DNA of 64,000 nucleotides from Planctomyces sp. SH-PL62 (GCA_945893045.1 CAMDEA010000002.1:1-64000), one strand, 5' to 3'. Numbered from the stretch's first letter, positions 1-64,000 are shown. Notes: generated by a model not told the origin, from the sequence alone. A program made the numbers and translations.

Positions 1-2181
1 TGCGCGCACGTCGTGGACGGTGCGAAGACGATTGAAGTGCATCTCGGCGGACTGAAGTATCCGGCCGTCGTCGTCTCGTCCGATCGGATTCACGATGTCG
101 CCGTGATTCGCATCAATGCGCAGAATCTGACTCCGGTGCCTCTGACCGATTCCAACGGCGTGCAGCTTGGTCAGTCGGTGCGTGCGTTGGGCTTTCCACT
201 CTCGAATGTGCTGGGCAACAACTTGAAGGTGACGGCCGGCTCGGTGTCCGGGTTGAATCAAGAGGCGAACAGCCGCGTGTTTCAAGTCGACGCGGCGATC
301 AATCCGGGCAACAGCGGCGGGCCGATCGTCAATGAAATGGGCGAGGTGATTGGCGTCGCCAGCGCGAAGCTCGCCGGCCCGACGGTCACGAACGTCGGGC
401 TGGCTCGGCCGATCAACGATGCGAAGACGTTGCTGCTGCAAGCGGGAGCAAAGTTTGTGGCCGGCACGTCGCAGCAGAAGCTCGAAGGTCCGGCACTGGC
501 GGAGAAGGTCAGCCCGTCGGTCGCATTGGTCAGTGTCGTCGCGGGCGCAAGCGGCAATCGCATTACGCTGGCTTATGACGCTTCGTTCTCGACGTCGCAG
601 AAAGCGGCTCCCGGCAAGCGGATTCTCAACTTCTCATTTCCAAACATCGGCCGAGGTTCCGGAACGCTGACCATCGACGAGTTCGGCGAGATCGTGCAGT
701 TGACCGGCGAAGAGCAACTCCCGTTCTGTATGGGACCGGTCGGCCTGGTGGCGATCGCGCCCTTGAACCCCACCGGCCAGGCGACTTGGGGCCGCACCGA
801 ACAGACCTCGATCACGCGCATCGAACAAGACCCGAACGACCCGCTCGCGCGGATGCGGGCGCGCGGCCTGATGCGTCCGCCGTTCGGTCCCTTCGGAAAC
901 AATCGGCCGAAGGAAACTGTCTTCCCCGCGCAGGAGAGCACGACGTTCACGCTCGGCCAACAAGTCGCCGACCTGCAGTTGGTGAAGAAGAGTTATGAAC
1001 TCAGAACGCTCGACAACGTCAACAGTCCGTATCTGCAATTGAAGGGCGAGGGGGACTGGAAGTTCCATGTGAAGGACGCGATGCCGTTCTCGGCGGAACT
1101 GAAATTCGAGCTGTCTCGCAACATCGAGAACGCGACGATCCGCGTCCCGTTCCAGATGCAGTTCCTCTACACCGATCCGCAGATCATCGCCGCCGAACGC
1201 AAGGTGAATGAGGAGAAGCTGGCCGAAGTTCGGAAGCAGCAATCCAGGAAAGCGGCGGACGACATCGCGAAACTCGCGGGACCGAAGAAGGCTAAGCTCG
1301 TCCGCCGATTCGCACCCATCAGCGCGATCATCATTCCGGCCATTCATCTGACTCCGGATGGAAAGCGTGCGCTCGTCGCGACCAATGAAGGACCGGTCCA
1401 GATCTTCGATGCATCACAGGATGAACCGATTGGACAACTCGAAGGGCTGAAGCAGAACACGCAATTCCTCAGCGTTTCCGGCGACGGCAAGTTGGTCGGC
1501 GGCGGCACGCTGGCCGAGACCTGCATTTGGAATCTCGACAACCGCCAGGTGGTGCTGCAACCCAAGATCGACCGCTTCGCTCCGAGTTGCTTGACGTTCT
1601 CAGCGGACAATCAACGAGCCTACTTCGGATTCGTTTTCATTCGCTTTCAAGGTTGGGATTTGGCTTCCGGCAAACTGTTGAATGAGTGGCAGCCGCAACG
1701 TGGCAACACCAAAGCGGTGATGCTGACTCCCGACGGCAAGACCTTGATCGCGACCGACGGCCAGCAGTTGTTCCACTACGATCCGACTACCGGCAATCTG
1801 CAAAAGACTGAACCGTTGGCTCCCGGCGGCGGCAGTTATTTCCACACGCGCTTCTCGGCCGATGGCGAGCATGCCCTGTTTGTGAAAGGGCTTTCCAGTT
1901 TGGACGTGGTCGCGCTGGCCAATCCCACCCAAGCCATCAACATCGCCGTTCGTCCCGCACCCAACAACAGCATCGCAATCTCCGCCAACGGCAAGCGAGT
2001 CGCCGTCGCCGATTCGACCAACAAACAAGTCGTCGTTTGGGATGTTGAAAAGAATCAAGTCATCGATCAGTGGCCGGTGGACACCATCGCCGCACAAACC
2101 GTCGCGCTTTCGGCCGACGGCAAGTTTGTGCTGACCTGCGGCTATCACAAAGTGCTGCAACTTTGGGAAATCACTGAATAA
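1..2181 (+). CDS. Trypsin-like (HtrA-type) serine protease with C-terminal beta-propeller, 5' end outside window
   Basis: The reading frame is open from the first base, so the start lies upstream; 726 residues are visible. The protease half carries the triad: His in CAHVV at codon 3, Asp in HDVAVIRI (about codon 32) and Ser in GNSGGPI (about codon 105). That spacing fits the HtrA/DegP-like trypsin fold, in which the enzyme usually acts in the periplasm on damaged proteins. A middle region of roughly 300 residues is unassigned. From about residue 440 on there are repeated LTPDGK / VSGDGK / LSADGK segments ending in W-D or W-N, typical of WD40-like propeller blades, which probably bind protein partners or substrates. 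No PDZ domain is seen. Fusion of protease to propeller is common in Planctomycetota. The domain calls are firm; the substrate is unknown. Confidence 0.85.
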   Translation, partial: CAHVVDGAKTIEVHLGGLKYPAVVVSSDRIHDVAVIRINAQNLTPVPLTDSNGVQLGQSVRALGFPLSNVLGNNLKVTAGSVSGLNQEANSRVFQVDAAINPGNSGGPIVNEMGEVIGVASAKLAGPTVTNVGLARPINDAKTLLLQAGAKFVAGTSQQKLEGPALAEKVSPSVALVSVVAGASGNRITLAYDASFSTSQKAAPGKRILNFSFPNIGRGSGTLTIDEFGEIVQLTGEEQLPFCMGPVGLVAIAPLNPTGQATWGRTEQTSITRIEQDPNDPLARMRARGLMRPPFGPFGNNRPKETVFPAQESTTFTLGQQVADLQLVKKSYELRTLDNVNSPYLQLKGEGDWKFHVKDAMPFSAELKFELSRNIENATIRVPFQMQFLYTDPQIIAAERKVNEEKLAEVRKQQSRKAADDIAKLAGPKKAKLVRRFAPISAIIIPAIHLTPDGKRALVATNEGPVQIFDASQDEPIGQLEGLKQNTQFLSVSGDGKLVGGGTLAETCIWNLDNRQVVLQPKIDRFAPSCLTFSADNQRAYFGFVFIRFQGWDLASGKLLNEWQPQRGNTKAVMLTPDGKTLIATDGQQLFHYDPTTGNLQKTEPLAPGGGSYFHTRFSADGEHALFVKGLSSLDVVALANPTQAINIAVRPAPNNSIAISANGKRVAVADSTNKQVVVWDVEKNQVIDQWPVDTIAAQTVALSADGKFVLTCGYHKVLQLWEITE

Positions 2182-2239
2182 AGTAGACGAGTCACTCCGT
2201 GACTCGAAGATTCCGGTCACGGAGTGACCGGTCAACTTT
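2180..2239. repeat. Palindromic element, family F1 (GTAGAC-head BIME)
   Basis: Two hairpins in inverted order: GTAGAC head, GAGTCAC/GTGACTC hairpin, short spacer, then a GGTCAC/GTGACC hairpin and an inverted tail. The outer arms pair over about 24 bp with one mismatch region. It directly abuts the TAA of the protease gene. The same family recurs at 5692, 38735, 56446 and 61017. Confidence 0.85.
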
Positions 2240-2378
2240 GCTTGCGACCCAACCACGTTTTCGACCTTTAGGGTGTCGAAAAGAGGAACCCAACTCGGAG
2301 AGTCTGGCTACGAACTTCGTCGACGGCCGCTGAGTTTGTATCGCTCGTCGGCGCGGCGAGTTATTGTGTCGTCACACC

Positions 2379-3479
2379 ATGAATGACGAACCACAACCTG
2401 ATTTCTCCGCGATGAACTGGCCGTTGCTTACGGCCGATCTGCCCGGCATCGCAGGCACGTTGAAAGCTCAGCCGGCGGATTTTGAGGTCGAGGAGATTCC
2501 GGCGTATCCGCCCAGCGGCGACGGCGAGCATCTTTTCTTGTGGATCGAGAAACGCGGCGTATCGGCCGACGAGTTGACTCGGCATTTGTCGAGTTTGCTC
2601 GACATCTCGCCCGGCGACCTTGGCACTGCGGGGCTGAAAGACAAACACGCAGTGACTCGGCAGTTCGTGTCGGTGCCCCGCCGGATCGAGCCGCTGCTGC
2701 CGTCGCTTAACACCGACAACATCCGTGTGCTGAGTTCGACGCCACATAAAAACAAACTCCGCACGGGGCATCTGCACGGCAATCGTTTTCGAGTTCTCGT
2801 GCGGAACGTTGAGCCTGACGCATTAGCGAAGGCAACCGTGATTGCCGATCGCGTGCGTCTCAGCGGCCTGCCGAATTACTTCGGCTCGCAACGCTTCGGC
2901 AACAACGGCAGCACGCTGAAACAAGGCTTAAGCCTGTTGAGTGAAACAGGAGCGTCGAGTGAACAGTCTCGGAAGTCGCGTGATCGCCATCGCTCAGGCC
3001 GCCGCTTCCTGCATCGGCTGGCGTTGTCGGCGGCGCAGTCGTGGCTGTTCAACCAAGTGCTGGCCGAGCGGCTGCGCGACGGATTGCTCGACCGCGTGTT
3101 GCTCGGCGACGTGATGCAAGTCTGCGCGACCGGCGGCTTGTTCATCGCGCAGGATCTCGCGGCCGAGCAGCCTCGTTTCGATACTCATGAGACCGTCATG
3201 ACCGGACCGATGTTCGGCCCGAAGATGAAACCAACGACCGATGAACCGGCGACACGCGAGCAACGAGTGCTCGACGCCGCGCAGCTCTCGCCCGATGCCT
3301 TCCGCCGATACGGACATCTCACCGACGGCACGCGCCGCCCGCTGCTCGTCCGGCCGGACGATCTGCAAATCAGCGCGGTGCCGGACGGGTTGCTGTTCGA
3401 GTTCGCTCTGCCATCGGGCAGCTACGCGACCGTGCTGCTGCGTGAGTTCATGAAAGCGGACGGCGCGGCTGACGAGTAA
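2379..3479 (+). CDS. truD: tRNA pseudouridine(13) synthase TruD
   Basis: Converts uridine 13 of certain tRNAs (classically tRNA-Glu) to pseudouridine in the cytoplasm. The N-terminal segment PADFEVEEIPAYPPSGDGEH and the motif GLKDKHAVTRQF, whose Asp (about residue 88) is the catalytic residue, are diagnostic for TruD. NYFGSQRFG, a family-conserved segment, follows, and the length of 366 residues is normal. The ATG at 2379 is preferred over an in-frame TTG five codons upstream because the family usually starts shortly before the FxVEE segment. A stretch around residues 185-205, rich in Ser and Arg, is longer than I expect for this loop. The gene stands alone, flanked by palindromic elements on both sides. 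Confidence 0.93.
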   Translation: MNDEPQPDFSAMNWPLLTADLPGIAGTLKAQPADFEVEEIPAYPPSGDGEHLFLWIEKRGVSADELTRHLSSLLDISPGDLGTAGLKDKHAVTRQFVSVPRRIEPLLPSLNTDNIRVLSSTPHKNKLRTGHLHGNRFRVLVRNVEPDALAKATVIADRVRLSGLPNYFGSQRFGNNGSTLKQGLSLLSETGASSEQSRKSRDRHRSGRRFLHRLALSAAQSWLFNQVLAERLRDGLLDRVLLGDVMQVCATGGLFIAQDLAAEQPRFDTHETVMTGPMFGPKMKPTTDEPATREQRVLDAAQLSPDAFRRYGHLTDGTRRPLLVRPDDLQISAVPDGLLFEFALPSGSYATVLLREFMKADGAADE

Positions 3480-3500
3480 TCGTCATTCAGCATTCCACGA

Positions 3501-3614
3501 AAGTAACCCGAAGCGTCAGCGAGGGGGGTGAGCGTGAGCGACCGCTTCAGATCAGGTCAATTCACTGATCCGCATCGATCGAGCGCCCGCCCTCGCTGAC
3601 GCTTCGGGTTACTT
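3501..3614. repeat. Palindromic element, family F10 (GTAACCC head)
   Basis: A perfect 25-bp inverted repeat beginning AAGTAACCCGAAGCGTCAGC and ending with its reverse complement, with about 64 bp between the arms. It fills the truD to glutathione-peroxidase gap. Confidence 0.85.
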
Positions 3615-3705
3615 GCTTCCGATCAGCCCCGGATCGGGGATATGCTGTCCGCGCGACTGACGTGCCGCGTCCCACCGTTTCATCCCCGACCCCTGGAGAC
3701 CCACC

Positions 3706-4284
3706 ATGAAACTGTCCCTGCCTGTTCTCGCTGGTGCCGTGTTGCTCGCCGGTGTGTTCGCATCGGCCGAAGACAAAAATCCCTCCGCGAAGGTTCCGCC
3801 GCTGCTCAAGCACGAGATGAAGTCGCTGACCGGTAAGAAGGTGGACCTCGCCAAGTACAACGGCAAAGTGCTGTTGATCGTCAACGTCGCCAGCCAATGC
3901 GGAGCGACTGGGCAGTACAAGCCGCTCGAAGCCTTGCACGAAAAATACAACAAGCAGGGCTTGGCCGTGCTGGGCTTCCCGTGCAACCAATTCGGCGAAC
4001 AAGAGCCGGGCAGCGATGCCGACGTCGCCGAGTTCTGCCAGAAAAACTACGGCGTCAAGTTCGATATGTTTTCGAAGATTGACGTCAACGGCGAGAAGGC
4101 CGCTCCGCTGTTTAAGCAACTCACCTCGAAAGAATCGCTGGCTAAGGATGCCGGCCCTGTAAGCTGGAATTTCGAGAAGTTCCTCGTCAGCAAAGAAGGC
4201 AAAGTCGTCGCTCGATTCCGCACCGGCGTCGAACCGGACGACGCAGAAGTCGTCAAGGCGGTGGAAGCTGAGTTGGCGAAGTAG
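3706..4284 (+). CDS. Glutathione peroxidase family protein, exported
   Basis: Thiol-dependent peroxidase that reduces hydroperoxides; bacterial members often use thioredoxin rather than glutathione. NVASQCGAT carries the peroxidatic Cys (residue 65; many animal enzymes have selenocysteine here). FPCNQFG and WNFEKFL complete the Cys-Gln-Trp-Asn active-site signature. Residues 1-21 look like a signal peptide (MKLSLPVLAGAVLLAGVFAS), so it probably works outside the cytoplasm. A GGAG lies about 8 nt before the ATG. Length of 192 fits a GPx plus signal peptide. No operon partner is evident. Confidence 0.92.
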   Translation: MKLSLPVLAGAVLLAGVFASAEDKNPSAKVPPLLKHEMKSLTGKKVDLAKYNGKVLLIVNVASQCGATGQYKPLEALHEKYNKQGLAVLGFPCNQFGEQEPGSDADVAEFCQKNYGVKFDMFSKIDVNGEKAAPLFKQLTSKESLAKDAGPVSWNFEKFLVSKEGKVVARFRTGVEPDDAEVVKAVEAELAK

Positions 4285-4384
4285 TCACCATCACCAGAAG
4301 CTCGGCAGTTTGAAAATGCCGGGCTTCTTCACACTCGGTGAGGGTCTTCTGACTCCGCCGCTCGTCCGACCAGAGGTCTCTCGT

Positions 4385-4726
4385 ATGCGATACGTCATCG
4401 CCGCAGTTGTTTCGATCCTGATCCTTGCCAGTGGCGCGGGCTGGTATCGTCAACTGCGTGAGAGCATCAAAGACGATTTTCGAGCCGACTTTCAACGAGC
4501 CAAGGAAGCCGGAGACTTGCCGCCAGAGATGCAGAACCTCGACTTCGAGACCGTCTGGCAGGGAGGCTTCGGAAGCGAGGTTTCGTCGGAAACGATGAGA
4601 AAAATTACCACCACGCAGGCACTGCGAGGGCTCTGGTACGTGTGGGTCATTCTCGTCTGCGGCATTGCCTTCGGCATCGCACATTGGATGAGTCCGCAAC
4701 CACATCAGCAGGAGTCGCAGCCATGA
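4385..4726 (+). CDS. Hypothetical small membrane protein
   Basis: Not recognised. The product is 113 residues, with one hydrophobic segment at the N terminus (RYVIAAVVSILILASGAGW) and a second near the C terminus (LWYVWVILVCGIAFGIAHW). A charged stretch of about 60 residues between them is probably extracytoplasmic. The ATG at 4385 is chosen because it begins directly before the first membrane segment; an earlier in-frame ATG would add 25 residues that look non-coding. Its TGA overlaps the next start (ATGA), so it is translationally coupled to the PSCyt1/DUF1549/DUF1553 gene. Confidence 0.6.
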   Translation: MRYVIAAVVSILILASGAGWYRQLRESIKDDFRADFQRAKEAGDLPPEMQNLDFETVWQGGFGSEVSSETMRKITTTQALRGLWYVWVILVCGIAFGIAHWMSPQPHQQESQP

Positions 4727-7700
4727 CGACGATCACACAACGTCGCCTGCTGGTTCTAATCGGTATGGGCGTCGCCGCTCTCATCGGATGGCCTCGCGAG
4801 CAGGCCGACTCACAAGACTCACCGACGCCCGATGCGGCGTCCATCGAGTTCTTCACAACGAAAGTGAAGCCGCTGCTGGAGACTCGCTGCTTCGAGTGTC
4901 ACGGGCCAGAGGCGAAGAAACTCAAAGGCGGGCTGAGTCTCGCGTCGCGGGCGGATGTCTTACGCGGCGGCGATTCCGGTGCGGCGATTGTGCCGGGGAA
5001 GCCAGCGGAAAGTTTGCTCGTCAAGGCGATCAATTACGTCGATTTCGAGATGCCTCCCAAGTCGCGTCTGCCCGAAGGGGAAGTCGCGATCCTCACCGAA
5101 TGGGTCAAACGCGGCGCGCCGTGGAGCGCCGGCAAGGACGATCCTTCTCGCGACCTCAAGCCCGAAGCATTCCCACTAGCGGAACGCAAAACGAAACATT
5201 GGGCCTGGAAGTCGATCGCGCATAACGAGCCGCCGAAAGTACGTCAGCCTTTCCAGGCGGACCCGAACGTGAACCCGGCCACATTTCGCGACTCGGATGC
5301 CATCGACCAATTCGTTCTCTCGAAACTCGAAGAGCACGGCCTGACTCACGCTCCCGCCACCGATCGCCGCACGTTGCTCCGTCGAGTTTACTTCGCCCTC
5401 ATCGGTCTCCCACCAACTCCCGCCGAGGCCGATGAATTCGTCGCCGACAAAGCTCCGACTCGCGAGGCACTCGCGCGCGTCGTGGACCGCTTGCTCGACT
5501 CGCCGCACTTTGGAGAACGCTGGACGCGGCATTGGCTCGATTTGGTGCGCTACGCTGAGACGCTCGGTCATGAATTCGATTACCCGCTCGCCCACGCGCA
5601 TCAGTACCGCGACTACGTGATCCGCGCGCTCAACGCCGATGTGCCGTATGACCGGTTTGTGGTCGAGCACGTCGCAGGGGATTTGCTCAACGTAGCCGAC
5701 TCACTCCGTGAGTCGGATTCCCGGTCACGGAGTGACCGGTCTACGATGGCCGCCCGCCTTCACCCGACTGATGGCTACAACGAATCGCTTATCGCCACCG
5801 GCTTCTGGTTTCTTGGCGAGGACAAGCACGCACCCGTCGATGCGAAAGCCGAACAAGCCGCGCGGATCGACAATCAACTCGACGTCTTCTCGAAGACGTT
5901 CCTCGGTTTGACGGTCGCCTGCGCGCGATGCCACGACCACAAGTTCGACCCGATTCGGACGATGGACTACTACGCGCTCGCCGGGTTCATGCAGAGTTCA
6001 CGGCGGCAGACGGCGTATCTCGATCCGCATGGCAAGATCGACGCGGCCGTCGCGGAGATTCAGCGCTCGCGCGCTGGCGAGCGGGGCGGCGTCAGCCCAC
6101 CGGTGAATCGAGACAACGCGAAGACAACCGGGGGGCTGACGCCCGCCCGCTCGCCTGAGCTCAGTAAGTACCTGCTCGCCGCGTACCAAGTCATGCACGG
6201 AACGCCGAAGCCAAAGGATGCGAAAGACGCTCAGCAAGGACAGCGGCCGGACGAACTCTTTGAGGACTTCGAGTCCGACACGTTTGCCAAATGGAAAGTC
6301 CAAGGCTCGGCGTTCGAGCGTGGGCCGACCGAGGGGACGCCATCCGGTCAGATGCCGGTCAGCGGGTTTGAAGGCAAGCGGTTGCTGGACTCCTGGAACG
6401 GCAGTGACGAGCACACCGGCAAGCTCACATCGCAGCCGTTCGTGATTCGACATCGCACCATCAAGTTCCTGATCGGCGGCGGCAAGCATCCCAGTGAGAC
6501 CTGCTTCAATCTGAAAGTCGGCGACAAGGTCGTGCAGACCGCCACCGGCAAGAACAACGAGCGGCTCGAACCGATGGTTTGGGATGTGTCGCAATGGCAC
6601 GAGAAAGAGGCGGTGCTGGAGGTCGTCGATTCGCGCAAAGGAGGCTGGGGACACATCAACTTGGATCAGATCGTCTTCAGCGACGCGGGCGACGCTTTGA
6701 TCACGAAACGCCCCATCGTCACCGTCGCCGGAGAAATGGAACTGAACGCGATCAGCCTCGCGCAAGTCGTGCAGCTCCTGCAAAGTGACGAGGTCCGTCA
6801 GCCGACGCATCCTTTCTGGGTATGGCATGAGTTCAGTTCGCGTCCGCTCGACCCCAAGCCCGAAGCGTTTGACGCCCGGAAGCGAGAACTTGCACAACGC
6901 CTCTCCGCCGAACAAAAACGCGCCGAGGAATCGGCCGCGAAGACGGAACTGAATGAAGATTTCTCGTCAGCCAGATTCGTTGACTTGCAACATCCGGCCG
7001 ATGGCCGATGGCTGATGGCTGATGGCCGTTATCCCAAATCGTCGAAAGGACAGGATCACAGCCGACTGCCATCAGCCACCAGCCATCAGCCGGACAAATT
7101 CTGGTTCGCCACCGGCTGGAGTTTCGGCAACGGCCCGAATGCGGACGGCATCGCTCACAGCGGCGAGTTATCTCCGAAGCTGCGCGGCGTGTTGCGGTCG
7201 CCGACGTTCACGATTACGCAACCGCAAATCCTGTATCGAGTCGCCGGTAAGAACGCGCGCATTCGACTGGTCCTCGACGGCTATCAGATGATGGACTTCA
7301 GCGGCCTGTTGTTCGGCGGCACGACGTTCGAGGTCAACACCGACGGAAAGTGGATTTGGTATCGCCAGGCGGGCGATCTGCAAAACCATTTGGGCCGACG
7401 AGCTTACATCGAACTGATCGACGACGGTGATGGTTGGATCGCCTGCGACGAAATCCGTTTCACGAACGGCGGTCCGGAGCCAATCACGCCGCCGCATCTC
7501 AGTCACGCGAAACTGCTGGCCGATCCGTCGATCAAATCGGTGAACGATTTGGCGAATGCCCTGACACGTCTTGGCGAGCGGGGTGGCGTCAGCCCCCCGG
7601 TGGATCGACTGCTCGCCGAGACAACCGGGAGGCTGATCCGCCTTGGCGGACCCCGCTCGCCTGAGTCAGAGGTTTCGATTCCCGAACCGATGCGTGCCAT

Positions 7701-8745
7701 CGCGATCTGCGACGGCAATGCGGTGGATGAGCACATCTTCATTCGGGGCAATCACAAAAACCTCGGCCCGGAAGTCGGGCGGCGGAATCTGGAAGCGCTC
7801 GACGGCATCGACCAACCGATCGTTGATCGCGAACCAGGCAGCGGCCGTTTGCCGTTGGCGCTGCGATTGATTGATGCGAAGTCGAATCCATTCGTCCCGC
7901 GAGTCGCGGTGAACCGCGTCTGGTACCACCTCTTCGGCCGGGGCATCGTCGAGTCGGTCGATAACTTCGGCGCGCTCGGCAAGGAACCGACGCATCCGGA
8001 ACTGCTCGATCATCTCGCCGAATCATTCGTCGCCGACGGCTGGTCGCTGAAGCGCTTGATCCGCCGCATCGTCCTGACAAACGCTTGGCAACAGTCGAGT
8101 GAACCGCCATCGCCGGAACTGGCGACGAAGACCAATGAACTCGATCCGCAGAACCTGTGGCTGCACCGCGCTCCGATCCATCGTCTCGAAGGGGAAGCGA
8201 TTCGCGATTCGATGCTGTTGATCGCCGGCCGGCTGGACCGCAAGAGCCTCGGCCCGTCGGTGCCGGTCCATCTGACGCCGTTCATGCAAGGCCGAGGCCG
8301 GCCCGGCAACAGCGGGCCGCTCGACGGTGAAGGGCGACGCAGCCTCTACACGTCGATCAATCGCAATTTCCTGTCTCCGATGATGCTGGCCTTCGACACG
8401 CCGATCCCGTTCACGACCATTGGCCGCCGAAACGTCAGCAACGTTCCGGCTCAAGCGCTGATCCTGATGAATGACCTGTTCGTCCTCGACATGTCCAAAC
8501 ACTGGGCCGAACGTTCGTTGAAGGAACAGCCCGACCTCACGCCGGAGCAACGCATCGAGCGGCTGTATTTCGATGCCTTCACCCGCTCGCCAACCGCTGC
8601 CGAACAAGCGGACGATCTCACATTCCTGAGCGAGCAAGCCAAGTCGTACAACCTTCCGGCCGATCGCTGGAGCAAACACCCTCAAGTCTGGACCGACCTC
8701 TGCCATGTGCTGTTCAATGTCAAAGAGTTCGTGTTCGTGAAATGA
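4723..8745 (+). CDS. PSCyt1 / DUF1549 / DUF1553 planctomycete cytochrome-type protein carrying in-frame palindromic insertions
   Basis: 1340 residues, exported. After a hydrophobic N terminus comes a PSCyt1 haem domain with RCFECHG (CxxCH, residues 56-60). DUF1549 follows (IDQFVLSKLEEHGL to ERWTRHWLDLVRYAE), then two beta-sandwich segments (LFEDFESDTFAKWKV to GGWGHINLDQIVF, and a second around residues 745-920), and DUF1553 at the C terminus (NPFVPRVAVNRVWYHLFGRG). These proteins are usually encoded beside DUF1501 proteins, as here, and are linked to degradation of complex polysaccharides, but no reaction is established. The protein contains four translated palindromic elements near residues 324-341, 452-478, 759-790 and 951-980, plus a half element near 173-183. 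The ATG at 4723 overlaps the upstream stop; in-frame starts further upstream lie inside the previous gene. Confidence 0.92.
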   Translation: MTTITQRRLLVLIGMGVAALIGWPREQADSQDSPTPDAASIEFFTTKVKPLLETRCFECHGPEAKKLKGGLSLASRADVLRGGDSGAAIVPGKPAESLLVKAINYVDFEMPPKSRLPEGEVAILTEWVKRGAPWSAGKDDPSRDLKPEAFPLAERKTKHWAWKSIAHNEPPKVRQPFQADPNVNPATFRDSDAIDQFVLSKLEEHGLTHAPATDRRTLLRRVYFALIGLPPTPAEADEFVADKAPTREALARVVDRLLDSPHFGERWTRHWLDLVRYAETLGHEFDYPLAHAHQYRDYVIRALNADVPYDRFVVEHVAGDLLNVADSLRESDSRSRSDRSTMAARLHPTDGYNESLIATGFWFLGEDKHAPVDAKAEQAARIDNQLDVFSKTFLGLTVACARCHDHKFDPIRTMDYYALAGFMQSSRRQTAYLDPHGKIDAAVAEIQRSRAGERGGVSPPVNRDNAKTTGGLTPARSPELSKYLLAAYQVMHGTPKPKDAKDAQQGQRPDELFEDFESDTFAKWKVQGSAFERGPTEGTPSGQMPVSGFEGKRLLDSWNGSDEHTGKLTSQPFVIRHRTIKFLIGGGKHPSETCFNLKVGDKVVQTATGKNNERLEPMVWDVSQWHEKEAVLEVVDSRKGGWGHINLDQIVFSDAGDALITKRPIVTVAGEMELNAISLAQVVQLLQSDEVRQPTHPFWVWHEFSSRPLDPKPEAFDARKRELAQRLSAEQKRAEESAAKTELNEDFSSARFVDLQHPADGRWLMADGRYPKSSKGQDHSRLPSATSHQPDKFWFATGWSFGNGPNADGIAHSGELSPKLRGVLRSPTFTITQPQILYRVAGKNARIRLVLDGYQMMDFSGLLFGGTTFEVNTDGKWIWYRQAGDLQNHLGRRAYIELIDDGDGWIACDEIRFTNGGPEPITPPHLSHAKLLADPSIKSVNDLANALTRLGERGGVSPPVDRLLAETTGRLIRLGGPRSPESEVSIPEPMRAIAICDGNAVDEHIFIRGNHKNLGPEVGRRNLEALDGIDQPIVDREPGSGRLPLALRLIDAKSNPFVPRVAVNRVWYHLFGRGIVESVDNFGALGKEPTHPELLDHLAESFVADGWSLKRLIRRIVLTNAWQQSSEPPSPELATKTNELDPQNLWLHRAPIHRLEGEAIRDSMLLIAGRLDRKSLGPSVPVHLTPFMQGRGRPGNSGPLDGEGRRSLYTSINRNFLSPMMLAFDTPIPFTTIGRRNVSNVPAQALILMNDLFVLDMSKHWAERSLKEQPDLTPEQRIERLYFDAFTRSPTAAEQADDLTFLSEQAKSYNLPADRWSKHPQVWTDLCHVLFNVKEFVFVK
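5239..5270. repeat. Half palindromic element, family F4, inside the DUF1549/DUF1553 gene
   Basis: About 32 nt starting GTACGTCAGCCTTTCCAGG, nearly identical to the left halves of the elements at 10823 and 20245. Only one half is present. It is translated as VRQPFQADPN in a linker just before the DUF1549 domain. Confidence 0.55.
5692..5744. repeat. Palindromic element, family F1, translated in frame
   Basis: GTAGCC head, GACTCACTCCGTGAGTC hairpin, then CCGGTCACGGAGTGACCGG and TCTAC. It sits inside the open frame and is read as DSLRESDSRSRSDRS, in the loop between the DUF1549 segment VEHVAGDLL and the conserved NESLIATGFW. Confidence 0.85.
6076..6155. repeat. Palindromic element, family F2, translated in frame
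   Basis: Left arm GGCGAGCGGGGCGGCGTCAG and right arm its near reverse complement ending CGCTCGCC. Read in frame as GERGGVSPPV...TTGGLTPARSPE. Confidence 0.88.
6998..7091. repeat. Palindromic element of GATGGCTGATGGC / GCCATCAGCC type, translated in frame
   Basis: The left arm is built from short ATGGCYGATGGC units and the right arm from GCCATCAGCC units, about 45 nt apart. Read in frame as ADGRWLMADGRYP...LPSATSHQPD between two beta-sandwich segments. Confidence 0.7.
7573..7661. repeat. Palindromic element, family F2, second in-frame copy
   Basis: Same arms and the same reading frame as the copy at 6076, giving GERGGVSPPVDR and GGPRSPES. It lies 1.5 kb from its sibling in the same gene. Confidence 0.85.
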
Positions 8746-8790
8746 GTTGGAGAGCGCCGTCCCGCGCAGCGAGTCGAAATGGAGCAAATC

Positions 8791-9039
8791 ATGAGTTCGT
8801 CAGAATTGCTGAATGCTGTCTTACAGCTTCCTCCCAAGGATCGGCAGGAACTGGTCTATTCGGCGTGGAAGAGTCTAGATGCGGAGATCCTCTCGGAATT
8901 CGAGGACTTGGAATCGTCCGCGTTCGCCGAAGAGATCGAGCGCCGCTTGGATGAAGCGGCAAACAATCGCAGTTCGCTCTGCGATGGCGAGGAAGTGCTC
9001 CGCGAGGCTCGGAAACTCGTGGGGCAAAAGTCATGTTGA
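8791..9039 (+). CDS. Putative addiction-module antitoxin (TIGR02574-like)
   Basis: 82 residues. The N-terminal half SSSELLNAVLQLPPKDRQELVYSAWKSL matches the short antitoxin family in which a LxLPxxERxxL helix precedes an acidic linker and a C-terminal toxin-binding segment (RRLDEAANNRSSLCDGEEVL). Such proteins neutralise ParE/RelE-type toxins and repress their own operon. The ATG at 8791 is preferred over the one at 8779 because GGAG sits 6 nt upstream. It overlaps the toxin reading frame by 7 nt, as expected for a two-gene module. Its toxin is broken, so the antitoxin is probably an orphan. Confidence 0.78.
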   Translation: MSSSELLNAVLQLPPKDRQELVYSAWKSLDAEILSEFEDLESSAFAEEIERRLDEAANNRSSLCDGEEVLREARKLVGQKSC

Positions 9040-9371
9040 GAACACACTGGCTCCCAGAAGCGAGACTGGAATTGCTCGACATTGTGCGGTGGTATGAAAA
9101 ATAGAGCGGAGGATTGGGTGGTGAATTCTTGGACGAGTTGGAACCAGTCCTCGAAAAGATTCGGGGATCACCGCGCGATTATTCGAAATGGGAATTCTCT
9201 CCTCGCCGTTATGACGTCCGGCGGGCGAGTCTCAATCGGTTTCCGCATCGTGTGATGTTTGTGGTTCAGGGTGAAGAGATTTGGATTGCCGCCATCCAAC
9301 ATCCCAACCGTTCGCCAAGGTATTGGACTCGAAGACTTCGCCAAATCCGGCCTCGCAAAGATTCGGAGTGA
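9033..9371 (+). pseudogene. RelE/ParE-family toxin with an internal amber stop
   Basis: One frame reads LRTHWLPEARLELLDIVRWY then EK, a TAG at 9102-9104, and continues in the same frame as SGGLGGEFLDELEPVLEKIR through RFPHRVMFVVQGEEIWI to HPNRSPRYW. The two parts together match a full RelE/ParE toxin: the N-terminal WYE helix, the FLDELE helix, the RFPH...V strand and the HPxRxPxYW tail. The stop falls where relatives often have Gln or Glu (WYxxQSPGLG), so a CAG to TAG change is the simplest explanation. The downstream part could only start at the TTG at 9114. The toxin is presumably inactive unless the amber codon is suppressed or is a sequencing error. Confidence 0.82.
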
Positions 9372-9376
9372 CCATC

Positions 9377-10819
9377 GTGACTCATCATTGCCGACGATTT
9401 GCATCTGCTCCGGTCACTCGGCGGGAGATGCTATCAACCTGTTCCAACGGCTTCGGAGCCGTCGCGCTCGCGTCACTGCTCGGCGATGCGGCGTTCGGGG
9501 CCGAAGCGATTTCCGCCAGCGAGAAGAATCCGTTCGCCGCACGCAAACCGCACTTCGATGCGAAGGCCAAGAGCGTGATTTTCCTCTACATGGATGGGGG
9601 AGTTTCGCAGGTCGATTCGTTCGATCCAAAGCCGCGGCTCGATGCCGAGAACGGCAAACCGTTCGCCATGAAGATCGAGAAGACGCAGTTCAACAACATC
9701 GGCAACACGCTGGCCAGCCCGTGGAAGTTCCAGCAATACGGCCAGAGCGGTATTCCGGTCAGCGATCTGTTTCCGTTCGTCGCGCAGCACGTTGACAAGC
9801 TGGCGGTCGTGAGATCGCTGACGTCGCAGTTTCCGGAGCACACGAACGCGAATTACTTCCTGCACACCGGCAATGGGCAGCAAGGTCGGCCGAGTATGGG
9901 AGCGTGGGTCGGCTATGGACTCGGCACTGAGTGCCAGGACTTGCCGGGGTTCATCGTGTTGAACGGTGGTCTGATTCCCCCCGGCGGTGCCGACAATTTC
10001 AACAGCGGCTTCCTGCCGGCGAGCTTTCAGGCCAGCGTCCTCGGTGCGAGCGATCCGCCGGTCGCGAACATCAAACGCGGGGAACCGACGGCGGAGTCAC
10101 AGCAACGCAAGCTCGACTTGATGCGGCGGCTGGATCGCAAGTTGTTGCAACAGACGGGGCCGGTCGATGCGCTCGAATCGGCGATCGCCAATTATGAACT
10201 CGCCGCGCGGATGCAGATGGCGGTGCCGCAGTTGATGGACTTGTCGAAGGAGACGGAGGCGACGCAGAAGGCGTATGGCCTGCAAGCCGACTTCGCCAAC
10301 ACGCGCACGTTCGGTCGCATTTGTCTTTTGGCTCGGCGGCTGGTCGAGCGCGGCGTGCGGTTTATCGAACTGACTTGTCCTGGCGGAAATGGCGATCGCT
10401 GGGATCAACACAACGGTCTCAAAGACGGGCACCAGAAAAACGCACTGACCGTCGATCAGCCGATTGGGGCGCTCTTGGCCGATCTCGCACAGCGCGGATT
10501 GCTCGACAGCACGCTGATTGTGTGGGCGGGCGAGTTTGGCCGGACTCCGTTCGCGCAAGGGAGTGACGGACGCGATCACAATCCGTTCGGGTACTCAGTC
10601 TGGTTAGCCGGCGGCGGAACGAAAGGCGGCACGATCTACGGCGCGACGGACGAATACGGCTACAAAGCAGTCGAGAACAAGCTGGAGATGCACGATCTGC
10701 ACGCGACGATGCTGCATCTGCTCGGCGTCGATCACACGAAGCAGACCTTCCGTTTCAGCGGCCGGGACATGCGGCTGACCGACGTATTCGGGCACGTCGT
10801 GAAAGAGATTCTGGCGTGA
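9377..10819 (+). CDS. DUF1501 family exported protein
   Basis: 480 residues. A twin-arginine-like N terminus (VTRREMLSTCSNGFGAVALASLLG) is followed by FLYMDGGVSQVDSFDPKP and HTNANYFLHTGNGQQGRPSMG. LIVWAGEFGRTPF and DGRDHNPFGYSVWLAGGG complete the DUF1501 (sulfatase-like, alkaline-phosphatase-fold) pattern. The enzymatic activity of the family is not established. In Planctomycetota it is typically paired with a PSCyt1/DUF1549/DUF1553 protein, here the gene just upstream beyond the toxin-antitoxin remnant. The GTG at 9377 gives the usual short lead before the RR motif; GTG 9368, overlapping the toxin-frame stop, is an alternative. Confidence 0.9.
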   Translation: MTHHCRRFASAPVTRREMLSTCSNGFGAVALASLLGDAAFGAEAISASEKNPFAARKPHFDAKAKSVIFLYMDGGVSQVDSFDPKPRLDAENGKPFAMKIEKTQFNNIGNTLASPWKFQQYGQSGIPVSDLFPFVAQHVDKLAVVRSLTSQFPEHTNANYFLHTGNGQQGRPSMGAWVGYGLGTECQDLPGFIVLNGGLIPPGGADNFNSGFLPASFQASVLGASDPPVANIKRGEPTAESQQRKLDLMRRLDRKLLQQTGPVDALESAIANYELAARMQMAVPQLMDLSKETEATQKAYGLQADFANTRTFGRICLLARRLVERGVRFIELTCPGGNGDRWDQHNGLKDGHQKNALTVDQPIGALLADLAQRGLLDSTLIVWAGEFGRTPFAQGSDGRDHNPFGYSVWLAGGGTKGGTIYGATDEYGYKAVENKLEMHDLHATMLHLLGVDHTKQTFRFSGRDMRLTDVFGHVVKEILA

Positions 10820-10822
10820 TTC

Positions 10823-10904
10823 GTAGGTCAGCCTTTCCAGGCTGACTCGAACGGTCATCGACGTTGCTGCGAGCGTGCGGGTCAGGCTGGAAAGCCTGAC
10901 CTAC
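10823..10904. repeat. Palindromic element, family F4 (GTAG head BIME)
   Basis: GTAG followed by the hairpin GTCAGCCT-TTCC-AGGCTGAC, about 33 nt, then GTCAGGCT-GGAA-AGCCTGAC and CTAC. The CTA of the right end is the stop codon (TAG on the minus strand) of the MBL-fold gene. Confidence 0.88.
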
Positions 10905-11695
10905 AACGGAATCCGCAGGCCGTCGTAGGCGAGTTCGACTCCGGCCGGCAGCCGTGCGTTCGTGGTCTCGTAGTCGAGCTTGTGTGAGACATGCGTGAAG
11001 AATGCTCGGCGCGGTCGGACTCGTTCGACGACTTCCAAGCTTTGAGCGAGACCGAAGTGCGTCGGATGCGGTTTGTCCTGCAGCGCGTCGAGGATCAGCA
11101 CATCCAACCCTTCGAGCAGCGGCCAGCTTTCATCCGGGATGCGACTGACATCAGTGCAGAACGCGATGTCGTTAATCCGAAAGCCGAGGACTGGCAGTGT
11201 GCCGTGCAGGAGTCGAATCGGCTGCACGCGCTGGCCGAGCACATCGAACGGTTCGAGACCGATGCGCACGAACTCCAACTTAGGGATCGCGCCGGGATGC
11301 AGATCTTGCGAGGGGATCTCGAAGGCATAGCCGAACGACGAACGTAATTGCCGTTCGACGGATTCTTCGCAATGCAGCGGAATGGGTCGCGACAATTTCC
11401 AACCGCTCGTGCGCAGATCGTCGAGGCCAAAGATGTGGTCGGCGTGCGAGTGCGTAAACAGCGCCGCTTCCACCAGGCGGACTCGTTCGCGAACCAGTTG
11501 CAGACGCAATTCGGGTGGCGTGTCGATGACGAACGTGCCGCGCGGTGTGTTGATTGCGACTCCAGTGCGCGTGCGATGATTTCTCGGATTCGGCGATGTG
11601 CAGACCGAGCAATCACAGCCGATCATCGGCACGCCGACACTCGTGCCGGTTCCCAACAGGATGAATTCGCCGCGTGAAGTCTCGGAGTTCGGCAT
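10901..11695 (-). CDS. MBL-fold metallo-hydrolase, PhnP-like
   Basis: 264 residues. GTGTSVGVPMIGCDCSVC, THSHADHIFGLDDLR (the HxHxDH zinc motif) and a late FFTHVSHKLDY match the PhnP / RNase Z-like metallo-beta-lactamase subfamily, whose best-known member is phosphoribosyl 1,2-cyclic phosphate phosphodiesterase. The CDCxVC motif resembles the structural zinc site of PhnP. No phosphonate genes are nearby, so the substrate is uncertain. The stop codon is supplied by the edge of a palindromic element. Confidence 0.85.
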   Translation of the reverse strand: MPNSETSRGEFILLGTGTSVGVPMIGCDCSVCTSPNPRNHRTRTGVAINTPRGTFVIDTPPELRLQLVRERVRLVEAALFTHSHADHIFGLDDLRTSGWKLSRPIPLHCEESVERQLRSSFGYAFEIPSQDLHPGAIPKLEFVRIGLEPFDVLGQRVQPIRLLHGTLPVLGFRINDIAFCTDVSRIPDESWPLLEGLDVLILDALQDKPHPTHFGLAQSLEVVERVRPRRAFFTHVSHKLDYETTNARLPAGVELAYDGLRIPL

Positions 11696-11769
11696 GGCAC
11701 GCGGAGTCTAGGGCGTGCTCAAGAGCAGTTGAAGACTCTGCGGGTCGCACTCGCATGCGACGGGGGAAA

Positions 11770-11863
11770 GGGTCGTGCGTTCAAAATTCAAAATTGGCGG
11801 ACAACACCCAAGGAAGGCACGGGCAACTTCACCCGCCAATTTTGAATTTTGAACGCACGACCC
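11770..11863. repeat. Palindromic element, family F6 variant (GGGTCG outer ends)
   Basis: Arms GGGTCGTGCGTTCAAAATTC... and its reverse complement pair over about 30 bp and enclose about 35 nt. It fills the gap between the TolC-like gene's 3' end and the MBL-fold gene's start. The outer GGGTCG/CGACCC ends are shared with the elements at 44003, 47663 and 63547, although the cores differ. Confidence 0.85.
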
Positions 11864-11871
11864 CTAACGCA

Positions 11872-13458
11872 TCACGGTTTGGTTGGGTCCGCTGCTGGAG
11901 CGGGCGGTATGTCGGTGGATCTCTTGGGCGTGGGAGGCCATGTGTCTTCAATGGTCAGGCCGGAGGTGGTCGCCGCCGCCTTCCACGCATCTCCCAAAGA
12001 TTTGAGCCGTTCGAGACGAGCTTGCCGCAGCGAGCGTTGCAGTTCGAGGACCATCAGCGGCGACAGATTTCGACGCTGGTCTTCGTTGGCGATGTTCTGT
12101 GCTTGTTCCGCTTTGGCGACGACGGCTCGATAGCGTTCGGCGCGTTTGGAGGCGGCGGCATAATCTCGCAGCGCGGCGGAGACTCGGACGGTCAGATCAT
12201 TTTCAACGCGGGCCACTTCTTGGATGGCGGCGCATAGCTCGGCTTCCGCGGCGCGGATGTGGCCTTGGTTCCTGTCCCACAGCGGGATCGATGCTTTCAC
12301 ACCCAACGAGAAGTCATCGGACTTATTCTGGTTCTGGCGGACATAGCCACCATTCACGGTGAGGTTCGGAATCGGTTCAGCCTTGGCTCGTTGGACCAGG
12401 AGCTTGGCCTTCTCGACGCCCCATTGAGCCGCTTGGATTTCGGGATGCACGCTGAGCACATACATCGGCGTGTTCTGAGCGTCGTAGTCCGGGAACGAAA
12501 AATCCTCGAAGCGGCCCGCGACCTTGTCGATCTTGAGGCGGTGAATGCCAAGCAACGCGGCGAGTTGTTTGTACGCCGAGGCTTTCTCCGCCTGAGCCGA
12601 TTCGACATCGGCCTCGTAACGCAACAATTCCGCTTCCACCGGCAGCACGTCGATATCGGCGAGCTGTTTAGCATCGTCTCGCAAGCTGCGCACGGTCTTG
12701 GTGATATCGCGGCCGTAGCGTCGGACGTCGCACAGCAATCGGACTCGTTCCTGCAACGCCAGCGCATCGAAGTACGCGGTGCGGATTTCAGCCAGCATCG
12801 CATAGCGCTCGGCCATCACGCCCCAATTGGCTTGCTCGACTTCACGCTCGGCGGCGGCGCGGCTGAGCGTCAGCTTGCGGCCCATCACGATGTCCTGAGT
12901 CAGCATTGGCAATTGATTGATGCCGGAGCGTCCTTGAACGTCTTTCAGTTCGTCAAACACCAAGGCCACTGTGGGATTCGGATACAGCCCCGCTTGAAAC
13001 GCTCGTCCGCGCGCCGATTCGACGCCAAACGTCACTTTGGCGAGTCGCGGATTCTGCTCCAGAGCAAGCATCACCAACGTCTCAAGCGTCATGCCGGAGT
13101 CGGCCGCATCGACTGGATCGTCGCACGGATCGACGGTCTCGGTCCGTCGCGATTTGACCGGAAGCTCAATGACTTCCTCGTAAGGTACGACCGGTTTTTG
13201 CGCCGCTGCTGGAGTGACTGACAGCTTCTTCGTGGACGATTCGTGGACGGCCGGTGTCACCGTCGTGGGTTGTCGTGCAGCACCACTCGCTGCGAGAGTT
13301 GATTGCGAAGCGACGACTGCGATCTTGGGCTTGGTGTTCGTTGTGCGCCACAGCTTCGGCCATTCCGCGTGAGCGCCATTCGGACCAGCAAGAACCGCCA
13401 GTCCGAGAGCCAGCCCTGCGACATTGAGTTGTCTTGTACGGCGAACAGATCCGATCAT
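11872..13458 (-). CDS. TolC/CusC-like outer-membrane efflux channel
   Basis: 528 residues. A signal-like N terminus (LNVAGLALGLAVLAGPNGAHA) is followed by two outer-membrane-efflux repeats, seen as LVMLALEQNPRL...RGRAFQAGLYPNP and LSVHPEIQAAQWGVEKAKLLVQRAKA...GVKASIPLWDRNQGHI. This is the CusC/CzcC pattern. It would form the outer-membrane duct of the RND pump encoded upstream. The ATG at 13458 has GGAGG 6 nt upstream; a longer frame to 13542 lacks such support. It is the last gene of the metal-efflux cluster. Confidence 0.9.
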   Translation of the reverse strand: MIGSVRRTRQLNVAGLALGLAVLAGPNGAHAEWPKLWRTTNTKPKIAVVASQSTLAASGAARQPTTVTPAVHESSTKKLSVTPAAAQKPVVPYEEVIELPVKSRRTETVDPCDDPVDAADSGMTLETLVMLALEQNPRLAKVTFGVESARGRAFQAGLYPNPTVALVFDELKDVQGRSGINQLPMLTQDIVMGRKLTLSRAAAEREVEQANWGVMAERYAMLAEIRTAYFDALALQERVRLLCDVRRYGRDITKTVRSLRDDAKQLADIDVLPVEAELLRYEADVESAQAEKASAYKQLAALLGIHRLKIDKVAGRFEDFSFPDYDAQNTPMYVLSVHPEIQAAQWGVEKAKLLVQRAKAEPIPNLTVNGGYVRQNQNKSDDFSLGVKASIPLWDRNQGHIRAAEAELCAAIQEVARVENDLTVRVSAALRDYAAASKRAERYRAVVAKAEQAQNIANEDQRRNLSPLMVLELQRSLRQARLERLKSLGDAWKAAATTSGLTIEDTWPPTPKRSTDIPPAPAADPTKP

Positions 13459-13616
13459 TGCCCCTCCTTGGGCCGCCGCGCAAAGCGGCTGATCTTCTTT
13501 TCGGACCGATACACACGGAGCTTGCGAAAGACTCTCGCACACTTCACTGACACGTATAACCGCTCCAATTTGACAGGGGCGAGGGGCGAGAACGTCGCGT
13601 CCGTCGCCGCTAACCC

Positions 13617-13997
13617 CTACTCCTTGATTGTCGGCGGTTCTTTGCCTTCCTTAGCGCGATAGATGGCGGCGAATTTCTCCTTCAATTTCGGATCGCAGAG
13701 AAAGCACTGCGACTTGGCTCGAAGATGTTCGTCGCACCAATCTCCCTTGGCCTGGAACGCCGCGGCGGCCTTGGACGAGCAGAGGCTGCATTCGGCTTCG
13801 GGGAGACCGTGCTCGCCACACCACCATCCGGAATGGTTGTGGCCGTCCCCTTCAGGATGCGTGCCGTCTTTGTGGTCATCGTGCTTGCCGGTCTGAGCGA
13901 CTTGTTGCGGCGCGGGAACCGATTCGCCGCAACCATTGGCTGCGAACAACAACGCCGCGGATAAGCCCACGATTGGGATCACGGATTTCAGTGACAT
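13617..13997 (-). CDS. Small Cys/His-rich lipoprotein of the metal-efflux cluster
   Basis: 126 residues. A signal peptide with lipobox (LLFAANGC, Cys 23) predicts a lipid-anchored exported protein. After a His-rich stretch (HDDHKDGTHPEGDGHNH) come two copies of a WCxEH...CxxC mini-motif: WWCGEHGLPEAECSLC and DWCDEHLRAKSQCFLC. The same motif appears in both CusB-like adaptors of this cluster, so metal binding or hand-off is likely. Shine-Dalgarno AAGGA lies 8 nt upstream of the ATG. No characterised family is recognised. Confidence 0.75.
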   Translation of the reverse strand: MSLKSVIPIVGLSAALLFAANGCGESVPAPQQVAQTGKHDDHKDGTHPEGDGHNHSGWWCGEHGLPEAECSLCSSKAAAAFQAKGDWCDEHLRAKSQCFLCDPKLKEKFAAIYRAKEGKEPPTIKE

Positions 13998-14066
13998 CGA
14001 ATTCGTCCTTTCAAAAACAAAGTGGAGTGTCGATTGGCAACGGAATGGCCAGTCATTCCTTGGCCA

Positions 14067-17000
14067 TCAAGTTTCTGGAACAACTTCCAACCCCAACATC
14101 GGAGCTGTTTGAGATTCATTCATGCCGCCGGCATGTACCAGAAACCATTGAATCGCACGGGCGATGGCATCAAAGAACAGATACAGCACGCGGAGTACCA
14201 GCAATGACATCACCATTGCGCCGATGACTCCGCCAATGACGACCGTTGCCAGCGGCCGTTGCACTTCAGCTCCTTGGCCGGTCGAGAGTGCCATCGGCAG
14301 AAAGCCGAAGCTGGCCACGAGGGTCGTCATCAACACAGGACGCAAGCGGGTGATCGCCGCTTGACGCACGGCGTCGTGGACCTTCAAGCCGGTGCGCCGG
14401 AGTTGTCGCACGTAGCTGACAAGGATCATGTCATCGAGCACTGCGACACCGGACAGCGCGATGAATCCAATCGCCGCCGAGATTGAGAACGGCATGTCGC
14501 GCAGCCACAGGGCCAGGATGCCACCCACCCAGCCGAACGGCACCCCGGTGAAGACGCGCAATGCGTCGATGACGTTGTGATAGGTGAAATACAACAGCAG
14601 GAAGATCAGCACGATCGCGATCGGAATCACGATCAACAGACGATTGCTGGCGCGTTCGTAGTTCTCGAACTGACCGCCCCATGCCAGCGAATACCGACCC
14701 AGCGGCAGCGGAACTTTCTGGGCAACTTTGGCGCGGGCCTCGGCTACGAACGAACCGATATCGCGGCCGCGCACGTTGCAGGTGATGGAAACGCGGCGTT
14801 GGCCCCAGTCGCGTGTGATCGTGGAAGGCCCTTCCACCAGACGCAACTCCGCCAATCGAGACAGCGGAATGCGTTCGCCGGTGGCCGTCGCGACTTGAAT
14901 CAGTCCCAGCGTCTCCGGGCTGCCGCGTACGCGGTCGGGTAATCGAACTGTCAGCGGAAACCGCAGTTGGCCTTCGACCACTTCTCCAACCGTCAGGCCA
15001 CCAACGGATTCGATCAGATCGAGCAGCGTCTTCGCCGCGATGCCGTAGCGGGCGATCTCGTCCTGACGAATTCGGACTTGCAGCACGGGCTGGCCGGTGA
15101 GTTGCTCGACACTGACGTCGGCGTTGCCGGCGACGGTATTCAAGACGGCCGCGATCTCCGCCCCTTTGGTGGTGAGGATCTCGAAGTCATCGCCGAACAA
15201 GAAGATCGCCACGTCCGAGCGTGTGCCGGTGGTCATTTCGCTGATGCGCATTTCGATCGGCTGCTCGAACGAAACCTTCTGACCCGGAATCTGCCGGATC
15301 AGTTTCTCGACCAGTTCCGTCAGCTCTTCTTGAGTGCGCGCCTTTCGCCAGCGTTCGCGCGGGTGCAGCGTCACATACATGTCCGTGAGTTCGATCCCCA
15401 TCGGATCGGTGTTGATCGCGGCCGTGCCGACGCGGCTCCAAGCGTGCCGCACCTCGTCGGGGAACTCTTCCAGAATCATCCGTTCCATCACCGAGTTCAG
15501 GTGGTTGGATTCGCTGAGGTCCGTCCCCGCCAGACGCACAACATTCATCGCGATGGCTCCCTCCGATAACTGCGGGATGAATTCCGTGCCGAGATTCGGA
15601 GCGATCAGGCCGAAGGACAAGATCAGCACACACGCCGCAAAGGTCACGACCGCGAACCGGTGGTCCATGCAGATCTTCAGAATCGGGTTGTGAATCGCGT
15701 GAGCCAGCCGCATCAGCCACGGTTCTTTTTCCGTCATGCGGCGCGGCAACAGGATGCTGGCCAGCACTGGCATCAGCGTCATCGACAACACCAGCGAGCC
15801 GGCCAGCGCGAAGATGACCGTCAGCGCCATCGGCCGGAAGAGTTTGCCTTCGATCCCTTCCAGCGTGAGGATCGGCAGGTACACGATCATGATGATGAGT
15901 TCGCCAAACAGTGTCGGCTTGCGGACCTCGACCGCCGCGTCGCGTACGACCTCGATCTGGCTGCGGTTCCGCAAGTCACCGTGAGCGATCTGGCGCACGC
16001 AGTTCTCGACCATCACCACCGAGCTATCGACCACCATGCCGAAGTCGATCGCGCCCAAACTGAGCAGGCTGGCCGCGATGCCGAACTGCCACATGCCGCT
16101 GAACGCGCAGAGCATCGACAGTGGAATCGCCACCGCGACGATCGTAGCCGCTCGCAAGTTGCCCAGGAACGCGAACAGGATCGCGATCACCAGCAGCCCG
16201 CCTTCAAACAAATTGCGGCGGACGGTGTCGATCACAAAGTCCACCAGTTCGGTGCGGTCGTAAACGACTTCGATCTCGACGTCGCTCGGCAACGTCGGGC
16301 GGATTTCCTCCAACCGCTGCTTGAGCGCCGTCGTGACGACCTTGCTGTTCTGCCCCATCGTCATGAAGCACAGGCCGAGAACCGCTTCGCCCCGTCCAAT
16401 CGCCGTCACCGAACCACGACGAATCTCCTGGCCGATACCGACCGTTGCCACATCCTTCACGCGAATCGGCGAGCCGTCCTTCGCCGTGACCACGATATTC
16501 CGAACCTGGTCCTCATTCACCGTGCGGCCGAGACCATGCACCAGCAAGAACTGGTTGTTCTGCTGAATGCCGCCGCCCCCCGTGTTCTTGTTGTTCTTCT
16601 CCAATGCCTCAACGACTTCGGCGAACGTCAGCTTGTGTTTGATCAGCCGTTCGGGATCGATACGGACCTGATACTGCTTCTCGAACCCGCCCCACGAATT
16701 CACTTCCGCCACGCCGGGGACCGTCCGCAGTTTCGGCTTGATCGACCAGTCGTGGATCGTGCGCAGATAAGTCAGTTTTTCGGTGCGCTCGGCCTCAGAC
16801 GCCGTTTCAAAGTTCCAGCCCTTCAGCGTCACGATGTAGTGATAGACCTCGCCCAACCCGGTCGCGACCGGACCCAGACTTGGCCGCTCGATGCCCGGCG
16901 GCAGCACGACCGAACCGAGTCGCTCATTGACGAGTTGCCGTGCGAAATAGATGTCGGTCCCGTCCTCAAACGTGGCGACCACCTGCGACAACCCGAACTT

Positions 17001-17258
17001 CGACACCGACCGCAAGATTTGCAGCCTGGGCAATCCACCCAGCACTTGCTCAATCGGAAACGTGATCTGCTGCTCGACCTCCTCCGGTCCCAGCGCCGGA
17101 GCCGTCGTGTTGATCTGCACCTGAATCGGCGTCGTATCCGGGAAGGCGTCGATATCCAGATGCAACACCGCGATCCCGCCCGCCACCGCCAGCCCCACAG
17201 CCGACAGCAGCACGAGAAACCGATTCCGCAGTGAGACGTCGATAATCCAGTTAAGCAT
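14067..17258 (-). CDS. CusA/CzcA-type heavy-metal RND efflux pump
   Basis: Inner-membrane proton-driven transporter of the HME-RND family, 1063 residues, the normal length. The first membrane helix is RNRFLVLLSAVGLAVAGG. Periplasmic hallmarks are DTTPIQVQINTTAPALGPEEVE and WGGFEKQYQVRID. The fourth-helix motif GAIDFGMVVDSSVVMVEN contains the conserved Asp of the proton relay. It should assemble with the CusB-like adaptors upstream and the TolC-like channel downstream. The ATG at 17258 (MLNWIIDVSLRNR) is the family-typical start. The gene starts just downstream of a perfect 28-bp hairpin. Whether it carries Cu, Ag, Zn, Co or Cd cannot be told. Confidence 0.94.
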   Translation of the reverse strand: MLNWIIDVSLRNRFLVLLSAVGLAVAGGIAVLHLDIDAFPDTTPIQVQINTTAPALGPEEVEQQITFPIEQVLGGLPRLQILRSVSKFGLSQVVATFEDGTDIYFARQLVNERLGSVVLPPGIERPSLGPVATGLGEVYHYIVTLKGWNFETASEAERTEKLTYLRTIHDWSIKPKLRTVPGVAEVNSWGGFEKQYQVRIDPERLIKHKLTFAEVVEALEKNNKNTGGGGIQQNNQFLLVHGLGRTVNEDQVRNIVVTAKDGSPIRVKDVATVGIGQEIRRGSVTAIGRGEAVLGLCFMTMGQNSKVVTTALKQRLEEIRPTLPSDVEIEVVYDRTELVDFVIDTVRRNLFEGGLLVIAILFAFLGNLRAATIVAVAIPLSMLCAFSGMWQFGIAASLLSLGAIDFGMVVDSSVVMVENCVRQIAHGDLRNRSQIEVVRDAAVEVRKPTLFGELIIMIVYLPILTLEGIEGKLFRPMALTVIFALAGSLVLSMTLMPVLASILLPRRMTEKEPWLMRLAHAIHNPILKICMDHRFAVVTFAACVLILSFGLIAPNLGTEFIPQLSEGAIAMNVVRLAGTDLSESNHLNSVMERMILEEFPDEVRHAWSRVGTAAINTDPMGIELTDMYVTLHPRERWRKARTQEELTELVEKLIRQIPGQKVSFEQPIEMRISEMTTGTRSDVAIFLFGDDFEILTTKGAEIAAVLNTVAGNADVSVEQLTGQPVLQVRIRQDEIARYGIAAKTLLDLIESVGGLTVGEVVEGQLRFPLTVRLPDRVRGSPETLGLIQVATATGERIPLSRLAELRLVEGPSTITRDWGQRRVSITCNVRGRDIGSFVAEARAKVAQKVPLPLGRYSLAWGGQFENYERASNRLLIVIPIAIVLIFLLLYFTYHNVIDALRVFTGVPFGWVGGILALWLRDMPFSISAAIGFIALSGVAVLDDMILVSYVRQLRRTGLKVHDAVRQAAITRLRPVLMTTLVASFGFLPMALSTGQGAEVQRPLATVVIGGVIGAMVMSLLVLRVLYLFFDAIARAIQWFLVHAGGMNESQTAPMLGLEVVPET

Positions 17259-17276
17259 AATGAACTCAATGCAGCC

Positions 17277-17338
17277 CATCGTTCTGCCCCCATCGTTCTG
17301 CCAAACGAACTTGGCAGAACGATGGGGGCAGAACGATG
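17277..17338. repeat. Perfect 28-bp hairpin element, family F7
   Basis: Arms of 28 bp (CATCGTTCTGCCCCCATCGT...) with a 6-nt loop. Each arm itself contains a tandem CATCGTTCTGCC unit. It lies between the ABC ATPase stop and the CusA-like start, inside the presumed operon. Confidence 0.92.
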
Positions 17339-17346
17339 AAGACCAA

Positions 17347-18039
17347 TCAAGCCGCCTTGTTTGCGGGAATCGTTTCAGGGGTGATGAGCAGTCCGTCATT
17401 CAATCGCAATTGCCGAGCTGCTCGCGCGGCGGCACCGGGGTCGTGAGTCACCATGACGATCGTGCGGCCTTCACGCACGAAGTTGTCGAACAGCGAGAGC
17501 ACGGCTTCGCGGCTGTCCGGGTCGAGGTTGCCGGTCGGCTCGTCGGCGAGGATCAATCGCGGGTTGTTCGCCAGCGTGCGTGCGAGCGCGACTCGCTGTT
17601 GCTGGCCCGTGCTCAGTTCACTCGGCTTGTGCTCGATGCGATTGCCGAGTCCGACTTGTTCCAACAAAGCGACGGCTCGATCGCGCTGCTGAGACTTATT
17701 GACGCCGTGCAGGAACAGCGGGACTTGGACGTTCTCCAGCGCCGTGAGATAGGGCACGAGATTGAACGTCTGAAACACGAAACCAATTTGCTCGCGCCGC
17801 CGCCGCGTCCGTTCGGTGATCGACAGGTCGTACAACGACTCGCCGCCGAACCACACTTTACCGGTGTCCGGCGACAACATGCCGCCGAGCATCGACAGCA
17901 GCGTTGTCTTGCCGCTGCCGCTGGGTCCGACGACGGCGACATACTCGCCGAGTCCGATGTCGAGCGACGTGGCTTTGAACGCGACGACTTCTTGCTGTCG
18001 CCGCCGATAGATTTTGGTGATGTCTTGCAGATGAAACAT
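17347..18039 (-). CDS. MacB/LolD-type ABC transporter ATPase
   Basis: 230 residues. Walker [13 protein letters not shown]-loop [18 protein letters not shown], signature [19 protein letters not shown], Walker [13 protein letters not shown] and switch HD are all present. It is the LolD/MacB branch that partners FtsX-like permeases and works outward (lipoprotein release or efflux). It begins 4 nt after the permease gene, so the two are one transporter. The ATG at 18039 ([13 protein letters not shown]) is the expected start. Confidence 0.94.
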
Positions 18040-18043
18040 GGCG

Positions 18044-19264
18044 TTAGACCTCCTGAAAGCAGCAGCATGGATCGAGCTTCGCCGCAGAACGAGCCGGCCA
18101 GAGCGCGGCCAGCGTGGTGATGAGAAACGCGGCTCCGATGGAGAGAGCAATCAAACCCGGCAACGGCTTGACGGTGACTCCGGCCCATTGTGAGCCGAGG
18201 ACCATCGCCACGATCAGGCCGAGCACGCTGCCGCCGACCGCTCCAACGATGCCGAGCGTCCACGCTTTCAACAGAAACATGCGCGTGACAAGACTCGGCG
18301 TGGCACCCAGCGCCATCAGCGTGCCGACTTCCCGGCGGCGTTCGCGGACATTCGACGAAATCGTGCTGGCGACGCTCGCCCCGCCGACGATCACCAGAAT
18401 GGCCAGCACGAACAGCGACATTTGGCTCATCAAGCGGTTGATCCCCACTTGAGTTGAGACGACCTGCGAGATCGTCACGACCTTCGCATCGGGCAATAGA
18501 TTGGCCAACTTCGGGACAAGCCCACCGGCCGCGTCTTCGCAGCAGCCCATGACCTCGATCGCGTTGACGACCTCACCCGCGTTGGTCAACCGCTGAACCG
18601 TGTGCAGGTGCGCGAAGACGCGCGAGTCATCGACGGTCCCGGTGCGCGGCAGCACGGCGAGCACTTGCAGCTTCTCGCCAAACAGTTTGATCGACTGGCC
18701 CGGCTTCAACGCGGAGAACTCGGCCACATCGGCTCCGATCACCGCTTCATTCCCTTTCAACTGGTCGATGGTCCGCTCGCTGGCGAGCGTTTCCGGCGCG
18801 GCGTCGTAAGTCTTCGGTCCACATGCGGCCTTCTTGCAGCCCTCGTGTTTGTTGCTGAACAGCGACACCGATTGCCACGCGGCCTTTGCTTGAAACTCAC
18901 TCTGCGGCAGGATGCCGGTCAGCGTCACGTCGCGGTTCGCGACCTTCGCTGACACGCACAACTTCGGAGAGAGTCGTTCGACGCCGGGCAGGTTCTCCAG
19001 CAAGATGCTGGAGACATGCGACTCCGGCAGCGTCCGCTCTGTGAGGTCGGCCGAGTAGTAATCCTGCAACGTCGCGTCCTTCGGCAGCACGAGCACGTTG
19101 GCACCCAGCGATTGCAGTTGCTGTCCGACTTCGCGTTCCGAGAACACCGTGACATGACGAATCGCGACCAGCGCCGTCACGCCCAGTAAGATCGTCAGCG
19201 TGCTGGTGAGCATGGCCGAAGGCCGCTCAGCCAGTTCACGCCAGACGAGAGTTTTGAGGTTCAT
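18044..19264 (-). CDS. FtsX/MacB-family ABC transporter permease
   Basis: 406 residues. One N-terminal helix (MLTSTLTILLGVTALVAI), a large extracytoplasmic MacB_PCD-like domain, then three C-terminal helices: SLFVLAILVIVGGASVAST, TLGIVGAVGGSVLGLIVAMVLG and LIALSIGAAFLITTLAALWPA. The segment RRREVGTLMALGATPS is the coupling-helix motif of FtsX-type permeases. It ends with DPCCCFQEV, an unusual Cys triplet. Shine-Dalgarno AAGGA precedes the ATG. The neighbours suggest metal-linked export or envelope maintenance. Confidence 0.9.
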   Translation of the reverse strand: MNLKTLVWRELAERPSAMLTSTLTILLGVTALVAIRHVTVFSEREVGQQLQSLGANVLVLPKDATLQDYYSADLTERTLPESHVSSILLENLPGVERLSPKLCVSAKVANRDVTLTGILPQSEFQAKAAWQSVSLFSNKHEGCKKAACGPKTYDAAPETLASERTIDQLKGNEAVIGADVAEFSALKPGQSIKLFGEKLQVLAVLPRTGTVDDSRVFAHLHTVQRLTNAGEVVNAIEVMGCCEDAAGGLVPKLANLLPDAKVVTISQVVSTQVGINRLMSQMSLFVLAILVIVGGASVASTISSNVRERRREVGTLMALGATPSLVTRMFLLKAWTLGIVGAVGGSVLGLIVAMVLGSQWAGVTVKPLPGLIALSIGAAFLITTLAALWPARSAAKLDPCCCFQEV

Positions 19265-19290
19265 GGTTTCTTCCTTGAGATTTGCTTCCA

Positions 19291-19369
19291 GGCGAGCGGG
19301 GCGGCGTCAGCCCCCCGGTGATTCGTCGATCTCCAGACTGACCGGGGGGCTGACGCCACCCCGCTCGCC
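19291..19369. repeat. Palindromic element, family F2 (intergenic copy)
   Basis: GGCGAGCGGGGCGGCGTCAG... paired with ...CTGACGCCACCCCGCTCGCC. The family is the same as the translated copies at 6076 and 7573, but this one lies in the gap before the permease gene. Confidence 0.9.
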
Positions 19370-19380
19370 TGAGCTTGTTA

Positions 19381-20202
19381 CTACCGCCGTGTCGCGGACG
19401 GCTGTGTCGCCGTGCGTGTTGCGGGTTGATGATGCTTGCAGTTCGGGTCGTCACAGCACTTGCCCGCTTTCGCGAGCGCCGCGGCAATCTCGTCTTTCGA
19501 GGCGACCGCATCGAACTTGCCAATCATGACTCCCGGTGGAGCCAGCAAGGCGGTGTGCGTGACTTTTGTCTTCGGATCGATCTGGAGTTGGCCGACGAGT
19601 TTTGCTTCTTGCGGATCGGCCGCCGTCATGCCGATGGTGACGATGCGGTCCTTGAAGTGCGGATCGCTTTGAAAATCCTTGATCGCGACCGGAGCCGGAG
19701 CTTTCGCCGAGCCTTGCACGGTGACGAGCACCAGCTTGTTCTCTTGCAGGTTCTTCATCGCGAACATCATCGTCGGCGTGACGAACGCTTCGCCGAGTTT
19801 CTCGGCCGTGACCTTCTGCGCAAACATGCCGGTCATCGCCCCGTTCGGCGCGAGCGCGATCGTCATCGGCATCGGAGCACGGCTCACGTCGTACTTCGCG
19901 ACCAACGCTTGCTCGGAGGGGTCGCCGACTTGGACGTGGGCCACGACCGCCTTCGCAGACTTTTCGGCCAAGGCTTCTTTCAACGTCGCAGACATCGCAT
20001 TCGAGGCCGCGTCGGTCGTCTTGTAGAACAATAGAAACGTGTACTTGCCATCTTTGCCCGCCTGGTCGATGACCGCTTGAGCCTTGCTTGCCACAGCCGT
20101 TGCCGGAACGGCATTGCGGGCTTGAGCTATTGCGAACGTGGGGAGGCTCATCGCGAACGCTGTCGCCAACACGGATCGGGTGAAGAGTGAATTCAGTTGC
20201 AT
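19381..20202 (-). CDS. Exported thioredoxin-fold-like protein with C-terminal CC/C/HH tail
   Basis: 273 residues with a signal peptide (SVLATAFAMSLPTFAIAQA). The segment KYTFLLFYKTTDAASNAMSATLKEAL followed by VVAHVQVGDPSEQALVAKYDVSRAPMPMTIALAPNG looks like a thioredoxin fold, with the cis-Pro region APMP, but the usual CxxC is absent and TTDA stands in that place. A second similar half follows. The tail AGKCCDDPNCKHHQP is a likely metal ligand set. Redox activity is therefore doubtful and metal sensing or storage is more plausible. Shine-Dalgarno AAGGA sits before the ATG. Cluster membership supports a metal role. Confidence 0.65.
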   Translation of the reverse strand: MQLNSLFTRSVLATAFAMSLPTFAIAQARNAVPATAVASKAQAVIDQAGKDGKYTFLLFYKTTDAASNAMSATLKEALAEKSAKAVVAHVQVGDPSEQALVAKYDVSRAPMPMTIALAPNGAMTGMFAQKVTAEKLGEAFVTPTMMFAMKNLQENKLVLVTVQGSAKAPAPVAIKDFQSDPHFKDRIVTIGMTAADPQEAKLVGQLQIDPKTKVTHTALLAPPGVMIGKFDAVASKDEIAAALAKAGKCCDDPNCKHHQPATRTATQPSATRR

Positions 20203-20244
20203 GACAATTCCTTTCTTGAATCTGGCCGGCACGCTCTGCGTGTC

Positions 20245-20334
20245 GTAGGTCAGCCTTTCTAGGCTGACTCAGGGTTTTCGATTTCAAACAGGCAAACTTT
20301 GGGAACGCTCGTGTCAGGTTGGGAAACCTGACCT
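20245..20334. repeat. Palindromic element, family F4
   Basis: GTAG head with GTCAGCCTTTCTAGGCTGAC hairpin, about 45 nt, then a diverged right half GTCAGGTTGGGAAACCTGAC. It lies between the second adaptor gene and the thioredoxin-like gene. Confidence 0.78.
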
Positions 20335-20380
20335 CCTTTTGTCGGACAGCCCGACCGGGCTGTTAGTGGTTGTGGTCTGC

Positions 20381-21997
20381 TCAGCCCGCGCCCAGGCTGT
20401 TTTTCAACAACTCTGACCTCAGGATGCCGCTGTTCGTGGAGGCCACCAGTTCGCCCGGCAACAAGCCGGCGGCGATTTCCGTTTGTGGAGTCGCCGACAC
20501 CAAATCGGTGGCTCCGGGACGAATTTTGCGGACATGGAAAACTTTGTGCTGCGACGTTTCGAAGTTCCGGTCGCGGACGAAGACGACATAGCAGTCCCCT
20601 TCCCAATGGACGGCACTGGCGGGAACAACAATCGCGCGCGGTTCCTCACGCAGCACAATGCGAGCGGTGCCAAACGTGTGCGCGTGATGTCGTTCGTCGT
20701 TGTTCGGCAGCTTGACTCGGATCGGCACCATGCGCGTCGCGTGATCGACCTCCGGGCTGACCCAGGTGACGGTTCCCGCGTCCGTATCACCGTGGCCGTG
20801 GTGTCCGTCGTGAGTGAACTCCACTCGCTGGCCGGGCTGAATGCGTTCGGCATCTTCGATCCGCACGTTGAGCGTCAGCCACATCGTGCGCGTGTCGGCG
20901 ACGACGAACAGCACTTTGTTCGGAGCGACCACTTCGCCCGGCACGCCGCTCCGTTCGGTGACTTCGCCGTCAAACGGCGCTCGCACCGGGAGCAAATTGC
21001 TGGAGGACGAACTCTTCGCGACCTCCGCCGCCAACTCGTCGGGCAGTCCGAGAAATTGCAGATGCCGCGTGAGCTCTTCCGGTTCCGCGCTGATGTCATC
21101 GACCTTCGGCAGCGGCAGGCCAAGATTCACCAGCGTCTGCCGCGCGGCGAGCATTCGCACTTGAGCCTCCGCGACGGACGACTCGGCTTCCTGCACCGAC
21201 TTGCCCGCCACCACTCCTGTGGCACCTTTGAGATTGGCGAACGTCTGCGTCTTCAAGTCGAGATTCACGATCGACTGCTGTAGCTCGGCTTTGGCCTTGC
21301 CGACATCCGTGGCATCCACGAGGGCCAGTATCTCGCCCCGTTTCACTTTGTCGCCGATCTGTTTTTCCACGCGGAACAATGTCCCGGCGACGCGCGATGA
21401 CAGCCGCGCCGCGCGAGTCGGATCGAAGCCGATCTCGCCGCTGGCCATGACCGATTCGGAAATCGGAGCGTGCTTCGCCGGTGTGACCGCGATCCCCAGT
21501 CGCTCGATGATCTCCGTCGATGCGAACTGAATTCGCCGTTGCTGCAACTTGCACTTGCTGTTGTTTTCGGGACGCGGCGCGAAGTTCAAGGCATCTTGCG
21601 AGTGCCGCTTCTCGGCGGCCGCGACCTCAGCGGCATTCGGAATCTGCGCGATCGCCGGATTGCAGACGGGGCACTCATGCACGCCATGAGTCTTGCACCA
21701 GCCCCGTTCTTTGGCCGGAGACAGCAAGTCCTTCTGGCACTCGACGCAGACCGACTCAGGGACGACGTGCTCTTCGCACCAATCGTCCTTCTCGACTTCG
21801 ATCTGTCCGCGCAGTTCCGAAAACTTCGGGATTCGCCAGTGAGTCTTCTGCCCCGCGAACACCAACCCGCCGACCGCCACCAAAGCGATCACACCGGGAA
21901 TGGTCTGTCCCACCCATCCCATCAGCCGACCAGCCAACGACCGCCTTGGCAGAGAAGTCGCGGCATCCCGATTTCGAGAATCCAATTGAGTCACCAT
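20381..21997 (-). CDS. CusB/HlyD-type RND periplasmic adaptor, copy 2
   Basis: 538 residues. One N-terminal membrane helix (IPGVIALVAVGGLVFAG), then a Cys-rich insert with WCEEHVVPESVCVEC and WCKTHGVHECPVC at about residues 73-112. The adaptor body follows: barrel-sandwich halves (VEKQIGDKVKRGEILALVDATDVGKAKAE), an alpha-hairpin, LLPVRAPFDGEVTERSGVPGEVV and beta-barrel domains. It would bridge the CusA-like pump and the TolC-like channel. The ATG at 21997 is chosen from the position of the membrane helix; the much longer open frame upstream crosses a palindrome and the previous gene. It is paralogous to the next gene. Confidence 0.9.
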   Translation of the reverse strand: MVTQLDSRNRDAATSLPRRSLAGRLMGWVGQTIPGVIALVAVGGLVFAGQKTHWRIPKFSELRGQIEVEKDDWCEEHVVPESVCVECQKDLLSPAKERGWCKTHGVHECPVCNPAIAQIPNAAEVAAAEKRHSQDALNFAPRPENNSKCKLQQRRIQFASTEIIERLGIAVTPAKHAPISESVMASGEIGFDPTRAARLSSRVAGTLFRVEKQIGDKVKRGEILALVDATDVGKAKAELQQSIVNLDLKTQTFANLKGATGVVAGKSVQEAESSVAEAQVRMLAARQTLVNLGLPLPKVDDISAEPEELTRHLQFLGLPDELAAEVAKSSSSSNLLPVRAPFDGEVTERSGVPGEVVAPNKVLFVVADTRTMWLTLNVRIEDAERIQPGQRVEFTHDGHHGHGDTDAGTVTWVSPEVDHATRMVPIRVKLPNNDERHHAHTFGTARIVLREEPRAIVVPASAVHWEGDCYVVFVRDRNFETSQHKVFHVRKIRPGATDLVSATPQTEIAAGLLPGELVASTNSGILRSELLKNSLGAG

Positions 21998-22026
21998 GCA
22001 GAGCCTCACTCTTCTCAGATCATCTT

Positions 22027-22065
22027 CCATTCCTCTGCCAACCAAACTGAATGGCAGAGGAATGG
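22027..22065. repeat. Hairpin element, family F7 (short)
   Basis: 14-bp arms CCATTCCTCTGCCA / TGGCAGAGGAATGG with an 11-nt loop, lying between the two adaptor genes. The arm text resembles the F7 copies at 17277 and 50100. Confidence 0.8.
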
Positions 22066-22079
22066 GAGCAAAGGAATGC

Positions 22080-23684
22080 TTATGGAGTTGTCTTCTTTGT
22101 CTCTTGGTTATTGGAGATGGATGATCGCTGGCCGGCCATCTCCGATTGATGACGTTGGATTTCTCCGGCCAGCAGCGGGCTGCCTTTCGTCGCGACGACT
22201 TCGCCCTGAGCAACACCGACGATGACCTCGGTATTCGTGCCGTCCTTCGCGCCGGTGCGAACCATCCGCGCATGAAAAGCTTTCGTCCCATCTGGCTTCA
22301 AAAAGTCTTTGTCCCGGACGAACACGACTTGGCAGCGTCCCACGGTTTGCACGGCTTCGTTTGGGACAGTGATCGCGTGCGGTTCTTCACGCAGCACGAT
22401 GCGGCCGACGCCCAAGGCGGAGGCTCGCAACTTGCCGTCGGAGTTCGGCATGACCACTCGCACCGGAATCGTGCGCGTCGTTTCGTCCGCGGATGTGCCA
22501 ATCCAAGCCACTTGGCCGCTGAACTCTGCTTTGACGCCGTCCGGCCGGAACCGCACCGCTTGGCCGACTTGGACCCAACTCGTGTCCGTCGCCAGGACGT
22601 TCAAATGGACTGACATTTGACGCGGGTCCGCGACGACGAACAACACATCCGCCGGATCAACCACCTCACCGGCGATGACATCGACCTGCATCACCACGCC
22701 GTCGAGCGGCGATCGCAACGGCAGCAACGTCCCCGGCAGATCGGCATCGGTCTGCGACAGTTCGCGAGCCAACCCCAGCCGTTGCAGTTGCTTCGCGATA
22801 TCGTCCACGTCCAGCTTGCCAAACTCCGCCGCCTTGACCGACAGGCCGAGATTCACGAGCGCCTGCTCGGCACTGAGCAGCCGGACTTCGGCATCGCGGC
22901 GAGCGGCCTCGACTTCTTTCTTCTGACGTTCCGGCACCGGCGCATTCTTCAGATTGGCAAATGCCTGCGTCTTGAGCCGCAACTGGACGATGCCCTGCAG
23001 AAACTCGGTCTTCGCTTTTCCCACCTCCGCCGCGTCGATGATCGCCAGCAGCTCGCCCGCCTTGACGGTATCGCCAATTTGCTTCGTCACTCGCCACGCG
23101 GTCCCCGGCACTCGCGCCGCCAGCCGAGCGACGCGCGTCGCATCAAAGCTGACCTCACCGCTCGCCGAGATCGACTCGGTCATCGCCGCTTCCCAAACCG
23201 GCGCGACATCAATCCCCAATTTCTCCGCAGCCTCTTTCGACGCCACACGCACGCGGCTGCCGTTTGCGAAACATTGCGGATCGTTCGCCGCACGCTCGCG
23301 CGCCGCGAATGCCTTCTGGACTCGCTCCATCTCGTCAGCCGACGCCGGTTCCAATGGCTTCAGTACCTGCGCGAGTGACCGATCACACAGCGGACACGCA
23401 GCGATACCGTGCAGTTCGCACCACTTGCCCGGCGACAACATGCCGGTTTCAGTCGTCAACAAGACCTCCGGCTTTTCAGTCTGCGTTCCGTCGAGATGCG
23501 CCGTCGAGAACTTCCACTCGGTGCGATGTCCCCAATAGGCGACTCCCGCCAGCAGTGCGAACGTCAACAGCATCGGCACCGAGCCAATGACCGCTCGGAA
23601 CCAGTTTGGCTGTTCCGGAGATGGTTGCTCCCGACCCGCAGGCTCGGCCGGAGCCGAAACGGGGTGAGAGGAAGAAGTGGACAT
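22080..23684 (-). CDS. CusB/HlyD-type RND periplasmic adaptor, copy 1
   Basis: 534 residues. A Pro-rich cytoplasmic N terminus, a membrane helix (VPMLLTFALLAGVAYWG) and one Cys motif (KWCELHGIAACPLC, about residues 88-100). The adaptor body has VTKQIGDTVKAGELLAIIDAAEVGKAKTEF, LLPLRSPLDGVVMQVDVIAGEVV and a C-terminal barrel. It is similar throughout to the downstream adaptor, so the pair arose by duplication. RND pumps such as CusBA use six adaptor chains per trimer, and two different adaptor genes allow a mixed ring. The ATG at 23684 is chosen for its position before the membrane helix. Confidence 0.9.
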   Translation of the reverse strand: MSTSSSHPVSAPAEPAGREQPSPEQPNWFRAVIGSVPMLLTFALLAGVAYWGHRTEWKFSTAHLDGTQTEKPEVLLTTETGMLSPGKWCELHGIAACPLCDRSLAQVLKPLEPASADEMERVQKAFAARERAANDPQCFANGSRVRVASKEAAEKLGIDVAPVWEAAMTESISASGEVSFDATRVARLAARVPGTAWRVTKQIGDTVKAGELLAIIDAAEVGKAKTEFLQGIVQLRLKTQAFANLKNAPVPERQKKEVEAARRDAEVRLLSAEQALVNLGLSVKAAEFGKLDVDDIAKQLQRLGLARELSQTDADLPGTLLPLRSPLDGVVMQVDVIAGEVVDPADVLFVVADPRQMSVHLNVLATDTSWVQVGQAVRFRPDGVKAEFSGQVAWIGTSADETTRTIPVRVVMPNSDGKLRASALGVGRIVLREEPHAITVPNEAVQTVGRCQVVFVRDKDFLKPDGTKAFHARMVRTGAKDGTNTEVIVGVAQGEVVATKGSPLLAGEIQRHQSEMAGQRSSISNNQETKKTTP

Positions 23685-23817
23685 GATCCGTCCCGCAAAA
23701 GAACCGCACGAGGTCACGCTCGTCAAACTTCGACGGCGCAAAACGAAAATCCTCACGCAACGACGCCAACCAGACGCGCGGCACACAGCCGCGAACAAGC
23801 GTCACGCGGAACAGCGC

Positions 23818-24312
23818 TTACACAAGCAAGACAACGGTCGCCATGACCGCCAAATGCGGCGACTCAGGTGGTCTCAACAGCGATCGCCGAAGACTCACAT
23901 TTTCCAAAGCGGGAACGACCAGAACAAAATCCTGCTTCGCGGACAGCGACACAACATTGAACACCTGCGATCGCTCACTCGAAGTCAGGGGCTTCGCCCG
24001 CATCTGCGACCCCGCCTCCAGCGGCGAGTGCTGGCAAGAACAGTGCTCACAATAAGCTTGCCACCCCGCCGGAGTGTCATGCTCATCTTGGTTTTGGTCT
24101 TCGTCTTCGTGGTGCAGCCCACACATGGCCACGGCACACACTTCCGGTGTGTGTGCTCGCGTCTGGCAATCACAGCCATGGCAACCCTGGCCCGTCAATT
24201 CCACACGCTCATACCCATCCGCGCCGACGCAACGGACAAAGCACACCGGCGACGCCAAGTTCATGCCTTGAGCCACCAGAGCGATCAGAACTGTCAACCA
24301 ACGAACCAACAT
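23818..24312 (-). CDS. Exported Cys/His-rich protein heading the metal-efflux cluster
   Basis: 164 residues, family not recognised. The N terminus WLTVLIALVAQGMNLASP looks like a signal or anchor segment. The body is dense in Cys, His and acidic residues: CFVRCVG, GCHGCDCQ, CGLHHEDEDQNQDEHD and YCEHCSCQH. The C terminus (HLAVMATVVLLV) is hydrophobic. Metal binding is the obvious inference, perhaps as sensor or buffer for the pump. It is first in the minus-strand cluster, about 130 nt before adaptor copy 1. Confidence 0.6.
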   Translation of the reverse strand: MLVRWLTVLIALVAQGMNLASPVCFVRCVGADGYERVELTGQGCHGCDCQTRAHTPEVCAVAMCGLHHEDEDQNQDEHDTPAGWQAYCEHCSCQHSPLEAGSQMRAKPLTSSERSQVFNVVSLSAKQDFVLVVPALENVSLRRSLLRPPESPHLAVMATVVLLV

Positions 24313-24586
24313 GCTGCGAAGACCTCCAACGGTCTTTCCTTTTCGGCATTTCCTGAACCGAGACTGAGCCAACCTTATCAGCCTCCGAAAGTTGATTGAA
24401 GTGCGCCCCTCAAACTTGAAGAGATTGCCCAACTTTTCCCGTGATCATTGCGACCTCGGGAGCAGTCTTCTGATGTCGGGCGGAAAAACCAACCGCACTT
24501 CGCCGCTCTTCCGCTTCGACAACGGCAGGACACAGACCGAGTATTTCACTTTGCTGATACCCTTGTCCGCCGTGTCTTGTAAAACG

Positions 24587-24622
24587 AAAAAACCACGAGC
24601 AACACAGAGGGTTCTCGTGGTT
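24587..24622 (-). terminator. Rho-independent terminator after tRNA-Arg
   Basis: On the minus strand, stem CCACGAG / CTCGTGG with a 14-nt loop is followed by six T. It starts 9 nt past the tRNA 3' end. Confidence 0.82.
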
Positions 24623-24630
24623 TCGCAGAA

Positions 24631-24704
24631 TACCCCCGGGAGGATTCGAACCTCCAACCTTCGGCTCCGGAGGCCGACGCTCTATCCAATTGAGCTACGG
24701 GGGC
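24631..24704 (-). tRNA. tRNA-Arg (anticodon CCG)
   Basis: 74 nt folding as a standard cloverleaf. The acceptor is GCCCCCG / CGGGGGT (with one G:U), the D arm GCTC / GAGC, and the anticodon arm TCGGC-CTCCGGA-GCCGA with CCG at positions 34-36. The T arm is GGAGG-TTCGAAT-CCTCC and the discriminator is A. No CCA is encoded. It reads CGG arginine codons. It lies 16 nt downstream of the ilvC 3' end on the same strand and may be co-transcribed with ilvC. Confidence 0.96.
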
Positions 24705-24720
24705 GAGGACGTGCCTCGGC

Positions 24721-25725
24721 TTAATGCTCTTTCGCTTTGATCCAGGTCATCATGCGGCGGAGTTGTTTGCCGACGACTTCCAGCGGGTGGTTGCGTTCGC
24801 GTTTGCGGATCGCTTGGAAGCTGGCTTGGTTGGCTTTGTTTTCCAGAATCCAGTCTCTCGCGAATTGGCCAGATTGGATTTCGTGGAGGATCTTTTTCAT
24901 CTCGGCCTTGGTTTGTTCGGTGACAATGCGCGGGCCGCGAGTGTAGTCGCCGTACTCGGCGGTGTTGGACACGCTGTAGCGCATGTAGTTCAAGCCACCT
25001 TGATAGAACAGATCGACGATCAGCTTGAGTTCGTGCATGCACTCGAAGTAGGCCATCTCCGGCTGATAGCCGGCTTCGGTGAGCGTCTCGAAAGCGGCTT
25101 TCACCAGCGCGCTGACTCCACCGCAGAGAACGACTTGCTCGCCGAAGAGATCGGTTTCGGTTTCTTCGGCGAAGGTCGTCTCGATGACTCCGCCGCGTGT
25201 GCCGCCGATTCCTTTCGCATAGGCCAGCGCGAGCTTGCGGGATTCTTCAGACGCGCCCGGCAGGAGCGCGATCAGGCTGGGGACACCGCCCCCTTTTTCG
25301 TATTCGCTGCGGACGAGATGACCGGGGCCTTTCGGTGCGACGAGCGCGGCATCGTGTCCCGGAGGCGGGATCACTTGCCCGAAGTGAATGTTGAAGCCGT
25401 GCGAGCACATCAGCAGTGCGCCCTTCTTGAGATTCGGGCGAATCTCCGACTTGTAGAGGTCTCCCTGCACTTCGTCGGGCAGCAGGATGTTGACGAGGTC
25501 GGCTTGCTTGACGGCATCGACCACAGAGAACGGCTTGAAACCGTGGCTGACGGCAAGGTCATAGTTCGCGCTGCCGGGACGTTGCCCAATGATCACGTTG
25601 CAGCCGCTGTCGCGCAGGTTCTGAGCCTGCGCGTGTCCTTGGCTGCCGTAGCCCAGGATGGCGATGGTCTTGTTTTTGAGGAGCGAAAGATCGGCGTCGG
25701 CGTCGTAGTAGATGGTGACTGGCAT
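24721..25725 (-). CDS. ilvC: Ketol-acid reductoisomerase
   Basis: Second common step of valine, leucine and isoleucine synthesis: NADPH-dependent isomeroreduction of acetolactate or acetohydroxybutyrate. The Rossmann motif is [54 protein letters not shown] (Mg-binding Asp and Glu) and [19 protein letters not shown] are all class I hallmarks. Length of 334 is normal for class I. It lies 78 nt downstream of ilvN on the same strand, so the two probably form an operon; no ilvB is in the window. Confidence 0.97.
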
Positions 25726-25803
25726 GGTGGCTTGGTTGGTCCGTTGTCAGTGGTTCGTGGTGGGAAGATTTCAAATTTCAGATTTGAGATTTCAAATCTG
25801 CGA

Positions 25804-26298
25804 TTACGCATTGGGAGTCACTTCATGATCGCGTTGCAGGGCGATGCGGCCAGTGCGGACCATTTCCAGAATCCCGAACGGCCGCATCAGTTCGATGAAC
25901 GCTTCCAGTTTGCCTTCCTGGCCGGAGATTTCGACCATCACGTGCGTCCGGCTGACGTCCACGATTCGGCCGCGAAAAATCTCGACCAGTTCTTTGATCT
26001 CGGCACGGTGGTCGTTGCCCGTGTTGACCTTCATTAGCATCAGGTCGCGTTCGACGTACTTCTGGTCGGAAAAGTCGATCACGCGGACGACGTTGATGAT
26101 CTTTTCGAGCTGCTTGCGGACTTGATCCAGCACGCGCTCGTCCCCTTCGACGACGAACGTGACGCGGGAGTATTCCGGATTCTCGGTTTCGCCGACGGCG
26201 AGGCTTTCGATGTTGAACGCGCGCGACGCCAGCATCCCGGAGATGTGGGCCAACACTCCGGGTTGGTTCATGACCAGCGCCGAGAGAACATGCTTCAT
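25804..26298 (-). CDS. ilvN: Acetolactate synthase small (regulatory) subunit
   Basis: 164 residues. An N-terminal ACT domain (KHVLSALVMNQPGVLAHISGMLASRAFNIESLAVG) and the IlvN C-terminal domain (DHRAEIKELVEIFRGRIVDVSRTHVMVEISG) identify the subunit that activates the catalytic IlvB protein and gives valine feedback inhibition. The ATG at 26298 fits the family start; a GTG four codons upstream (26310) is possible. It precedes ilvC in the usual order. Confidence 0.95.
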   Translation of the reverse strand: MKHVLSALVMNQPGVLAHISGMLASRAFNIESLAVGETENPEYSRVTFVVEGDERVLDQVRKQLEKIINVVRVIDFSDQKYVERDLMLMKVNTGNDHRAEIKELVEIFRGRIVDVSRTHVMVEISGQEGKLEAFIELMRPFGILEMVRTGRIALQRDHEVTPNA

Positions 26299-26430
26299 GG
26301 AATCGATCACTTTCGAGAACAGCCGACTCGCCCAGACATTTCCGCCAATTGCCCCTCCGTCTGGCGGAAAGGGGCGGCAGTCTAAGGCTGTTCTGAGCGA
26401 TTCTCAACCACCTTGAGTTTTCCCTGTTCC

Positions 26431-28461
26431 TCAGGTGATTGCCGGCAAATCCAGCGCCGGATTTTGGTCGAAGAAGCCATCGGGCTTGAGCATAAAGCCG
26501 ATCGACGAGACCGGCATGACAGGCCAGTCTTCGGGGCGCGGGACGTGGTTGTGGGAGAACACGTACCAGACAACCAGCGGCGTGTCGGTCACGTTGCGAT
26601 TGGCGGCCGTCCAGCGCGGCAGGCCATCTCCGGTGGGATGCTGATTCGGATAATCGCCGGTGGGGAATCGCTCGGCGGGTTCATACGGAGTGACCCACAG
26701 ATGATGAGCCGTGAAGCCGGCGCGTTTCATCACAGCGGCGTCGGGTTGAACGAACGGCGGACAGTTCTCGCCCGGAATCAAACGATAAGTGACAGGCCGT
26801 CCGAGTCGGTTGCGTTGTTGAGTGTTCGCGATTCGCCAAAACCGCGCCGAACCGCCGTTCACGGAACGCTGAGCGGCCAGTTCGCTGGCGAGCAACGTCT
26901 CCTCAGCGCGGAAGGCGTTGCCGTGCGGATTCTCAGAGCCACGCGGCAGCGAGACCGTGTTGACCTCGTAAACCGAGTTCGCATCGCCATCGACTCGCGC
27001 ATCGAGCCGCGCGGCGAAGATGTGTTGATGAAACGGCGCGTTGACCTGCGGAGCGATCTCGTTGCCGAAGCGCGGTTTCTCGCCGGGCTTGAGCGAGGTC
27101 GTGTTCATGATCCCGGTCAACTTCACTTCGCACTGAATCGAGCCGTCCTGATAGAAGTGCCAGAAGAAGCCGTACTCGTAATTGCCAACCGTCGCGATGA
27201 GCGACACGACCAGCCGCCGCGAACGCCGGGTCTCACTCTGATTCGTCCGCCAATCGGTGTGCTTCCAGAGCAAGCCGACATCTTCTTCATGCAGACAGAT
27301 CGCATTCTTGATCGTCACCGGTTTGCCACGGCTGTCGGTCAGATCGGCGTCGAAGTATTTGATCGTGCCCAGACAATCGCATCCGAGTTGCAGCGAATTG
27401 GCCATTGTGCCGATGCCGTACTCGCCGATGTCGAAAGCGTTCTTGCGATAGCTCCCTTCGCTGGGATCGCCGTACGGAACGACCATCTCACAGACGCTGG
27501 CTCGATGCAGGATCGGCCGCTCGCGGTCGCCGTCCTGATAGCTGATCGTGTGCAGGACCAATCCTTCGCGCGGAGTGAAACCCACTCGGAAGCGCCACTT
27601 CTGCCAGCGGACTTCGTGGCCCTCGACGGTGAAGCTCGGCCCGTTCGGTTGTGAGATTTCCAACGGCTTCGGTCCGATGCGCGTCTGCTTGATGAATTCG
27701 CGAGCCCAATTGCCGGCTGTTGGCGGTAGCGGGACAACGCCGTAGTCCTCGACGCGCGCGACTTCCATCTTCGCCAGATCGACGACCGCGACGACTCCCT
27801 CCAGCGGACGAGCGTATCCGTTGTCGGTCGGTGCCGTGCGGACAAAGCACAACGCACGCGATAACCGTTTCCCTTTGTCTTCCGGAGCCTCGGTGCCGTA
27901 CATGCCTGCGGACCACGGTTCGACCATCACGAGTTCGACGTCTTTCACGCCGCGCTTCGCCAATGCCGCGCGGAATTCCGGCGAGCGTTTGACGGCCGCT
28001 TCACATTCGACGAACTCGTCCATCATGATCGGCGGCTGAATCCCCGCCGCGAGCGATTCAAACCGCGTCACCTTTCCGGCCGAAAGATCGACTGTCGCTT
28101 CGGCTCCGCGCCCCGTCGCGGTGTCCAGCAACACGGCCAGCACATTTCTCGCGACGGTTTGCCCCGCGCGATGTGCCACCATCGCAGTCCGATTCGGCTC
28201 GGCCAACGTGACCGCCACGAATCGCCAAGCGTCACCGAGTTTCCGCTCGCTTCGCAACAGCGAGACTGCCCGCTCGATCTCCGCAGCACTTAATGGATCG
28301 AGCGGATGGGCGGCCTTGTTCGATGCCTCAGCGGCGGCCGCATCCATCGTCAGCCAACGTCCTACAGCGACTGCGCCGGCAACCGCCGTCGATGCTTCCA
28401 GAAATCCTCGACGTGAAAAGGCAGGATCAATTCCGTCAGAACTTGTCTCTCGATCAGTCAC
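26431..28461 (-). CDS. Primary-amine oxidase (copper, topaquinone)
   Basis: 676 residues. It oxidises primary amines to aldehydes with release of ammonia and hydrogen peroxide. TVGNYEYGFFW carries the NY(D/E) consensus whose Tyr becomes topaquinone. HQHIFAARLD gives two copper His ligands, and HHLWVTPY probably supplies the third. An exporting twin-arginine signal is present (FSRRGFLEASTAVAGAVAVG). The GTG at 28461 is chosen because GAGGAG lies 9 nt upstream; the open frame continues beyond but has no start with support. It sits 44 nt after the CehA/McbA-type gene, so co-transcription is likely. Confidence 0.93.
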   Translation of the reverse strand: MTDRETSSDGIDPAFSRRGFLEASTAVAGAVAVGRWLTMDAAAAEASNKAAHPLDPLSAAEIERAVSLLRSERKLGDAWRFVAVTLAEPNRTAMVAHRAGQTVARNVLAVLLDTATGRGAEATVDLSAGKVTRFESLAAGIQPPIMMDEFVECEAAVKRSPEFRAALAKRGVKDVELVMVEPWSAGMYGTEAPEDKGKRLSRALCFVRTAPTDNGYARPLEGVVAVVDLAKMEVARVEDYGVVPLPPTAGNWAREFIKQTRIGPKPLEISQPNGPSFTVEGHEVRWQKWRFRVGFTPREGLVLHTISYQDGDRERPILHRASVCEMVVPYGDPSEGSYRKNAFDIGEYGIGTMANSLQLGCDCLGTIKYFDADLTDSRGKPVTIKNAICLHEEDVGLLWKHTDWRTNQSETRRSRRLVVSLIATVGNYEYGFFWHFYQDGSIQCEVKLTGIMNTTSLKPGEKPRFGNEIAPQVNAPFHQHIFAARLDARVDGDANSVYEVNTVSLPRGSENPHGNAFRAEETLLASELAAQRSVNGGSARFWRIANTQQRNRLGRPVTYRLIPGENCPPFVQPDAAVMKRAGFTAHHLWVTPYEPAERFPTGDYPNQHPTGDGLPRWTAANRNVTDTPLVVWYVFSHNHVPRPEDWPVMPVSSIGFMLKPDGFFDQNPALDLPAIT

Positions 28462-28505
28462 GATGCGTGTCTCCTCAGAAAGAACAGGATCGAGTCGTTT
28501 GGAAA

Positions 28506-30050
28506 CTACTCGGCGAGAGCTTTGAGCGATTGATCGTACAGCCCTAGCACCTTCTGTCGCTGCTCGGCCGTATCGAATTGAGCTTTCTCGACGATGGTGG
28601 CGCGAGCGGTCTCGACCGCGTGCCGCAGCCACGCGACGTCGGCGGCGCGGCGAATCGAGCGGCCTTTTAGCGTAACGTACACGGCCGAGGTGTGTCCGAA
28701 GAGCGTGCGGCCATATTCGTTTTTGTTCGCTGTCGTAATGCGAACCGCGAGCCAACCCGGTTCAGTGATGTTGATCGGTTTGCGCAACGTCGCGGCGAAA
28801 TGCCCGTTGACCGACTGGGACGTTTCGCTGGCGATGACTTGTCCGTTCTGAATGATCTCCAGCGTTTCAAAGTCACTACGGCCGATCGCGCTGGTGGAAA
28901 CGGTGACTTCACCGGACTGCGACAAGTCGAGCGTGTCGCCAATCCGGGCGTTGTTGACCTTCAATTCCAACAGCGGGCCGTTGGTGATGAAGGTGCGGCC
29001 GGCGCGCAGCGCGGCCAGCCAGGATTCGGGAGTCAGATCCCCTTCAACCTCGGCATACACGCGAGCGAAGTCGTCCATGAACCAATCGGTGCCGGTCGAG
29101 AACGGCACTTTCAACCCGGCATTCAAATAGTGATAAAAACTGTCGGCATAACCGCCGTGGCTGCCTCCGTCGAAAATGTTCTGGGCATCCAACCGACCGG
29201 CCAACCAATTGGGGATGTCTTCAAAGCCCCAGTCGTTGTGGCACCAGATGGCCGTGCCGTCTTGCTGATGAGCGTTCTCAAGACCCAGCGCGATCGCAGG
29301 CGAATCGGGGGGAGTTTTCGCGATACCGGCTCCGATGCTGACTGGCTGCACGAGTTCCTTCAGTCCCAGCAGCATGACGTGTCCGTAGCCTTCGCCGCCC
29401 GCACCGAAGTTATGCCGATGCTCTTCGCCGTTGGAGATCAGGACGCCGCGCGTCTCCAGGAACTTGAGCCGCCCGGTCGGATATTGATTCGTGATGTAGT
29501 CCTGATCCGCCCCCGCCCGTTTCAAGTGCGAGACGAACAGCACGTCCAACCCATCCGCCGCCGGGAAGTCTCGTAGATAGCGATCGGACTCCTCACGCGT
29601 GATCTTCATCAAATGCAGATGCGTGTTGGCGGAACGCCAGCCGTGATCACGTCGCCGGCTGAATCGTTTCAACGGGATCGTGACTTCGCGCGGTTGGCCG
29701 TTGCTCAAATCCAACTCGACTTTGGCGGTCTCTGTTTCGAGGCCAGAGATCGCTTCAATGTTGACGGCTCCTTTCGGCAAATCGACCGTCACAGATTGCG
29801 GGACGACAAACCAATCCTCGATCCCCGGCTGCTTTTGCAGCAAGCCCCAACCGCGCGAGTCGAGGCTCTTCGGAGTCAGCACGACGGGCTTGCCGTCGGC
29901 GGCGTGAGTGAAACGGACGACTCCCGCGATCGGCTTCCCCGAATCGGCGTCGGACAGCAGCAGAGTCACTCGGCAGGTTGGTTCAGGGGCGAACGCAGCG
30001 GCCACCAGCAACAGAGCCACCGCACCCAGACAGGCCAACATCGCTCGCAT
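28506..30050 (-). CDS. CehA/McbA-type exported metallohydrolase
   Basis: 514 residues with a signal peptide (MLACLGAVALLLVAAAFA). An N-terminal beta-sandwich (TLLLSDADSGKPIAGVVRF) precedes a PHP-like metal-binding domain with WRSANTHLHLMK, GLDVLFVSHLKR, NGEEHRHNF and IWCHNDWG. This arrangement matches the CehA/McbA family, named for carbamate-pesticide hydrolases but mostly of unknown substrate in Planctomycetota. The ATG at 30050 starts directly at the signal peptide. It precedes the amine oxidase gene. Confidence 0.8.
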   Translation of the reverse strand: MRAMLACLGAVALLLVAAAFAPEPTCRVTLLLSDADSGKPIAGVVRFTHAADGKPVVLTPKSLDSRGWGLLQKQPGIEDWFVVPQSVTVDLPKGAVNIEAISGLETETAKVELDLSNGQPREVTIPLKRFSRRRDHGWRSANTHLHLMKITREESDRYLRDFPAADGLDVLFVSHLKRAGADQDYITNQYPTGRLKFLETRGVLISNGEEHRHNFGAGGEGYGHVMLLGLKELVQPVSIGAGIAKTPPDSPAIALGLENAHQQDGTAIWCHNDWGFEDIPNWLAGRLDAQNIFDGGSHGGYADSFYHYLNAGLKVPFSTGTDWFMDDFARVYAEVEGDLTPESWLAALRAGRTFITNGPLLELKVNNARIGDTLDLSQSGEVTVSTSAIGRSDFETLEIIQNGQVIASETSQSVNGHFAATLRKPINITEPGWLAVRITTANKNEYGRTLFGHTSAVYVTLKGRSIRRAADVAWLRHAVETARATIVEKAQFDTAEQRQKVLGLYDQSLKALAE

Positions 30051-30075
30051 CACGATTCCTTGAATAAAAGAATTT

Positions 30076-30176
30076 GGCAAGCGGGGCGGCGTCAGCCCAA
30101 GGGCACTCACTTTGGCGTCAATGTAGCAGGCACATTCCAATGTGAGTGCCCTTGGGCTGACGCCGCTCCGCTTGCC
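30076..30176. repeat. Palindromic element, F2-like ends with CAAGGGCACTCAC core
   Basis: Arms of 35 bp beginning GGCAAGCGGGGCGGCGTCAG and ending with the reverse complement, with only one mismatch, around a 31-nt centre. It spans the gap between the kinase 3' end and the CehA/McbA-type start. Confidence 0.92.
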
Positions 30177-30184
30177 TGTGCTCT

Positions 30185-31474
30185 TCAGGAGTTTTTCTTC
30201 CGAGGCGGCTTCAAGCCGGGATTGCTCTGGTTGAGCTGTGTGTCTTTGCGGATCGTCGTTTCCATCTGTGCCTGAGTTGGCCGCACCGCTTTGGAATCGA
30301 CCGAACAGACGGACAAGCTGCTCGCGGTCGCAGCGCGTTTGGATCGTTCGTCGTACAACTTCTCCCGTTGCCGAGCAATCGCGGCTCGCCGATCCAGAAT
30401 CTGCTGAAAGTTAAAACTGATTCGTTTTGGTTTCGCGAACGGCTTCAAAACCAGTGCGACCTCGCGAGCGGTCGAATAACGCTGCTCCGGATCCTTGGCC
30501 AGCAAGCGTTCGATGATCAGTGCGACTTCCACGGGAACATCCGGAACCAATTCCCGAATCGGCCGCGGGAGCTTGTTCCAGTGCGCGTTGATCTTGGCCG
30601 ACCGCGACTTCATGTTGGGAAACAAGACTTGCCCCGTGATCATGAAATACAACGTCGCTCCCAGGCTGTAGAGGTCCGCTCGGCGATCCACATGGAAGCT
30701 GTCGCGGGCTTGCTCCGGAGCGATGTAGTCCGCCGTACCCAGACAATCCTGACCGAAGATCATCGACAGCGAGTATTCGTCGCCGAGCACCGACTGCGAG
30801 GCCAGCGACAAGCCGAAGTCCAAGATGTGCGCGTTGCCCTTCTCATCGACGAGCACATTGGCCGGCTTGAGATCACGATGCACCAGTCCCAGCCGATGCG
30901 CGTGCTGCAACCCGGCCGCGATATGCTGCGCGATGTGACACGCCACCGGCCACGCGATTGGTCCGCCCATCGCCACGAATTCGTCGATGCCGATGCCCCG
31001 TACCAAATCCATCACCATGTAATGCACGTTGCCGTACACGCCGACCGCTTCGCCGACCTCGTGTGTGCGAATGATCGCGTGATGATTCAGCCTCTGCCCC
31101 GCGTCCGCTTCCAACTGAAACCGCGCCAGCAATCCGGCGTCGTTCTCATTCTGCTCGCACAGCATCTTGAGCGCGACTTCCGCGCCGGTTCGCAGATCGC
31201 GAGCGATGTAGACCCAGCCCATTCCGCCCGAACCGAGAATGTCCTCAATGCGGTAGTGGTTGATGAAGAACCCGCGCGTCCGCCCTTCGAGTAACCGTGT
31301 CGCGTGCAACCGAGTCAGGAACCCCGCCTTGACCAGCGCCTTCGCCGCCGTCAGCGCATCCAGCTCGCCGAGTTCCGCCACCACGTCCAACGCCAAGTCG
31401 AACCGCTCCTCCGAGAGCAGCTTGCTCTGCTGGAGATGACCGAGAAAGTCAGTGGTATTCGCAACCGTCACCAA
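30185..31474 (-). CDS. Hanks-type serine/threonine protein kinase
   Basis: 429 residues, cytoplasmic (no membrane helix seen). An N-terminal segment of about 70 residues (LLSEERFDLALDVVAELGELDALTAAKALVKAGFL) resembles the domain that precedes many planctomycete kinases. The kinase domain has GSGGMGWVYIA, VALKML (Lys 103), HRDLKPANVL, DFGLS, GTADYIAPEQA and LLAKDPEQRYSTARE. All catalytic motifs are intact. The C-terminal tail is basic and Ser/Thr-rich (SSLSVCSVDSKAVRPTQAQM), perhaps autophosphorylated. The start is a TTG (31474) or the adjacent GTG. The target is unknown. Confidence 0.92.
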   Translation of the reverse strand: MVTVANTTDFLGHLQQSKLLSEERFDLALDVVAELGELDALTAAKALVKAGFLTRLHATRLLEGRTRGFFINHYRIEDILGSGGMGWVYIARDLRTGAEVALKMLCEQNENDAGLLARFQLEADAGQRLNHHAIIRTHEVGEAVGVYGNVHYMVMDLVRGIGIDEFVAMGGPIAWPVACHIAQHIAAGLQHAHRLGLVHRDLKPANVLVDEKGNAHILDFGLSLASQSVLGDEYSLSMIFGQDCLGTADYIAPEQARDSFHVDRRADLYSLGATLYFMITGQVLFPNMKSRSAKINAHWNKLPRPIRELVPDVPVEVALIIERLLAKDPEQRYSTAREVALVLKPFAKPKRISFNFQQILDRRAAIARQREKLYDERSKRAATASSLSVCSVDSKAVRPTQAQMETTIRKDTQLNQSNPGLKPPRKKNS

Positions 31475-31768
31475 GGCGAATCACCTGTCGAGAGAATTCC
31501 TAGACCCCAAGCATTTCTGGAACCAACGCCGCAGATGTTGGCTTCACGAGAAGCATAGCATTCCGCCAGACCGAGAGGCACGTCTTCACGCGGACATCGC
31601 CAGAAAAACGGTGACGCCGTGTCGGAGGTCAGGCTTTATCGGAAGGATTCGCCCCAGTCTCGATCGTTGGATGATGCCTCATCGAGCAACCCCACCGGGC
31701 TGCCGCCGCCCTGCTCGCCTGAGTCTTTCGTAACCGTGCAGGTCATCCGTTGCCGACGACGTTTCGTT
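31475..31768. other. Intergenic stretch without recognisable gene
   Basis: 294 nt between the kinase start and the SixA-like gene's 3' end. No coding frame with a family match is seen. A degenerate half of an F2 palindrome (GCCGCCCTGCTCGCCTGAG, about 31705-31723) is the only structure noted. Confidence 0.5.
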
Positions 31769-32233
31769 TCATCGCGGTTCCAGCATCCACAACAAGCGGC
31801 CTTGGCCGGGGGCGATGATGCCGTCGAACTCCACGCACGCGCTGGTTCCCGGCGAGAAGTTCGATCTGCCGCCGTCGAGCAATAGCGACGTCAACGAACT
31901 CATGATGGGTTCGTGGCCGACGAGCGCCGTCACCTCGGCCGACAGGTCGGCCAGTCGCGGCAGAATCTCTTGGCAACCGCTGCCAAGCGCGAGCCACGTT
32001 GCGATGCCTTGCGCGTGAGCCGGCAATGCCGCGGCCGTTGCCAGAATCTCCGCCGTCTCGGTCGTGCGTCGAGCGGGACTGTGAAGGATGGCACTGGGAG
32101 TCCCGCCGCGCAGGACGATTGACCGAGCCACCGCTGCAAACTCGCGACGCCCCTCGTCGGTCAGCGGTCGTTCAGCATCCGGCAGATGGTGGCTCGCAGC
32201 GGCGCGAGCGTGGCGGATCAGCAGCAGCCGCAT
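31769..32233 (-). CDS. SixA-like phosphohistidine phosphatase
   Basis: 154 residues. LLLIRHARA is the RHG-type phosphohistidine loop. LHSPARRTTETAEI and ALVGHEPIMSSL supply the further Arg and His ligands of the histidine-phosphatase fold. The short length and single-domain layout match SixA, which removes phosphate from phosphohistidines of signalling proteins. The ATG at 32233 (MRLLLIRHA) is the family start. A rho-independent terminator ends 12 nt upstream of the start, so it has its own promoter or depends on read-through. Confidence 0.85.
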   Translation of the reverse strand: MRLLLIRHARAAASHHLPDAERPLTDEGRREFAAVARSIVLRGGTPSAILHSPARRTTETAEILATAAALPAHAQGIATWLALGSGCQEILPRLADLSAEVTALVGHEPIMSSLTSLLLDGGRSNFSPGTSACVEFDGIIAPGQGRLLWMLEPR

Positions 32234-32245
32234 CGCGTTTCCTCT

Positions 32246-32275
32246 AAAAAAGAAGACCACCCGTAGGTGGTCTTC
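32246..32275 (-). terminator. Rho-independent terminator after the cytochrome gene
   Basis: On the minus strand, a perfect 10-bp stem GAAGACCACC / GGTGGTCTTC with a TACG tetraloop is followed by six T. It lies about 30 nt past the cytochrome stop and just before the SixA-like start. Confidence 0.92.
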
Positions 32276-32303
32276 CGAAGCATTCCGAATTGCTCAACAA
32301 GAG

Positions 32304-32657
32304 TTACTTGCTGGCGGGCAACTTGCCGTCCTTGAGCAGGTCGCCGAAGGTCTTGTCCTTCACCGCGCTCTTCTCTTTTTCGGTTTTGGTGAAGGCATCC
32401 TTAATCTTGGCCTCGTCCTTTTCCATCTTGGCGATGTTCTTGGCGAGCGCTTCACCGTAGTTGTTGCGCATCTTCTTGTCGTCAGTTCCTTCTTTGTGGC
32501 AGACGTTGCAGTTGGTCTTGTTGTCCTTGGCGACCTTCTCGTAGGTCGTGTCGAACGCCTTCTTGTAGTTGGGACGAGCTTCAACGCTTGCGCTGAAACC
32601 AATCACCAGACCAGCTACGACGCCAGCCACAACCATCCCTTGAATCAAGCCCTTCAT
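32304..32657 (-). CDS. Small exported c-type cytochrome-like protein
   Basis: 117 residues. The signal peptide MVVAGVVAGLVIGFSASVEA is followed by a Lys-rich body with one haem-binding CNVCH (CxxCH). No distal Met is obvious; the few Met residues lie soon after the haem motif. It is probably an extracytoplasmic electron-transfer protein. Shine-Dalgarno GGAGG sits 7 nt before the ATG and a strong terminator follows, so it is a single-gene unit that may be well expressed. Confidence 0.8.
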   Translation of the reverse strand: MKGLIQGMVVAGVVAGLVIGFSASVEARPNYKKAFDTTYEKVAKDNKTNCNVCHKEGTDDKKMRNNYGEALAKNIAKMEKDEAKIKDAFTKTEKEKSAVKDKTFGDLLKDGKLPASK

Positions 32658-32890
32658 TGAAAAACCTCCGCAAAGTTTGAGTTGATCCCAGCGTCGCGAG
32701 CAAACTGGCTCGGGAGCCCACCAAGCAGTGGGACGTTCCAGCGTCGCGTTCCTGATTCGTGCCCTCTCTGACGATCTTTCGCCGGGAAATGCAGGGCCGG
32801 ATTAGACTCCCACCCATCCGCAAAGTCAATTTGGTGGGAGCGGCATCCGATCCCGCAGTCGAATCATCGGACAGACTGCCCCGCGATTGT

Positions 32891-33589
32891 TCAAAGAATC
32901 TCCTGCGGATAAGCGTTGGCCGAGCGAAAGGCTTCCGCGTAACGGACTCCGCAGGTCGCACCGCGATAGGCGGAAATACTCTCCTTCGTGCGCATCGCCC
33001 CGTCGGGTTTGGCCGGATCGAACGGCTGGTTCTGCACCAGCGCCATCAGCTTGCCGAGCCAGGCAATCGCCTGGGGCCATTCGTCGGTGACGTCCACGAA
33101 CGTGTTGGGCTCAAAGCCGATCGTGTGTCGCGGTCCGTTGTCAAACTGAAAGATGCGGCCGGTCCCGCGAAACCGTTGGGCCGGTGCTCCGTCAAGCAGC
33201 CGGTCGCCGTGCCCCAGCGCGGTCTTGCTCAAGGCCGATGCGACTTCGTGATCCGGATGACTGTCGTGCGGCCAGAGCATGAATGCGACATCTGGTTGAA
33301 TCTCGGTGATCGCTTCCGCGACGGCGGTCTTCGTGGCCTGGTTCACGTCAAACCGCATGCCGGTGAAGTCGAGAAACTTCATCTCGACGCCGTACTCTTG
33401 GCCGAGCTTGATCGTTCCGGCAACGATCTCTTTGTGTCGCCCGGCCGCTGGCTTCCAGTTGGAGTAATCGCCGATCAGGCTGAGAATCACGACCCGGTGA
33501 TTTTTTCGCACCGCCTTGAGCAGCGTGCCGCTGATCCCGAACACGCAGTCGTCGTAATGGGCTCCGATCCCCAGAATCGTTTTGGGCAT
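32891..33589 (-). CDS. PIG-L/LmbE-family N-acetyl-sugar deacetylase
   Basis: 232 residues. IGAHYDDCVFG (the AHxDD zinc motif) near the N terminus and WPHDSHPDHEVASAL (HPDH with the third ligand) define the PIG-L deacetylase fold, which removes acetyl groups from GlcNAc-type substrates. The ATG at 33589 (MPKTILGIGAHYDD) is the typical start; the longer frame upstream runs through a degenerate palindrome. The substrate is not predictable from the neighbours. Confidence 0.88.
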   Translation of the reverse strand: MPKTILGIGAHYDDCVFGISGTLLKAVRKNHRVVILSLIGDYSNWKPAAGRHKEIVAGTIKLGQEYGVEMKFLDFTGMRFDVNQATKTAVAEAITEIQPDVAFMLWPHDSHPDHEVASALSKTALGHGDRLLDGAPAQRFRGTGRIFQFDNGPRHTIGFEPNTFVDVTDEWPQAIAWLGKLMALVQNQPFDPAKPDGAMRTKESISAYRGATCGVRYAEAFRSANAYPQEIL

Positions 33590-33616
33590 TTGAGGGACTC
33601 CGTTGGTGGGTGAACT

Positions 33617-33646
33617 GGCGAGCGGGGCTGACACTGCCCGCTCGCC
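33617..33646. repeat. Degenerate short F2 palindrome
   Basis: GGCGAGCGGG and CCCGCTCGCC with only 10 nt between. It appears to be a collapsed F2 element upstream of the PIG-L gene. Confidence 0.6.
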
Positions 33647-33663
33647 TGTCGCATACGTTACCG

Positions 33664-33704
33664 AAAAAACGAGCGGCTTGTCCCACCCGAAGGACAAGCC
33701 GCTC
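33664..33704 (-). terminator. Rho-independent terminator after the sigma-factor gene
   Basis: On the minus strand, a 13-bp stem GAGCGGCTTGTCC / GGACAAGCCGCTC with an 8-nt loop is followed by G and six T. It ends the sigma-factor transcript 45 nt past its stop. Confidence 0.92.
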
Positions 33705-33749
33705 TGACCACCGCGCGAATACGCAACGGTGATGTTCACAACCGGGGTC

Positions 33750-34442
33750 TCACGTCTGCCAGCGCACGTACTTCAAAAGGTCCAGGCTGGCGAGTTCCTC
33801 TTCCAGCGTGTCCGGCGTGACGACACTCATCGTGCGTGCGACTTCGTTGACCAACAGTTCGCCAAATTTCCGCCGAGCACGGCTGAGCTGTTTGCGAAAT
33901 GCCTCGGCGGTCAGCTCTTGTCCCGTCGCGCTGGAGACGCGGACAGCCAGCATCGAAGAATCTTCCTCGCCATGTTTGACCGACGTCCGCAGCACCGTGT
34001 GAAACAGATTGCCGGCGTTGGATTGCTCGTGCTTGCGCAGCGCGAGCCAGGCTCCCTTCATCACGCACTCGCGCCACGAGCGATCCCACGCTCGATCCGC
34101 AATCACGGCCGCCGGGATCGAGGAGAGGTCGGCCACACTGACCGGCCGACGGGACTTCTTGCGGAAGTAGCCCAGTGCGGCGTTTCGCACGACCGTCATC
34201 AAGTAGTACCGAAATCGGCCGCGACGTCCCATGCCATCGGGAAAGCCCCGCTCAACCACTTGCAGGAGCAGATCCTGCTCGACCTCGTCGGCGTCATGCT
34301 CGTTGGAGATCAGTGCTTGCAGGTAAGCGCGAATTGCCGTGCCGTAGCGCCTCACGAACCGCGACGGATCCGCCAGGATCGACGTATTGGTCGTGATCGC
34401 GTGAAAGTTCCGCTGCAAACCAGTGCTGGTACCCGACAACAT
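33750..34442 (-). CDS. ECF-like RNA polymerase sigma factor
   Basis: 230 residues. Region 2 is seen in FVRRYGTAIRAYLQALISNEHDADEVEQDLLLQVVERGF and GRFRYYLMTVVRNAALGYFRKK. A region-4-like part with LTAEAFRKQLSRARRKFGELLVNEVARTM follows after a linker longer than in classical ECF factors. This matches the planctomycete ECF-like sigma group. No anti-sigma factor is adjacent. The ATG at 34442 is preceded by GGAGGTGA. The divergent rtcB gene starts 190 nt away, and shared control of that gap is possible but unproven. Confidence 0.8.
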   Translation of the reverse strand: MLSGTSTGLQRNFHAITTNTSILADPSRFVRRYGTAIRAYLQALISNEHDADEVEQDLLLQVVERGFPDGMGRRGRFRYYLMTVVRNAALGYFRKKSRRPVSVADLSSIPAAVIADRAWDRSWRECVMKGAWLALRKHEQSNAGNLFHTVLRTSVKHGEEDSSMLAVRVSSATGQELTAEAFRKQLSRARRKFGELLVNEVARTMSVVTPDTLEEELASLDLLKYVRWQT

Positions 34443-34631
34443 GATCCCCTCACCTCCGGCCCGGAGGAGTTCCAACGTTCGAGACAGTCTGCCCCACCAG
34501 TTTTGTGACTCAATTTCGACGGCTCAATCTGAATTCAAGTCATCAAACTGTGACTTGCTTCGATTGTGCGCTCTCCCCATTCGTTCCTGGCATCTTGGAA
34601 AACCTCACGCACCTCGATACGTTCCTTGACC

Positions 34632-36095
34632 ATGTCCAAGCCCGGTTTCGATGGTCCGCTGATTCGGCTGAACGACTGCTGCTGGAAGATCCCCCGGTCG
34701 TACAAGCCCGGCATGCGCGTCGATGGCTTGATCTACGCCAGCGACGAATTGATCGAACAAGTCCGCCACGATCAGGCTCCCGAACAGGTCGCCAACGTCG
34801 CCACTCTGCCCGGCATCCAGATTGCCAGTTTCGCGATGCCCGATATTCATTGGGGCTACGGCTTCACGATCGGCGGCGTCTGCGCGACCGATCCCGATCA
34901 AGGAGGCGTCATCTCTCCCGGCGGAGTCGGCTACGACATCAACTGCGGCGTGCGGTTGGTTCGCACCAATCTGACACATCAAGAAGTCCAACCGCATCTG
35001 ACCCGCTTGATCGACGAGCTTTTCAAAAACGTCCCCACGGGAGTCGGTCGCAAGGGCAAGTATCATTTCGACATGGTCGAGCTGCGCGAGTTGATGGCTG
35101 AAGGAGTCGACTACCTCAAACGCCGTGGCTTGGCGACGGAAGAAGACATCGAGAATACCGAAGCACGCGGCCGGCTCGACGGTGCCGCCCCCGGCAACGT
35201 CAGCGACCGAGCCATCCAGCGCGGAGCCAGTCAATGCGGCACGCTCGGTTCCGGCAATCACTTCATGGAGGTGCAAATCGTCGAGTCGATCCACGACGCC
35301 GACGCGGCCGCCGTGCTCGGCCTGTCACAGGACCAAGTCTGCGTGATGATTCACTCCGGCTCGCGTGGCCTCGGCTATCAAGTCTGCGACGACGCACTCA
35401 TGCACCTGCGCGGCGTGCCGGAAAAGTACGGCATCGTGCTTCCAGATCGGCAACTCGCGTGTGCTCCCGCGCTCAGCAATGAAGGCCGGCACTATCTCGG
35501 TGCGATGCGCGCCGCCGCCAACTACGCTTGGTGCAACCGCCAATTGCTGATGTGGCAGGCGCGCGAAGTCTTCGAGTCGGTCTTCGGCCGCCCGTGGCAA
35601 GAACTGGGGATGAGCTTGATGTACGACGTCGCGCACAACATCGCGAAGTTCGAGGAACACTCGATCGACGATGAGCAGCGCAAAGTCTGGGTGCATCGCA
35701 AAGGGGCCACGCGAGCGTTCCCGCCAGGTCATTCCGAAGTCCCACAGCAATATCGAGCCGTCGGCCAACCAGTCCTCATCCCCGGTGACATGGGCCGTGC
35801 GAGCTGGGTGCTCGTCGGCCAACAGGGGAGCATGGATCAAACCTTCGGCACCACCTGCCACGGAGCCGGCCGAGTCCTCAGCCGCACCAAAGCCGTCGCG
35901 CTCGCACAAGGCCGGCGGATCGACAAGGAATTGCTCGCGCGCGGAGTCGTCGCTCGCTCACAAGGCTGGAAGGGACTCGCTGAAGAGCAGCCCGACGCCT
36001 ACAAGGACGTGAATCTCGTCGTCGATGTGGTCCATCAAGCCGGCCTGTCCAAGAAGGTCGCTCGGATGAAACCAATCGGCGTCATCAAAGGCTAA
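34632..36095 (+). CDS. rtcB: RNA-splicing ligase RtcB
   Basis: 487 residues. It joins 2',3'-cyclic phosphate or 3'-phosphate RNA ends to 5'-OH ends, using GTP and Mn2+. GGVGYDINCGVR carries the metal-binding Cys (residue 105). GSGNHFMEVQ, MIHSGSRGLGYQ and the guanylylated-His motif CHGAGR are all present. PDIHWGYGFTIGGV is also conserved. Bacterial RtcB serves RNA repair, often under stress. No archease gene is adjacent. The ATG at 34632 (MSKPGFDGPLIRL) is chosen by homology. The next gene begins immediately after the stop. Confidence 0.96.
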   Translation: MSKPGFDGPLIRLNDCCWKIPRSYKPGMRVDGLIYASDELIEQVRHDQAPEQVANVATLPGIQIASFAMPDIHWGYGFTIGGVCATDPDQGGVISPGGVGYDINCGVRLVRTNLTHQEVQPHLTRLIDELFKNVPTGVGRKGKYHFDMVELRELMAEGVDYLKRRGLATEEDIENTEARGRLDGAAPGNVSDRAIQRGASQCGTLGSGNHFMEVQIVESIHDADAAAVLGLSQDQVCVMIHSGSRGLGYQVCDDALMHLRGVPEKYGIVLPDRQLACAPALSNEGRHYLGAMRAAANYAWCNRQLLMWQAREVFESVFGRPWQELGMSLMYDVAHNIAKFEEHSIDDEQRKVWVHRKGATRAFPPGHSEVPQQYRAVGQPVLIPGDMGRASWVLVGQQGSMDQTFGTTCHGAGRVLSRTKAVALAQGRRIDKELLARGVVARSQGWKGLAEEQPDAYKDVNLVVDVVHQAGLSKKVARMKPIGVIKG

Positions 36096-37037
36096 ATGAT
36101 GGATGCCCGCCTGTTCGACGTCAGCACGCGCACGCAGATCGAAATCACCGGCCGCGACCGCGTGAAGTTCCTGCACAGCTTCTGCACCAACGACATCAAG
36201 AAGCTGCAACCCGTCCAAGGCTGCGAGGCGTTCGTCACCAACGTGAACGGCAAAGTCCTTGGCCACATCTTTGTGTTCGCCGAACGGGACTCGTTGTGGC
36301 TGGAATCCGTCGCCGGTTCGGCTGCGGCATTGCTGCCGCACTTCGACCGCTACGTCATCACCGAAGACGTCCGCTTTGCTGATCGCTCGTCCGAGTTCGC
36401 GGAGTTGTTGCTCGCCGGCCCGCAATCGACCGAGTTGCTCGAACGGCTCGGCCTGATCGTCGCCGCAGTGCCGCGTTACGGACATCTCGCGAACGGAACC
36501 GCGACGTTGCCGCTGCGAGCCATTCGCCGAGTCGATTGGCTCGACGCGCCAACATGGCTGCTGTCGATCCCGACCGCTCAGCGCGACGAGGTCCAACGCA
36601 CGCTGACACAAGCCGGCGCGCAACGGGCGACTGAAGACGAATTCCACTCGTCACGAATCGCCGCCGGGTTTCCGCTCTACGGCCTCGACATCACCGAGGA
36701 CAACCTCGCTCAAGAAGTCGGCCGGACCGCGCTGGCGATCTCGTTCACAAAGGGCTGCTATCTCGGCCAAGAACCAATCGCCCGCATCGACGCGATGGGA
36801 CACGTCAACCGCCAGTTGTGCCGCGTCGAACTTTCATCGGGGCCGCTGCCAGCTCCCGGCACACCGGTCCTCGATAAGCCGGCTCCAGACGGCAAACAAG
36901 TCGGTGCAATTACTTCGTCCGCTTGGAAGCAACCTGGAGATACTGACAAACCGCTGGCGTTGGCATACCTCCGCAGTGGCTTCGCCAAGACCGGGAGCCA
37001 AGTTCTTGTCGATAGTCACGCCGCAAACGTCCTTTGA
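36096..37037 (+). CDS. ygfZ: YgfZ/GcvT-family folate-binding protein
   Basis: 313 residues. FTKGCYLGQEPIARID holds the YgfZ signature K-G-C-Y-x-G-Q-E with its essential Cys. The N-terminal IEITGRDRVKFLHSFCTNDIKKL matches the GcvT-like folate-binding fold. YgfZ supports maturation or repair of certain Fe-S enzymes with tetrahydrofolate. The start codon follows the rtcB stop without a gap (TAA-ATG), so the two are co-translated. A second ATG directly follows and may be used instead. Confidence 0.9.
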   Translation: MMDARLFDVSTRTQIEITGRDRVKFLHSFCTNDIKKLQPVQGCEAFVTNVNGKVLGHIFVFAERDSLWLESVAGSAAALLPHFDRYVITEDVRFADRSSEFAELLLAGPQSTELLERLGLIVAAVPRYGHLANGTATLPLRAIRRVDWLDAPTWLLSIPTAQRDEVQRTLTQAGAQRATEDEFHSSRIAAGFPLYGLDITEDNLAQEVGRTALAISFTKGCYLGQEPIARIDAMGHVNRQLCRVELSSGPLPAPGTPVLDKPAPDGKQVGAITSSAWKQPGDTDKPLALAYLRSGFAKTGSQVLVDSHAANVL

Positions 37038-37044
37038 GAATGCC

Positions 37045-37260
37045 ATGCAGCGCCGCCGAAAGATTCAGCCAGTCCTGACGATCAGCCGCATCGGCGAAAA
37101 ACCCAGAGACGTCGCCTATTGGCGAACGCAAACGCCACAGGCCCGACTGGCGGCCGTGGAAGAAATCCGTCACGAGTATCACGGATGGAAACCTGGAGCT
37201 GAGCCAAGAATTCAAAAGGTATTACGGATCATTGACCTTCAGTCTTACTCAGTGGACTGA
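37045..37260 (+). CDS. Small antitoxin-like protein without visible partner
   Basis: 71 residues. RDVAYWRTQTPQARLAAVEEIRHEYHGW followed by PRIQKVLRIIDL matches a small protein type with the core YWxxxTPxERLAAVEFLR and RLQRVxRVVE. That type is usually encoded just upstream of a nucleotidyltransferase gene in toxin-antitoxin-like pairs. Here the next 130 nt hold no such partner. It begins 7 nt after the ygfZ stop, so it is probably co-transcribed with rtcB-ygfZ. The family comparison is from memory and the role is inference. Confidence 0.6.
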   Translation: MQRRRKIQPVLTISRIGEKPRDVAYWRTQTPQARLAAVEEIRHEYHGWKPGAEPRIQKVLRIIDLQSYSVD

Positions 37261-37391
37261 GCGTGTTAGCCACACCGCTCACCTCAGACAGAGGTTGGAC
37301 GCTCGCGAGGTACGTTCGCTTGCGATAGCTTGCTCGCCTCGCGCATCGACGTGACGCGCCGCGCCCATCCCGCCATGAGGAGTCTCTCGCC

Positions 37392-38705
37392 ATGACCCAC
37401 TCGCCGAATCCGCAGACTTCGTCGTTCGATCGTCGTGATTTCTTGCAGGTGAGTGCCGCTCTCGGCGCGGGACTGTGGGCATCGGGTGTAACAAAGCTCT
37501 CGGCGGATGATGCGGAAACGCGAAAGCTCAACGTCGGTGTGATGGGCTTGAGCCGCGGACTCGGACATGTCGATGCGCTGCTCAAGATGGCGACCGACAA
37601 GAACGTCGAGATCGCGTATCTTTGCGAGGTCGATGCGAACCGGCTCGAACGAGGCCAGAAGATCGTCACCGACAAGAGCGGTCGGACTCCGCAGGGGGTA
37701 CACGACTTCCGCAAGATGCTGGAAGATCCGACGCTCGATGCGGTCTTCATCGCGACCTGCAATCACTGGCACGCACCGGCGGCGATTCTGGCGTGCTCGG
37801 CCGGCAAACACGTCTACGTCGAGAAGCCCGGCAGCCACAATGCGGCCGAGGGAGAGATGATTGTCGCAGCGGCTCGCAAGAATAAGCGCGTCGTGCAGAT
37901 GGGGAACCAGCGCCGCAGTTGGCCGGTCGTGCAAGAGGCGATCGAGAAGCTCAAGTCCGGCGCGATCGGCAAAGTGATGATGGCTCGCTGCGTTTACAAC
38001 GGCGCTCGCGGCCCGATTGGCAAAGGACTCGTGCAGGCTCCACCCGCGCATCTCGACTACGACCTGTGGCAAGGCCCGGCTCCCGATCGGCCGTATAAGT
38101 CGAACTTGATTCCGTACAACTGGCATTGGCATTGGCATTGGGGCGGCGGTGAGATGGCCAACAACGGCATCCACGGCCTGGATGTCGCGCGCTGGGGTTT
38201 GGGAGTCGATTGCCCATCAACGGTCTCGTTCGTCGGCGGACGCTACGCACACGATGACGATCAAGAGACGCCCGATACCGGCGTCGCCATGTTTCACTTC
38301 GGCGACAAGGCGATCTCGTGGGACGTCAGCAGTTGTCATCCTCGTCGCGGCGAGAATCTGCCGTTCGTCACTTTCTACGGCAGCGAGGGAACGCTGCAAC
38401 TGGAACCGGGCATGCGCATCCTCGACCTGCAAGGCAAAGAGGTGGAGAAGAAGACGAACGACGTCGGCAACGGCGACGTGATTCACATGGGCAACTTTCT
38501 GGACGCGATCCGCACCGGCAAGACGCCGAACTCGGAGATCGCCATCGGCCAGGCGAGCACGCTGTTGTGCCATGTCGCCAACATCGCCTATCGCACCGGC
38601 CACACGCTGCACCTCGATCCGCAGACGAAGAAAATCGTCAACGATGCCGAGGCGATGAAGCTCTGGGGCCGCGAGTACCGCAAAGGGTGGGAGCCGAAAG
38701 TGTGA
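37392..38705 (+). CDS. Gfo/Idh/MocA-family oxidoreductase, exported
   Basis: 437 residues with a twin-arginine signal (FDRRDFLQVSAALGAGLWASG). The NAD(P)-binding half has KLNVGVMGLSRGLGHVDAL and VFIATCNHWHAPAAILACSAGKHVYVEKPGSHN, in which EKP is the family motif. The C-terminal half has GEMANNGIHGLDVARWGLG. NWHWHWHWGGGE, from three tandem TGGCAT repeats, is a family-typical aromatic segment lengthened by one unit. Exported members are abundant in Planctomycetota and act on sugars. GAGGAG lies 9 nt before the ATG. Confidence 0.93.
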   Translation: MTHSPNPQTSSFDRRDFLQVSAALGAGLWASGVTKLSADDAETRKLNVGVMGLSRGLGHVDALLKMATDKNVEIAYLCEVDANRLERGQKIVTDKSGRTPQGVHDFRKMLEDPTLDAVFIATCNHWHAPAAILACSAGKHVYVEKPGSHNAAEGEMIVAAARKNKRVVQMGNQRRSWPVVQEAIEKLKSGAIGKVMMARCVYNGARGPIGKGLVQAPPAHLDYDLWQGPAPDRPYKSNLIPYNWHWHWHWGGGEMANNGIHGLDVARWGLGVDCPSTVSFVGGRYAHDDDQETPDTGVAMFHFGDKAISWDVSSCHPRRGENLPFVTFYGSEGTLQLEPGMRILDLQGKEVEKKTNDVGNGDVIHMGNFLDAIRTGKTPNSEIAIGQASTLLCHVANIAYRTGHTLHLDPQTKKIVNDAEAMKLWGREYRKGWEPKV

Positions 38706-38734
38706 TGCAGCGACTCAAGAGACACGTTGATGAA

Positions 38735-38788
38735 GTAGACGAGTCACTCCGTGACTCGAACATTCCGGCCACAGAGTGACCGGACTAC
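38735..38788. repeat. Palindromic element, family F1
   Basis: GTAGAC head, GAGTCACTCCGTGACTC hairpin, then CCGGCCACAGAGTGACCGG and ACTAC. The right hairpin has compensable mismatches. It fills the gap between the Gfo/Idh/MocA gene and the amidohydrolase. Confidence 0.85.
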
Positions 38789-38830
38789 ATTGGCCACCCA
38801 ATCGAGACCCACTCACCGCAGGAGATTGCC

Positions 38831-39868
38831 ATGTCCGAAACCACCAATCGCAGAGATTTCTTGTCCGCCGCTGGAGTCGCCGCCGCGAGTGTTTGCGTCG
38901 GCTCAGCCATGCCACTGCCGGCTCAAGAACAGAAAAAGAAACAGACGCAGCTCTTGCAGGCGGCACCGAAGAAAGAGGGCACCGTGAATCAGAATGACTT
39001 GGCGATTTGCGACACGCATCAGCATCTGTGGGATTTGACCAAGTTCAAACTGCCGTGGCTGAAGGGTGACGAAGTTCAAAAGATCAACCGCAGCTTTTTG
39101 ATGTCGGACTACCTCAAGCTGATCGGCACGCACAAAGTCGTGAAGACGGTTTACATGGAGGTCAACGTCGATCCGAAGCAACAGACGGCCGAGGCCGAGT
39201 ATGTGCTCGACCTATGCGGCAAGAAGGACAACCCGATGTGCGGCGCGATCATCGGCGGCTCACCGCAGTCGGCCGAGTTCGCGAAGTACATGCAACCGTT
39301 CGCGACGAACGCGCGGATCAACGGCGTGCGGACGGTGCTGCACGATCCCGATCGGCCGAAGGGGATGTGCCTCGAAAAGACATTCGTCGAAAACGTCAAA
39401 CGGCTCGGCGATATGGGCAAGAGTTTTGATCTGTGCATGAGACCGGAGGAGATCGGCGACGGCGCAAAGCTCGGCGAGTTGTGTCCCAAGACGACGCTGG
39501 TCGTCGATCATTGCGGCAACATGCCGGTCCACTCAGAAGACAAAGCCCTGCGCGCAGCGTGGATGAAGGGGATGACAGCCGCGGCCGCTCGGCCGAACAC
39601 GTTCTGCAAGATCTCCGGCATCATCGTCACCGCGAAGCCCGATGCCTGGAAGACGAGCGATCTGGAGCCGAACATCAGCTTCTGCCTGGAAACCTTCGGC
39701 ATCGACCGCTGCTTCTTCGGCGGCGACTGGCCAGTCTGCACGCTCACCGCTCCGCTGGCCGATTGGATTTCCGCGTTCAAGGCAATCGTGAAACACATGC
39801 CGCTCGATTGGCAGAAGAAGTTGTTCCACGACAACGCCGTGCGGGTTTACAAAGTGGCTGCGAAGTGA
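38831..39868 (+). CDS. Amidohydrolase-2 family protein, exported
   Basis: 345 residues with a twin-arginine signal (TNRRDFLSAAGVAAASVCVGSA). CDTHQHLWDL is the HxH metal motif. VDHCGN and the late FFGGDWPVC (Asp) complete the amidohydrolase-2 (TIM-barrel, lactonase-like) pattern. Together with the upstream oxidoreductase it fits oxidation of a sugar to a lactone followed by hydrolysis, though this pairing is inferred. GGAG lies 6 nt before the ATG. Confidence 0.88.
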   Translation: MSETTNRRDFLSAAGVAAASVCVGSAMPLPAQEQKKKQTQLLQAAPKKEGTVNQNDLAICDTHQHLWDLTKFKLPWLKGDEVQKINRSFLMSDYLKLIGTHKVVKTVYMEVNVDPKQQTAEAEYVLDLCGKKDNPMCGAIIGGSPQSAEFAKYMQPFATNARINGVRTVLHDPDRPKGMCLEKTFVENVKRLGDMGKSFDLCMRPEEIGDGAKLGELCPKTTLVVDHCGNMPVHSEDKALRAAWMKGMTAAAARPNTFCKISGIIVTAKPDAWKTSDLEPNISFCLETFGIDRCFFGGDWPVCTLTAPLADWISAFKAIVKHMPLDWQKKLFHDNAVRVYKVAAK

Positions 39869-39895
39869 TGAGTCGGCCAACGGCGAGACGACGCA

Positions 39896-40327
39896 ATGAT
39901 CTTGGAACACGATGCCATCCGCAGCTCGCTGGCCGACGCATGGAGACAATCGCAGCCGGACTCGCCCCAGGCTCACGAAGAAGGAGGGTTCGTCGTTCAG
40001 CGAGACGATGGCTCGCTCTTTGTGATTGGCTGGCCCCGTGGGTTGCAAAACCAAATCCTGGTGCCGGCTCATCAGGGCGGACGATGCGGCAACATGCCGA
40101 TTGTCGCCACGTTTCACACCCATCCGAATTCCGGGGTCGTGTTTCAGCAAGAGCCCAGCTTGACAGACATTCGAGCGGTTCGCGATGACCCGGACCTGTC
40201 GCATCCCGAATACGAAGGGGAGTACGTCATTTCTCGCCGGATGATCTATCGCATTCTTCGTTCAGGCGATGTGATCGCCATCGGCGAGACTCAAAGACTT
40301 TTGGAAAGAACGGACTCGGAGGCTTGA
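39896..40327 (+). CDS. JAB/MPN-like putative metallopeptidase
   Basis: 143 residues. ATFHTHPNSG (His 74, His 76) followed by SLTD (Ser 88, Asp 91), with an upstream Glu pair (HEEGGFVV), gives the E...HxHP...SxxD order of the JAMM motif. The spacing between HxHP and SxxD (10 residues) is longer than in typical JAMM enzymes. Such domains act as zinc isopeptidases or desampylases, or occur as toxin domains. There is no signal peptide. It is followed 3 nt later by a small gene of unknown function. Activity is unproven. Confidence 0.55.
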   Translation: MILEHDAIRSSLADAWRQSQPDSPQAHEEGGFVVQRDDGSLFVIGWPRGLQNQILVPAHQGGRCGNMPIVATFHTHPNSGVVFQQEPSLTDIRAVRDDPDLSHPEYEGEYVISRRMIYRILRSGDVIAIGETQRLLERTDSEA

Positions 40328-40329
40328 TC

Positions 40330-40599
40330 ATGTCGACTGAAACGCTGGAAGAAATTCAGCAAGACAACGTGGCCATGACGGTTGCTCATGCGTTGCAGTT
40401 GGCCAACCGAGCGGCGGTTGCTCAAGGCGTGGACCCGGCGACTTCGATGATCACGATCTCGGCGGAAGCGTCGCTGCCAGCAACTTGGTGGCGAGTTCAT
40501 TATGGACCCCGCGATTATATTTCTCGGCGCGGGGGTGATCTGATCGTGACGGTGGATGCGGCGACTGGACGTGTCGAGCAGGTGCTGCGAGGCCAATAG
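40330..40599 (+). CDS. Small protein paired with the JAB-like gene
   Basis: 89 residues, family not recognised. An N-terminal helix (AMTVAHALQLANRAAVAQG) is followed by strands (MITISAEASLPATWWRVHYG and DLIVTVDAATGRVEQVLRG). The layout suggests a small alpha-beta fold, and DAATGRV is reminiscent of PepSY-like or NTF2-like immunity proteins. It ends in LRGQ. The close spacing to the JAB-like gene suggests a functional pair (enzyme and substrate, or toxin and immunity). The ATG at 40330 is preferred over the TTG two codons earlier. Confidence 0.55.
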   Translation: MSTETLEEIQQDNVAMTVAHALQLANRAAVAQGVDPATSMITISAEASLPATWWRVHYGPRDYISRRGGDLIVTVDAATGRVEQVLRGQ

Positions 40600-40622
40600 C
40601 GCTCGCCAAGAAAGGCGGTTTC

Positions 40623-42812
40623 ATGCGAGTCCCAATGGCGTTCGCCGTTCTAGCAGTCGCGTTGGTTGTGCAGGCCGATGAAACACCGCCGAGCCGATCA
40701 ACGGCGGATCTTGTGGCCGAACTCAAGCCGTCGATCGTGGTCATCACGTTCTCTGGCCGAGACGGCAAGCAAGAAGGACTCGGCACCGGCTTCATCGTTT
40801 CTGAAGACGGGCTGATCGCGACGAACTATCACGTCATTGGCGAGGGACGCCCGATCTCGGTGCAGTTCGCGGACGGGACGAAGCGCGAGGTCATTGAGGT
40901 GCGGGCTTCGGATCGGCAACTTGATCTGGCGATCGTGAAGATCGACCAGAAAGGTTTGAAGCCGCTCGATCTGGGTGATGCGACGAAGGCGAAAGACGGT
41001 CAATCCGTCGTCGCGGTCGGCAACCCGCGTGGGTTGAAGCACAGCGTGGTCGAGGGAGTCATCAGCGGCCAGCGCGAAATTGAAGGGCGGCCGATGCTGC
41101 AACTGGCGATGCCCATCGAGGCGGGGAACAGCGGCGGACCGCTCGTGGATCGCGATGGCCGAGTGCTCGGCATCATCACGCTCAAGTCGCTGGTGACGAA
41201 CAATCTCGGCTTCGCGATCTCAGTGAATTCGCTGAAGCCGTTGTTGGAGAAACCGAACCCGATTCCCATGTCACGCTGGCTGACGATCGGGCAACTCAAC
41301 CCGCGCGATTGGACGACGCTGTTCGGAGCACGCTGGCGACGACGCGAGGGACGCATCGCCGTCGAAGGCTTAGGACAAGGCTTCGGAGGCCGCTCGTTGT
41401 GTCTGTCGAAGCAAGCGGTTCCCGACAAACCGTTCGAGGTCTCTGTCAACGTGAAATTCACGCCGGAGGACGGCGCGGCGGGACTCGTCTTTCACGCGGA
41501 TGGCAACGACAAGCATTACGGGTTCTATCCCAGCAACGGCGGCTTCCGGCTCAGCCGCTTTGACGGGCCGGATGTGTTTCAGTGGCAAGTTCTGAAAGAG
41601 ACCCGCAGCGAGGCGTACAAGCCCAACGATTGGAACGAAATCAAAGTTCGCGTCGAGAAAGAGCGGATCGTCTGCTTCGTGAACGGCACGCAGATCATCG
41701 AATCGACGGACGACGAACTGCGCGGCGGACAAATCGGTCTCGCGAAGTTTCGGCATACCGAAGCGGAGTTTCGTGGCTTCCGCATCGTGTCCGAAAGCGG
41801 CACAAAAACGTCGGCCGAGACGGCCCAGCGGATCGGCGACCTCATCAAGGACATCTCGGCGAAGCAAGCCGCGCCGATGAAGGTGCTCGAACAACTCACG
41901 CCCGATGGAGCGGCGGCCGGAGTGGTTCTGCGCGAGAAGGCGAAGGAACTCGAACAACAGGCCGAGCGACTGCGGCAGCTCGCGACCGACGTACATGTCA
42001 AAAAGGTGCAGGCCGAGTTGCGCAAGCTGGTCGACGACAGAGAGGACGACAAGATCGACCTGCTCGCCGCCGCGTTATGGATCGCCGCGATCGACCACGA
42101 AGAGCTGGACGTCGCCGACTATTGCCAGGAGATCGACGACCTCGCCGCCGAGTTGAAGAAATCATTCCCTGCCGATGCCGATGATGCTGCCAAGTTGGCC
42201 GCGCTCAAGAAATTCTTCTTCGAGGAACTCGGCTTCCACGGCGGACGGACGAACTACTCCGCGAAGGCGAACAGTCATCTCAACGAGGTCATCGACGACC
42301 GCGAGGGAATGCCAATCTCGCTGTCGATCCTCTATATCGAATTCGGCCGACGAGTCGGTTTGAATCTGGTCGGCGTCGGAGTCCCCCGTCAATTCGTTGT
42401 GCGGCATGAGCCGAGAGATGGATCCCCGGCGTTCATCGACGTCTTTGAAGGTGGCGGCACGGTGACTCGGCAGGAGATCGAAGAGCGTCTCCGCAAAAGC
42501 GAGCGGCCGATCGTTGCCCGCGACGAGCACTTCGTCACCGCGAAGCCCCGCGACATCCTGATCCGTGTGATGAGCAACCTGCTGGGGCGCGCGTCGGACG
42601 ATCGGGACGTCGAGTCGATGTTCCATTACTGCGACACGATCCTCACCCTCAACCCGACCTCCGCCGAGCATCGTGCCATGCGGTTCGAGATTTCCGCGTT
42701 CACGAAACGGCTCGACCAAGCCCGCGCGGATGCCGACTGGCTGATCAAGCAGCAGCCTGACGGGATCAATTTGGAACGAGTCGAAGGGATTCGCAATCAG
42801 CTTGGAAAGTGA
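40623..42812 (+). CDS. Trypsin-like protease / LamG-like / SirB1 transglutaminase-like fusion
   Basis: 729 residues with a signal peptide. Residues about 30-210 are an HtrA-type protease with the triad ATNYHVI (His), DLAIVKI (Asp) and GNSGGPL (Ser). Residues about 225-395 resemble a LamG-like / 3-keto-disaccharide-hydrolase-type beta-sandwich (AAGLVFHADGNDKHYGFY, WNEIKVRVEKERIVCFVNG). After a coiled-coil-like linker (KELEQQAERLRQLATDVHVKKVQ) comes a SirB1-type domain (NSHLNEVIDDREGMPISLSI) with a C-terminal TPR-like part. Where SirB1 proteins often read PGHFLVR, this one has PRQFVVR, so the His is missing. AAAGGCGG precedes the ATG. Confidence 0.83.
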   Translation: MRVPMAFAVLAVALVVQADETPPSRSTADLVAELKPSIVVITFSGRDGKQEGLGTGFIVSEDGLIATNYHVIGEGRPISVQFADGTKREVIEVRASDRQLDLAIVKIDQKGLKPLDLGDATKAKDGQSVVAVGNPRGLKHSVVEGVISGQREIEGRPMLQLAMPIEAGNSGGPLVDRDGRVLGIITLKSLVTNNLGFAISVNSLKPLLEKPNPIPMSRWLTIGQLNPRDWTTLFGARWRRREGRIAVEGLGQGFGGRSLCLSKQAVPDKPFEVSVNVKFTPEDGAAGLVFHADGNDKHYGFYPSNGGFRLSRFDGPDVFQWQVLKETRSEAYKPNDWNEIKVRVEKERIVCFVNGTQIIESTDDELRGGQIGLAKFRHTEAEFRGFRIVSESGTKTSAETAQRIGDLIKDISAKQAAPMKVLEQLTPDGAAAGVVLREKAKELEQQAERLRQLATDVHVKKVQAELRKLVDDREDDKIDLLAAALWIAAIDHEELDVADYCQEIDDLAAELKKSFPADADDAAKLAALKKFFFEELGFHGGRTNYSAKANSHLNEVIDDREGMPISLSILYIEFGRRVGLNLVGVGVPRQFVVRHEPRDGSPAFIDVFEGGGTVTRQEIEERLRKSERPIVARDEHFVTAKPRDILIRVMSNLLGRASDDRDVESMFHYCDTILTLNPTSAEHRAMRFEISAFTKRLDQARADADWLIKQQPDGINLERVEGIRNQLGK

Positions 42813-42821
42813 CCGGCACCC

Positions 42822-42897
42822 TGAGCGGCACGGCGCTAGCCGCCGGTGAATCGCACGGTTCACCCATCCTCACCGGCGGCTAGCGCCGTGCCGCTCA
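42822..42897. repeat. REP element pair, family F3 (cognate to the RAYT at 55132)
   Basis: 76 nt with perfect 27-bp outer arms starting TGAGCGGCACGGCGCTAGCC. It is identical in arms and length to the element at 55606. The inner TCA on its right half is the stop codon of the CFA-type gene. Confidence 0.93.
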
Positions 42898-43985
42898 AGC
42901 AGCGCATGTGTGACGAACCATTCCTCGCCGTTGGCGTAGCCGAACAACTCGGCGACGGCGAGGAAGAACATTCGCCAGCGATGGAACCAGCGACGAGCCT
43001 CCGCGCGGCCGTAGCACGATTCGAGAATCGGCATGACCTCGCGGTGCCGCGCGTCGAGATTCTTGAGCCACGCTTCCGAGGTGCGTTGATAGTGCTGGCC
43101 GTTCCAGCGCCATTGCTGCGTGACCTTCAAGTGTTGGTCGAATCGCCGCAGCAGATGCTCGCTGGGCATGATGCCGCCGGTGAAGAAATAGCGGCCCATC
43201 CAATTCGCGTCTCCGTCCGTCTCGAACGGATACGCGAAGCGACGATGACAGAAGATGTGGATGAAGAGCTTGCCATCCGGCCGCAGCCAGCCGGAGATCC
43301 GTTCCAGCAGCTTCGCGTAATTCCGCATGTGCTCGAACATTTCGACAGAGATGACGCGATCGAAGTGGGGCAGGTTTTCAATCTGCCCGGCCGCGTTTCG
43401 TGTTGGCTGGCCGGGCAGGTTGGAAACCTGCCCCACGTCGAAGTCATTCATGTCCGCCGTGATGATCCGCAGATTCGTCAACCCGCGAGTAGCCGCCTCC
43501 GCCTCGATGAATCGCCGTTGCGGCGCGGAGTTCGATACGGCGGTGACGCGGCTGCGCGGATATCGCTCGGCCATCCACAGCGACAGCGAACCCCAGCCGC
43601 AGCCGAGTTCCAAGATGTCTTGGCCGTCGGCCAGTTGTGCCCGCTCGCAGGTGATCGCCAGCGCGGAATCCTCGGCGTCGGCCAGCAAAGAGGACTCATC
43701 CGGGAAGAAGCAACTGCTGTATTTTCGGCGCGGCCCCAAGACGGCCGCGAAGAACTCTGGCGGCAACTCGTAGTGCTGTTCGTTGGCTTTGTCCGGGACG
43801 GGAGCGACCGGCCCGGCGACCATCGACGCGACGAACGCTTGCAGCGCCCGTTCGTTGGCGATGTCGTTGCCGCGATCCGAGTCTCGCAAGCGTTGCTCGC
43901 ACAGTCGTCGAATGGCGGAGCGTGTGAAACCGTCAGGGATCAGACCGCGCTCGACAGCGTCGAGGCTCAGGGACAACAGGCTCAT
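42870..43985 (-). CDS. CFA-type SAM-dependent methyltransferase, copy 1
   Basis: 371 residues. ILELGCGWGSLSLWMAERYP is the SAM-binding motif, FDRVISVEMFEHMRNYAKLLERI is typical of cyclopropane-fatty-acid synthases, and PSEHLLRRF is also conserved. It would methylate unsaturated acyl chains of phospholipids. A translated palindrome (residues about 184-207, VGQVSNLPG...ENLPH) interrupts the loop between ITADMNDF and FDRVISVEM. The C terminus (HGASRR) and stop are supplied by an F3 REP element. It is last in the fatty-acid modification cluster. Confidence 0.9.
   Translation of the reverse strand: MSLLSLSLDAVERGLIPDGFTRSAIRRLCEQRLRDSDRGNDIANERALQAFVASMVAGPVAPVPDKANEQHYELPPEFFAAVLGPRRKYSSCFFPDESSLLADAEDSALAITCERAQLADGQDILELGCGWGSLSLWMAERYPRSRVTAVSNSAPQRRFIEAEAATRGLTNLRIITADMNDFDVGQVSNLPGQPTRNAAGQIENLPHFDRVISVEMFEHMRNYAKLLERISGWLRPDGKLFIHIFCHRRFAYPFETDGDANWMGRYFFTGGIMPSEHLLRRFDQHLKVTQQWRWNGQHYQRTSEAWLKNLDARHREVMPILESCYGRAEARRWFHRWRMFFLAVAELFGYANGEEWFVTHALLERHGASRR
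43365..43436. repeat. Palindromic element, family F5, translated in frame (72 nt)
   Basis: GTGG head with the hairpin GGCAGGTTTTCAATCTGCC, then a right half GGCAGGTTGGAAACCTGCC and CCAC. The length is exactly 24 codons. It is read on the minus strand as VGQVSNLPG...GQIENLPH. Confidence 0.92.
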
Positions 43986-44002
43986 GCGGGGGCTTTCGCT
44001 GA

Positions 44003-44096
44003 GGGGTCGGGTGTGCGAATTTCAGATTTCGCCGTCATCGGTTTGGGAAGTGGGAAATCGTTGGCGGCGAAATCTGAAATTCGCACACCCGACCCC
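44003..44096. repeat. Palindromic element, family F6
   Basis: Perfect 32-bp arms starting GGGGTCGGGTGTGCGAATTT around a 30-nt centre, between the two CFA-type genes. Compare the copy at 47663, which has compensated changes in both arms. Confidence 0.93.
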
Positions 44097-44099
44097 GCG

Positions 44100-45386
44100 T
44101 TATCTGGCGGCTTGCTGGCCGATCGTGATCGGATCGCGGCGGCAGAGCGGTTTGTCAAATTGAATCTGCACGACGCCGGTGTACCGCTCGTCGAACGCCG
44201 CTTCGCAGTAGCAGAGGTAGTAATCCCACAGCCGGATGAAGCGGTCGGGATAGCCGAGCGCTCGCACTTCGTCGAGCTTGGCATGGAAGCCGCGTCGCCA
44301 ATGGCGGAGCGTCTCGGCGTAATGCGTACCGAAGTCCTCGGCGTGAACGAATCGCAGATTGGTCGCGCGGGTGATCGACTCGAAGATCGCGCCCATCGAC
44401 GGCACGCAGCCGCCGGGGAAGACGTAACGCTGGATGAAATCGACCGACTTCAAATACTGAGCGAAACGCTGGTCCGGCATCAGAATCCCTTGCAGCACGA
44501 ACGAGCCTTCCGGCTTGAGCAGTTCGCTGCACTTGCCGAAGTAGGTGTCGAAGTAGCGATACCCGACCGCCTCGATCATCTCGATCGAGACCAGTTTGTC
44601 GAACTGGCCGGTGAGGTCTCGATAGTCTTGCAGCAGGAGCGTCACGCGATCGGACAGCCCCGCGTCGGCGATGCGTTGCCGCGCGACATCGAACTGCTGT
44701 TGCGAGATGGTCGTGGTGGTGACTCGGCAGCCGTAGTTTCGGGCCGCGTGCAGAGCCAGCCCGCCCCAGCCGGTGCCGATCTCCAGGAGATGATCGCTCG
44801 GCTTGAGGTCGAGCTTGCGGCAGGCGCGGTCGATCTTCTCGACCGAGGCGTCATGCAGCGTGCTGGTCGGCGTCAGAAAGATGCCGCTGGAGTACGCGAG
44901 CGTCTCATCCAGCCACAGCCGGAAGAAATCATTGCCCAGGTCGTAATGCGCGTGAATGTTTCGCCGACTCCCCTCGCGGCTGTTGGCGTGCCACCAGTGA
45001 TACAGCCGATTGACCACGGCAAAGGCTCGCGACAGTCCGCGATCCATCCGGTCGGTCAGAGCGATGTTTCGCAAGAAAATCCGAAACAGCGCGGTCAGGT
45101 CGTCGCAGTCCCAGTCGCCGCGCAAATACGACTCGGCGATCGAGAGGCTGCCTCCCAGGACCGCGTGACGGAAGAAACTCCCGGCTCGAATGGTCAGCGT
45201 CGCCTGCAAATCGGCGTGGTCTCCGAGCGTGGTCTCGCCGCTGGCATCGCTGAGCGTCAGTTGTCCGCCGCGCAGGCCCTGGAGTTGGTTGGTCAGCACT
45301 CGCCGGGCGAGGCCATTCACGAGACCGAACGACGAGGGAGACGATCGCTCGGCAGCGAGGGTGACACTCATCAGCGGGGACTCCAT
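44100..45386 (-). CDS. Cyclopropane-fatty-acyl-phospholipid synthase-like, copy 2
   Basis: 428 residues. An N-terminal lipid-binding-like part precedes NIHAHYDLGNDFFRLWLDETLAYSSGIF, LLEIGTGWGGLALHAARNYG, VSIEMIEAVGYRYFDTYF and IQRYVFPGGCVPS. These are all standard for the full-length Cfa family, which adds a methylene or methyl group from SAM to cis double bonds of membrane lipids. The ATG at 45371 has GGAG 9 nt upstream and may be the real start. It begins 8 nt past the DUF1365 stop. Confidence 0.94.
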   Translation of the reverse strand: MESPLMSVTLAAERSSPSSFGLVNGLARRVLTNQLQGLRGGQLTLSDASGETTLGDHADLQATLTIRAGSFFRHAVLGGSLSIAESYLRGDWDCDDLTALFRIFLRNIALTDRMDRGLSRAFAVVNRLYHWWHANSREGSRRNIHAHYDLGNDFFRLWLDETLAYSSGIFLTPTSTLHDASVEKIDRACRKLDLKPSDHLLEIGTGWGGLALHAARNYGCRVTTTTISQQQFDVARQRIADAGLSDRVTLLLQDYRDLTGQFDKLVSIEMIEAVGYRYFDTYFGKCSELLKPEGSFVLQGILMPDQRFAQYLKSVDFIQRYVFPGGCVPSMGAIFESITRATNLRFVHAEDFGTHYAETLRHWRRGFHAKLDEVRALGYPDRFIRLWDYYLCYCEAAFDERYTGVVQIQFDKPLCRRDPITIGQQAAR

Positions 45387-45394
45387 TCTTCAAA

Positions 45395-46165
45395 TTAGGC
45401 GGTCGTTTTTGGATGCGGCACGAACGCGACCCCTTTTCGCCAGAGCCGCAGAGCCTGCCAGTAAATTCCGGCGAATACTTGAACGGTCAGCAGCGGATAT
45501 CGCAACAGTACGCGGACTCGCTGCCAGCCGGTCAACGGGATTCGACGAACGGCCAGCGTCGCGTCGAACAGTTTTCCGTCGGCGATGTGATTCTCGATGT
45601 GAATCGCCAGCCGCTCGCCCGGTTCGCTCAATTGCCAGCGATAGGTCATGTCCATCGCCATGAACGGCGAGACGTGAAACACCTTTTCCGTGGAGCACGT
45701 TTTCAACGTGCTCGGGTCCGGGCACGTTGGAAACGTGCCCCACGAGGTGAGCACATAGCAATGCTGCTCGTTCCACGGCGTATTGTTGACCTCGGCCACG
45801 ACGGTCTCGACTCGCTGGCCGCTCTCGTCGAAGAGGTAATAGACACAGATCGGATTCATCTCGAAGCCGAAGTATCGAAAGCTGGTCAGCAGTCGAATCG
45901 GCCCGCTCGGTCGCCGGCCGGTGCGCTGCTCGACCAAGTCACGCACCGCGGTATCGAGCGGCACGGTCGGATCGCCGAGATGATCGGCTCGGCGAAATCG
46001 TGCGACGGCGGGCCAGCGGGTGGACCACAACCCGCGACGGCCGAAGAGCGTGTCCAGCTCGGCCAGATCGACATAGACCAGGAACAGCCGATAGCGAAAG
46101 GTGTGCTCGACCGGAGTCATTCTCCGGTGATCGACGATTCCTTCGTAAAAGCAGGAGTGGGTCAT
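45395..46165 (-). CDS. DUF1365 family protein
   Basis: 256 residues. [55 protein letters not shown] and [18 protein letters not shown] are DUF1365 hallmarks. The family is almost always encoded between an FAD-dependent oxidoreductase and a CFA-type methyltransferase, as here, and is thought to take part in modifying unsaturated fatty acids; its reaction is not established. A translated F5 palindrome ([19 protein letters not shown], residues about 141-158) fills the loop before KVFHVSPF. The ATG at 46165 matches the family start. Confidence 0.92.
45690..45743. repeat. Palindromic element, family F5, translated in frame (54 nt)
   Basis: GTGG head, hairpin AGCACGTTTTCAACGTGCT, short loop, then GGCACGTTGGAAACGTGCC and CCAC. 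The length is exactly 18 codons. It shares its architecture with the element at 57627. Confidence 0.9.
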
Positions 46166-46182
46166 GGCAGGACTTGTCTTCC

Positions 46183-46284
46183 CGCCACCGGGCTTGCCCC
46201 GGTGGTTCCCGCGCTTCTGCACTACGGGGCAGATACATGCCGTAGTGCAAAAGCGCGGGAACCACCCCCGCAAGGGGGGTGGCG
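46183..46284. repeat. Large nested palindrome
   Basis: About 45-bp arms (CGCCACCGGGCTTGCCCCGG... and reverse complement) containing a smaller GGGGCAAGCCC-type hairpin in each half. The centre holds CACTACGG and CCGTAGTG. It fills the gap upstream of the DUF1365 gene. Confidence 0.85.
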
Positions 46285-46294
46285 TTGGTTCTTT

Positions 46295-47641
46295 CTATTG
46301 GCCGGACAGGGCTTCGCACACGGCCAGCGCGCTGTTCACGCCGTCTTCGTGGAAGCCGTTGCCCCAATACGCTCCACAAAACGACGTGCGGTTGACGTTC
46401 AGCACTTCGCGATGCCGAGCCTGCATGGCCGCTCGGCGAGTCGTGAAGATCGGATGATGGTACTCGAACCGGCCGAGAATTTTCGTGGGATCAATTCGGT
46501 CGTCGCTGTTGAGCGTCACGCAGAACGTGTGCTGCGAACGAATGTGCTGGAGGATGTTCATGCAATAGCTGACGGTGGCATGAGCGGTCGGCTCGGCGGG
46601 GATCTGATAATTCCAACTGGCCCACGCCAGCCGTCGTCGCGGCAGCAGTGATTCGTCGGTGTGCAGGACGGCGTTGTTCCGTTCATACGGGAATGCTCCG
46701 AGCAGTTCCCGTTCGATCGGCGTCGGATCGGCGAGCATTCGCAGTGCTTGATCGCTGTGACACGCGAAGACGACGTGATCGAATCGTTCTGCCGGCTGAC
46801 CACGCAGAGCATTCTGTAGCCCAGGCCCTTGTGGCCTGGTGGATTCCTCAAAGGCCGAGGGATCAACCGACCCACGAGGGGTCGGGCTACGCAGGATTGC
46901 CCCCGGCGTTACGTCGACGCCGTCTGCCTCGCGTCGCACGGAAACGATTGGCGTGTTGAGGCGGATTCGGTCGCGGAATCGTGGAGTCATCGCGGCAACA
47001 TACGTTCGCGAGCCGCCTTCGATGACGCGCCATGTCGGCCGATGCCGCACGCTCAGCAAGCCGTGATTGCGATAGAACTCGACGATGAAACGGATCGGGA
47101 ATTCGGCGAATGTCCCGGTCGGGCAGGACCAGATCGCGGCTCCCATCGGCAGCAGATATTGATCGGCGAACTCGCGTGAGTAGCGGTGTTTCGCGAGGAA
47201 CTCGCCAACCGTCATCGCGTCGTCGGCCGGGCGGCTGAGGACCAATTCCGGTCCCTCGCGGTTGAATCGCAGGATGTCGCGGATCATCCGATGAAAGCTC
47301 GGCCGAAACAGATTCCGCCGCTGAGCGAACAGGCCATTGAGCGACGAGCCGTTGTATTCGAGACCGGTGCGGTCGCACCGCACGCTGAAGCTCATCGAAG
47401 TTGCCTGCGAAGCGATTCGCAGTTCGTCCAACAGCGCGATGAAATTCGGATACGTCCAGTCGTTGAAGACGATGAAGCCGGTGTCGATGACATGCCGCTC
47501 GCCGCCGAGTTCCACATCGACGGTGTGCGTGTGCCCGCCGAGATAATCGTTGGCTTCAAAGAGCGTGATCTCGTGCTGTTGGCTCAGCCGATAGGCGGCG
47601 GTCAGTCCGGAGATCCCGGCTCCAATGATGGCGATTCGCAT
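46295..47641 (-). CDS. FAD-dependent amine-oxidase-like oxidoreductase
   Basis: 448 residues. MRIAIIGAGISGLTAAYRLS (FAD-binding GxGxxG) and LFEANDYLGGHTHTVDVE with VIDTGFIVFNDWTYPN are typical of the flavin oxidoreductase that travels with DUF1365 and Cfa. LYxPMGAAIWS-type text (YLLPMGAAIWSCP) and GNGFHEDGVNSALA follow. It is thought to act on the acyl chain (desaturation or related oxidation). A 75-nt palindrome (25 codons, residues about 251-275) is translated as RSPTPRGSVDPSAFEE and following residues. The ATG at 47641 starts directly at the Rossmann strand. Confidence 0.92.
   Translation of the reverse strand: MRIAIIGAGISGLTAAYRLSQQHEITLFEANDYLGGHTHTVDVELGGERHVIDTGFIVFNDWTYPNFIALLDELRIASQATSMSFSVRCDRTGLEYNGSSLNGLFAQRRNLFRPSFHRMIRDILRFNREGPELVLSRPADDAMTVGEFLAKHRYSREFADQYLLPMGAAIWSCPTGTFAEFPIRFIVEFYRNHGLLSVRHRPTWRVIEGGSRTYVAAMTPRFRDRIRLNTPIVSVRREADGVDVTPGAILRSPTPRGSVDPSAFEESTRPQGPGLQNALRGQPAERFDHVVFACHSDQALRMLADPTPIERELLGAFPYERNNAVLHTDESLLPRRRLAWASWNYQIPAEPTAHATVSYCMNILQHIRSQHTFCVTLNSDDRIDPTKILGRFEYHHPIFTTRRAAMQARHREVLNVNRTSFCGAYWGNGFHEDGVNSALAVCEALSGQ
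46816..46890. repeat. Palindromic element with GTAGCCC ends, translated in frame (75 nt)
   Basis: GTAG head, CCAGGCC / GGCCTGG hairpin, spacer, then CCGACCC / GGGTCGG-type hairpin (on the complement) and CTAC. The two hairpin cores differ from each other, but the heads are shared. The length is exactly 25 codons. Confidence 0.8.
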
Positions 47642-47662
47642 GGCGGCGGAGTCTAGCGACGA

Positions 47663-47757
47663 GGGGTCGGGTGTGCGATTTTCAGAATTCGCCGTCAACG
47701 ATTGGGGAAGAGGTGTCGTCGCTCGCGGCGAATTCTGAAAATCGCACACCCGACCCC
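47663..47757. repeat. Palindromic element, family F6 (second copy)
   Basis: Perfect arms starting GGGGTCGGGTGTGCGATTTT, with about 30 nt in the centre. It differs from the 44003 copy at two arm positions, both matched by complementary changes in the other arm. It lies in the divergent gap between the FAD gene and the CPBP gene. Confidence 0.93.
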
Positions 47758-47778
47758 GGACCAACTACACTCTGACGC

Positions 47779-48546
47779 ATGAAACGGAATTCAAAATCGG
47801 ACTATTGGCAGCAATCGCGACTGCCGTGGCCGTCGCTGGTCTTCTTGATGCCGATGCTGGTGGCCTACGAAGTCGGCGTGCTGTGGGTCGGCGGACCAAA
47901 CGCGAAAGCGATTCGCAGTGGCGCGGATCTCTGGCTGCGCGGCGGTCTCGACGCCATCGGTTTGGGAGTCGGCTGGTTGCCGCCGTTGCTGGTCGTGTTG
48001 GGTTTGCTGGTGTGGCAGTGGATCGAGCGGCATCCGTGGCGTGTCTCTTGGGAAACTCTGGCCGGGATGTTTGCGGAAAGCGTGATCTTCGCGTTCATTC
48101 TCTTGCTGATCGGGCAATTGCAGAGCCGAGTCTTTCCGTGGTCGATGACTCACACTCACGATGTGATCGGCGTCGCGCGATTGACCGCCGCGATGTCGCC
48201 CGTCGCTGTCGAAACGCTCGCGCGAGCGTTGGGGTTTGTGGGGGCCGGGATCTACGAGGAAGTCTTATTCCGACTGGCCTTGTTGCCTCCGACGATGGCG
48301 TTGCTGAGGCAGCCGGCGTTCTTGAAACGCTGGGCCACGCCGCTGGCGGTGCTCATCACGAGTTTGCTGTTCGCGGCCGCTCATCACGCCGGCCCGGCGG
48401 GCGAGCCGTTCGATCTGTTCCGCTTTTGTTTCCGCACGCTGGCCGGCGGCATCTTCGCGGCTCTGTTCGTGCAACGCGGCTTCGGCATCACGGTCGCCAG
48501 TCACGCGCTGTACGACTTGCTGGTTGGCGTGCTGCTGGTGGAGTGA
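47779..48546 (+). CDS. CPBP-family intramembrane metalloprotease
   Basis: 255 residues with several membrane helices (WPSLVFLMPMLVAYEVGVLW; LPPLLVVLGLLVWQWI; AESVIFAFILLLIGQL). The motifs GIYEEVLFRLALLP (EExxxR), LLFAAAHH and ASHALYDLLVG are the Abi/CPBP active-site set, related to Rce1 prenyl-protein proteases. All catalytic residues are present. The substrate is unknown and no bacteriocin locus is adjacent. Confidence 0.92.
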   Translation: MKRNSKSDYWQQSRLPWPSLVFLMPMLVAYEVGVLWVGGPNAKAIRSGADLWLRGGLDAIGLGVGWLPPLLVVLGLLVWQWIERHPWRVSWETLAGMFAESVIFAFILLLIGQLQSRVFPWSMTHTHDVIGVARLTAAMSPVAVETLARALGFVGAGIYEEVLFRLALLPPTMALLRQPAFLKRWATPLAVLITSLLFAAAHHAGPAGEPFDLFRFCFRTLAGGIFAALFVQRGFGITVASHALYDLLVGVLLVE

Positions 48547-48623
48547 ACTGACTTTGACGGCAGCGCGTCCCAATTGGATCATGTCGCCGCGAAGGACTTC
48601 GCCTCATATCAGGAGTGCTTGCC

Positions 48624-49106
48624 ATGTCCACCGAACAACCTCGCGCCGTGGAAACCGATCCGCGTTTTCCGAGCGGTCGTTGGCTGGGCTTCTTTCTCGA
48701 TGCCCGCGTGCCCGGCCGGCATGAAATGGAACTCGACCTGACGTTTCGCGACGAGGTACTGACCGGCGAGGGCCGCGACATCGTCGGCGAGTTCTTGATT
48801 CGCGGACGCTACGAACTGGAAGAAGGCCACTGCCATTGGACCAAGCAATATGTCGGGCAACACTCCGTTGCGTATCGCGGCTTCAACGAGAGCAAAGGCA
48901 TTTGGGGCACCTGGGAAATTCGTTTCCAAGCTTGGCGAGTCACCGGCGGCTTCCACATTTGGCCAGAAGGGATGGCCGACCCCACCGGGGAGCAGCTTCA
49001 CGAGGAAGCCGATCCGCCGCTGTCCTGGGAGTCGCTCGACGATGATGCGCTGTTCGGAGAACCCGAACCGGTCGCCGCACCAGGAAAAGTGAGCGATGAC
49101 GGTTAG
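48624..49106 (+). CDS. Conserved hypothetical protein
   Basis: 160 residues, no signal peptide. SGRWLGFFLDARVPGRHEMELDLTFRD, GEGRDIVGEFLIRGRYELEEGHCHWTKQYVGQHSVAYRG and GIWGTWEI...GGFHIWPEG look like a conserved beta-barrel or beta-sandwich protein seen in several bacterial phyla. The function is not known to me. It follows the CPBP gene by about 78 nt on the same strand. Confidence 0.75.
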   Translation: MSTEQPRAVETDPRFPSGRWLGFFLDARVPGRHEMELDLTFRDEVLTGEGRDIVGEFLIRGRYELEEGHCHWTKQYVGQHSVAYRGFNESKGIWGTWEIRFQAWRVTGGFHIWPEGMADPTGEQLHEEADPPLSWESLDDDALFGEPEPVAAPGKVSDDG

Positions 49107-49150
49107 AGCGCCCGTCCTCATCCCTGAGTCGATTACTGGAACACAGGATG

Positions 49151-49363
49151 ATTGCGCTTTGGCCCGAAGGGTCATCACTCGATAGCCCAGGGCAACGCCC
49201 TGGGACTATGAGGTTGGGGACTCTCAAGCCCTGAAATGGCGACACTCTCTGCGATCGTTTGTTTCGCCCTTTCAGGGCTTTGATTGCTTCTTGATCGAGG
49301 CCCCAGGGCGTTGCCCTGGGCTATCGAGTTGCAGCCCTTCGGGCCAAACCGCAAAACGCAATC
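49151..49363. repeat. Complex nested palindrome, about 210 nt
   Basis: The outer arms pair TTGCG...TTTGGCCCGAAGGG with CCCTTCGGGCCAAA...CGCAA. Inside them ACTCGATAGCCCAGGGC pairs with the GCCCTGGGCTATCGAGT side, and each half also contains a self-complementary CCCAGGGCAACGCCCTGGG hairpin. The centre has AGCCCTGAAA / TTTCAGGGCT. This is the largest element in the window and fills the gap before pth. Confidence 0.85.
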
Positions 49364-49397
49364 TAAGTTTCGAAACGACGATCGTCCGATTGCCTTC

Positions 49398-49979
49398 TCA
49401 ATCTTCGCTCTGCGGAGGCGGTGCGTTGACGCGATTCATCGCCTCGGAGATGCCGGAGCGGACCCACAGCTCGACGCCGCTGGCGGCGCAGACAATTGCG
49501 TGTTCGATCTCCGGCAGTTCCGACTTGGCGAAGCGCGACAGCACGAAGTCTGCCGAATCCATCTGCCCCGGCGGTCGGTCGATCCCGATCCGCAGCCGAG
49601 CGAAGGCGTCCGTTCCCAATTGCTGGTTGATGTCGCGCAGACCTTTCTGGCCTCCGTCGGAACCGGACGCGCGCATCCGCAACTGGCCGAGCGGCAAGTT
49701 GAGGTCATCCGAAACCACCAGCAGGTCCACCGGAGCAAGCTGAAAGAAAACGAGGCACTGCCCCACGCTCCGGCCGCTGAGATTCATGAACGTCAGCGGC
49801 TTAAGCAACCACAACTTCTCGCCGTGGAGTTCCAATTCCCACGTCTCCGCCTCGAACTTGATGCGCGGCTTGGGCAGAGCATGGCGGCGCACCAGTTCGT
49901 CGATCACGTCATACCCGACGTTGTGCCGAGTCCGCGCGTAACGATCTCCGGGATTGCCCAAGCCGACAATGATTTTCAT
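49398..49979 (-). CDS. pth: Peptidyl-tRNA hydrolase
   Basis: Releases tRNA from prematurely dropped peptidyl-tRNA. IVGLGNPGDRYARTRHNVGYDVID contains the catalytic His. LLKPLTFMNLSGRSV and VVSDDLNLPLGQLRMRASGSDGGQKGLRDI are all present. Length of 193 is normal. The usual neighbours (rplY or ychF) are not in the window. Confidence 0.97.
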   Translation of the reverse strand: MKIIVGLGNPGDRYARTRHNVGYDVIDELVRRHALPKPRIKFEAETWELELHGEKLWLLKPLTFMNLSGRSVGQCLVFFQLAPVDLLVVSDDLNLPLGQLRMRASGSDGGQKGLRDINQQLGTDAFARLRIGIDRPPGQMDSADFVLSRFAKSELPEIEHAIVCAASGVELWVRSGISEAMNRVNAPPPQSED

Positions 49980-50300
49980 GGAAGTCGCAGCCTCACTCCA
50001 TCATTGGAACAGGCACCAGATTAACGGTCGTTCGGAGACATGGGTAACAAGCGGACGCGGGCAACATTGGGTGAGCGTGCCAACCGCGTTTTCCAATTTC
50101 ATTCCTCTGGCCCCATTCGTCTGCCCAAAACACCTTGCCAGACGAATGGGGCCAGAGGAATGAACCACAGGCCGATCCGCGGCGGCAGGTTGGCGATGAA
50201 GTCTCGCGCCGCGTACCATGCCACGCCGTGTTTTGCACGCTGGTTCTGAACATACGACCGACCGGTTGGCCGGTCTGATTTTTTCCTGGGAGGACATCTA
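49980..50300. other. Divergent intergenic region between pth and the PVC dehydrogenase gene
   Basis: 320 nt. No gene is seen. It holds one F7 hairpin element (50100-50162) and the Shine-Dalgarno GGGAGG of the downstream gene. Promoters for both divergent genes should lie here but I cannot call them. Confidence 0.5.
50100..50162. repeat. Hairpin element, family F7
   Basis: Arms of about 24 bp starting CATTCCTCTGGCCCCATTCG, with about 11 nt of unpaired centre. It has the same two-unit arm layout as the 17277 copy, with arm changes compensated on both sides. Confidence 0.88.
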
Positions 50301-54017
<3,717 letters not shown>

Positions 54018-54027
54018 GGATGACTCG

Positions 54028-54137
54028 GAAGGGGAAGGTGAAAAATTTGGCGGTGAAAAATGAAGACAAAGAACACGGAACGGTCTGATTTATTGCGTCA
54101 TTTTTCACCCAACAATTTTTCACCCTCCTTCCCCCGC
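54028..54137. repeat. Palindrome overlapping the start of the amidohydrolase gene
   Basis: GGGGAAGG...TGAAAAATTTGGCGGTGAAAAATGA on the left pairs with TCATTTTTCACCC...CCTTCCCC on the right, with small gaps. The ATG of the next gene lies in the left arm, so its first residues are encoded by the palindrome. Confidence 0.75.
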
Positions 54138-55031
54138 CGATCGTTTCTCCAAATGGCATCCGCGATCGTGCTGTCTCCGTCGCTCGCAATGGCCGACGAA
54201 AAGCGTTCGCCGATCGTGGACACTCACGTCCATTGCTTCGCGGGCACAGCCGACAAACGGTTCCCGTATCACAAAGACGGCGCGTATCAGCCGGAGAAGG
54301 CTTCGACGCCCGAAGACTTGCTGGACTGCATGAAGCAAGCCGGCGTGGACTTCACCGTCATCGTGCATCCGGAGCCGTATCAGGATGACCATCGGTATCT
54401 CGAACACTGCCTGGAAGTCGGCAAAGGAAAACTCAAAGGCACCTGCCTGTTCTTCGCCGGCCGACCGAACAGCATTCGGGACATGACCGCGCTGGTGAAA
54501 CGACAACCGGGCAAGATCGTCACGCTGCGAATTCACGCCTACGCACCGGATCGTCTGCCGCCGTTCGGCAAGCCGGAACTGCGCGAACTCTGGAAAGCAG
54601 CCAGCGATCTGGGCCTCGCGATTCAACTGCATTTCGAACCGCGACACGCTCCCGGCTTTGAACCGCTCATCCAAGAGTTCTCCAAGACGCGCGTCATCAT
54701 CGACCACCTCGGCCGCCCGTTGCAGGGGACTCCGGAAGAGCACGATCGAGTCGTGAAGTGGTCGCGGTTCGAGAACACGGTGATGAAGCTTTCGTCGATC
54801 CCGCTTACGCGAACGTATCCGCATCGCGACGTCGAGCCGATCATCCACATGCTCGTCAAAGCCTTCGGCCCCGACCGCCTGATCTACGGCGGCGGCTGGG
54901 GCGAAGGCTCGACCGGCGAGTCGTATCGCGCCAGTGTCGAACGAGTCCGCTCGTTCGTGTCCGACTTGCCAGCCAGTGATCAAGCGAAAGTGCTCGGCGG
55001 AACGGCGGCGAAGTTGTTTCGATTCTCCTGA
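54060..55031 (+). CDS. Amidohydrolase-2 family protein, exported
   Basis: 323 residues. SPIVDTHVHCFAG is the HxH metal motif. Further conserved segments are LRIHAYAPD, IDHLGRP and the late RLIYGGGWGEGS, where many relatives have GSDxP; here Asp is replaced and an active-site residue may be missing. The signal segment FPRRSFLQMASAIVLSPSLAMA is of twin-arginine type, but the first 25 or so residues (KTKNTERSDLLRHFSPNNF) come from a palindrome. It lies 42 nt after the PVC dehydrogenase, probably co-transcribed. Its TGA stop is the first three bases of an F3 REP element. Confidence 0.83.
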   Translation: MKTKNTERSDLLRHFSPNNFSPSFPRRSFLQMASAIVLSPSLAMADEKRSPIVDTHVHCFAGTADKRFPYHKDGAYQPEKASTPEDLLDCMKQAGVDFTVIVHPEPYQDDHRYLEHCLEVGKGKLKGTCLFFAGRPNSIRDMTALVKRQPGKIVTLRIHAYAPDRLPPFGKPELRELWKAASDLGLAIQLHFEPRHAPGFEPLIQEFSKTRVIIDHLGRPLQGTPEEHDRVVKWSRFENTVMKLSSIPLTRTYPHRDVEPIIHMLVKAFGPDRLIYGGGWGEGSTGESYRASVERVRSFVSDLPASDQAKVLGGTAAKLFRFS

Positions 55032-55106
55032 GCGACAGGGCGCTAGCCCTCGGTAAAGCGTGGCGTTAATGATCGTTTTCACCGGCGGCTAGCGCCGTGC
55101 CGCTCA
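55029..55106. repeat. REP element pair, family F3, left flank of the RAYT gene
   Basis: 78 nt. The right half CACCGGCGGCTAGCGCCGTG is identical to the other copies; the left half (GAGCGACAGGGCGCTAGCCC) carries a few changes. It ends 25 nt before the RAYT start codon, and its first TGA is the stop of the amidohydrolase. Confidence 0.9.
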
Positions 55107-55131
55107 GTGCGTCTTTGCAAGGGCCAGTCGG

Positions 55132-55608
55132 ATGCACGATCGCATCACCTACTTCATCACTTGGACCACTTACGGAACTTGGTTGCCAGGTGATGCTCGT
55201 GGGTGGCGAAAGTCCGATAAAGGCAATCAGCCTCCGCAACCACGGCTTGAAGCATGGTGCCGCAGTCGCCTCTCGGAAAAGCCGGTGCTGTTGTCGGAGA
55301 GCCAAAGGTTGAAGGTCGAAGACGTTTGTCGAAAGCATGCTCAAATTCGGGGCTGGATGCTGCATGCGGTGAGTGCTCGATCGAATCATGTGCATTTGGC
55401 GGTGACCGCTGACAAAGCACCTGAGTTAGTCCGAGATCAATTCAAAGCCAACGCGACGCGAGTTCTGCGCCAGGCCCCGGAAGCCATCACGAATGACAAA
55501 GTGTGGACCCGCGGTGGGGACTGCGAGGTCGTCGAAGGCGAGGCCAATCTGGCCCGCGTTGTCGAATACATCCTCGAAGCGCAGGATCGCAAGGAGCGAG
55601 ACCACTGA
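55132..55608 (+). mobile_element. REP-associated tyrosine transposase (RAYT, Y1/HUH family)
   Basis: 158 residues encoded by one ORF. RITYFITWTTYGTWLPGDARGW is a typical Y1-transposase start. The HUH metal motif is SNHVHLAV (His 86, His 88), and the catalytic Tyr is probably Tyr 146 in VVEYILEAQ. Such enzymes cut and rejoin single-stranded REP sequences and usually sit, in single copy, between their own REPs. Here F3 palindromes flank the gene at 55029 and 55606, and its TGA stop is the first three bases of the right copy. The motifs appear intact, so it may be active. AAGGG precedes the ATG. Confidence 0.9.
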
Positions 55609-55681
55609 GCGGCACGGCGCTAGCCGCCGGTGAGAGCGTTTGTTTATCCGCTCTCCCCGGCGGCTAGCGCCGTGCCGCTCA
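55606..55681. repeat. REP element pair, family F3, right flank of the RAYT gene
   Basis: 76 nt with perfect 24-bp arms (GAGCGGCACGGCGCTAGCCG and reverse complement). The left TGA ends the RAYT gene and the right TCA (TGA on the minus strand) ends the carbamoyltransferase gene, so one element supplies two convergent stop codons. Confidence 0.95.
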
Positions 55682-57616
55682 ATCCAACGTGAACTCTTTG
55701 AGGTACGAGTCCAGCGTCTGCTCCGTAGCGTTCGGTTGATCTATCTTGAGCAAGACAAATCGTTCGAGGACGAGGGCATCCATGTTGGTGGCGAGGAAGC
55801 AGCGGTAGGCGTGTTCGTGGTTGAGGACGATCGGCTCGCCACGGACGTTGAAGCTGGTGTTGATGACGACCGGGCTGCCGGTCTGAGCCTCGAACGCTTT
55901 GAGCAAGCGGTAGTAGCGGCCGTGACGCTCGGCATCGACGGTTTGGATGCGGGCGGAGTAATCGACGTGAGTCACCGCCGGGATGCACGACCGCAGCTCT
56001 TTGAGCTTGTCGATGCCGGTCAGCTTCGGAGCCTCGGCCGGGCGTTGCGTGCGCTTGGACTCGCGAACGTTGGCGACGAGCAGCATGTACGGCGACGGCT
56101 CGTTTGGGCGAGTTTCAAAGAACTCGGCGACTCGTTCTTCGAGCACCGACGGAGCGAACGGGCGGAAGGACTCGCGAAACTTGATGCGGACATTCATGGC
56201 GGACTGCATCTGCGGACTGCGCGCATCGCCGAGAATGCTGCGGCTGCCGAGTGCTCGTGGGCCGAACTCCATGCGGCCTTGGACCCAGCCGACGACGTGC
56301 TCGGTCGCGATCAGGTTGGCGACGTGATTGCAGAGTTCGTCTTCGTCTTCGATGAAGCAGTACTTCGCGCCCTTCGCGTCGAGGAATTGTTTGATGTCCG
56401 ATTCGTCGCAGCGCGGTCCGAGCAGCGAGCCGTGCTGGGAATCCAAAGTAGACGAGTCACTCCGTGACTCGAACGCCGTCGTCTTGGGCGTGACTAAGCC
56501 GTGGGCGTCGGCGTTGAGATCGTTGTGTTGATTCCGGTCAGGGACTGACCGGTCTACTTTGCGCGGCCGTCCTAACAATTGATGCCAGACGAACAGCGCG
56601 GCTCCGAGTGCTCCGCCGGCGTCGCCGGCGGCGGGTTGAATCCATAAGTCCTCGAACGGACCTTCGCGGAGGATGCGGCCGTTGGCCACGCAGTTGAGCG
56701 CGACGCCGCCGGCCAAACACAACTGCTTCAGGCCGGTGAGGGCATGAACGTGACGCGACATCCGCAACAGGATTTCTTCCGTCACCACTTGAATGGACGC
56801 GGCGAGGTCCATCTCGCGTTGCGTCAGCGGAGCTTCCGGCTGTCGCGGAGGGCCGCCGAAGAGTTGGTCGAACTTCTTCGAGGTCATCGTCAGACCTTGG
56901 CAATAGTTGAAGTACGACAGGTCCATGCGGAACGAGCCATCGTCTTTGAGGTCGATCAGCTTCTCGCGGATGAGGTCGGCGTATTTCGGCTCGCCATACG
57001 GGGCGAGGCCCATCAGCTTGTATTCGCCGGAGTTCACCTTGAAGCCGCAAAAGTACGTGAAGGCCGAGTACAGCAGGCCCGGCGAATGCGGGAAGTGCAT
57101 CTCGTGTGTCAGCCGCAGTTGATTGCCCTCGCCGATGCCGATGCTGGCGGTGGCCCATTCGCCGACGCCGTCGACCGTCAGCACGGCGGCCTGCTCGAAG
57201 GGAGACGGATAGAACGCGCTGGCGGCGTGTGATTCGTGATGCTCGGTAAAGACGAATCGTTTTTCGTAGCCGGGGAGTTCTTTCCGCATCATGCGTGGGA
57301 GATACAGCTTCTCTTTCAGCCAGACGGGCATCGCTTTGACGAAGGAACCGAAGCCGCTCGGTGCGTAACCAAGATACGTTTCCAGCAGTCGATCGAATTT
57401 CAGCAGCGGCTTGTCGTAGAAGGTGACGTAATCGAGCTGGCTCGGCGTGAGTCCCGCGGCACTCAGGCAGTATTCGACGGCCAGCTTGGGGAATCGTTCG
57501 TCATGCTTCTTGCGCGAGAATCGTTCTTCCTGCGCGGCGGCGACGATCTCGCCATCCACGACGAGGCATGCGGCGGAATCGTGATAGAAGGCGGAGAGGC
57601 CGAGGATGCTGGTCAT
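55679..57616 (-). CDS. Carbamoyltransferase (NodU/CmcH family)
   Basis: 645 residues. ILGLSAFYHDSAACLVVDGEIVAAAQEERFSRKKHD is the N-terminal signature. FTEHHESHAASAFYPSPFEQAAVLTVDGVGEW, LAGGVALNCVANGRI, VVGWVQGRMEFGPRALGSRSILGD and VVINTSFNVRGEPIV are all conserved. The family transfers carbamoyl groups from carbamoyl phosphate to sugar or antibiotic hydroxyls. No nodulation, antibiotic or polysaccharide cluster is adjacent, so the acceptor is unknown. A translated F1 palindrome (about residues 352-390) sits between WHQLLGRPR and GSLLGPRCDESDI. The ATG at 57616 is the family start; the open frame upstream is only the antisense of the TPR gene. Confidence 0.93.
   Translation of the reverse strand: MTSILGLSAFYHDSAACLVVDGEIVAAAQEERFSRKKHDERFPKLAVEYCLSAAGLTPSQLDYVTFYDKPLLKFDRLLETYLGYAPSGFGSFVKAMPVWLKEKLYLPRMMRKELPGYEKRFVFTEHHESHAASAFYPSPFEQAAVLTVDGVGEWATASIGIGEGNQLRLTHEMHFPHSPGLLYSAFTYFCGFKVNSGEYKLMGLAPYGEPKYADLIREKLIDLKDDGSFRMDLSYFNYCQGLTMTSKKFDQLFGGPPRQPEAPLTQREMDLAASIQVVTEEILLRMSRHVHALTGLKQLCLAGGVALNCVANGRILREGPFEDLWIQPAAGDAGGALGAALFVWHQLLGRPRKVDRSVPDRNQHNDLNADAHGLVTPKTTAFESRSDSSTLDSQHGSLLGPRCDESDIKQFLDAKGAKYCFIEDEDELCNHVANLIATEHVVGWVQGRMEFGPRALGSRSILGDARSPQMQSAMNVRIKFRESFRPFAPSVLEERVAEFFETRPNEPSPYMLLVANVRESKRTQRPAEAPKLTGIDKLKELRSCIPAVTHVDYSARIQTVDAERHGRYYRLLKAFEAQTGSPVVINTSFNVRGEPIVLNHEHAYRCFLATNMDALVLERFVLLKIDQPNATEQTLDSYLKEFTLD
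56446..56561. repeat. Palindromic element, family F1, translated in frame, with enlarged centre
   Basis: AAAGTAGAC head with GAGTCACTCCGTGACTC hairpin, about 63 nt of centre, then CCGGTCAGGGACTGACCGG and TCTACTTT. The whole stretch is open in the carbamoyltransferase frame (RKVDRSVPDRNQ ... FESRSDSSTLDS). Confidence 0.85.
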
Positions 57617-57626
57617 GGAGTTGTTC

Positions 57627-57684
57627 GTGGGGCACGTTTTCAACGTGCCGAGGATGGGACGGGCACGTTGAAAACGTGCCCCAC
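57627..57684. repeat. Palindromic element, family F5 (intergenic copy)
   Basis: GTGG head, hairpin GGCACGTTTTCAACGTGCC, 13-nt spacer, then GGCACGTTGAAAACGTGCC and CCAC. It lies 11 nt upstream of the carbamoyltransferase start, so it will be in its leader or promoter. Confidence 0.93.
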
Positions 57685-57802
57685 GAATGGAGGCGTACTC
57701 TAGCGAGTGACTCGACCGCTCACAGCCTGTGCGATCAGGCGACGCGTTCCTAAGATTCGCCCCTCGTTCGAGCCATTCCCATCTGTTTGAAGAGGGTGAA
57801 TC

Positions 57803-59269
57803 ATGTTTCGACTCAGCCGAGTTTCCGTTGTGTTGCTCGCACTGACCGCCAGCACCGCGTATGCCGATGACGACGACAAGAAGCCGGTCCCCGCGACCAC
57901 CTCGCCCGCCAATCAGCCGCCCGATCCGAACTTGCGGGCCGAGCACGATCCGGCGCGCAACGAGGCCGATCAGGCGTACCGCCGCAGCGATCACAAGAAA
58001 GTGATCGAGGTCACGTCCGGAGTGCTCGCGCAGAATCCCAGAGACCATGTCGCGCTGTATTTCCGGGGAAGCTCGCGCGTGGACCTGGGCGCGGCCACTC
58101 GCGACGCGGCGTTGGTGCGAAGCGGCATCGCTGATGCGCGGCAGGCCATCAGTATCAAAACTCAAGACAACTTCAATTACTACCTGCCGTACCTCCTCGG
58201 CATGACCAACCTGGCCGGGTTGGAGAGCAAACCGGCGCATGCTCAAGTGGCGATCGACTTCGCCACGCAGTTGCTGGACCAACCGAAGTTGAAGGGCGAG
58301 CAACGGTCCAACACGCTCTATCAACGGGCACTCGCTTTCCAGGTTCTTCCGGATCAGGTGCGCGCGATCGCCGATTATCAGGAAGCGATCCGAGTCACGC
58401 CGGCTCACTTGGGGGCGCGGATCGGCTTGGCCGACGCACTGGCCGCCTCCGGAAAGACGGTGGCTGCGATGAACGCTTACAACGACGCCGTCAAAGCGTT
58501 TCCGACCAATCCTTTGGTCTACAACAACCGGGGCATGTTCGAGCAGTCCACCGGCAAATATGACGAAGCGATCCTCGACTTCAGCAAAGCGTTGGAACTC
58601 GACCCGCAATTCGTCGTGGCGATCACTAACCGCGGCTTCGTGATGATGAGCCTGGGCAACTTCGAGGGAGCCGAGAACGACTTCACCGAATCGTTGAAGC
58701 TGGACGCGGCACAGCCGATGGTCATCAGCCTGCGCGCGGGGAGCAAGCTCTCGCGCGGCGACATCGAGGCGGCGATCAAGGACTACAACGAAGTTCTGAA
58801 GTGGGACAGCAAGAACGCCGTCGGCCACGCGGAGCTGGGCTTCGCCTTGTTCTTTGCCGGCAAGACGCAGGAAGCGCTCGCCGAATTTGACCAGGCGGCG
58901 GAGCTCGACAAGAAACTGCGGTTCCTGCATCCGTGGCGATATTTGGCGATGCTGACCTTGGGCCAGAAGCAGCAAGCGGACGCCAAGTTCGCGGCCGATC
59001 TGGCGATCCCGGTGGCGAAACGCGAATGGGGCGACGCATTGCTGATCTATCTGGGCGACAAGCTTTCGGAGCAAGACCTTCGCAAGGCGATCAACACCAC
59101 GGATCCGAAGTCGGCCGACGCTCAAATCTGTGAGGCGGAATTCTTCATTGGCCAACGCAAGCTCATCGTCGGCCAGAAGGAGGCCGCGAAGATCCACTTC
59201 GCCGCGGCGCTCAAGTCCAAGTCCACGCAGTTATCCGCGTATCGCGGTGCGAAGTTCGCCTCGAAGTAG
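57803..59269 (+). CDS. TPR-repeat exported protein
   Basis: 488 residues with a signal peptide (VSVVLLALTASTAYA). About ten helical-pair repeats are visible, clearest in ALAFQVLPDQVRAIADYQEAIRVTP, YNNRGMFEQSTGKYDEAILDFSKALELDP and GFALFFAGKTQEALAEFDQAAELD. It is likely a protein-interaction scaffold in the periplasm. No enzymatic domain is seen. AGAGGGTG precedes the ATG. The gene is divergent from the carbamoyltransferase with 186 nt between the starts. Confidence 0.88.
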   Translation: MFRLSRVSVVLLALTASTAYADDDDKKPVPATTSPANQPPDPNLRAEHDPARNEADQAYRRSDHKKVIEVTSGVLAQNPRDHVALYFRGSSRVDLGAATRDAALVRSGIADARQAISIKTQDNFNYYLPYLLGMTNLAGLESKPAHAQVAIDFATQLLDQPKLKGEQRSNTLYQRALAFQVLPDQVRAIADYQEAIRVTPAHLGARIGLADALAASGKTVAAMNAYNDAVKAFPTNPLVYNNRGMFEQSTGKYDEAILDFSKALELDPQFVVAITNRGFVMMSLGNFEGAENDFTESLKLDAAQPMVISLRAGSKLSRGDIEAAIKDYNEVLKWDSKNAVGHAELGFALFFAGKTQEALAEFDQAAELDKKLRFLHPWRYLAMLTLGQKQQADAKFAADLAIPVAKREWGDALLIYLGDKLSEQDLRKAINTTDPKSADAQICEAEFFIGQRKLIVGQKEAAKIHFAAALKSKSTQLSAYRGAKFASK

Positions 59270-59573
59270 CCGCCCCCATCGACCTCGCGTCGATGGAGCG
59301 AGAGATGGAGGGCTAATCAGCCGCACCGCAAATAGTTGTCGGACCCCATCTGCCTCGTGCGGATGGTGAATCAGATTCTTCGCAGTTGATCGCTCAACGA
59401 TCTTCTTCCCCATCCGCACGAGGCGGATGGGGCCTGAAAAAATGCCTGGCCGATCACTTCAGTAGCTCACCATCGTTCGCTCCATCCAGACAAGCTGGAT
59501 GGGGGCGGGGTGATTTGTCAATGACGTCGCGCGGCCCTGTGCTTGGCACCACTCGCGACTCTCTCGCCAATCA
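59270..59573. other. Intergenic region with hairpins, no gene
   Basis: 304 nt between the TPR gene and the epimerase. It has a short CATCGACCTCGCGTCGATG hairpin near 59278, the palindrome at 59344-59433 and a CCATCC / GGATGG hairpin near 59483-59504. No open frame with a family match is seen. Confidence 0.55.
59344..59433. repeat. Palindromic element (CCCCATCYGCCTCGTGCGG arms)
   Basis: 23-bp arms with one mismatch. Each arm also folds alone (CCATCCGC-ACGAG-GCGGATGG). The centre is 44 nt. Confidence 0.85.
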
Positions 59574-60599
59574 ATGGAGTTCCCCGTGACCTTGACTGAT
59601 AGCGACCTCATTCTCATCACCGGCGCGACCGGACTCGTCGGCAGTCATGTTGCCGAGCAAGCGCGGAAGCGCGGCTACAAAGTTCGCGCGATCGTCCGCC
59701 AGCCGAGTCAATGTTCCGATCTCAAAAGCTGGGGCGTGGAGTTGGTCGAAGGGGACATGACCAATCGCGAATCGCTGATGAACGCGGCTCAAGGCGCAAC
59801 GGTCATCGTGCATTGTGCGGCGAAGGTCGGCGACTGGGGCCCGACCGACGATTATCGCACGGTCAACGTCGAGGGCCTGCGGCATCTGCTCGCGGCGGCG
59901 GAGTCGAGCGGTTTGCTCAAGCGGTTCGTTCACATCAGTTCGTTGGGTGTCTATCCCGCTTGCGACCACTTTGGCACGGACGAGTTCACTCCCATCAGCA
60001 CCACCGGTATCGACGGCTACACGCTCACCAAGGTCGAGGCCGAAAACCTCGTGCGCGACCACATCCGAGACCATCGGCTGCCGGCCGTGATTCTGCGGCC
60101 GGGTTTCATTTACGGGCCGCGCGATCGCACGATCCTGCCGAAAGTTTTGGCGCGTCTCAAAAGCGGCGGATTCAAGTTTCTCGGTGACGGACGGCAACTG
60201 CTCAATAACACCTATGTCGGGAATCTCGTGGCGGCGATCTTCCTGGCGATTGAGAAAGACGATGTCGTCGGCGAGTTATTCAACATCACCGACGGTCGCC
60301 TGGTTTCACGCCGCGAGTTTATCGGCACGATCTGCGAGTCGGCTGGATTGCCCACACCGACCAAGTGCGTGCCGCTACCGGTTGCCAAGTCATTGGCCAA
60401 AGTGATGGAAGCTGTCTACCGCCTGTTGGGCAAACAAGAGGCTCCGCTGCTGTCGAGTGCTCGCATCAAATTCCTGGCCCTGAATCTGGATTACAGCATC
60501 GACAAAGCTCGGCGGTTGCTGGGATACGAACCGCCAACGGAATTCAGCGAGGCGATGCGAACGACCGTGGCGTGGTGCCGCGAGGCGGGACTGACGTAG
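59574..60599 (+). CDS. NAD-dependent epimerase/dehydratase (extended SDR)
   Basis: 341 residues. LILITGATGLVGSHVAEQA (GxxGxxG), VHCAAKVGDWG, YTLTKVEAENLV (YxxxK with the catalytic Tyr and Lys) and LRPGFIYGPRDRTILPK give an extended short-chain dehydrogenase, similar to HpnA-like or 3-beta-hydroxysteroid-dehydrogenase-like proteins. The substrate is not predictable; no hopanoid genes are adjacent. GTG at 59586 has GGAG upstream and is an alternative start. The TAG stop lies in the GTAG head of a palindromic element. Confidence 0.88.
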   Translation: MEFPVTLTDSDLILITGATGLVGSHVAEQARKRGYKVRAIVRQPSQCSDLKSWGVELVEGDMTNRESLMNAAQGATVIVHCAAKVGDWGPTDDYRTVNVEGLRHLLAAAESSGLLKRFVHISSLGVYPACDHFGTDEFTPISTTGIDGYTLTKVEAENLVRDHIRDHRLPAVILRPGFIYGPRDRTILPKVLARLKSGGFKFLGDGRQLLNNTYVGNLVAAIFLAIEKDDVVGELFNITDGRLVSRREFIGTICESAGLPTPTKCVPLPVAKSLAKVMEAVYRLLGKQEAPLLSSARIKFLALNLDYSIDKARRLLGYEPPTEFSEAMRTTVAWCREAGLT

Positions 60600-60660
60600 A
60601 GCAGGCGGCTCGCCTGCTTGGGGGGCACGAATTGCGGAGCAGGTGAGCCGCCTGCTCTAC
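60596..60660. repeat. Palindromic element, family F8 (GTAG head BIME)
   Basis: GTAG head with AGCAGGCG-GCT-CGCCTGCT hairpin, 19-nt spacer, AGCAGGTG-AGC-CGCCTGCT hairpin and CTAC. The TAG of the head is the stop codon of the epimerase gene. Confidence 0.92.
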
Positions 60661-60692
60661 GAATCACTTGCCACACTCGATAGCTTGGCGGC

Positions 60693-60986
60693 ATGTCGCT
60701 CGCACCTGCTGCCTCTGACGTCCCTGCACCGACCGAAAACACGGTTGGGCTGACGTGGCCAAAATTCCGTCGCTGGGCCGTGCGGCGGCTGATCGCGCTG
60801 CTGGTGTTTCTGACGTTGTACGTCCTCTCGATTGGCCCGATGTGGTGGGAGTGGTACAGCGGGATGTACGTCTCGACCAGCGGCAATTACTGGGTCATCG
60901 CGATCTACGAACCGCTGCGGCTGGCGTGTCAGATCGACTGCGTCAACTCGGTCGTCACGGCCTACATCGAGTGGTGGGTTTTGTGA
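60693..60986 (+). CDS. Hypothetical small membrane protein
   Basis: 97 residues, not recognised. A basic region WPKFRRWAVRRL is followed by a hydrophobic helix (IALLVFLTLYVLSIGPMWWEWY), then GMYVSTSGNYWVIAIYEPL, a pair of Cys and a Trp-rich C terminus (YIEWWVL). Codon usage resembles the neighbours. It stands between two palindromic elements. Confidence 0.6.
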   Translation: MSLAPAASDVPAPTENTVGLTWPKFRRWAVRRLIALLVFLTLYVLSIGPMWWEWYSGMYVSTSGNYWVIAIYEPLRLACQIDCVNSVVTAYIEWWVL

Positions 60987-61016
60987 GGTCAAGATTCGAT
61001 GACGGGTGACGAAATA

Positions 61017-61070
61017 GTAGACCGGTCACTCTGTGACCGGAACGTTCGAGTCACGGAGTGACTCGTCTAC
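61017..61070. repeat. Palindromic element, family F1 (reverse orientation)
   Basis: GTAGA head with CCGGTCACTCTGTGACCGG first, then GAGTCACGGAGTGACTC and GTCTAC, so the two unlike hairpins appear in the opposite order to the 2180 copy. Confidence 0.92.
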
Positions 61071-61139
61071 TTTATTCTGCGGGCCTCTTTAGAATCCGTC
61101 CCCGTTATCCCGTCCCTTTCCCGTTCTGGAGATCACATC

Positions 61140-62240
61140 ATGGGGTTGCTCGACAAACTGCGCGGCGAACTGATCGACATCATCGAGTGGGTGGACGATT
61201 CCAAACACACGCTCGTCTGGCGATTCCCACGGTATCAAAACGAGATCAAGAACGGCGCGCAGCTCATCGTGCGGCCGGGGCAGAAGGCGATCTTCGTGCA
61301 TCGCGGCGCGATCGCCGACGTGTTCGACGAAGGGAATTACGAACTCAAGAGCGACAACCTGCCGATCCTCAGCACGATCATGGGCTGGAAGTATGGCTTC
61401 AATAGTCCGTTCCGCTCGGAAGTGTATTTCGTCAGCACTCGTCAAATCACCGATCTCAAATGGGGCACGCCGAACCCCGTGATGCTGCGCGACCCGGAGT
61501 TCGGCCCGATTCGCTTGCGAGCGTTCGGCACTTACACGCTTAAGGCGGTCGATCCGAAAGCGTTGCTCAAAGAATTGGTCGGAGCCAACAGCGAGTTCAG
61601 CAGCGATGAACTCTCGGAGCTGATGCGGTCGATCATCACGCAAGCGTTTACCGACATGCTGGGGACCGCGAAGATCGCCGCGCTGGACTTGGCGAGCCAC
61701 TATCAAGAGATGGGGGCCGAGCTTCGGAAACTGGTCGCCGAGCGAATCGACGACGAATACGGGCTCGACATTCCGCAGTTGTTCATCGTCAACGTGTCGC
61801 TGCCGGAAGCGGTCGAAAAAGCGCTGGACGTGCGGACGAGCATGGGTGTCGTCGGCGACATGAACAAGTTCCAGCAGTACCAGATGGGAAATGCGATGAT
61901 GGCCGCCGCCGACAATCCCGGCGGCGGCGGAGCAGCCGAAGGGATGGGCTTGGGGATGGGCTTCGCGATGGCGAATCGCATGGCTCAGATGGGAGCGGCT
62001 CCGGTGGCACAACCGGTCTCCGCACCTCCGCCAGTTCCCAACGCGGCGACATGGCACGCGGCGATCGGCGGGCAATCATCCGGGCCGCACACGTTGGCTC
62101 AGATTCAGACGGCGATTCAAGCGGGACAGCTTGATCGTTCGACGCTCGTGTGGTGCGTGGGCATGAGCAACTGGCAACCGGCGGGCGAAGTGCCTCAAAC
62201 GGCCGGCCTGTTCGGAGCCGCTCCGCCTCCTCTGCCGTGA
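61140..62240 (+). CDS. SPFH-domain protein with C-terminal GYF_2-like domain
   Basis: 366 residues. LLDKLRGELIDIIEWVDDSKHTLVWRFPRYQNEIKNGAQLIVRPGQKAIFVHRG is typical of the YdjI-like SPFH family. After DIPQLFIVNVSLPEAVEKALDVRTSMG comes a Gly/Met-rich linker, and then a GYF_2-type module (WHAAIGGQSSGPHTLAQIQTAIQAGQLDRSTLVWCVGMSNWQPAGEV). YdjI works at the membrane with a zinc-ribbon protein and a PspA homologue in Bacillus; the next gene here is the zinc-ribbon partner. GGAG lies 8 nt before the ATG. Confidence 0.88.
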   Translation: MGLLDKLRGELIDIIEWVDDSKHTLVWRFPRYQNEIKNGAQLIVRPGQKAIFVHRGAIADVFDEGNYELKSDNLPILSTIMGWKYGFNSPFRSEVYFVSTRQITDLKWGTPNPVMLRDPEFGPIRLRAFGTYTLKAVDPKALLKELVGANSEFSSDELSELMRSIITQAFTDMLGTAKIAALDLASHYQEMGAELRKLVAERIDDEYGLDIPQLFIVNVSLPEAVEKALDVRTSMGVVGDMNKFQQYQMGNAMMAAADNPGGGGAAEGMGLGMGFAMANRMAQMGAAPVAQPVSAPPPVPNAATWHAAIGGQSSGPHTLAQIQTAIQAGQLDRSTLVWCVGMSNWQPAGEVPQTAGLFGAAPPPLP

Positions 62241-62285
62241 TTGAAGGATTGATAGCCGTGGTCGTGGCCGCAGTCACCGGAAGCA

Positions 62286-62362
62286 CTTCGCACACGGATG
62301 CGAGGGGCGCACACGGATGAGATTCGTCAATCCGAGTGTGCCTCTCGCATCCGTGTGCGAAG
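62286..62362. repeat. Palindromic element (CTTCGCACACGGATGCGAGG arms)
   Basis: About 33-bp imperfect arms: CTTCGCACACGGATGCGAGG... pairs with ...CCTCTCGCATCCGTGTGCGAAG around a short centre. It fills the gap between the SPFH and zinc-ribbon genes. Confidence 0.87.
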
Positions 62363-62406
62363 GTCGTCAGGCAAGTCGATCAGCAGCATTAGCAGGGTGT
62401 TCGTGA

Positions 62407-63540
62407 ATGGCTGACACTTCCAAACCCGCCCAGCCTGGTGAGTCCGTCGATGACGGCAAGGGGCGCATCTTTCCGTGCGAGCAGTGCGGTGCGGACTTGG
62501 AGTTCAGCATCGGGCAGCAAGACCTCAAGTGCCCGTACTGCGGGCATGAGAAGCGGATTGAACTCGCCGACGACGCGGACATCGGCGAGCAAGATTTTCA
62601 CGCAATCCTCGTGAAGGTCCGCGAGTGGCGCGAGAAGTCCGATGGCCAGGAGCAATCCGGTCAGAGCGAAGTACGTTGCGTCGGCTGCGGCGGGAACGTC
62701 GTCTTCGTCGGTTCGCTGACCAGCAGCGATTGCCCGTACTGCGGCTCGCCGATTCAGCTCGACAAGGTGCATGACTCGCCGAAACGGATTCCCGTGCATG
62801 GCGTGTTGCCGTTTCAGATCGAGAAGGAGAAAGCTCGGCTGAACCTGACGGCGTGGGTGCAGTCGCGCTGGTTCGCTCCCAGTGAGTTCGCGCTGCGCGG
62901 CGTGGAGGGGCGTTTCAACGGCGTCTATCTGCCGTTTTGGACGTACGACTCCATGACCTTCAGCCGCTATTGGGGCGAACGGGGCGACCATTACTACGTC
63001 ACGGTCACGGAGAACAATCAGACGAAGCAAGAACGCCGCACGCGCTGGTCGGCGGTCAGCGGGAGTCATCAGCGATTCTTCGACGACGTGCTGATCCTCG
63101 GAGCGAAGGGGATGCGTCGCGACATGATGGATGCACTGGAGCCGTGGCCAATCGAAAGCATTCAGCCGTTCTCGCAAGAGTTGCTGGCCGGATTCCTGGC
63201 TCGGACGTATGAGGTGGAACTCGACGAAGGCTTTCCGATCGCGAAAGAGAAGATGGACGCCGGCATTGCGTCCGACGTACGCTTCCTCATCGGCGGCGAC
63301 GAGCAGCGTGTCAGCGAGATCAAGACGCGCTACGACGCGATCACCTTTAAGCATCTGCTGTTGCCGGTGTGGCTGCTGGCGTACCGCTATCGCGATAAGT
63401 CGTATCAGATCTTTATCAACGCCGTGACGGGGGAAGTGCAGGGCGAGCGGCCTTATAGCTTCTGGAAGATTTTCCTAAGCGTGCTGTTGGCGGTGGGTAT
63501 CGTGGGGACCGTGGTGGTGGTGAGCAAACTGATGAAGTGA
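62407..63540 (+). CDS. Zinc-ribbon membrane protein (YdjG-like)
   Basis: 377 residues. Two zinc ribbons at the N terminus: FPCEQCGADLEF...LKCPYCGHEK and VRCVGCGGNVVF...SDCPYCGSPI. A central domain with GVYLPFWTYD and YYVTVTENNQTKQERRTRW follows, then one C-terminal membrane helix (IFLSVLLAVGIVGTVVVVSKL). This resembles YdjG-type partners of SPFH proteins and fits the gene before it. A membrane-stress role is inferred from that pairing. Confidence 0.85.
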   Translation: MADTSKPAQPGESVDDGKGRIFPCEQCGADLEFSIGQQDLKCPYCGHEKRIELADDADIGEQDFHAILVKVREWREKSDGQEQSGQSEVRCVGCGGNVVFVGSLTSSDCPYCGSPIQLDKVHDSPKRIPVHGVLPFQIEKEKARLNLTAWVQSRWFAPSEFALRGVEGRFNGVYLPFWTYDSMTFSRYWGERGDHYYVTVTENNQTKQERRTRWSAVSGSHQRFFDDVLILGAKGMRRDMMDALEPWPIESIQPFSQELLAGFLARTYEVELDEGFPIAKEKMDAGIASDVRFLIGGDEQRVSEIKTRYDAITFKHLLLPVWLLAYRYRDKSYQIFINAVTGEVQGERPYSFWKIFLSVLLAVGIVGTVVVVSKLMK

Positions 63541-63546
63541 TGTGAC

Positions 63547-63649
63547 GGGGTCGGGAGTCTTTTTCAGGTCGGGTCGATGGTGATTGAACGTCTGCTGGCG
63601 AGTTGTTTGTCGAAGGCTCAACGCCGACCTGAAAAAGACTCCCGACCCC
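63547..63649. repeat. Palindromic element, family F6-type ends, overlapping a gene start
   Basis: GGGGTCGGGAGTCTTTTTCAGG-type arms of about 26 bp. The ATG at 63577 lies inside, so the right arm would be translated as RRPEKDSRPLA. Confidence 0.9.
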
Positions 63650-64000
63650 TTGCCCGGTGGTGGGCCGTCGCGGGACTGTCGCTGTTCGCCGCGACTTGGA
63701 AGCTGTGGACTCCGCAGACGGAGTTCCCGCAAGTGCCGTTGTTCGGCTGGGCAGGATCGCTGCCGCGGTTTGTCGATTGGCTGGCGTTCGGCGTGCTGTT
63801 GGTGTCGCTCGCAAGAGTGGTCTGGAATGCGGATTCGCGACGCGGTTGGTTGGCGTTTGTCATCGCTCTGAGCGTGTTGATCATTCTCGATCAGCACCGA
63901 CTTCAGCCGTGGGCGTGGCAACTGCTGTTGATGGCGATCTGTTGGAGTTCGGCCGACGTGGGGCAGGTTTTCAACCTGCCCGGCCGTTTCAAAGACGGGC
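63577..64000 (+). CDS. Membrane protein, 3' end outside window
   Basis: The frame is open from ATG 63577 to the end (141 residues seen). At least three hydrophobic segments are visible (WWAVAGLSLFAATWKLW; WLAFGVLLVSLARVVW; LAFVIALSVLIILDQ). The family is not recognised. Residues about 20-25 come from the right arm of a palindrome. Near the window edge the protein reads VGQVFNLPGRF, the translated start of an F5 element. The true start may be further downstream, for example past the palindrome. Confidence 0.55.
   Translation, partial: MVIERLLASCLSKAQRRPEKDSRPLARWWAVAGLSLFAATWKLWTPQTEFPQVPLFGWAGSLPRFVDWLAFGVLLVSLARVVWNADSRRGWLAFVIALSVLIILDQHRLQPWAWQLLLMAICWSSADVGQVFNLPGRFKDG
63958..64000. repeat. 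Palindromic element, family F5 (truncated by window end), translated in frame
   Basis: GTGG head and hairpin GGCAGGTTTTCAACCTGCC followed by CGGCCG. It is almost the same text as the start of the 43365 copy, and open in the frame of the membrane protein. Confidence 0.75.

Follow-up and report, generated by a model that had tools for sequence, protein, structure and literature searches.

The F6 palindromes belong to a large family of ~95-base mobile DNA hairpins in lake planctomycetes, and most of the compensated variation between their arms is most readily understood as a legacy of source elements constrained to pair, with occasional arm exchange in addition. The two halves of an element probably stay matched because it works only when paired and because the halves now and then copy each other. 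Elements of this kind, and compensated changes in REPINs, are already known (PMC3116915). What is new is the inversion of loops in place and the measured contrast between arms that are conserved and loops that drift. Two F6 copies lie in the window, the stretch of 64,000 nucleotides analysed here:

44003 to 44096, no strand assigned: F6 copy 1, palindromic mobile element (left arm 44003-44034, loop 44035-44064, right arm 44065-44096)
47663 to 47757, no strand assigned: F6 copy 2, palindromic mobile element (left arm 47663-47694, loop 47695-47725, right arm 47726-47757)

Direct reading and an inverted-repeat scan gave 94 nt with 32-bp perfect arms and a 30-nt loop for the first copy, and 95 nt with 32-bp perfect arms and a 31-nt loop for the second. 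The left arms, GGGGTCGGGTGTGCGA[A]TTTCAGA[T]TTCGCCG at 44003 and GGGGTCGGGTGTGCGA[T]TTTCAGA[A]TTCGCCG at 47663, differ solely at arm positions 17 and 25, and each difference is matched by its complement in the right arm, bearing out the preliminary description, in which this two-position difference was exactly compensated and both palindromes remained perfect. The first arm is the consensus type AGATTTCGCC and the second a rare type, GATTTTCAGAATTCGCC. Folded as single-stranded DNA, both copies are far better than dinucleotide shuffles (z = -12.9 for 44003 and -12.1 for 47663). At the site of 44003 the sister genome G002 has the remains of an F6 element, interrupted by an insert of ~200 nt and decayed in both arms without compensation, and G011 holds an empty site; the uncompensated decay of the interrupted orthologue is predicted by arm copying and by selection alike. 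The genes around the two copies are:

42870 to 43985, minus strand: CMAS-like methyltransferase gene (PF02353), start 17 nt from F6 copy 1
44100 to 45386, minus strand: cyclopropane-fatty-acyl-phospholipid synthase-like gene (PF02353, 1e-86), stop 3 nt from F6 copy 1
46295 to 47642, minus strand: flavin amine oxidase-like gene (PF01593), start ~20 nt from F6 copy 2
47779 to 48546, plus strand: Rce1-like CAAX protease gene (PF02517), start ~21 nt from F6 copy 2

The first copy is located between co-directional genes and the second between two divergent start codons. The mechanical ORF of the flavin amine oxidase-like gene runs through the second copy; the conserved N-terminus, MRIAIIGAGISG, starts at the ATG at 47642.

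The genome of the window contains ~27 F6 copies by BLAST, 17 of them with exact GTGTGCGA ends, and among named genomes the exact ends were found in three planctomycete metagenome assemblies only. Arm covariation was analysed in 33 distinct copies from four congeneric genomes. Of 1056 arm cells, 98.58% are paired, whereas shuffling the right arms among copies gave a mean of 93.83% (maximum 95.36%), so that the covariation first noted in two copies holds over a larger set. The values for the sister families AGTC (71 copies) and TTTTTCG (31 copies) were 98.70% of arm cells paired versus 92.15% shuffled, and 98.53% versus 92.19%, respectively. Compensated variation in F6 comprises 8 variant states at 5 positions and 34 cells. 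Perfect arms are present in 21 of the 33 copies and an uncompensated mismatch in the other 12. The preliminary description had allowed that 44003 and 47663 might prove exceptions if further copies showed frequent uncompensated mismatches; such mismatches do occur in these 12 copies, but all 15 of them are private to one copy while the shared variants are compensated, and 44003 and 47663 are not exceptions among F6 copies.

F6 is one of the arm types that make up a GGGGTC superfamily with the pattern GGGGTCGGG(A/T)GT..., of which at least 104 intact palindromes (101 + 3) are present in the genome of the window and 140 in G002; the reversed control pattern gave 0 matches in these two genomes. 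Other palindromes in the window, including the F7 copies, are:

11770 to 11863, no strand assigned: related palindrome GGGTCGTGCGTTCAAAATTCAAAATTGGCGG with 31-bp arms, similar to the TTCAAAATTCAAAATTGGC arm types at C27 and C58
17277 to 17338, no strand assigned: F7 copy, 28-bp perfect arms consisting of two tandem CATCGTTCTGCC units
22027 to 22078, no strand assigned: F7 copy, pairing confined to the inner 14 bp of the arms
50098 to 50164, no strand assigned: F7 copy, 26-bp perfect arms; G002 orthologue with the same arms
63547 to 63649, no strand assigned: sister arm type GGGGTCGGGAGTCTTTTTCAGGTCGG, 26-bp arms and 51-nt loop

The element at 63547 occupies the same site in G002 and G004, with arms unchanged save for one outer mismatch in G002 and with a diverged loop. 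The F7 copies had likewise been described as palindromic, which is accurate for 17277 (28 bp) and 50098 (26 bp) but for 22027 only in the inner 14 bp, the distal part (..GAGCAAAGGAATG) being unpaired and the G002 orthologue longer.

The enzyme that moves F6 is presumably a Y1 (HUH) transposase, as judged from the sister arm types. Five of these flank Y1 (HUH), RAYT-related genes (L118 in contig C155 of the genome of the window, L157, L158, L166/L167 and L172), which identifies the superfamily as mobile REPIN/TIR-type hairpins. Each such gene is bracketed on both sides by one arm type, and the homologues of the C155 gene in sister genomes (L157, L158, L166/L167 and L172) each have a different type. 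The Y1 transposase at C155:609-1559 has GGGGTCAGGTCTTCAAATTTC palindromes on both sides; it scores 78.8 bits against the 80-bit cut-off of the NCBIfam REP-associated tyrosine transposase model and lies above the Pfam Y1_Tnp cut-off. The L158 gene has the TTTTTCGGAATTGGCGG arm type, which is abundant in G002, and the L172 gene the AGTCTTTTT type. An F6-flanked transposase was found neither among the 11 Y1 matches in the window's own assembly (89% complete) nor among homologues of the C155 enzyme in 59 genomes, which stands against the explanation preferred below, and the cognate enzyme is one that we infer from the sister types.

No flanking direct duplication of 3-9 nt was detected in 137 copies, which led to the rejection of a classical DDE-type MITE and is expected for Y1 transposition, which as in IS200/IS605 proceeds without target duplication. 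In 116 of 137 superfamily copies the palindrome is bordered by an A on one side and a C on the opposite side, a polarity mark of the element or of the target. An RNA gene or structured RNA family was rejected since Rfam gave no match in 43000-48500. A mobile element's DNA hairpin is the best explanation of the arms, and nothing points to an RNA role. Selection as structured RNA or DNA, one of the two causes originally put forward for the matching arms, has support in the conservation of arms in place, but none as regards RNA.

REPINs consist of two conserved inverted ends and a variable spacer that form one hairpin, are mobilised by RAYTs and commonly show compensatory changes (PMC3116915, 2011). 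F6 is alike in having an inverted pair with a spacer that folds to one hairpin, and in its compensatory changes. It differs in that the unpaired GTAG (or GTGG) tag at the foot of each REP is absent, the ends being paired GGGGTC, and in that the whole arm pairs with the other arm, whereas a REPIN has a separate tagged REP hairpin at each end. The TIRs of TIRYT/TIRtron elements (PMC3733652, 2013) are similar in being long inverted repeats around RAYT-like Y1 genes with a dispersed family of the same repeat, and the C155 gene with its GGGGTCAG palindromes fits this arrangement exactly. Some of these TIRs, not all, carry a GGGGWSAS motif, which the C155 and L157 types (GGGGTCAG) fit. In contrast, F6 has GGGGTCGG, one mismatch to the motif, and is for this reason not filed as a strict TIRYT TIR; it also differs in that no transposase gene flanked by an F6 arm was found in the window's own assembly or the 59 genomes. 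F6 may be said to work like TIRYT-associated TIRs while not being a strict member.

Mobility was judged by presence, absence and replacement at orthologous sites, which indicates transposition indirectly. Both flanks of each element were aligned to G002, G004, G008 and G011. Of 71 orthologous-site comparisons, 48 showed no element, a remnant or something else in its place and the others a shared element, indicating that elements come and go, and different families are found at the same intergenic point in different species. Changes in place were counted in consensus stems only and after removal of one redundant comparison, leaving 595 stem pairs from 22 comparisons at 21 loci. These contained 19 one-sided changes, 3 compensated pairs and 0 uncompensated double changes. 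Divergence at the 21 loci was 2.1% in arms, 21% in loops and ~9% in flanks, where the flank value mixes coding and intergenic sequence, the favouring of copies whose outer ends are intact in one or more genomes biases towards conserved arms, and the compared genomes are largely metagenome assemblies. Coordinated arm changes do occur in place, but rarely. The excess of one-sided over compensated changes shows that arm-to-arm copying is not the everyday rule and, together with an arm divergence far below that of loops and flanks, that mismatches persist and arms are mostly conserved, not churned.

At three of the 21 loci (47663, G000 C6:67870 and G000 C32:19770) the loop has been reverse-complemented in place with outer flanks and arms retained, and all other orthologous loop comparisons are in direct orientation. 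The flanks of 47663 are 94 and 91% identical to those of the G002 orthologue over 300 bp and the 64 arm bases are identical, while the loop aligns only as the reverse complement, with 25 of its 31 positions identical and a score of 41 in inverted and -3 in direct orientation. Against their G004 orthologues the inverted loops of C6:67870 and C32:19770 are identical at 27 of 33 and 23 of 32 positions, respectively. The inverted orthologue is the top loop match among all copies compared at each of the three loci, with a score of 57 versus 40 for the next copy at 47663, 32 versus 14 at C32:19770 and, less clearly, 45 versus 38 at C6:67870. A loop inverted in place means that arm-to-arm copying is real, since selection for pairing cannot invert a loop. 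Arm copying with a switch and a switch back can do so, and recombination between the arms would too; a short-read assembly graph with k below arm length could produce a false loop flip.

Template switching at inverted repeats has arm homogenisation and spacer or loop inversion as its signature (PMC8604942, 2021; PMC8794818, 2022), and the combination of compensated change with loop inversion is considered the strongest possible, and extremely rare, support for it (PMC8794818). The elements described here resemble those cases in the inversion; as to arm homogenisation, they show 3 compensated pairs in place, above coincidence, beside 19 unrepaired single changes. The published cases (PMC8604942, PMC8794818) concern short hairpins of yeast genes and of RNA genes, in which the inverted part is a small spacer or a loop of typically four bases, whereas the loops here are ~31-35 nt in dispersed mobile elements, so that inversion is easily recognised.

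The most plausible hypothesis explaining these observations, and one that we hold to be probable, is that F6 elements are non-autonomous hairpins of the REPIN/TIR kind shaped by pairing-constrained source elements, by one-sided mismatches after insertion and by occasional arm exchange. They would be moved by Y1 (HUH) RAYT-related transposases, as would the sister arm types of the GGGGTC superfamily. If the element functions as a folded single strand, source lineages would change an arm only with its partner, and dispersed copies would inherit compensated arm types from these sources. Paired compensation is apparent in the shared variants and not in the private ones, and the selection behind it would act through transposition. 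After insertion each copy would slowly gather one-sided mismatches, and occasional arm exchange within a copy, by template switching or intra-palindrome recombination, may flip the loop in place and transfer a change between arms. The flips are observed at three orthologous sites; their enzymology we infer. Against this explanation, arm conservation in place exceeds what mobility selection easily explains, which hints at a role for the host or at exchange among copies.

Two unlinked G000 copies, C24:37193 and C10:35491, bear on such exchange. They share a private compensated arm, AGTCTGTTTCAGGCCG, with a G-C at pair 15 that the rest of the 71 copies lack; the two G004 orthologues carry T-A at this pair, with loops orthologous to those of the G000 copies. 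In one of the two copies pair 21 has changed in concert as well, so that its 25-bp arms match those of the other exactly, and the G004 orthologue of one is partly decayed. This suggests arm transfer between the copies, at two loci and unpolarised. An exchange network, in which arms copy each other inside an element, with loops flipped as a result, and are also handed on among unlinked copies while the loops stay behind, is a tentative and rather doubtful proposition; if true, about a hundred loci would retain one shared arm that is always paired, and their loops would be free to drift.

It is unlikely that arm homogenisation is the main force, with mutations soon copied to the other arm via a hairpin or cruciform and selection unneeded. 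The three in-place inversions agree with it, as do the three in-situ compensated pairs, against 0.05 expected from coincident hits (P = 2e-5). Compensated types are also transversion-rich (19/28) and single changes transition-rich (12/19; Fisher P = 0.04), an excess that may just mirror saturation between old subfamilies. However, orthologous sites show 19 single changes for 3 compensated pairs, and each of the 15 F6 mismatches is confined to one copy and has stayed unrepaired. Neutral copying would not cut arm divergence to a tenth of loop divergence, and it should yield compensated changes at about the neutral rate, compared with 3 pairs in 595. Homogenisation, for example across a hairpin, the other cause originally proposed, has support as an occasional process from the loop flips and the compensated pairs, but not as the main force.

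A host function at each site, in mRNA stabilisation or processing or as a protein-binding cruciform, would make compensation an ordinary structural constraint. Arms conserved in place 4-5 times better than flanks and 10 times better than loops fit this idea, and both window copies lie within a few bases of genes. We nevertheless regard it as improbable: presence is not conserved, most orthologous sites being without the element or with another family, no single RNA role fits both the co-directional setting of 44003 and the divergent starts at 47663, Rfam is silent across this region, and structural constraint alone does not invert loops. Least probable of all, and very much so, is that the inversions reflect members of one subfamily inserted independently, in opposite orientation, at a hot spot common to the species, or errors of assembly, since the rare arm type of 47663 is common to its own copy and the G002 orthologue and found at no other locus among the copies compared, with flanks aligned on both sides, and the inverted loop of C32:19770 far outscores the next-best copy, even though different families do share insertion points, the C6:67870 loop is near its subfamily consensus, and loop orientation relative to the A/C end bases is mixed (35 against 21 copies), as two-way insertion of a palindrome would give too. 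This 35:21 ratio cannot separate flipping from two-way insertion and is not used as proof.

In long hairpins, compensated changes usually count as proof of structural selection. The many copies with 30-nt loops at orthologous sites of sister species make the two causes separable, as inverted loops give a direct readout of arm exchange and the balance between one-sided and compensated changes is a measure of selection. Covariation alone in such repeats does not show functional RNA, and these families of elements are a natural test bed for template switching.

At the orthologous sites of two GTGG-type REP pairs, coordinated four-way changes were found in which both hairpins are altered together, the states being GCACGTT..AACGTGC in one species and GCAGGTT..AACCTGC in another.

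Window 57624-57687: GTGG-type REP pair
Window 43360-43441: GTGG-type REP pair

The split at 57624 separates our genome (G000) and the sister genomes G002 and G004 from G008, with the loop kept at 11/12; that at 43360 separates G000 from G002 and G004.

Three observations concern single orthologue pairs between G000 and G004. The bases immediately outside the palindrome at L152:4433 (contig C41:44432 of G000) are C..T, as opposed to A..G in G004 (L220). The loop aligns in direct orientation here, a pattern resembling an exchange of the element's ends and not of its loop. At L152:8894 and its counterpart L248 the loop is identical (29/29) between flanks of just 88% identity, and this loop is the sole unchanged one, all other shared loops displaying differences. 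The G004 orthologue (L213) of L016:1501 consists only of GGGGTCACGACCCC, the two ends with the entire inside gone, and resembles a deletion or excision footprint.

Two transposase loci were noted.

L118:609-1559 (contig C155), minus strand: RAYT-related Y1 (HUH) transposase, C-terminal part resembling the DnaA helix-turn-helix
Window 55028-55107, 55291-55572, 55606-55681: Y1 transposase gene and flanking TGAGCGGCACGGCGCTAGCC palindromes

The DnaA likeness is based on NCBIfam and Pfam matches, both below cut-off. The TGAGCGGCACGGCGCTAGCC palindromes constitute a separate REP family, with another occurrence at 42822.

At window positions 43360, 60595, 10823 and 47663 (the second F6 copy), the same intergenic point holds different palindrome families across the sister species, and the flanks align as far as the boundary or close to it. 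These family differences may reflect insertion hot spots or replacement in place.
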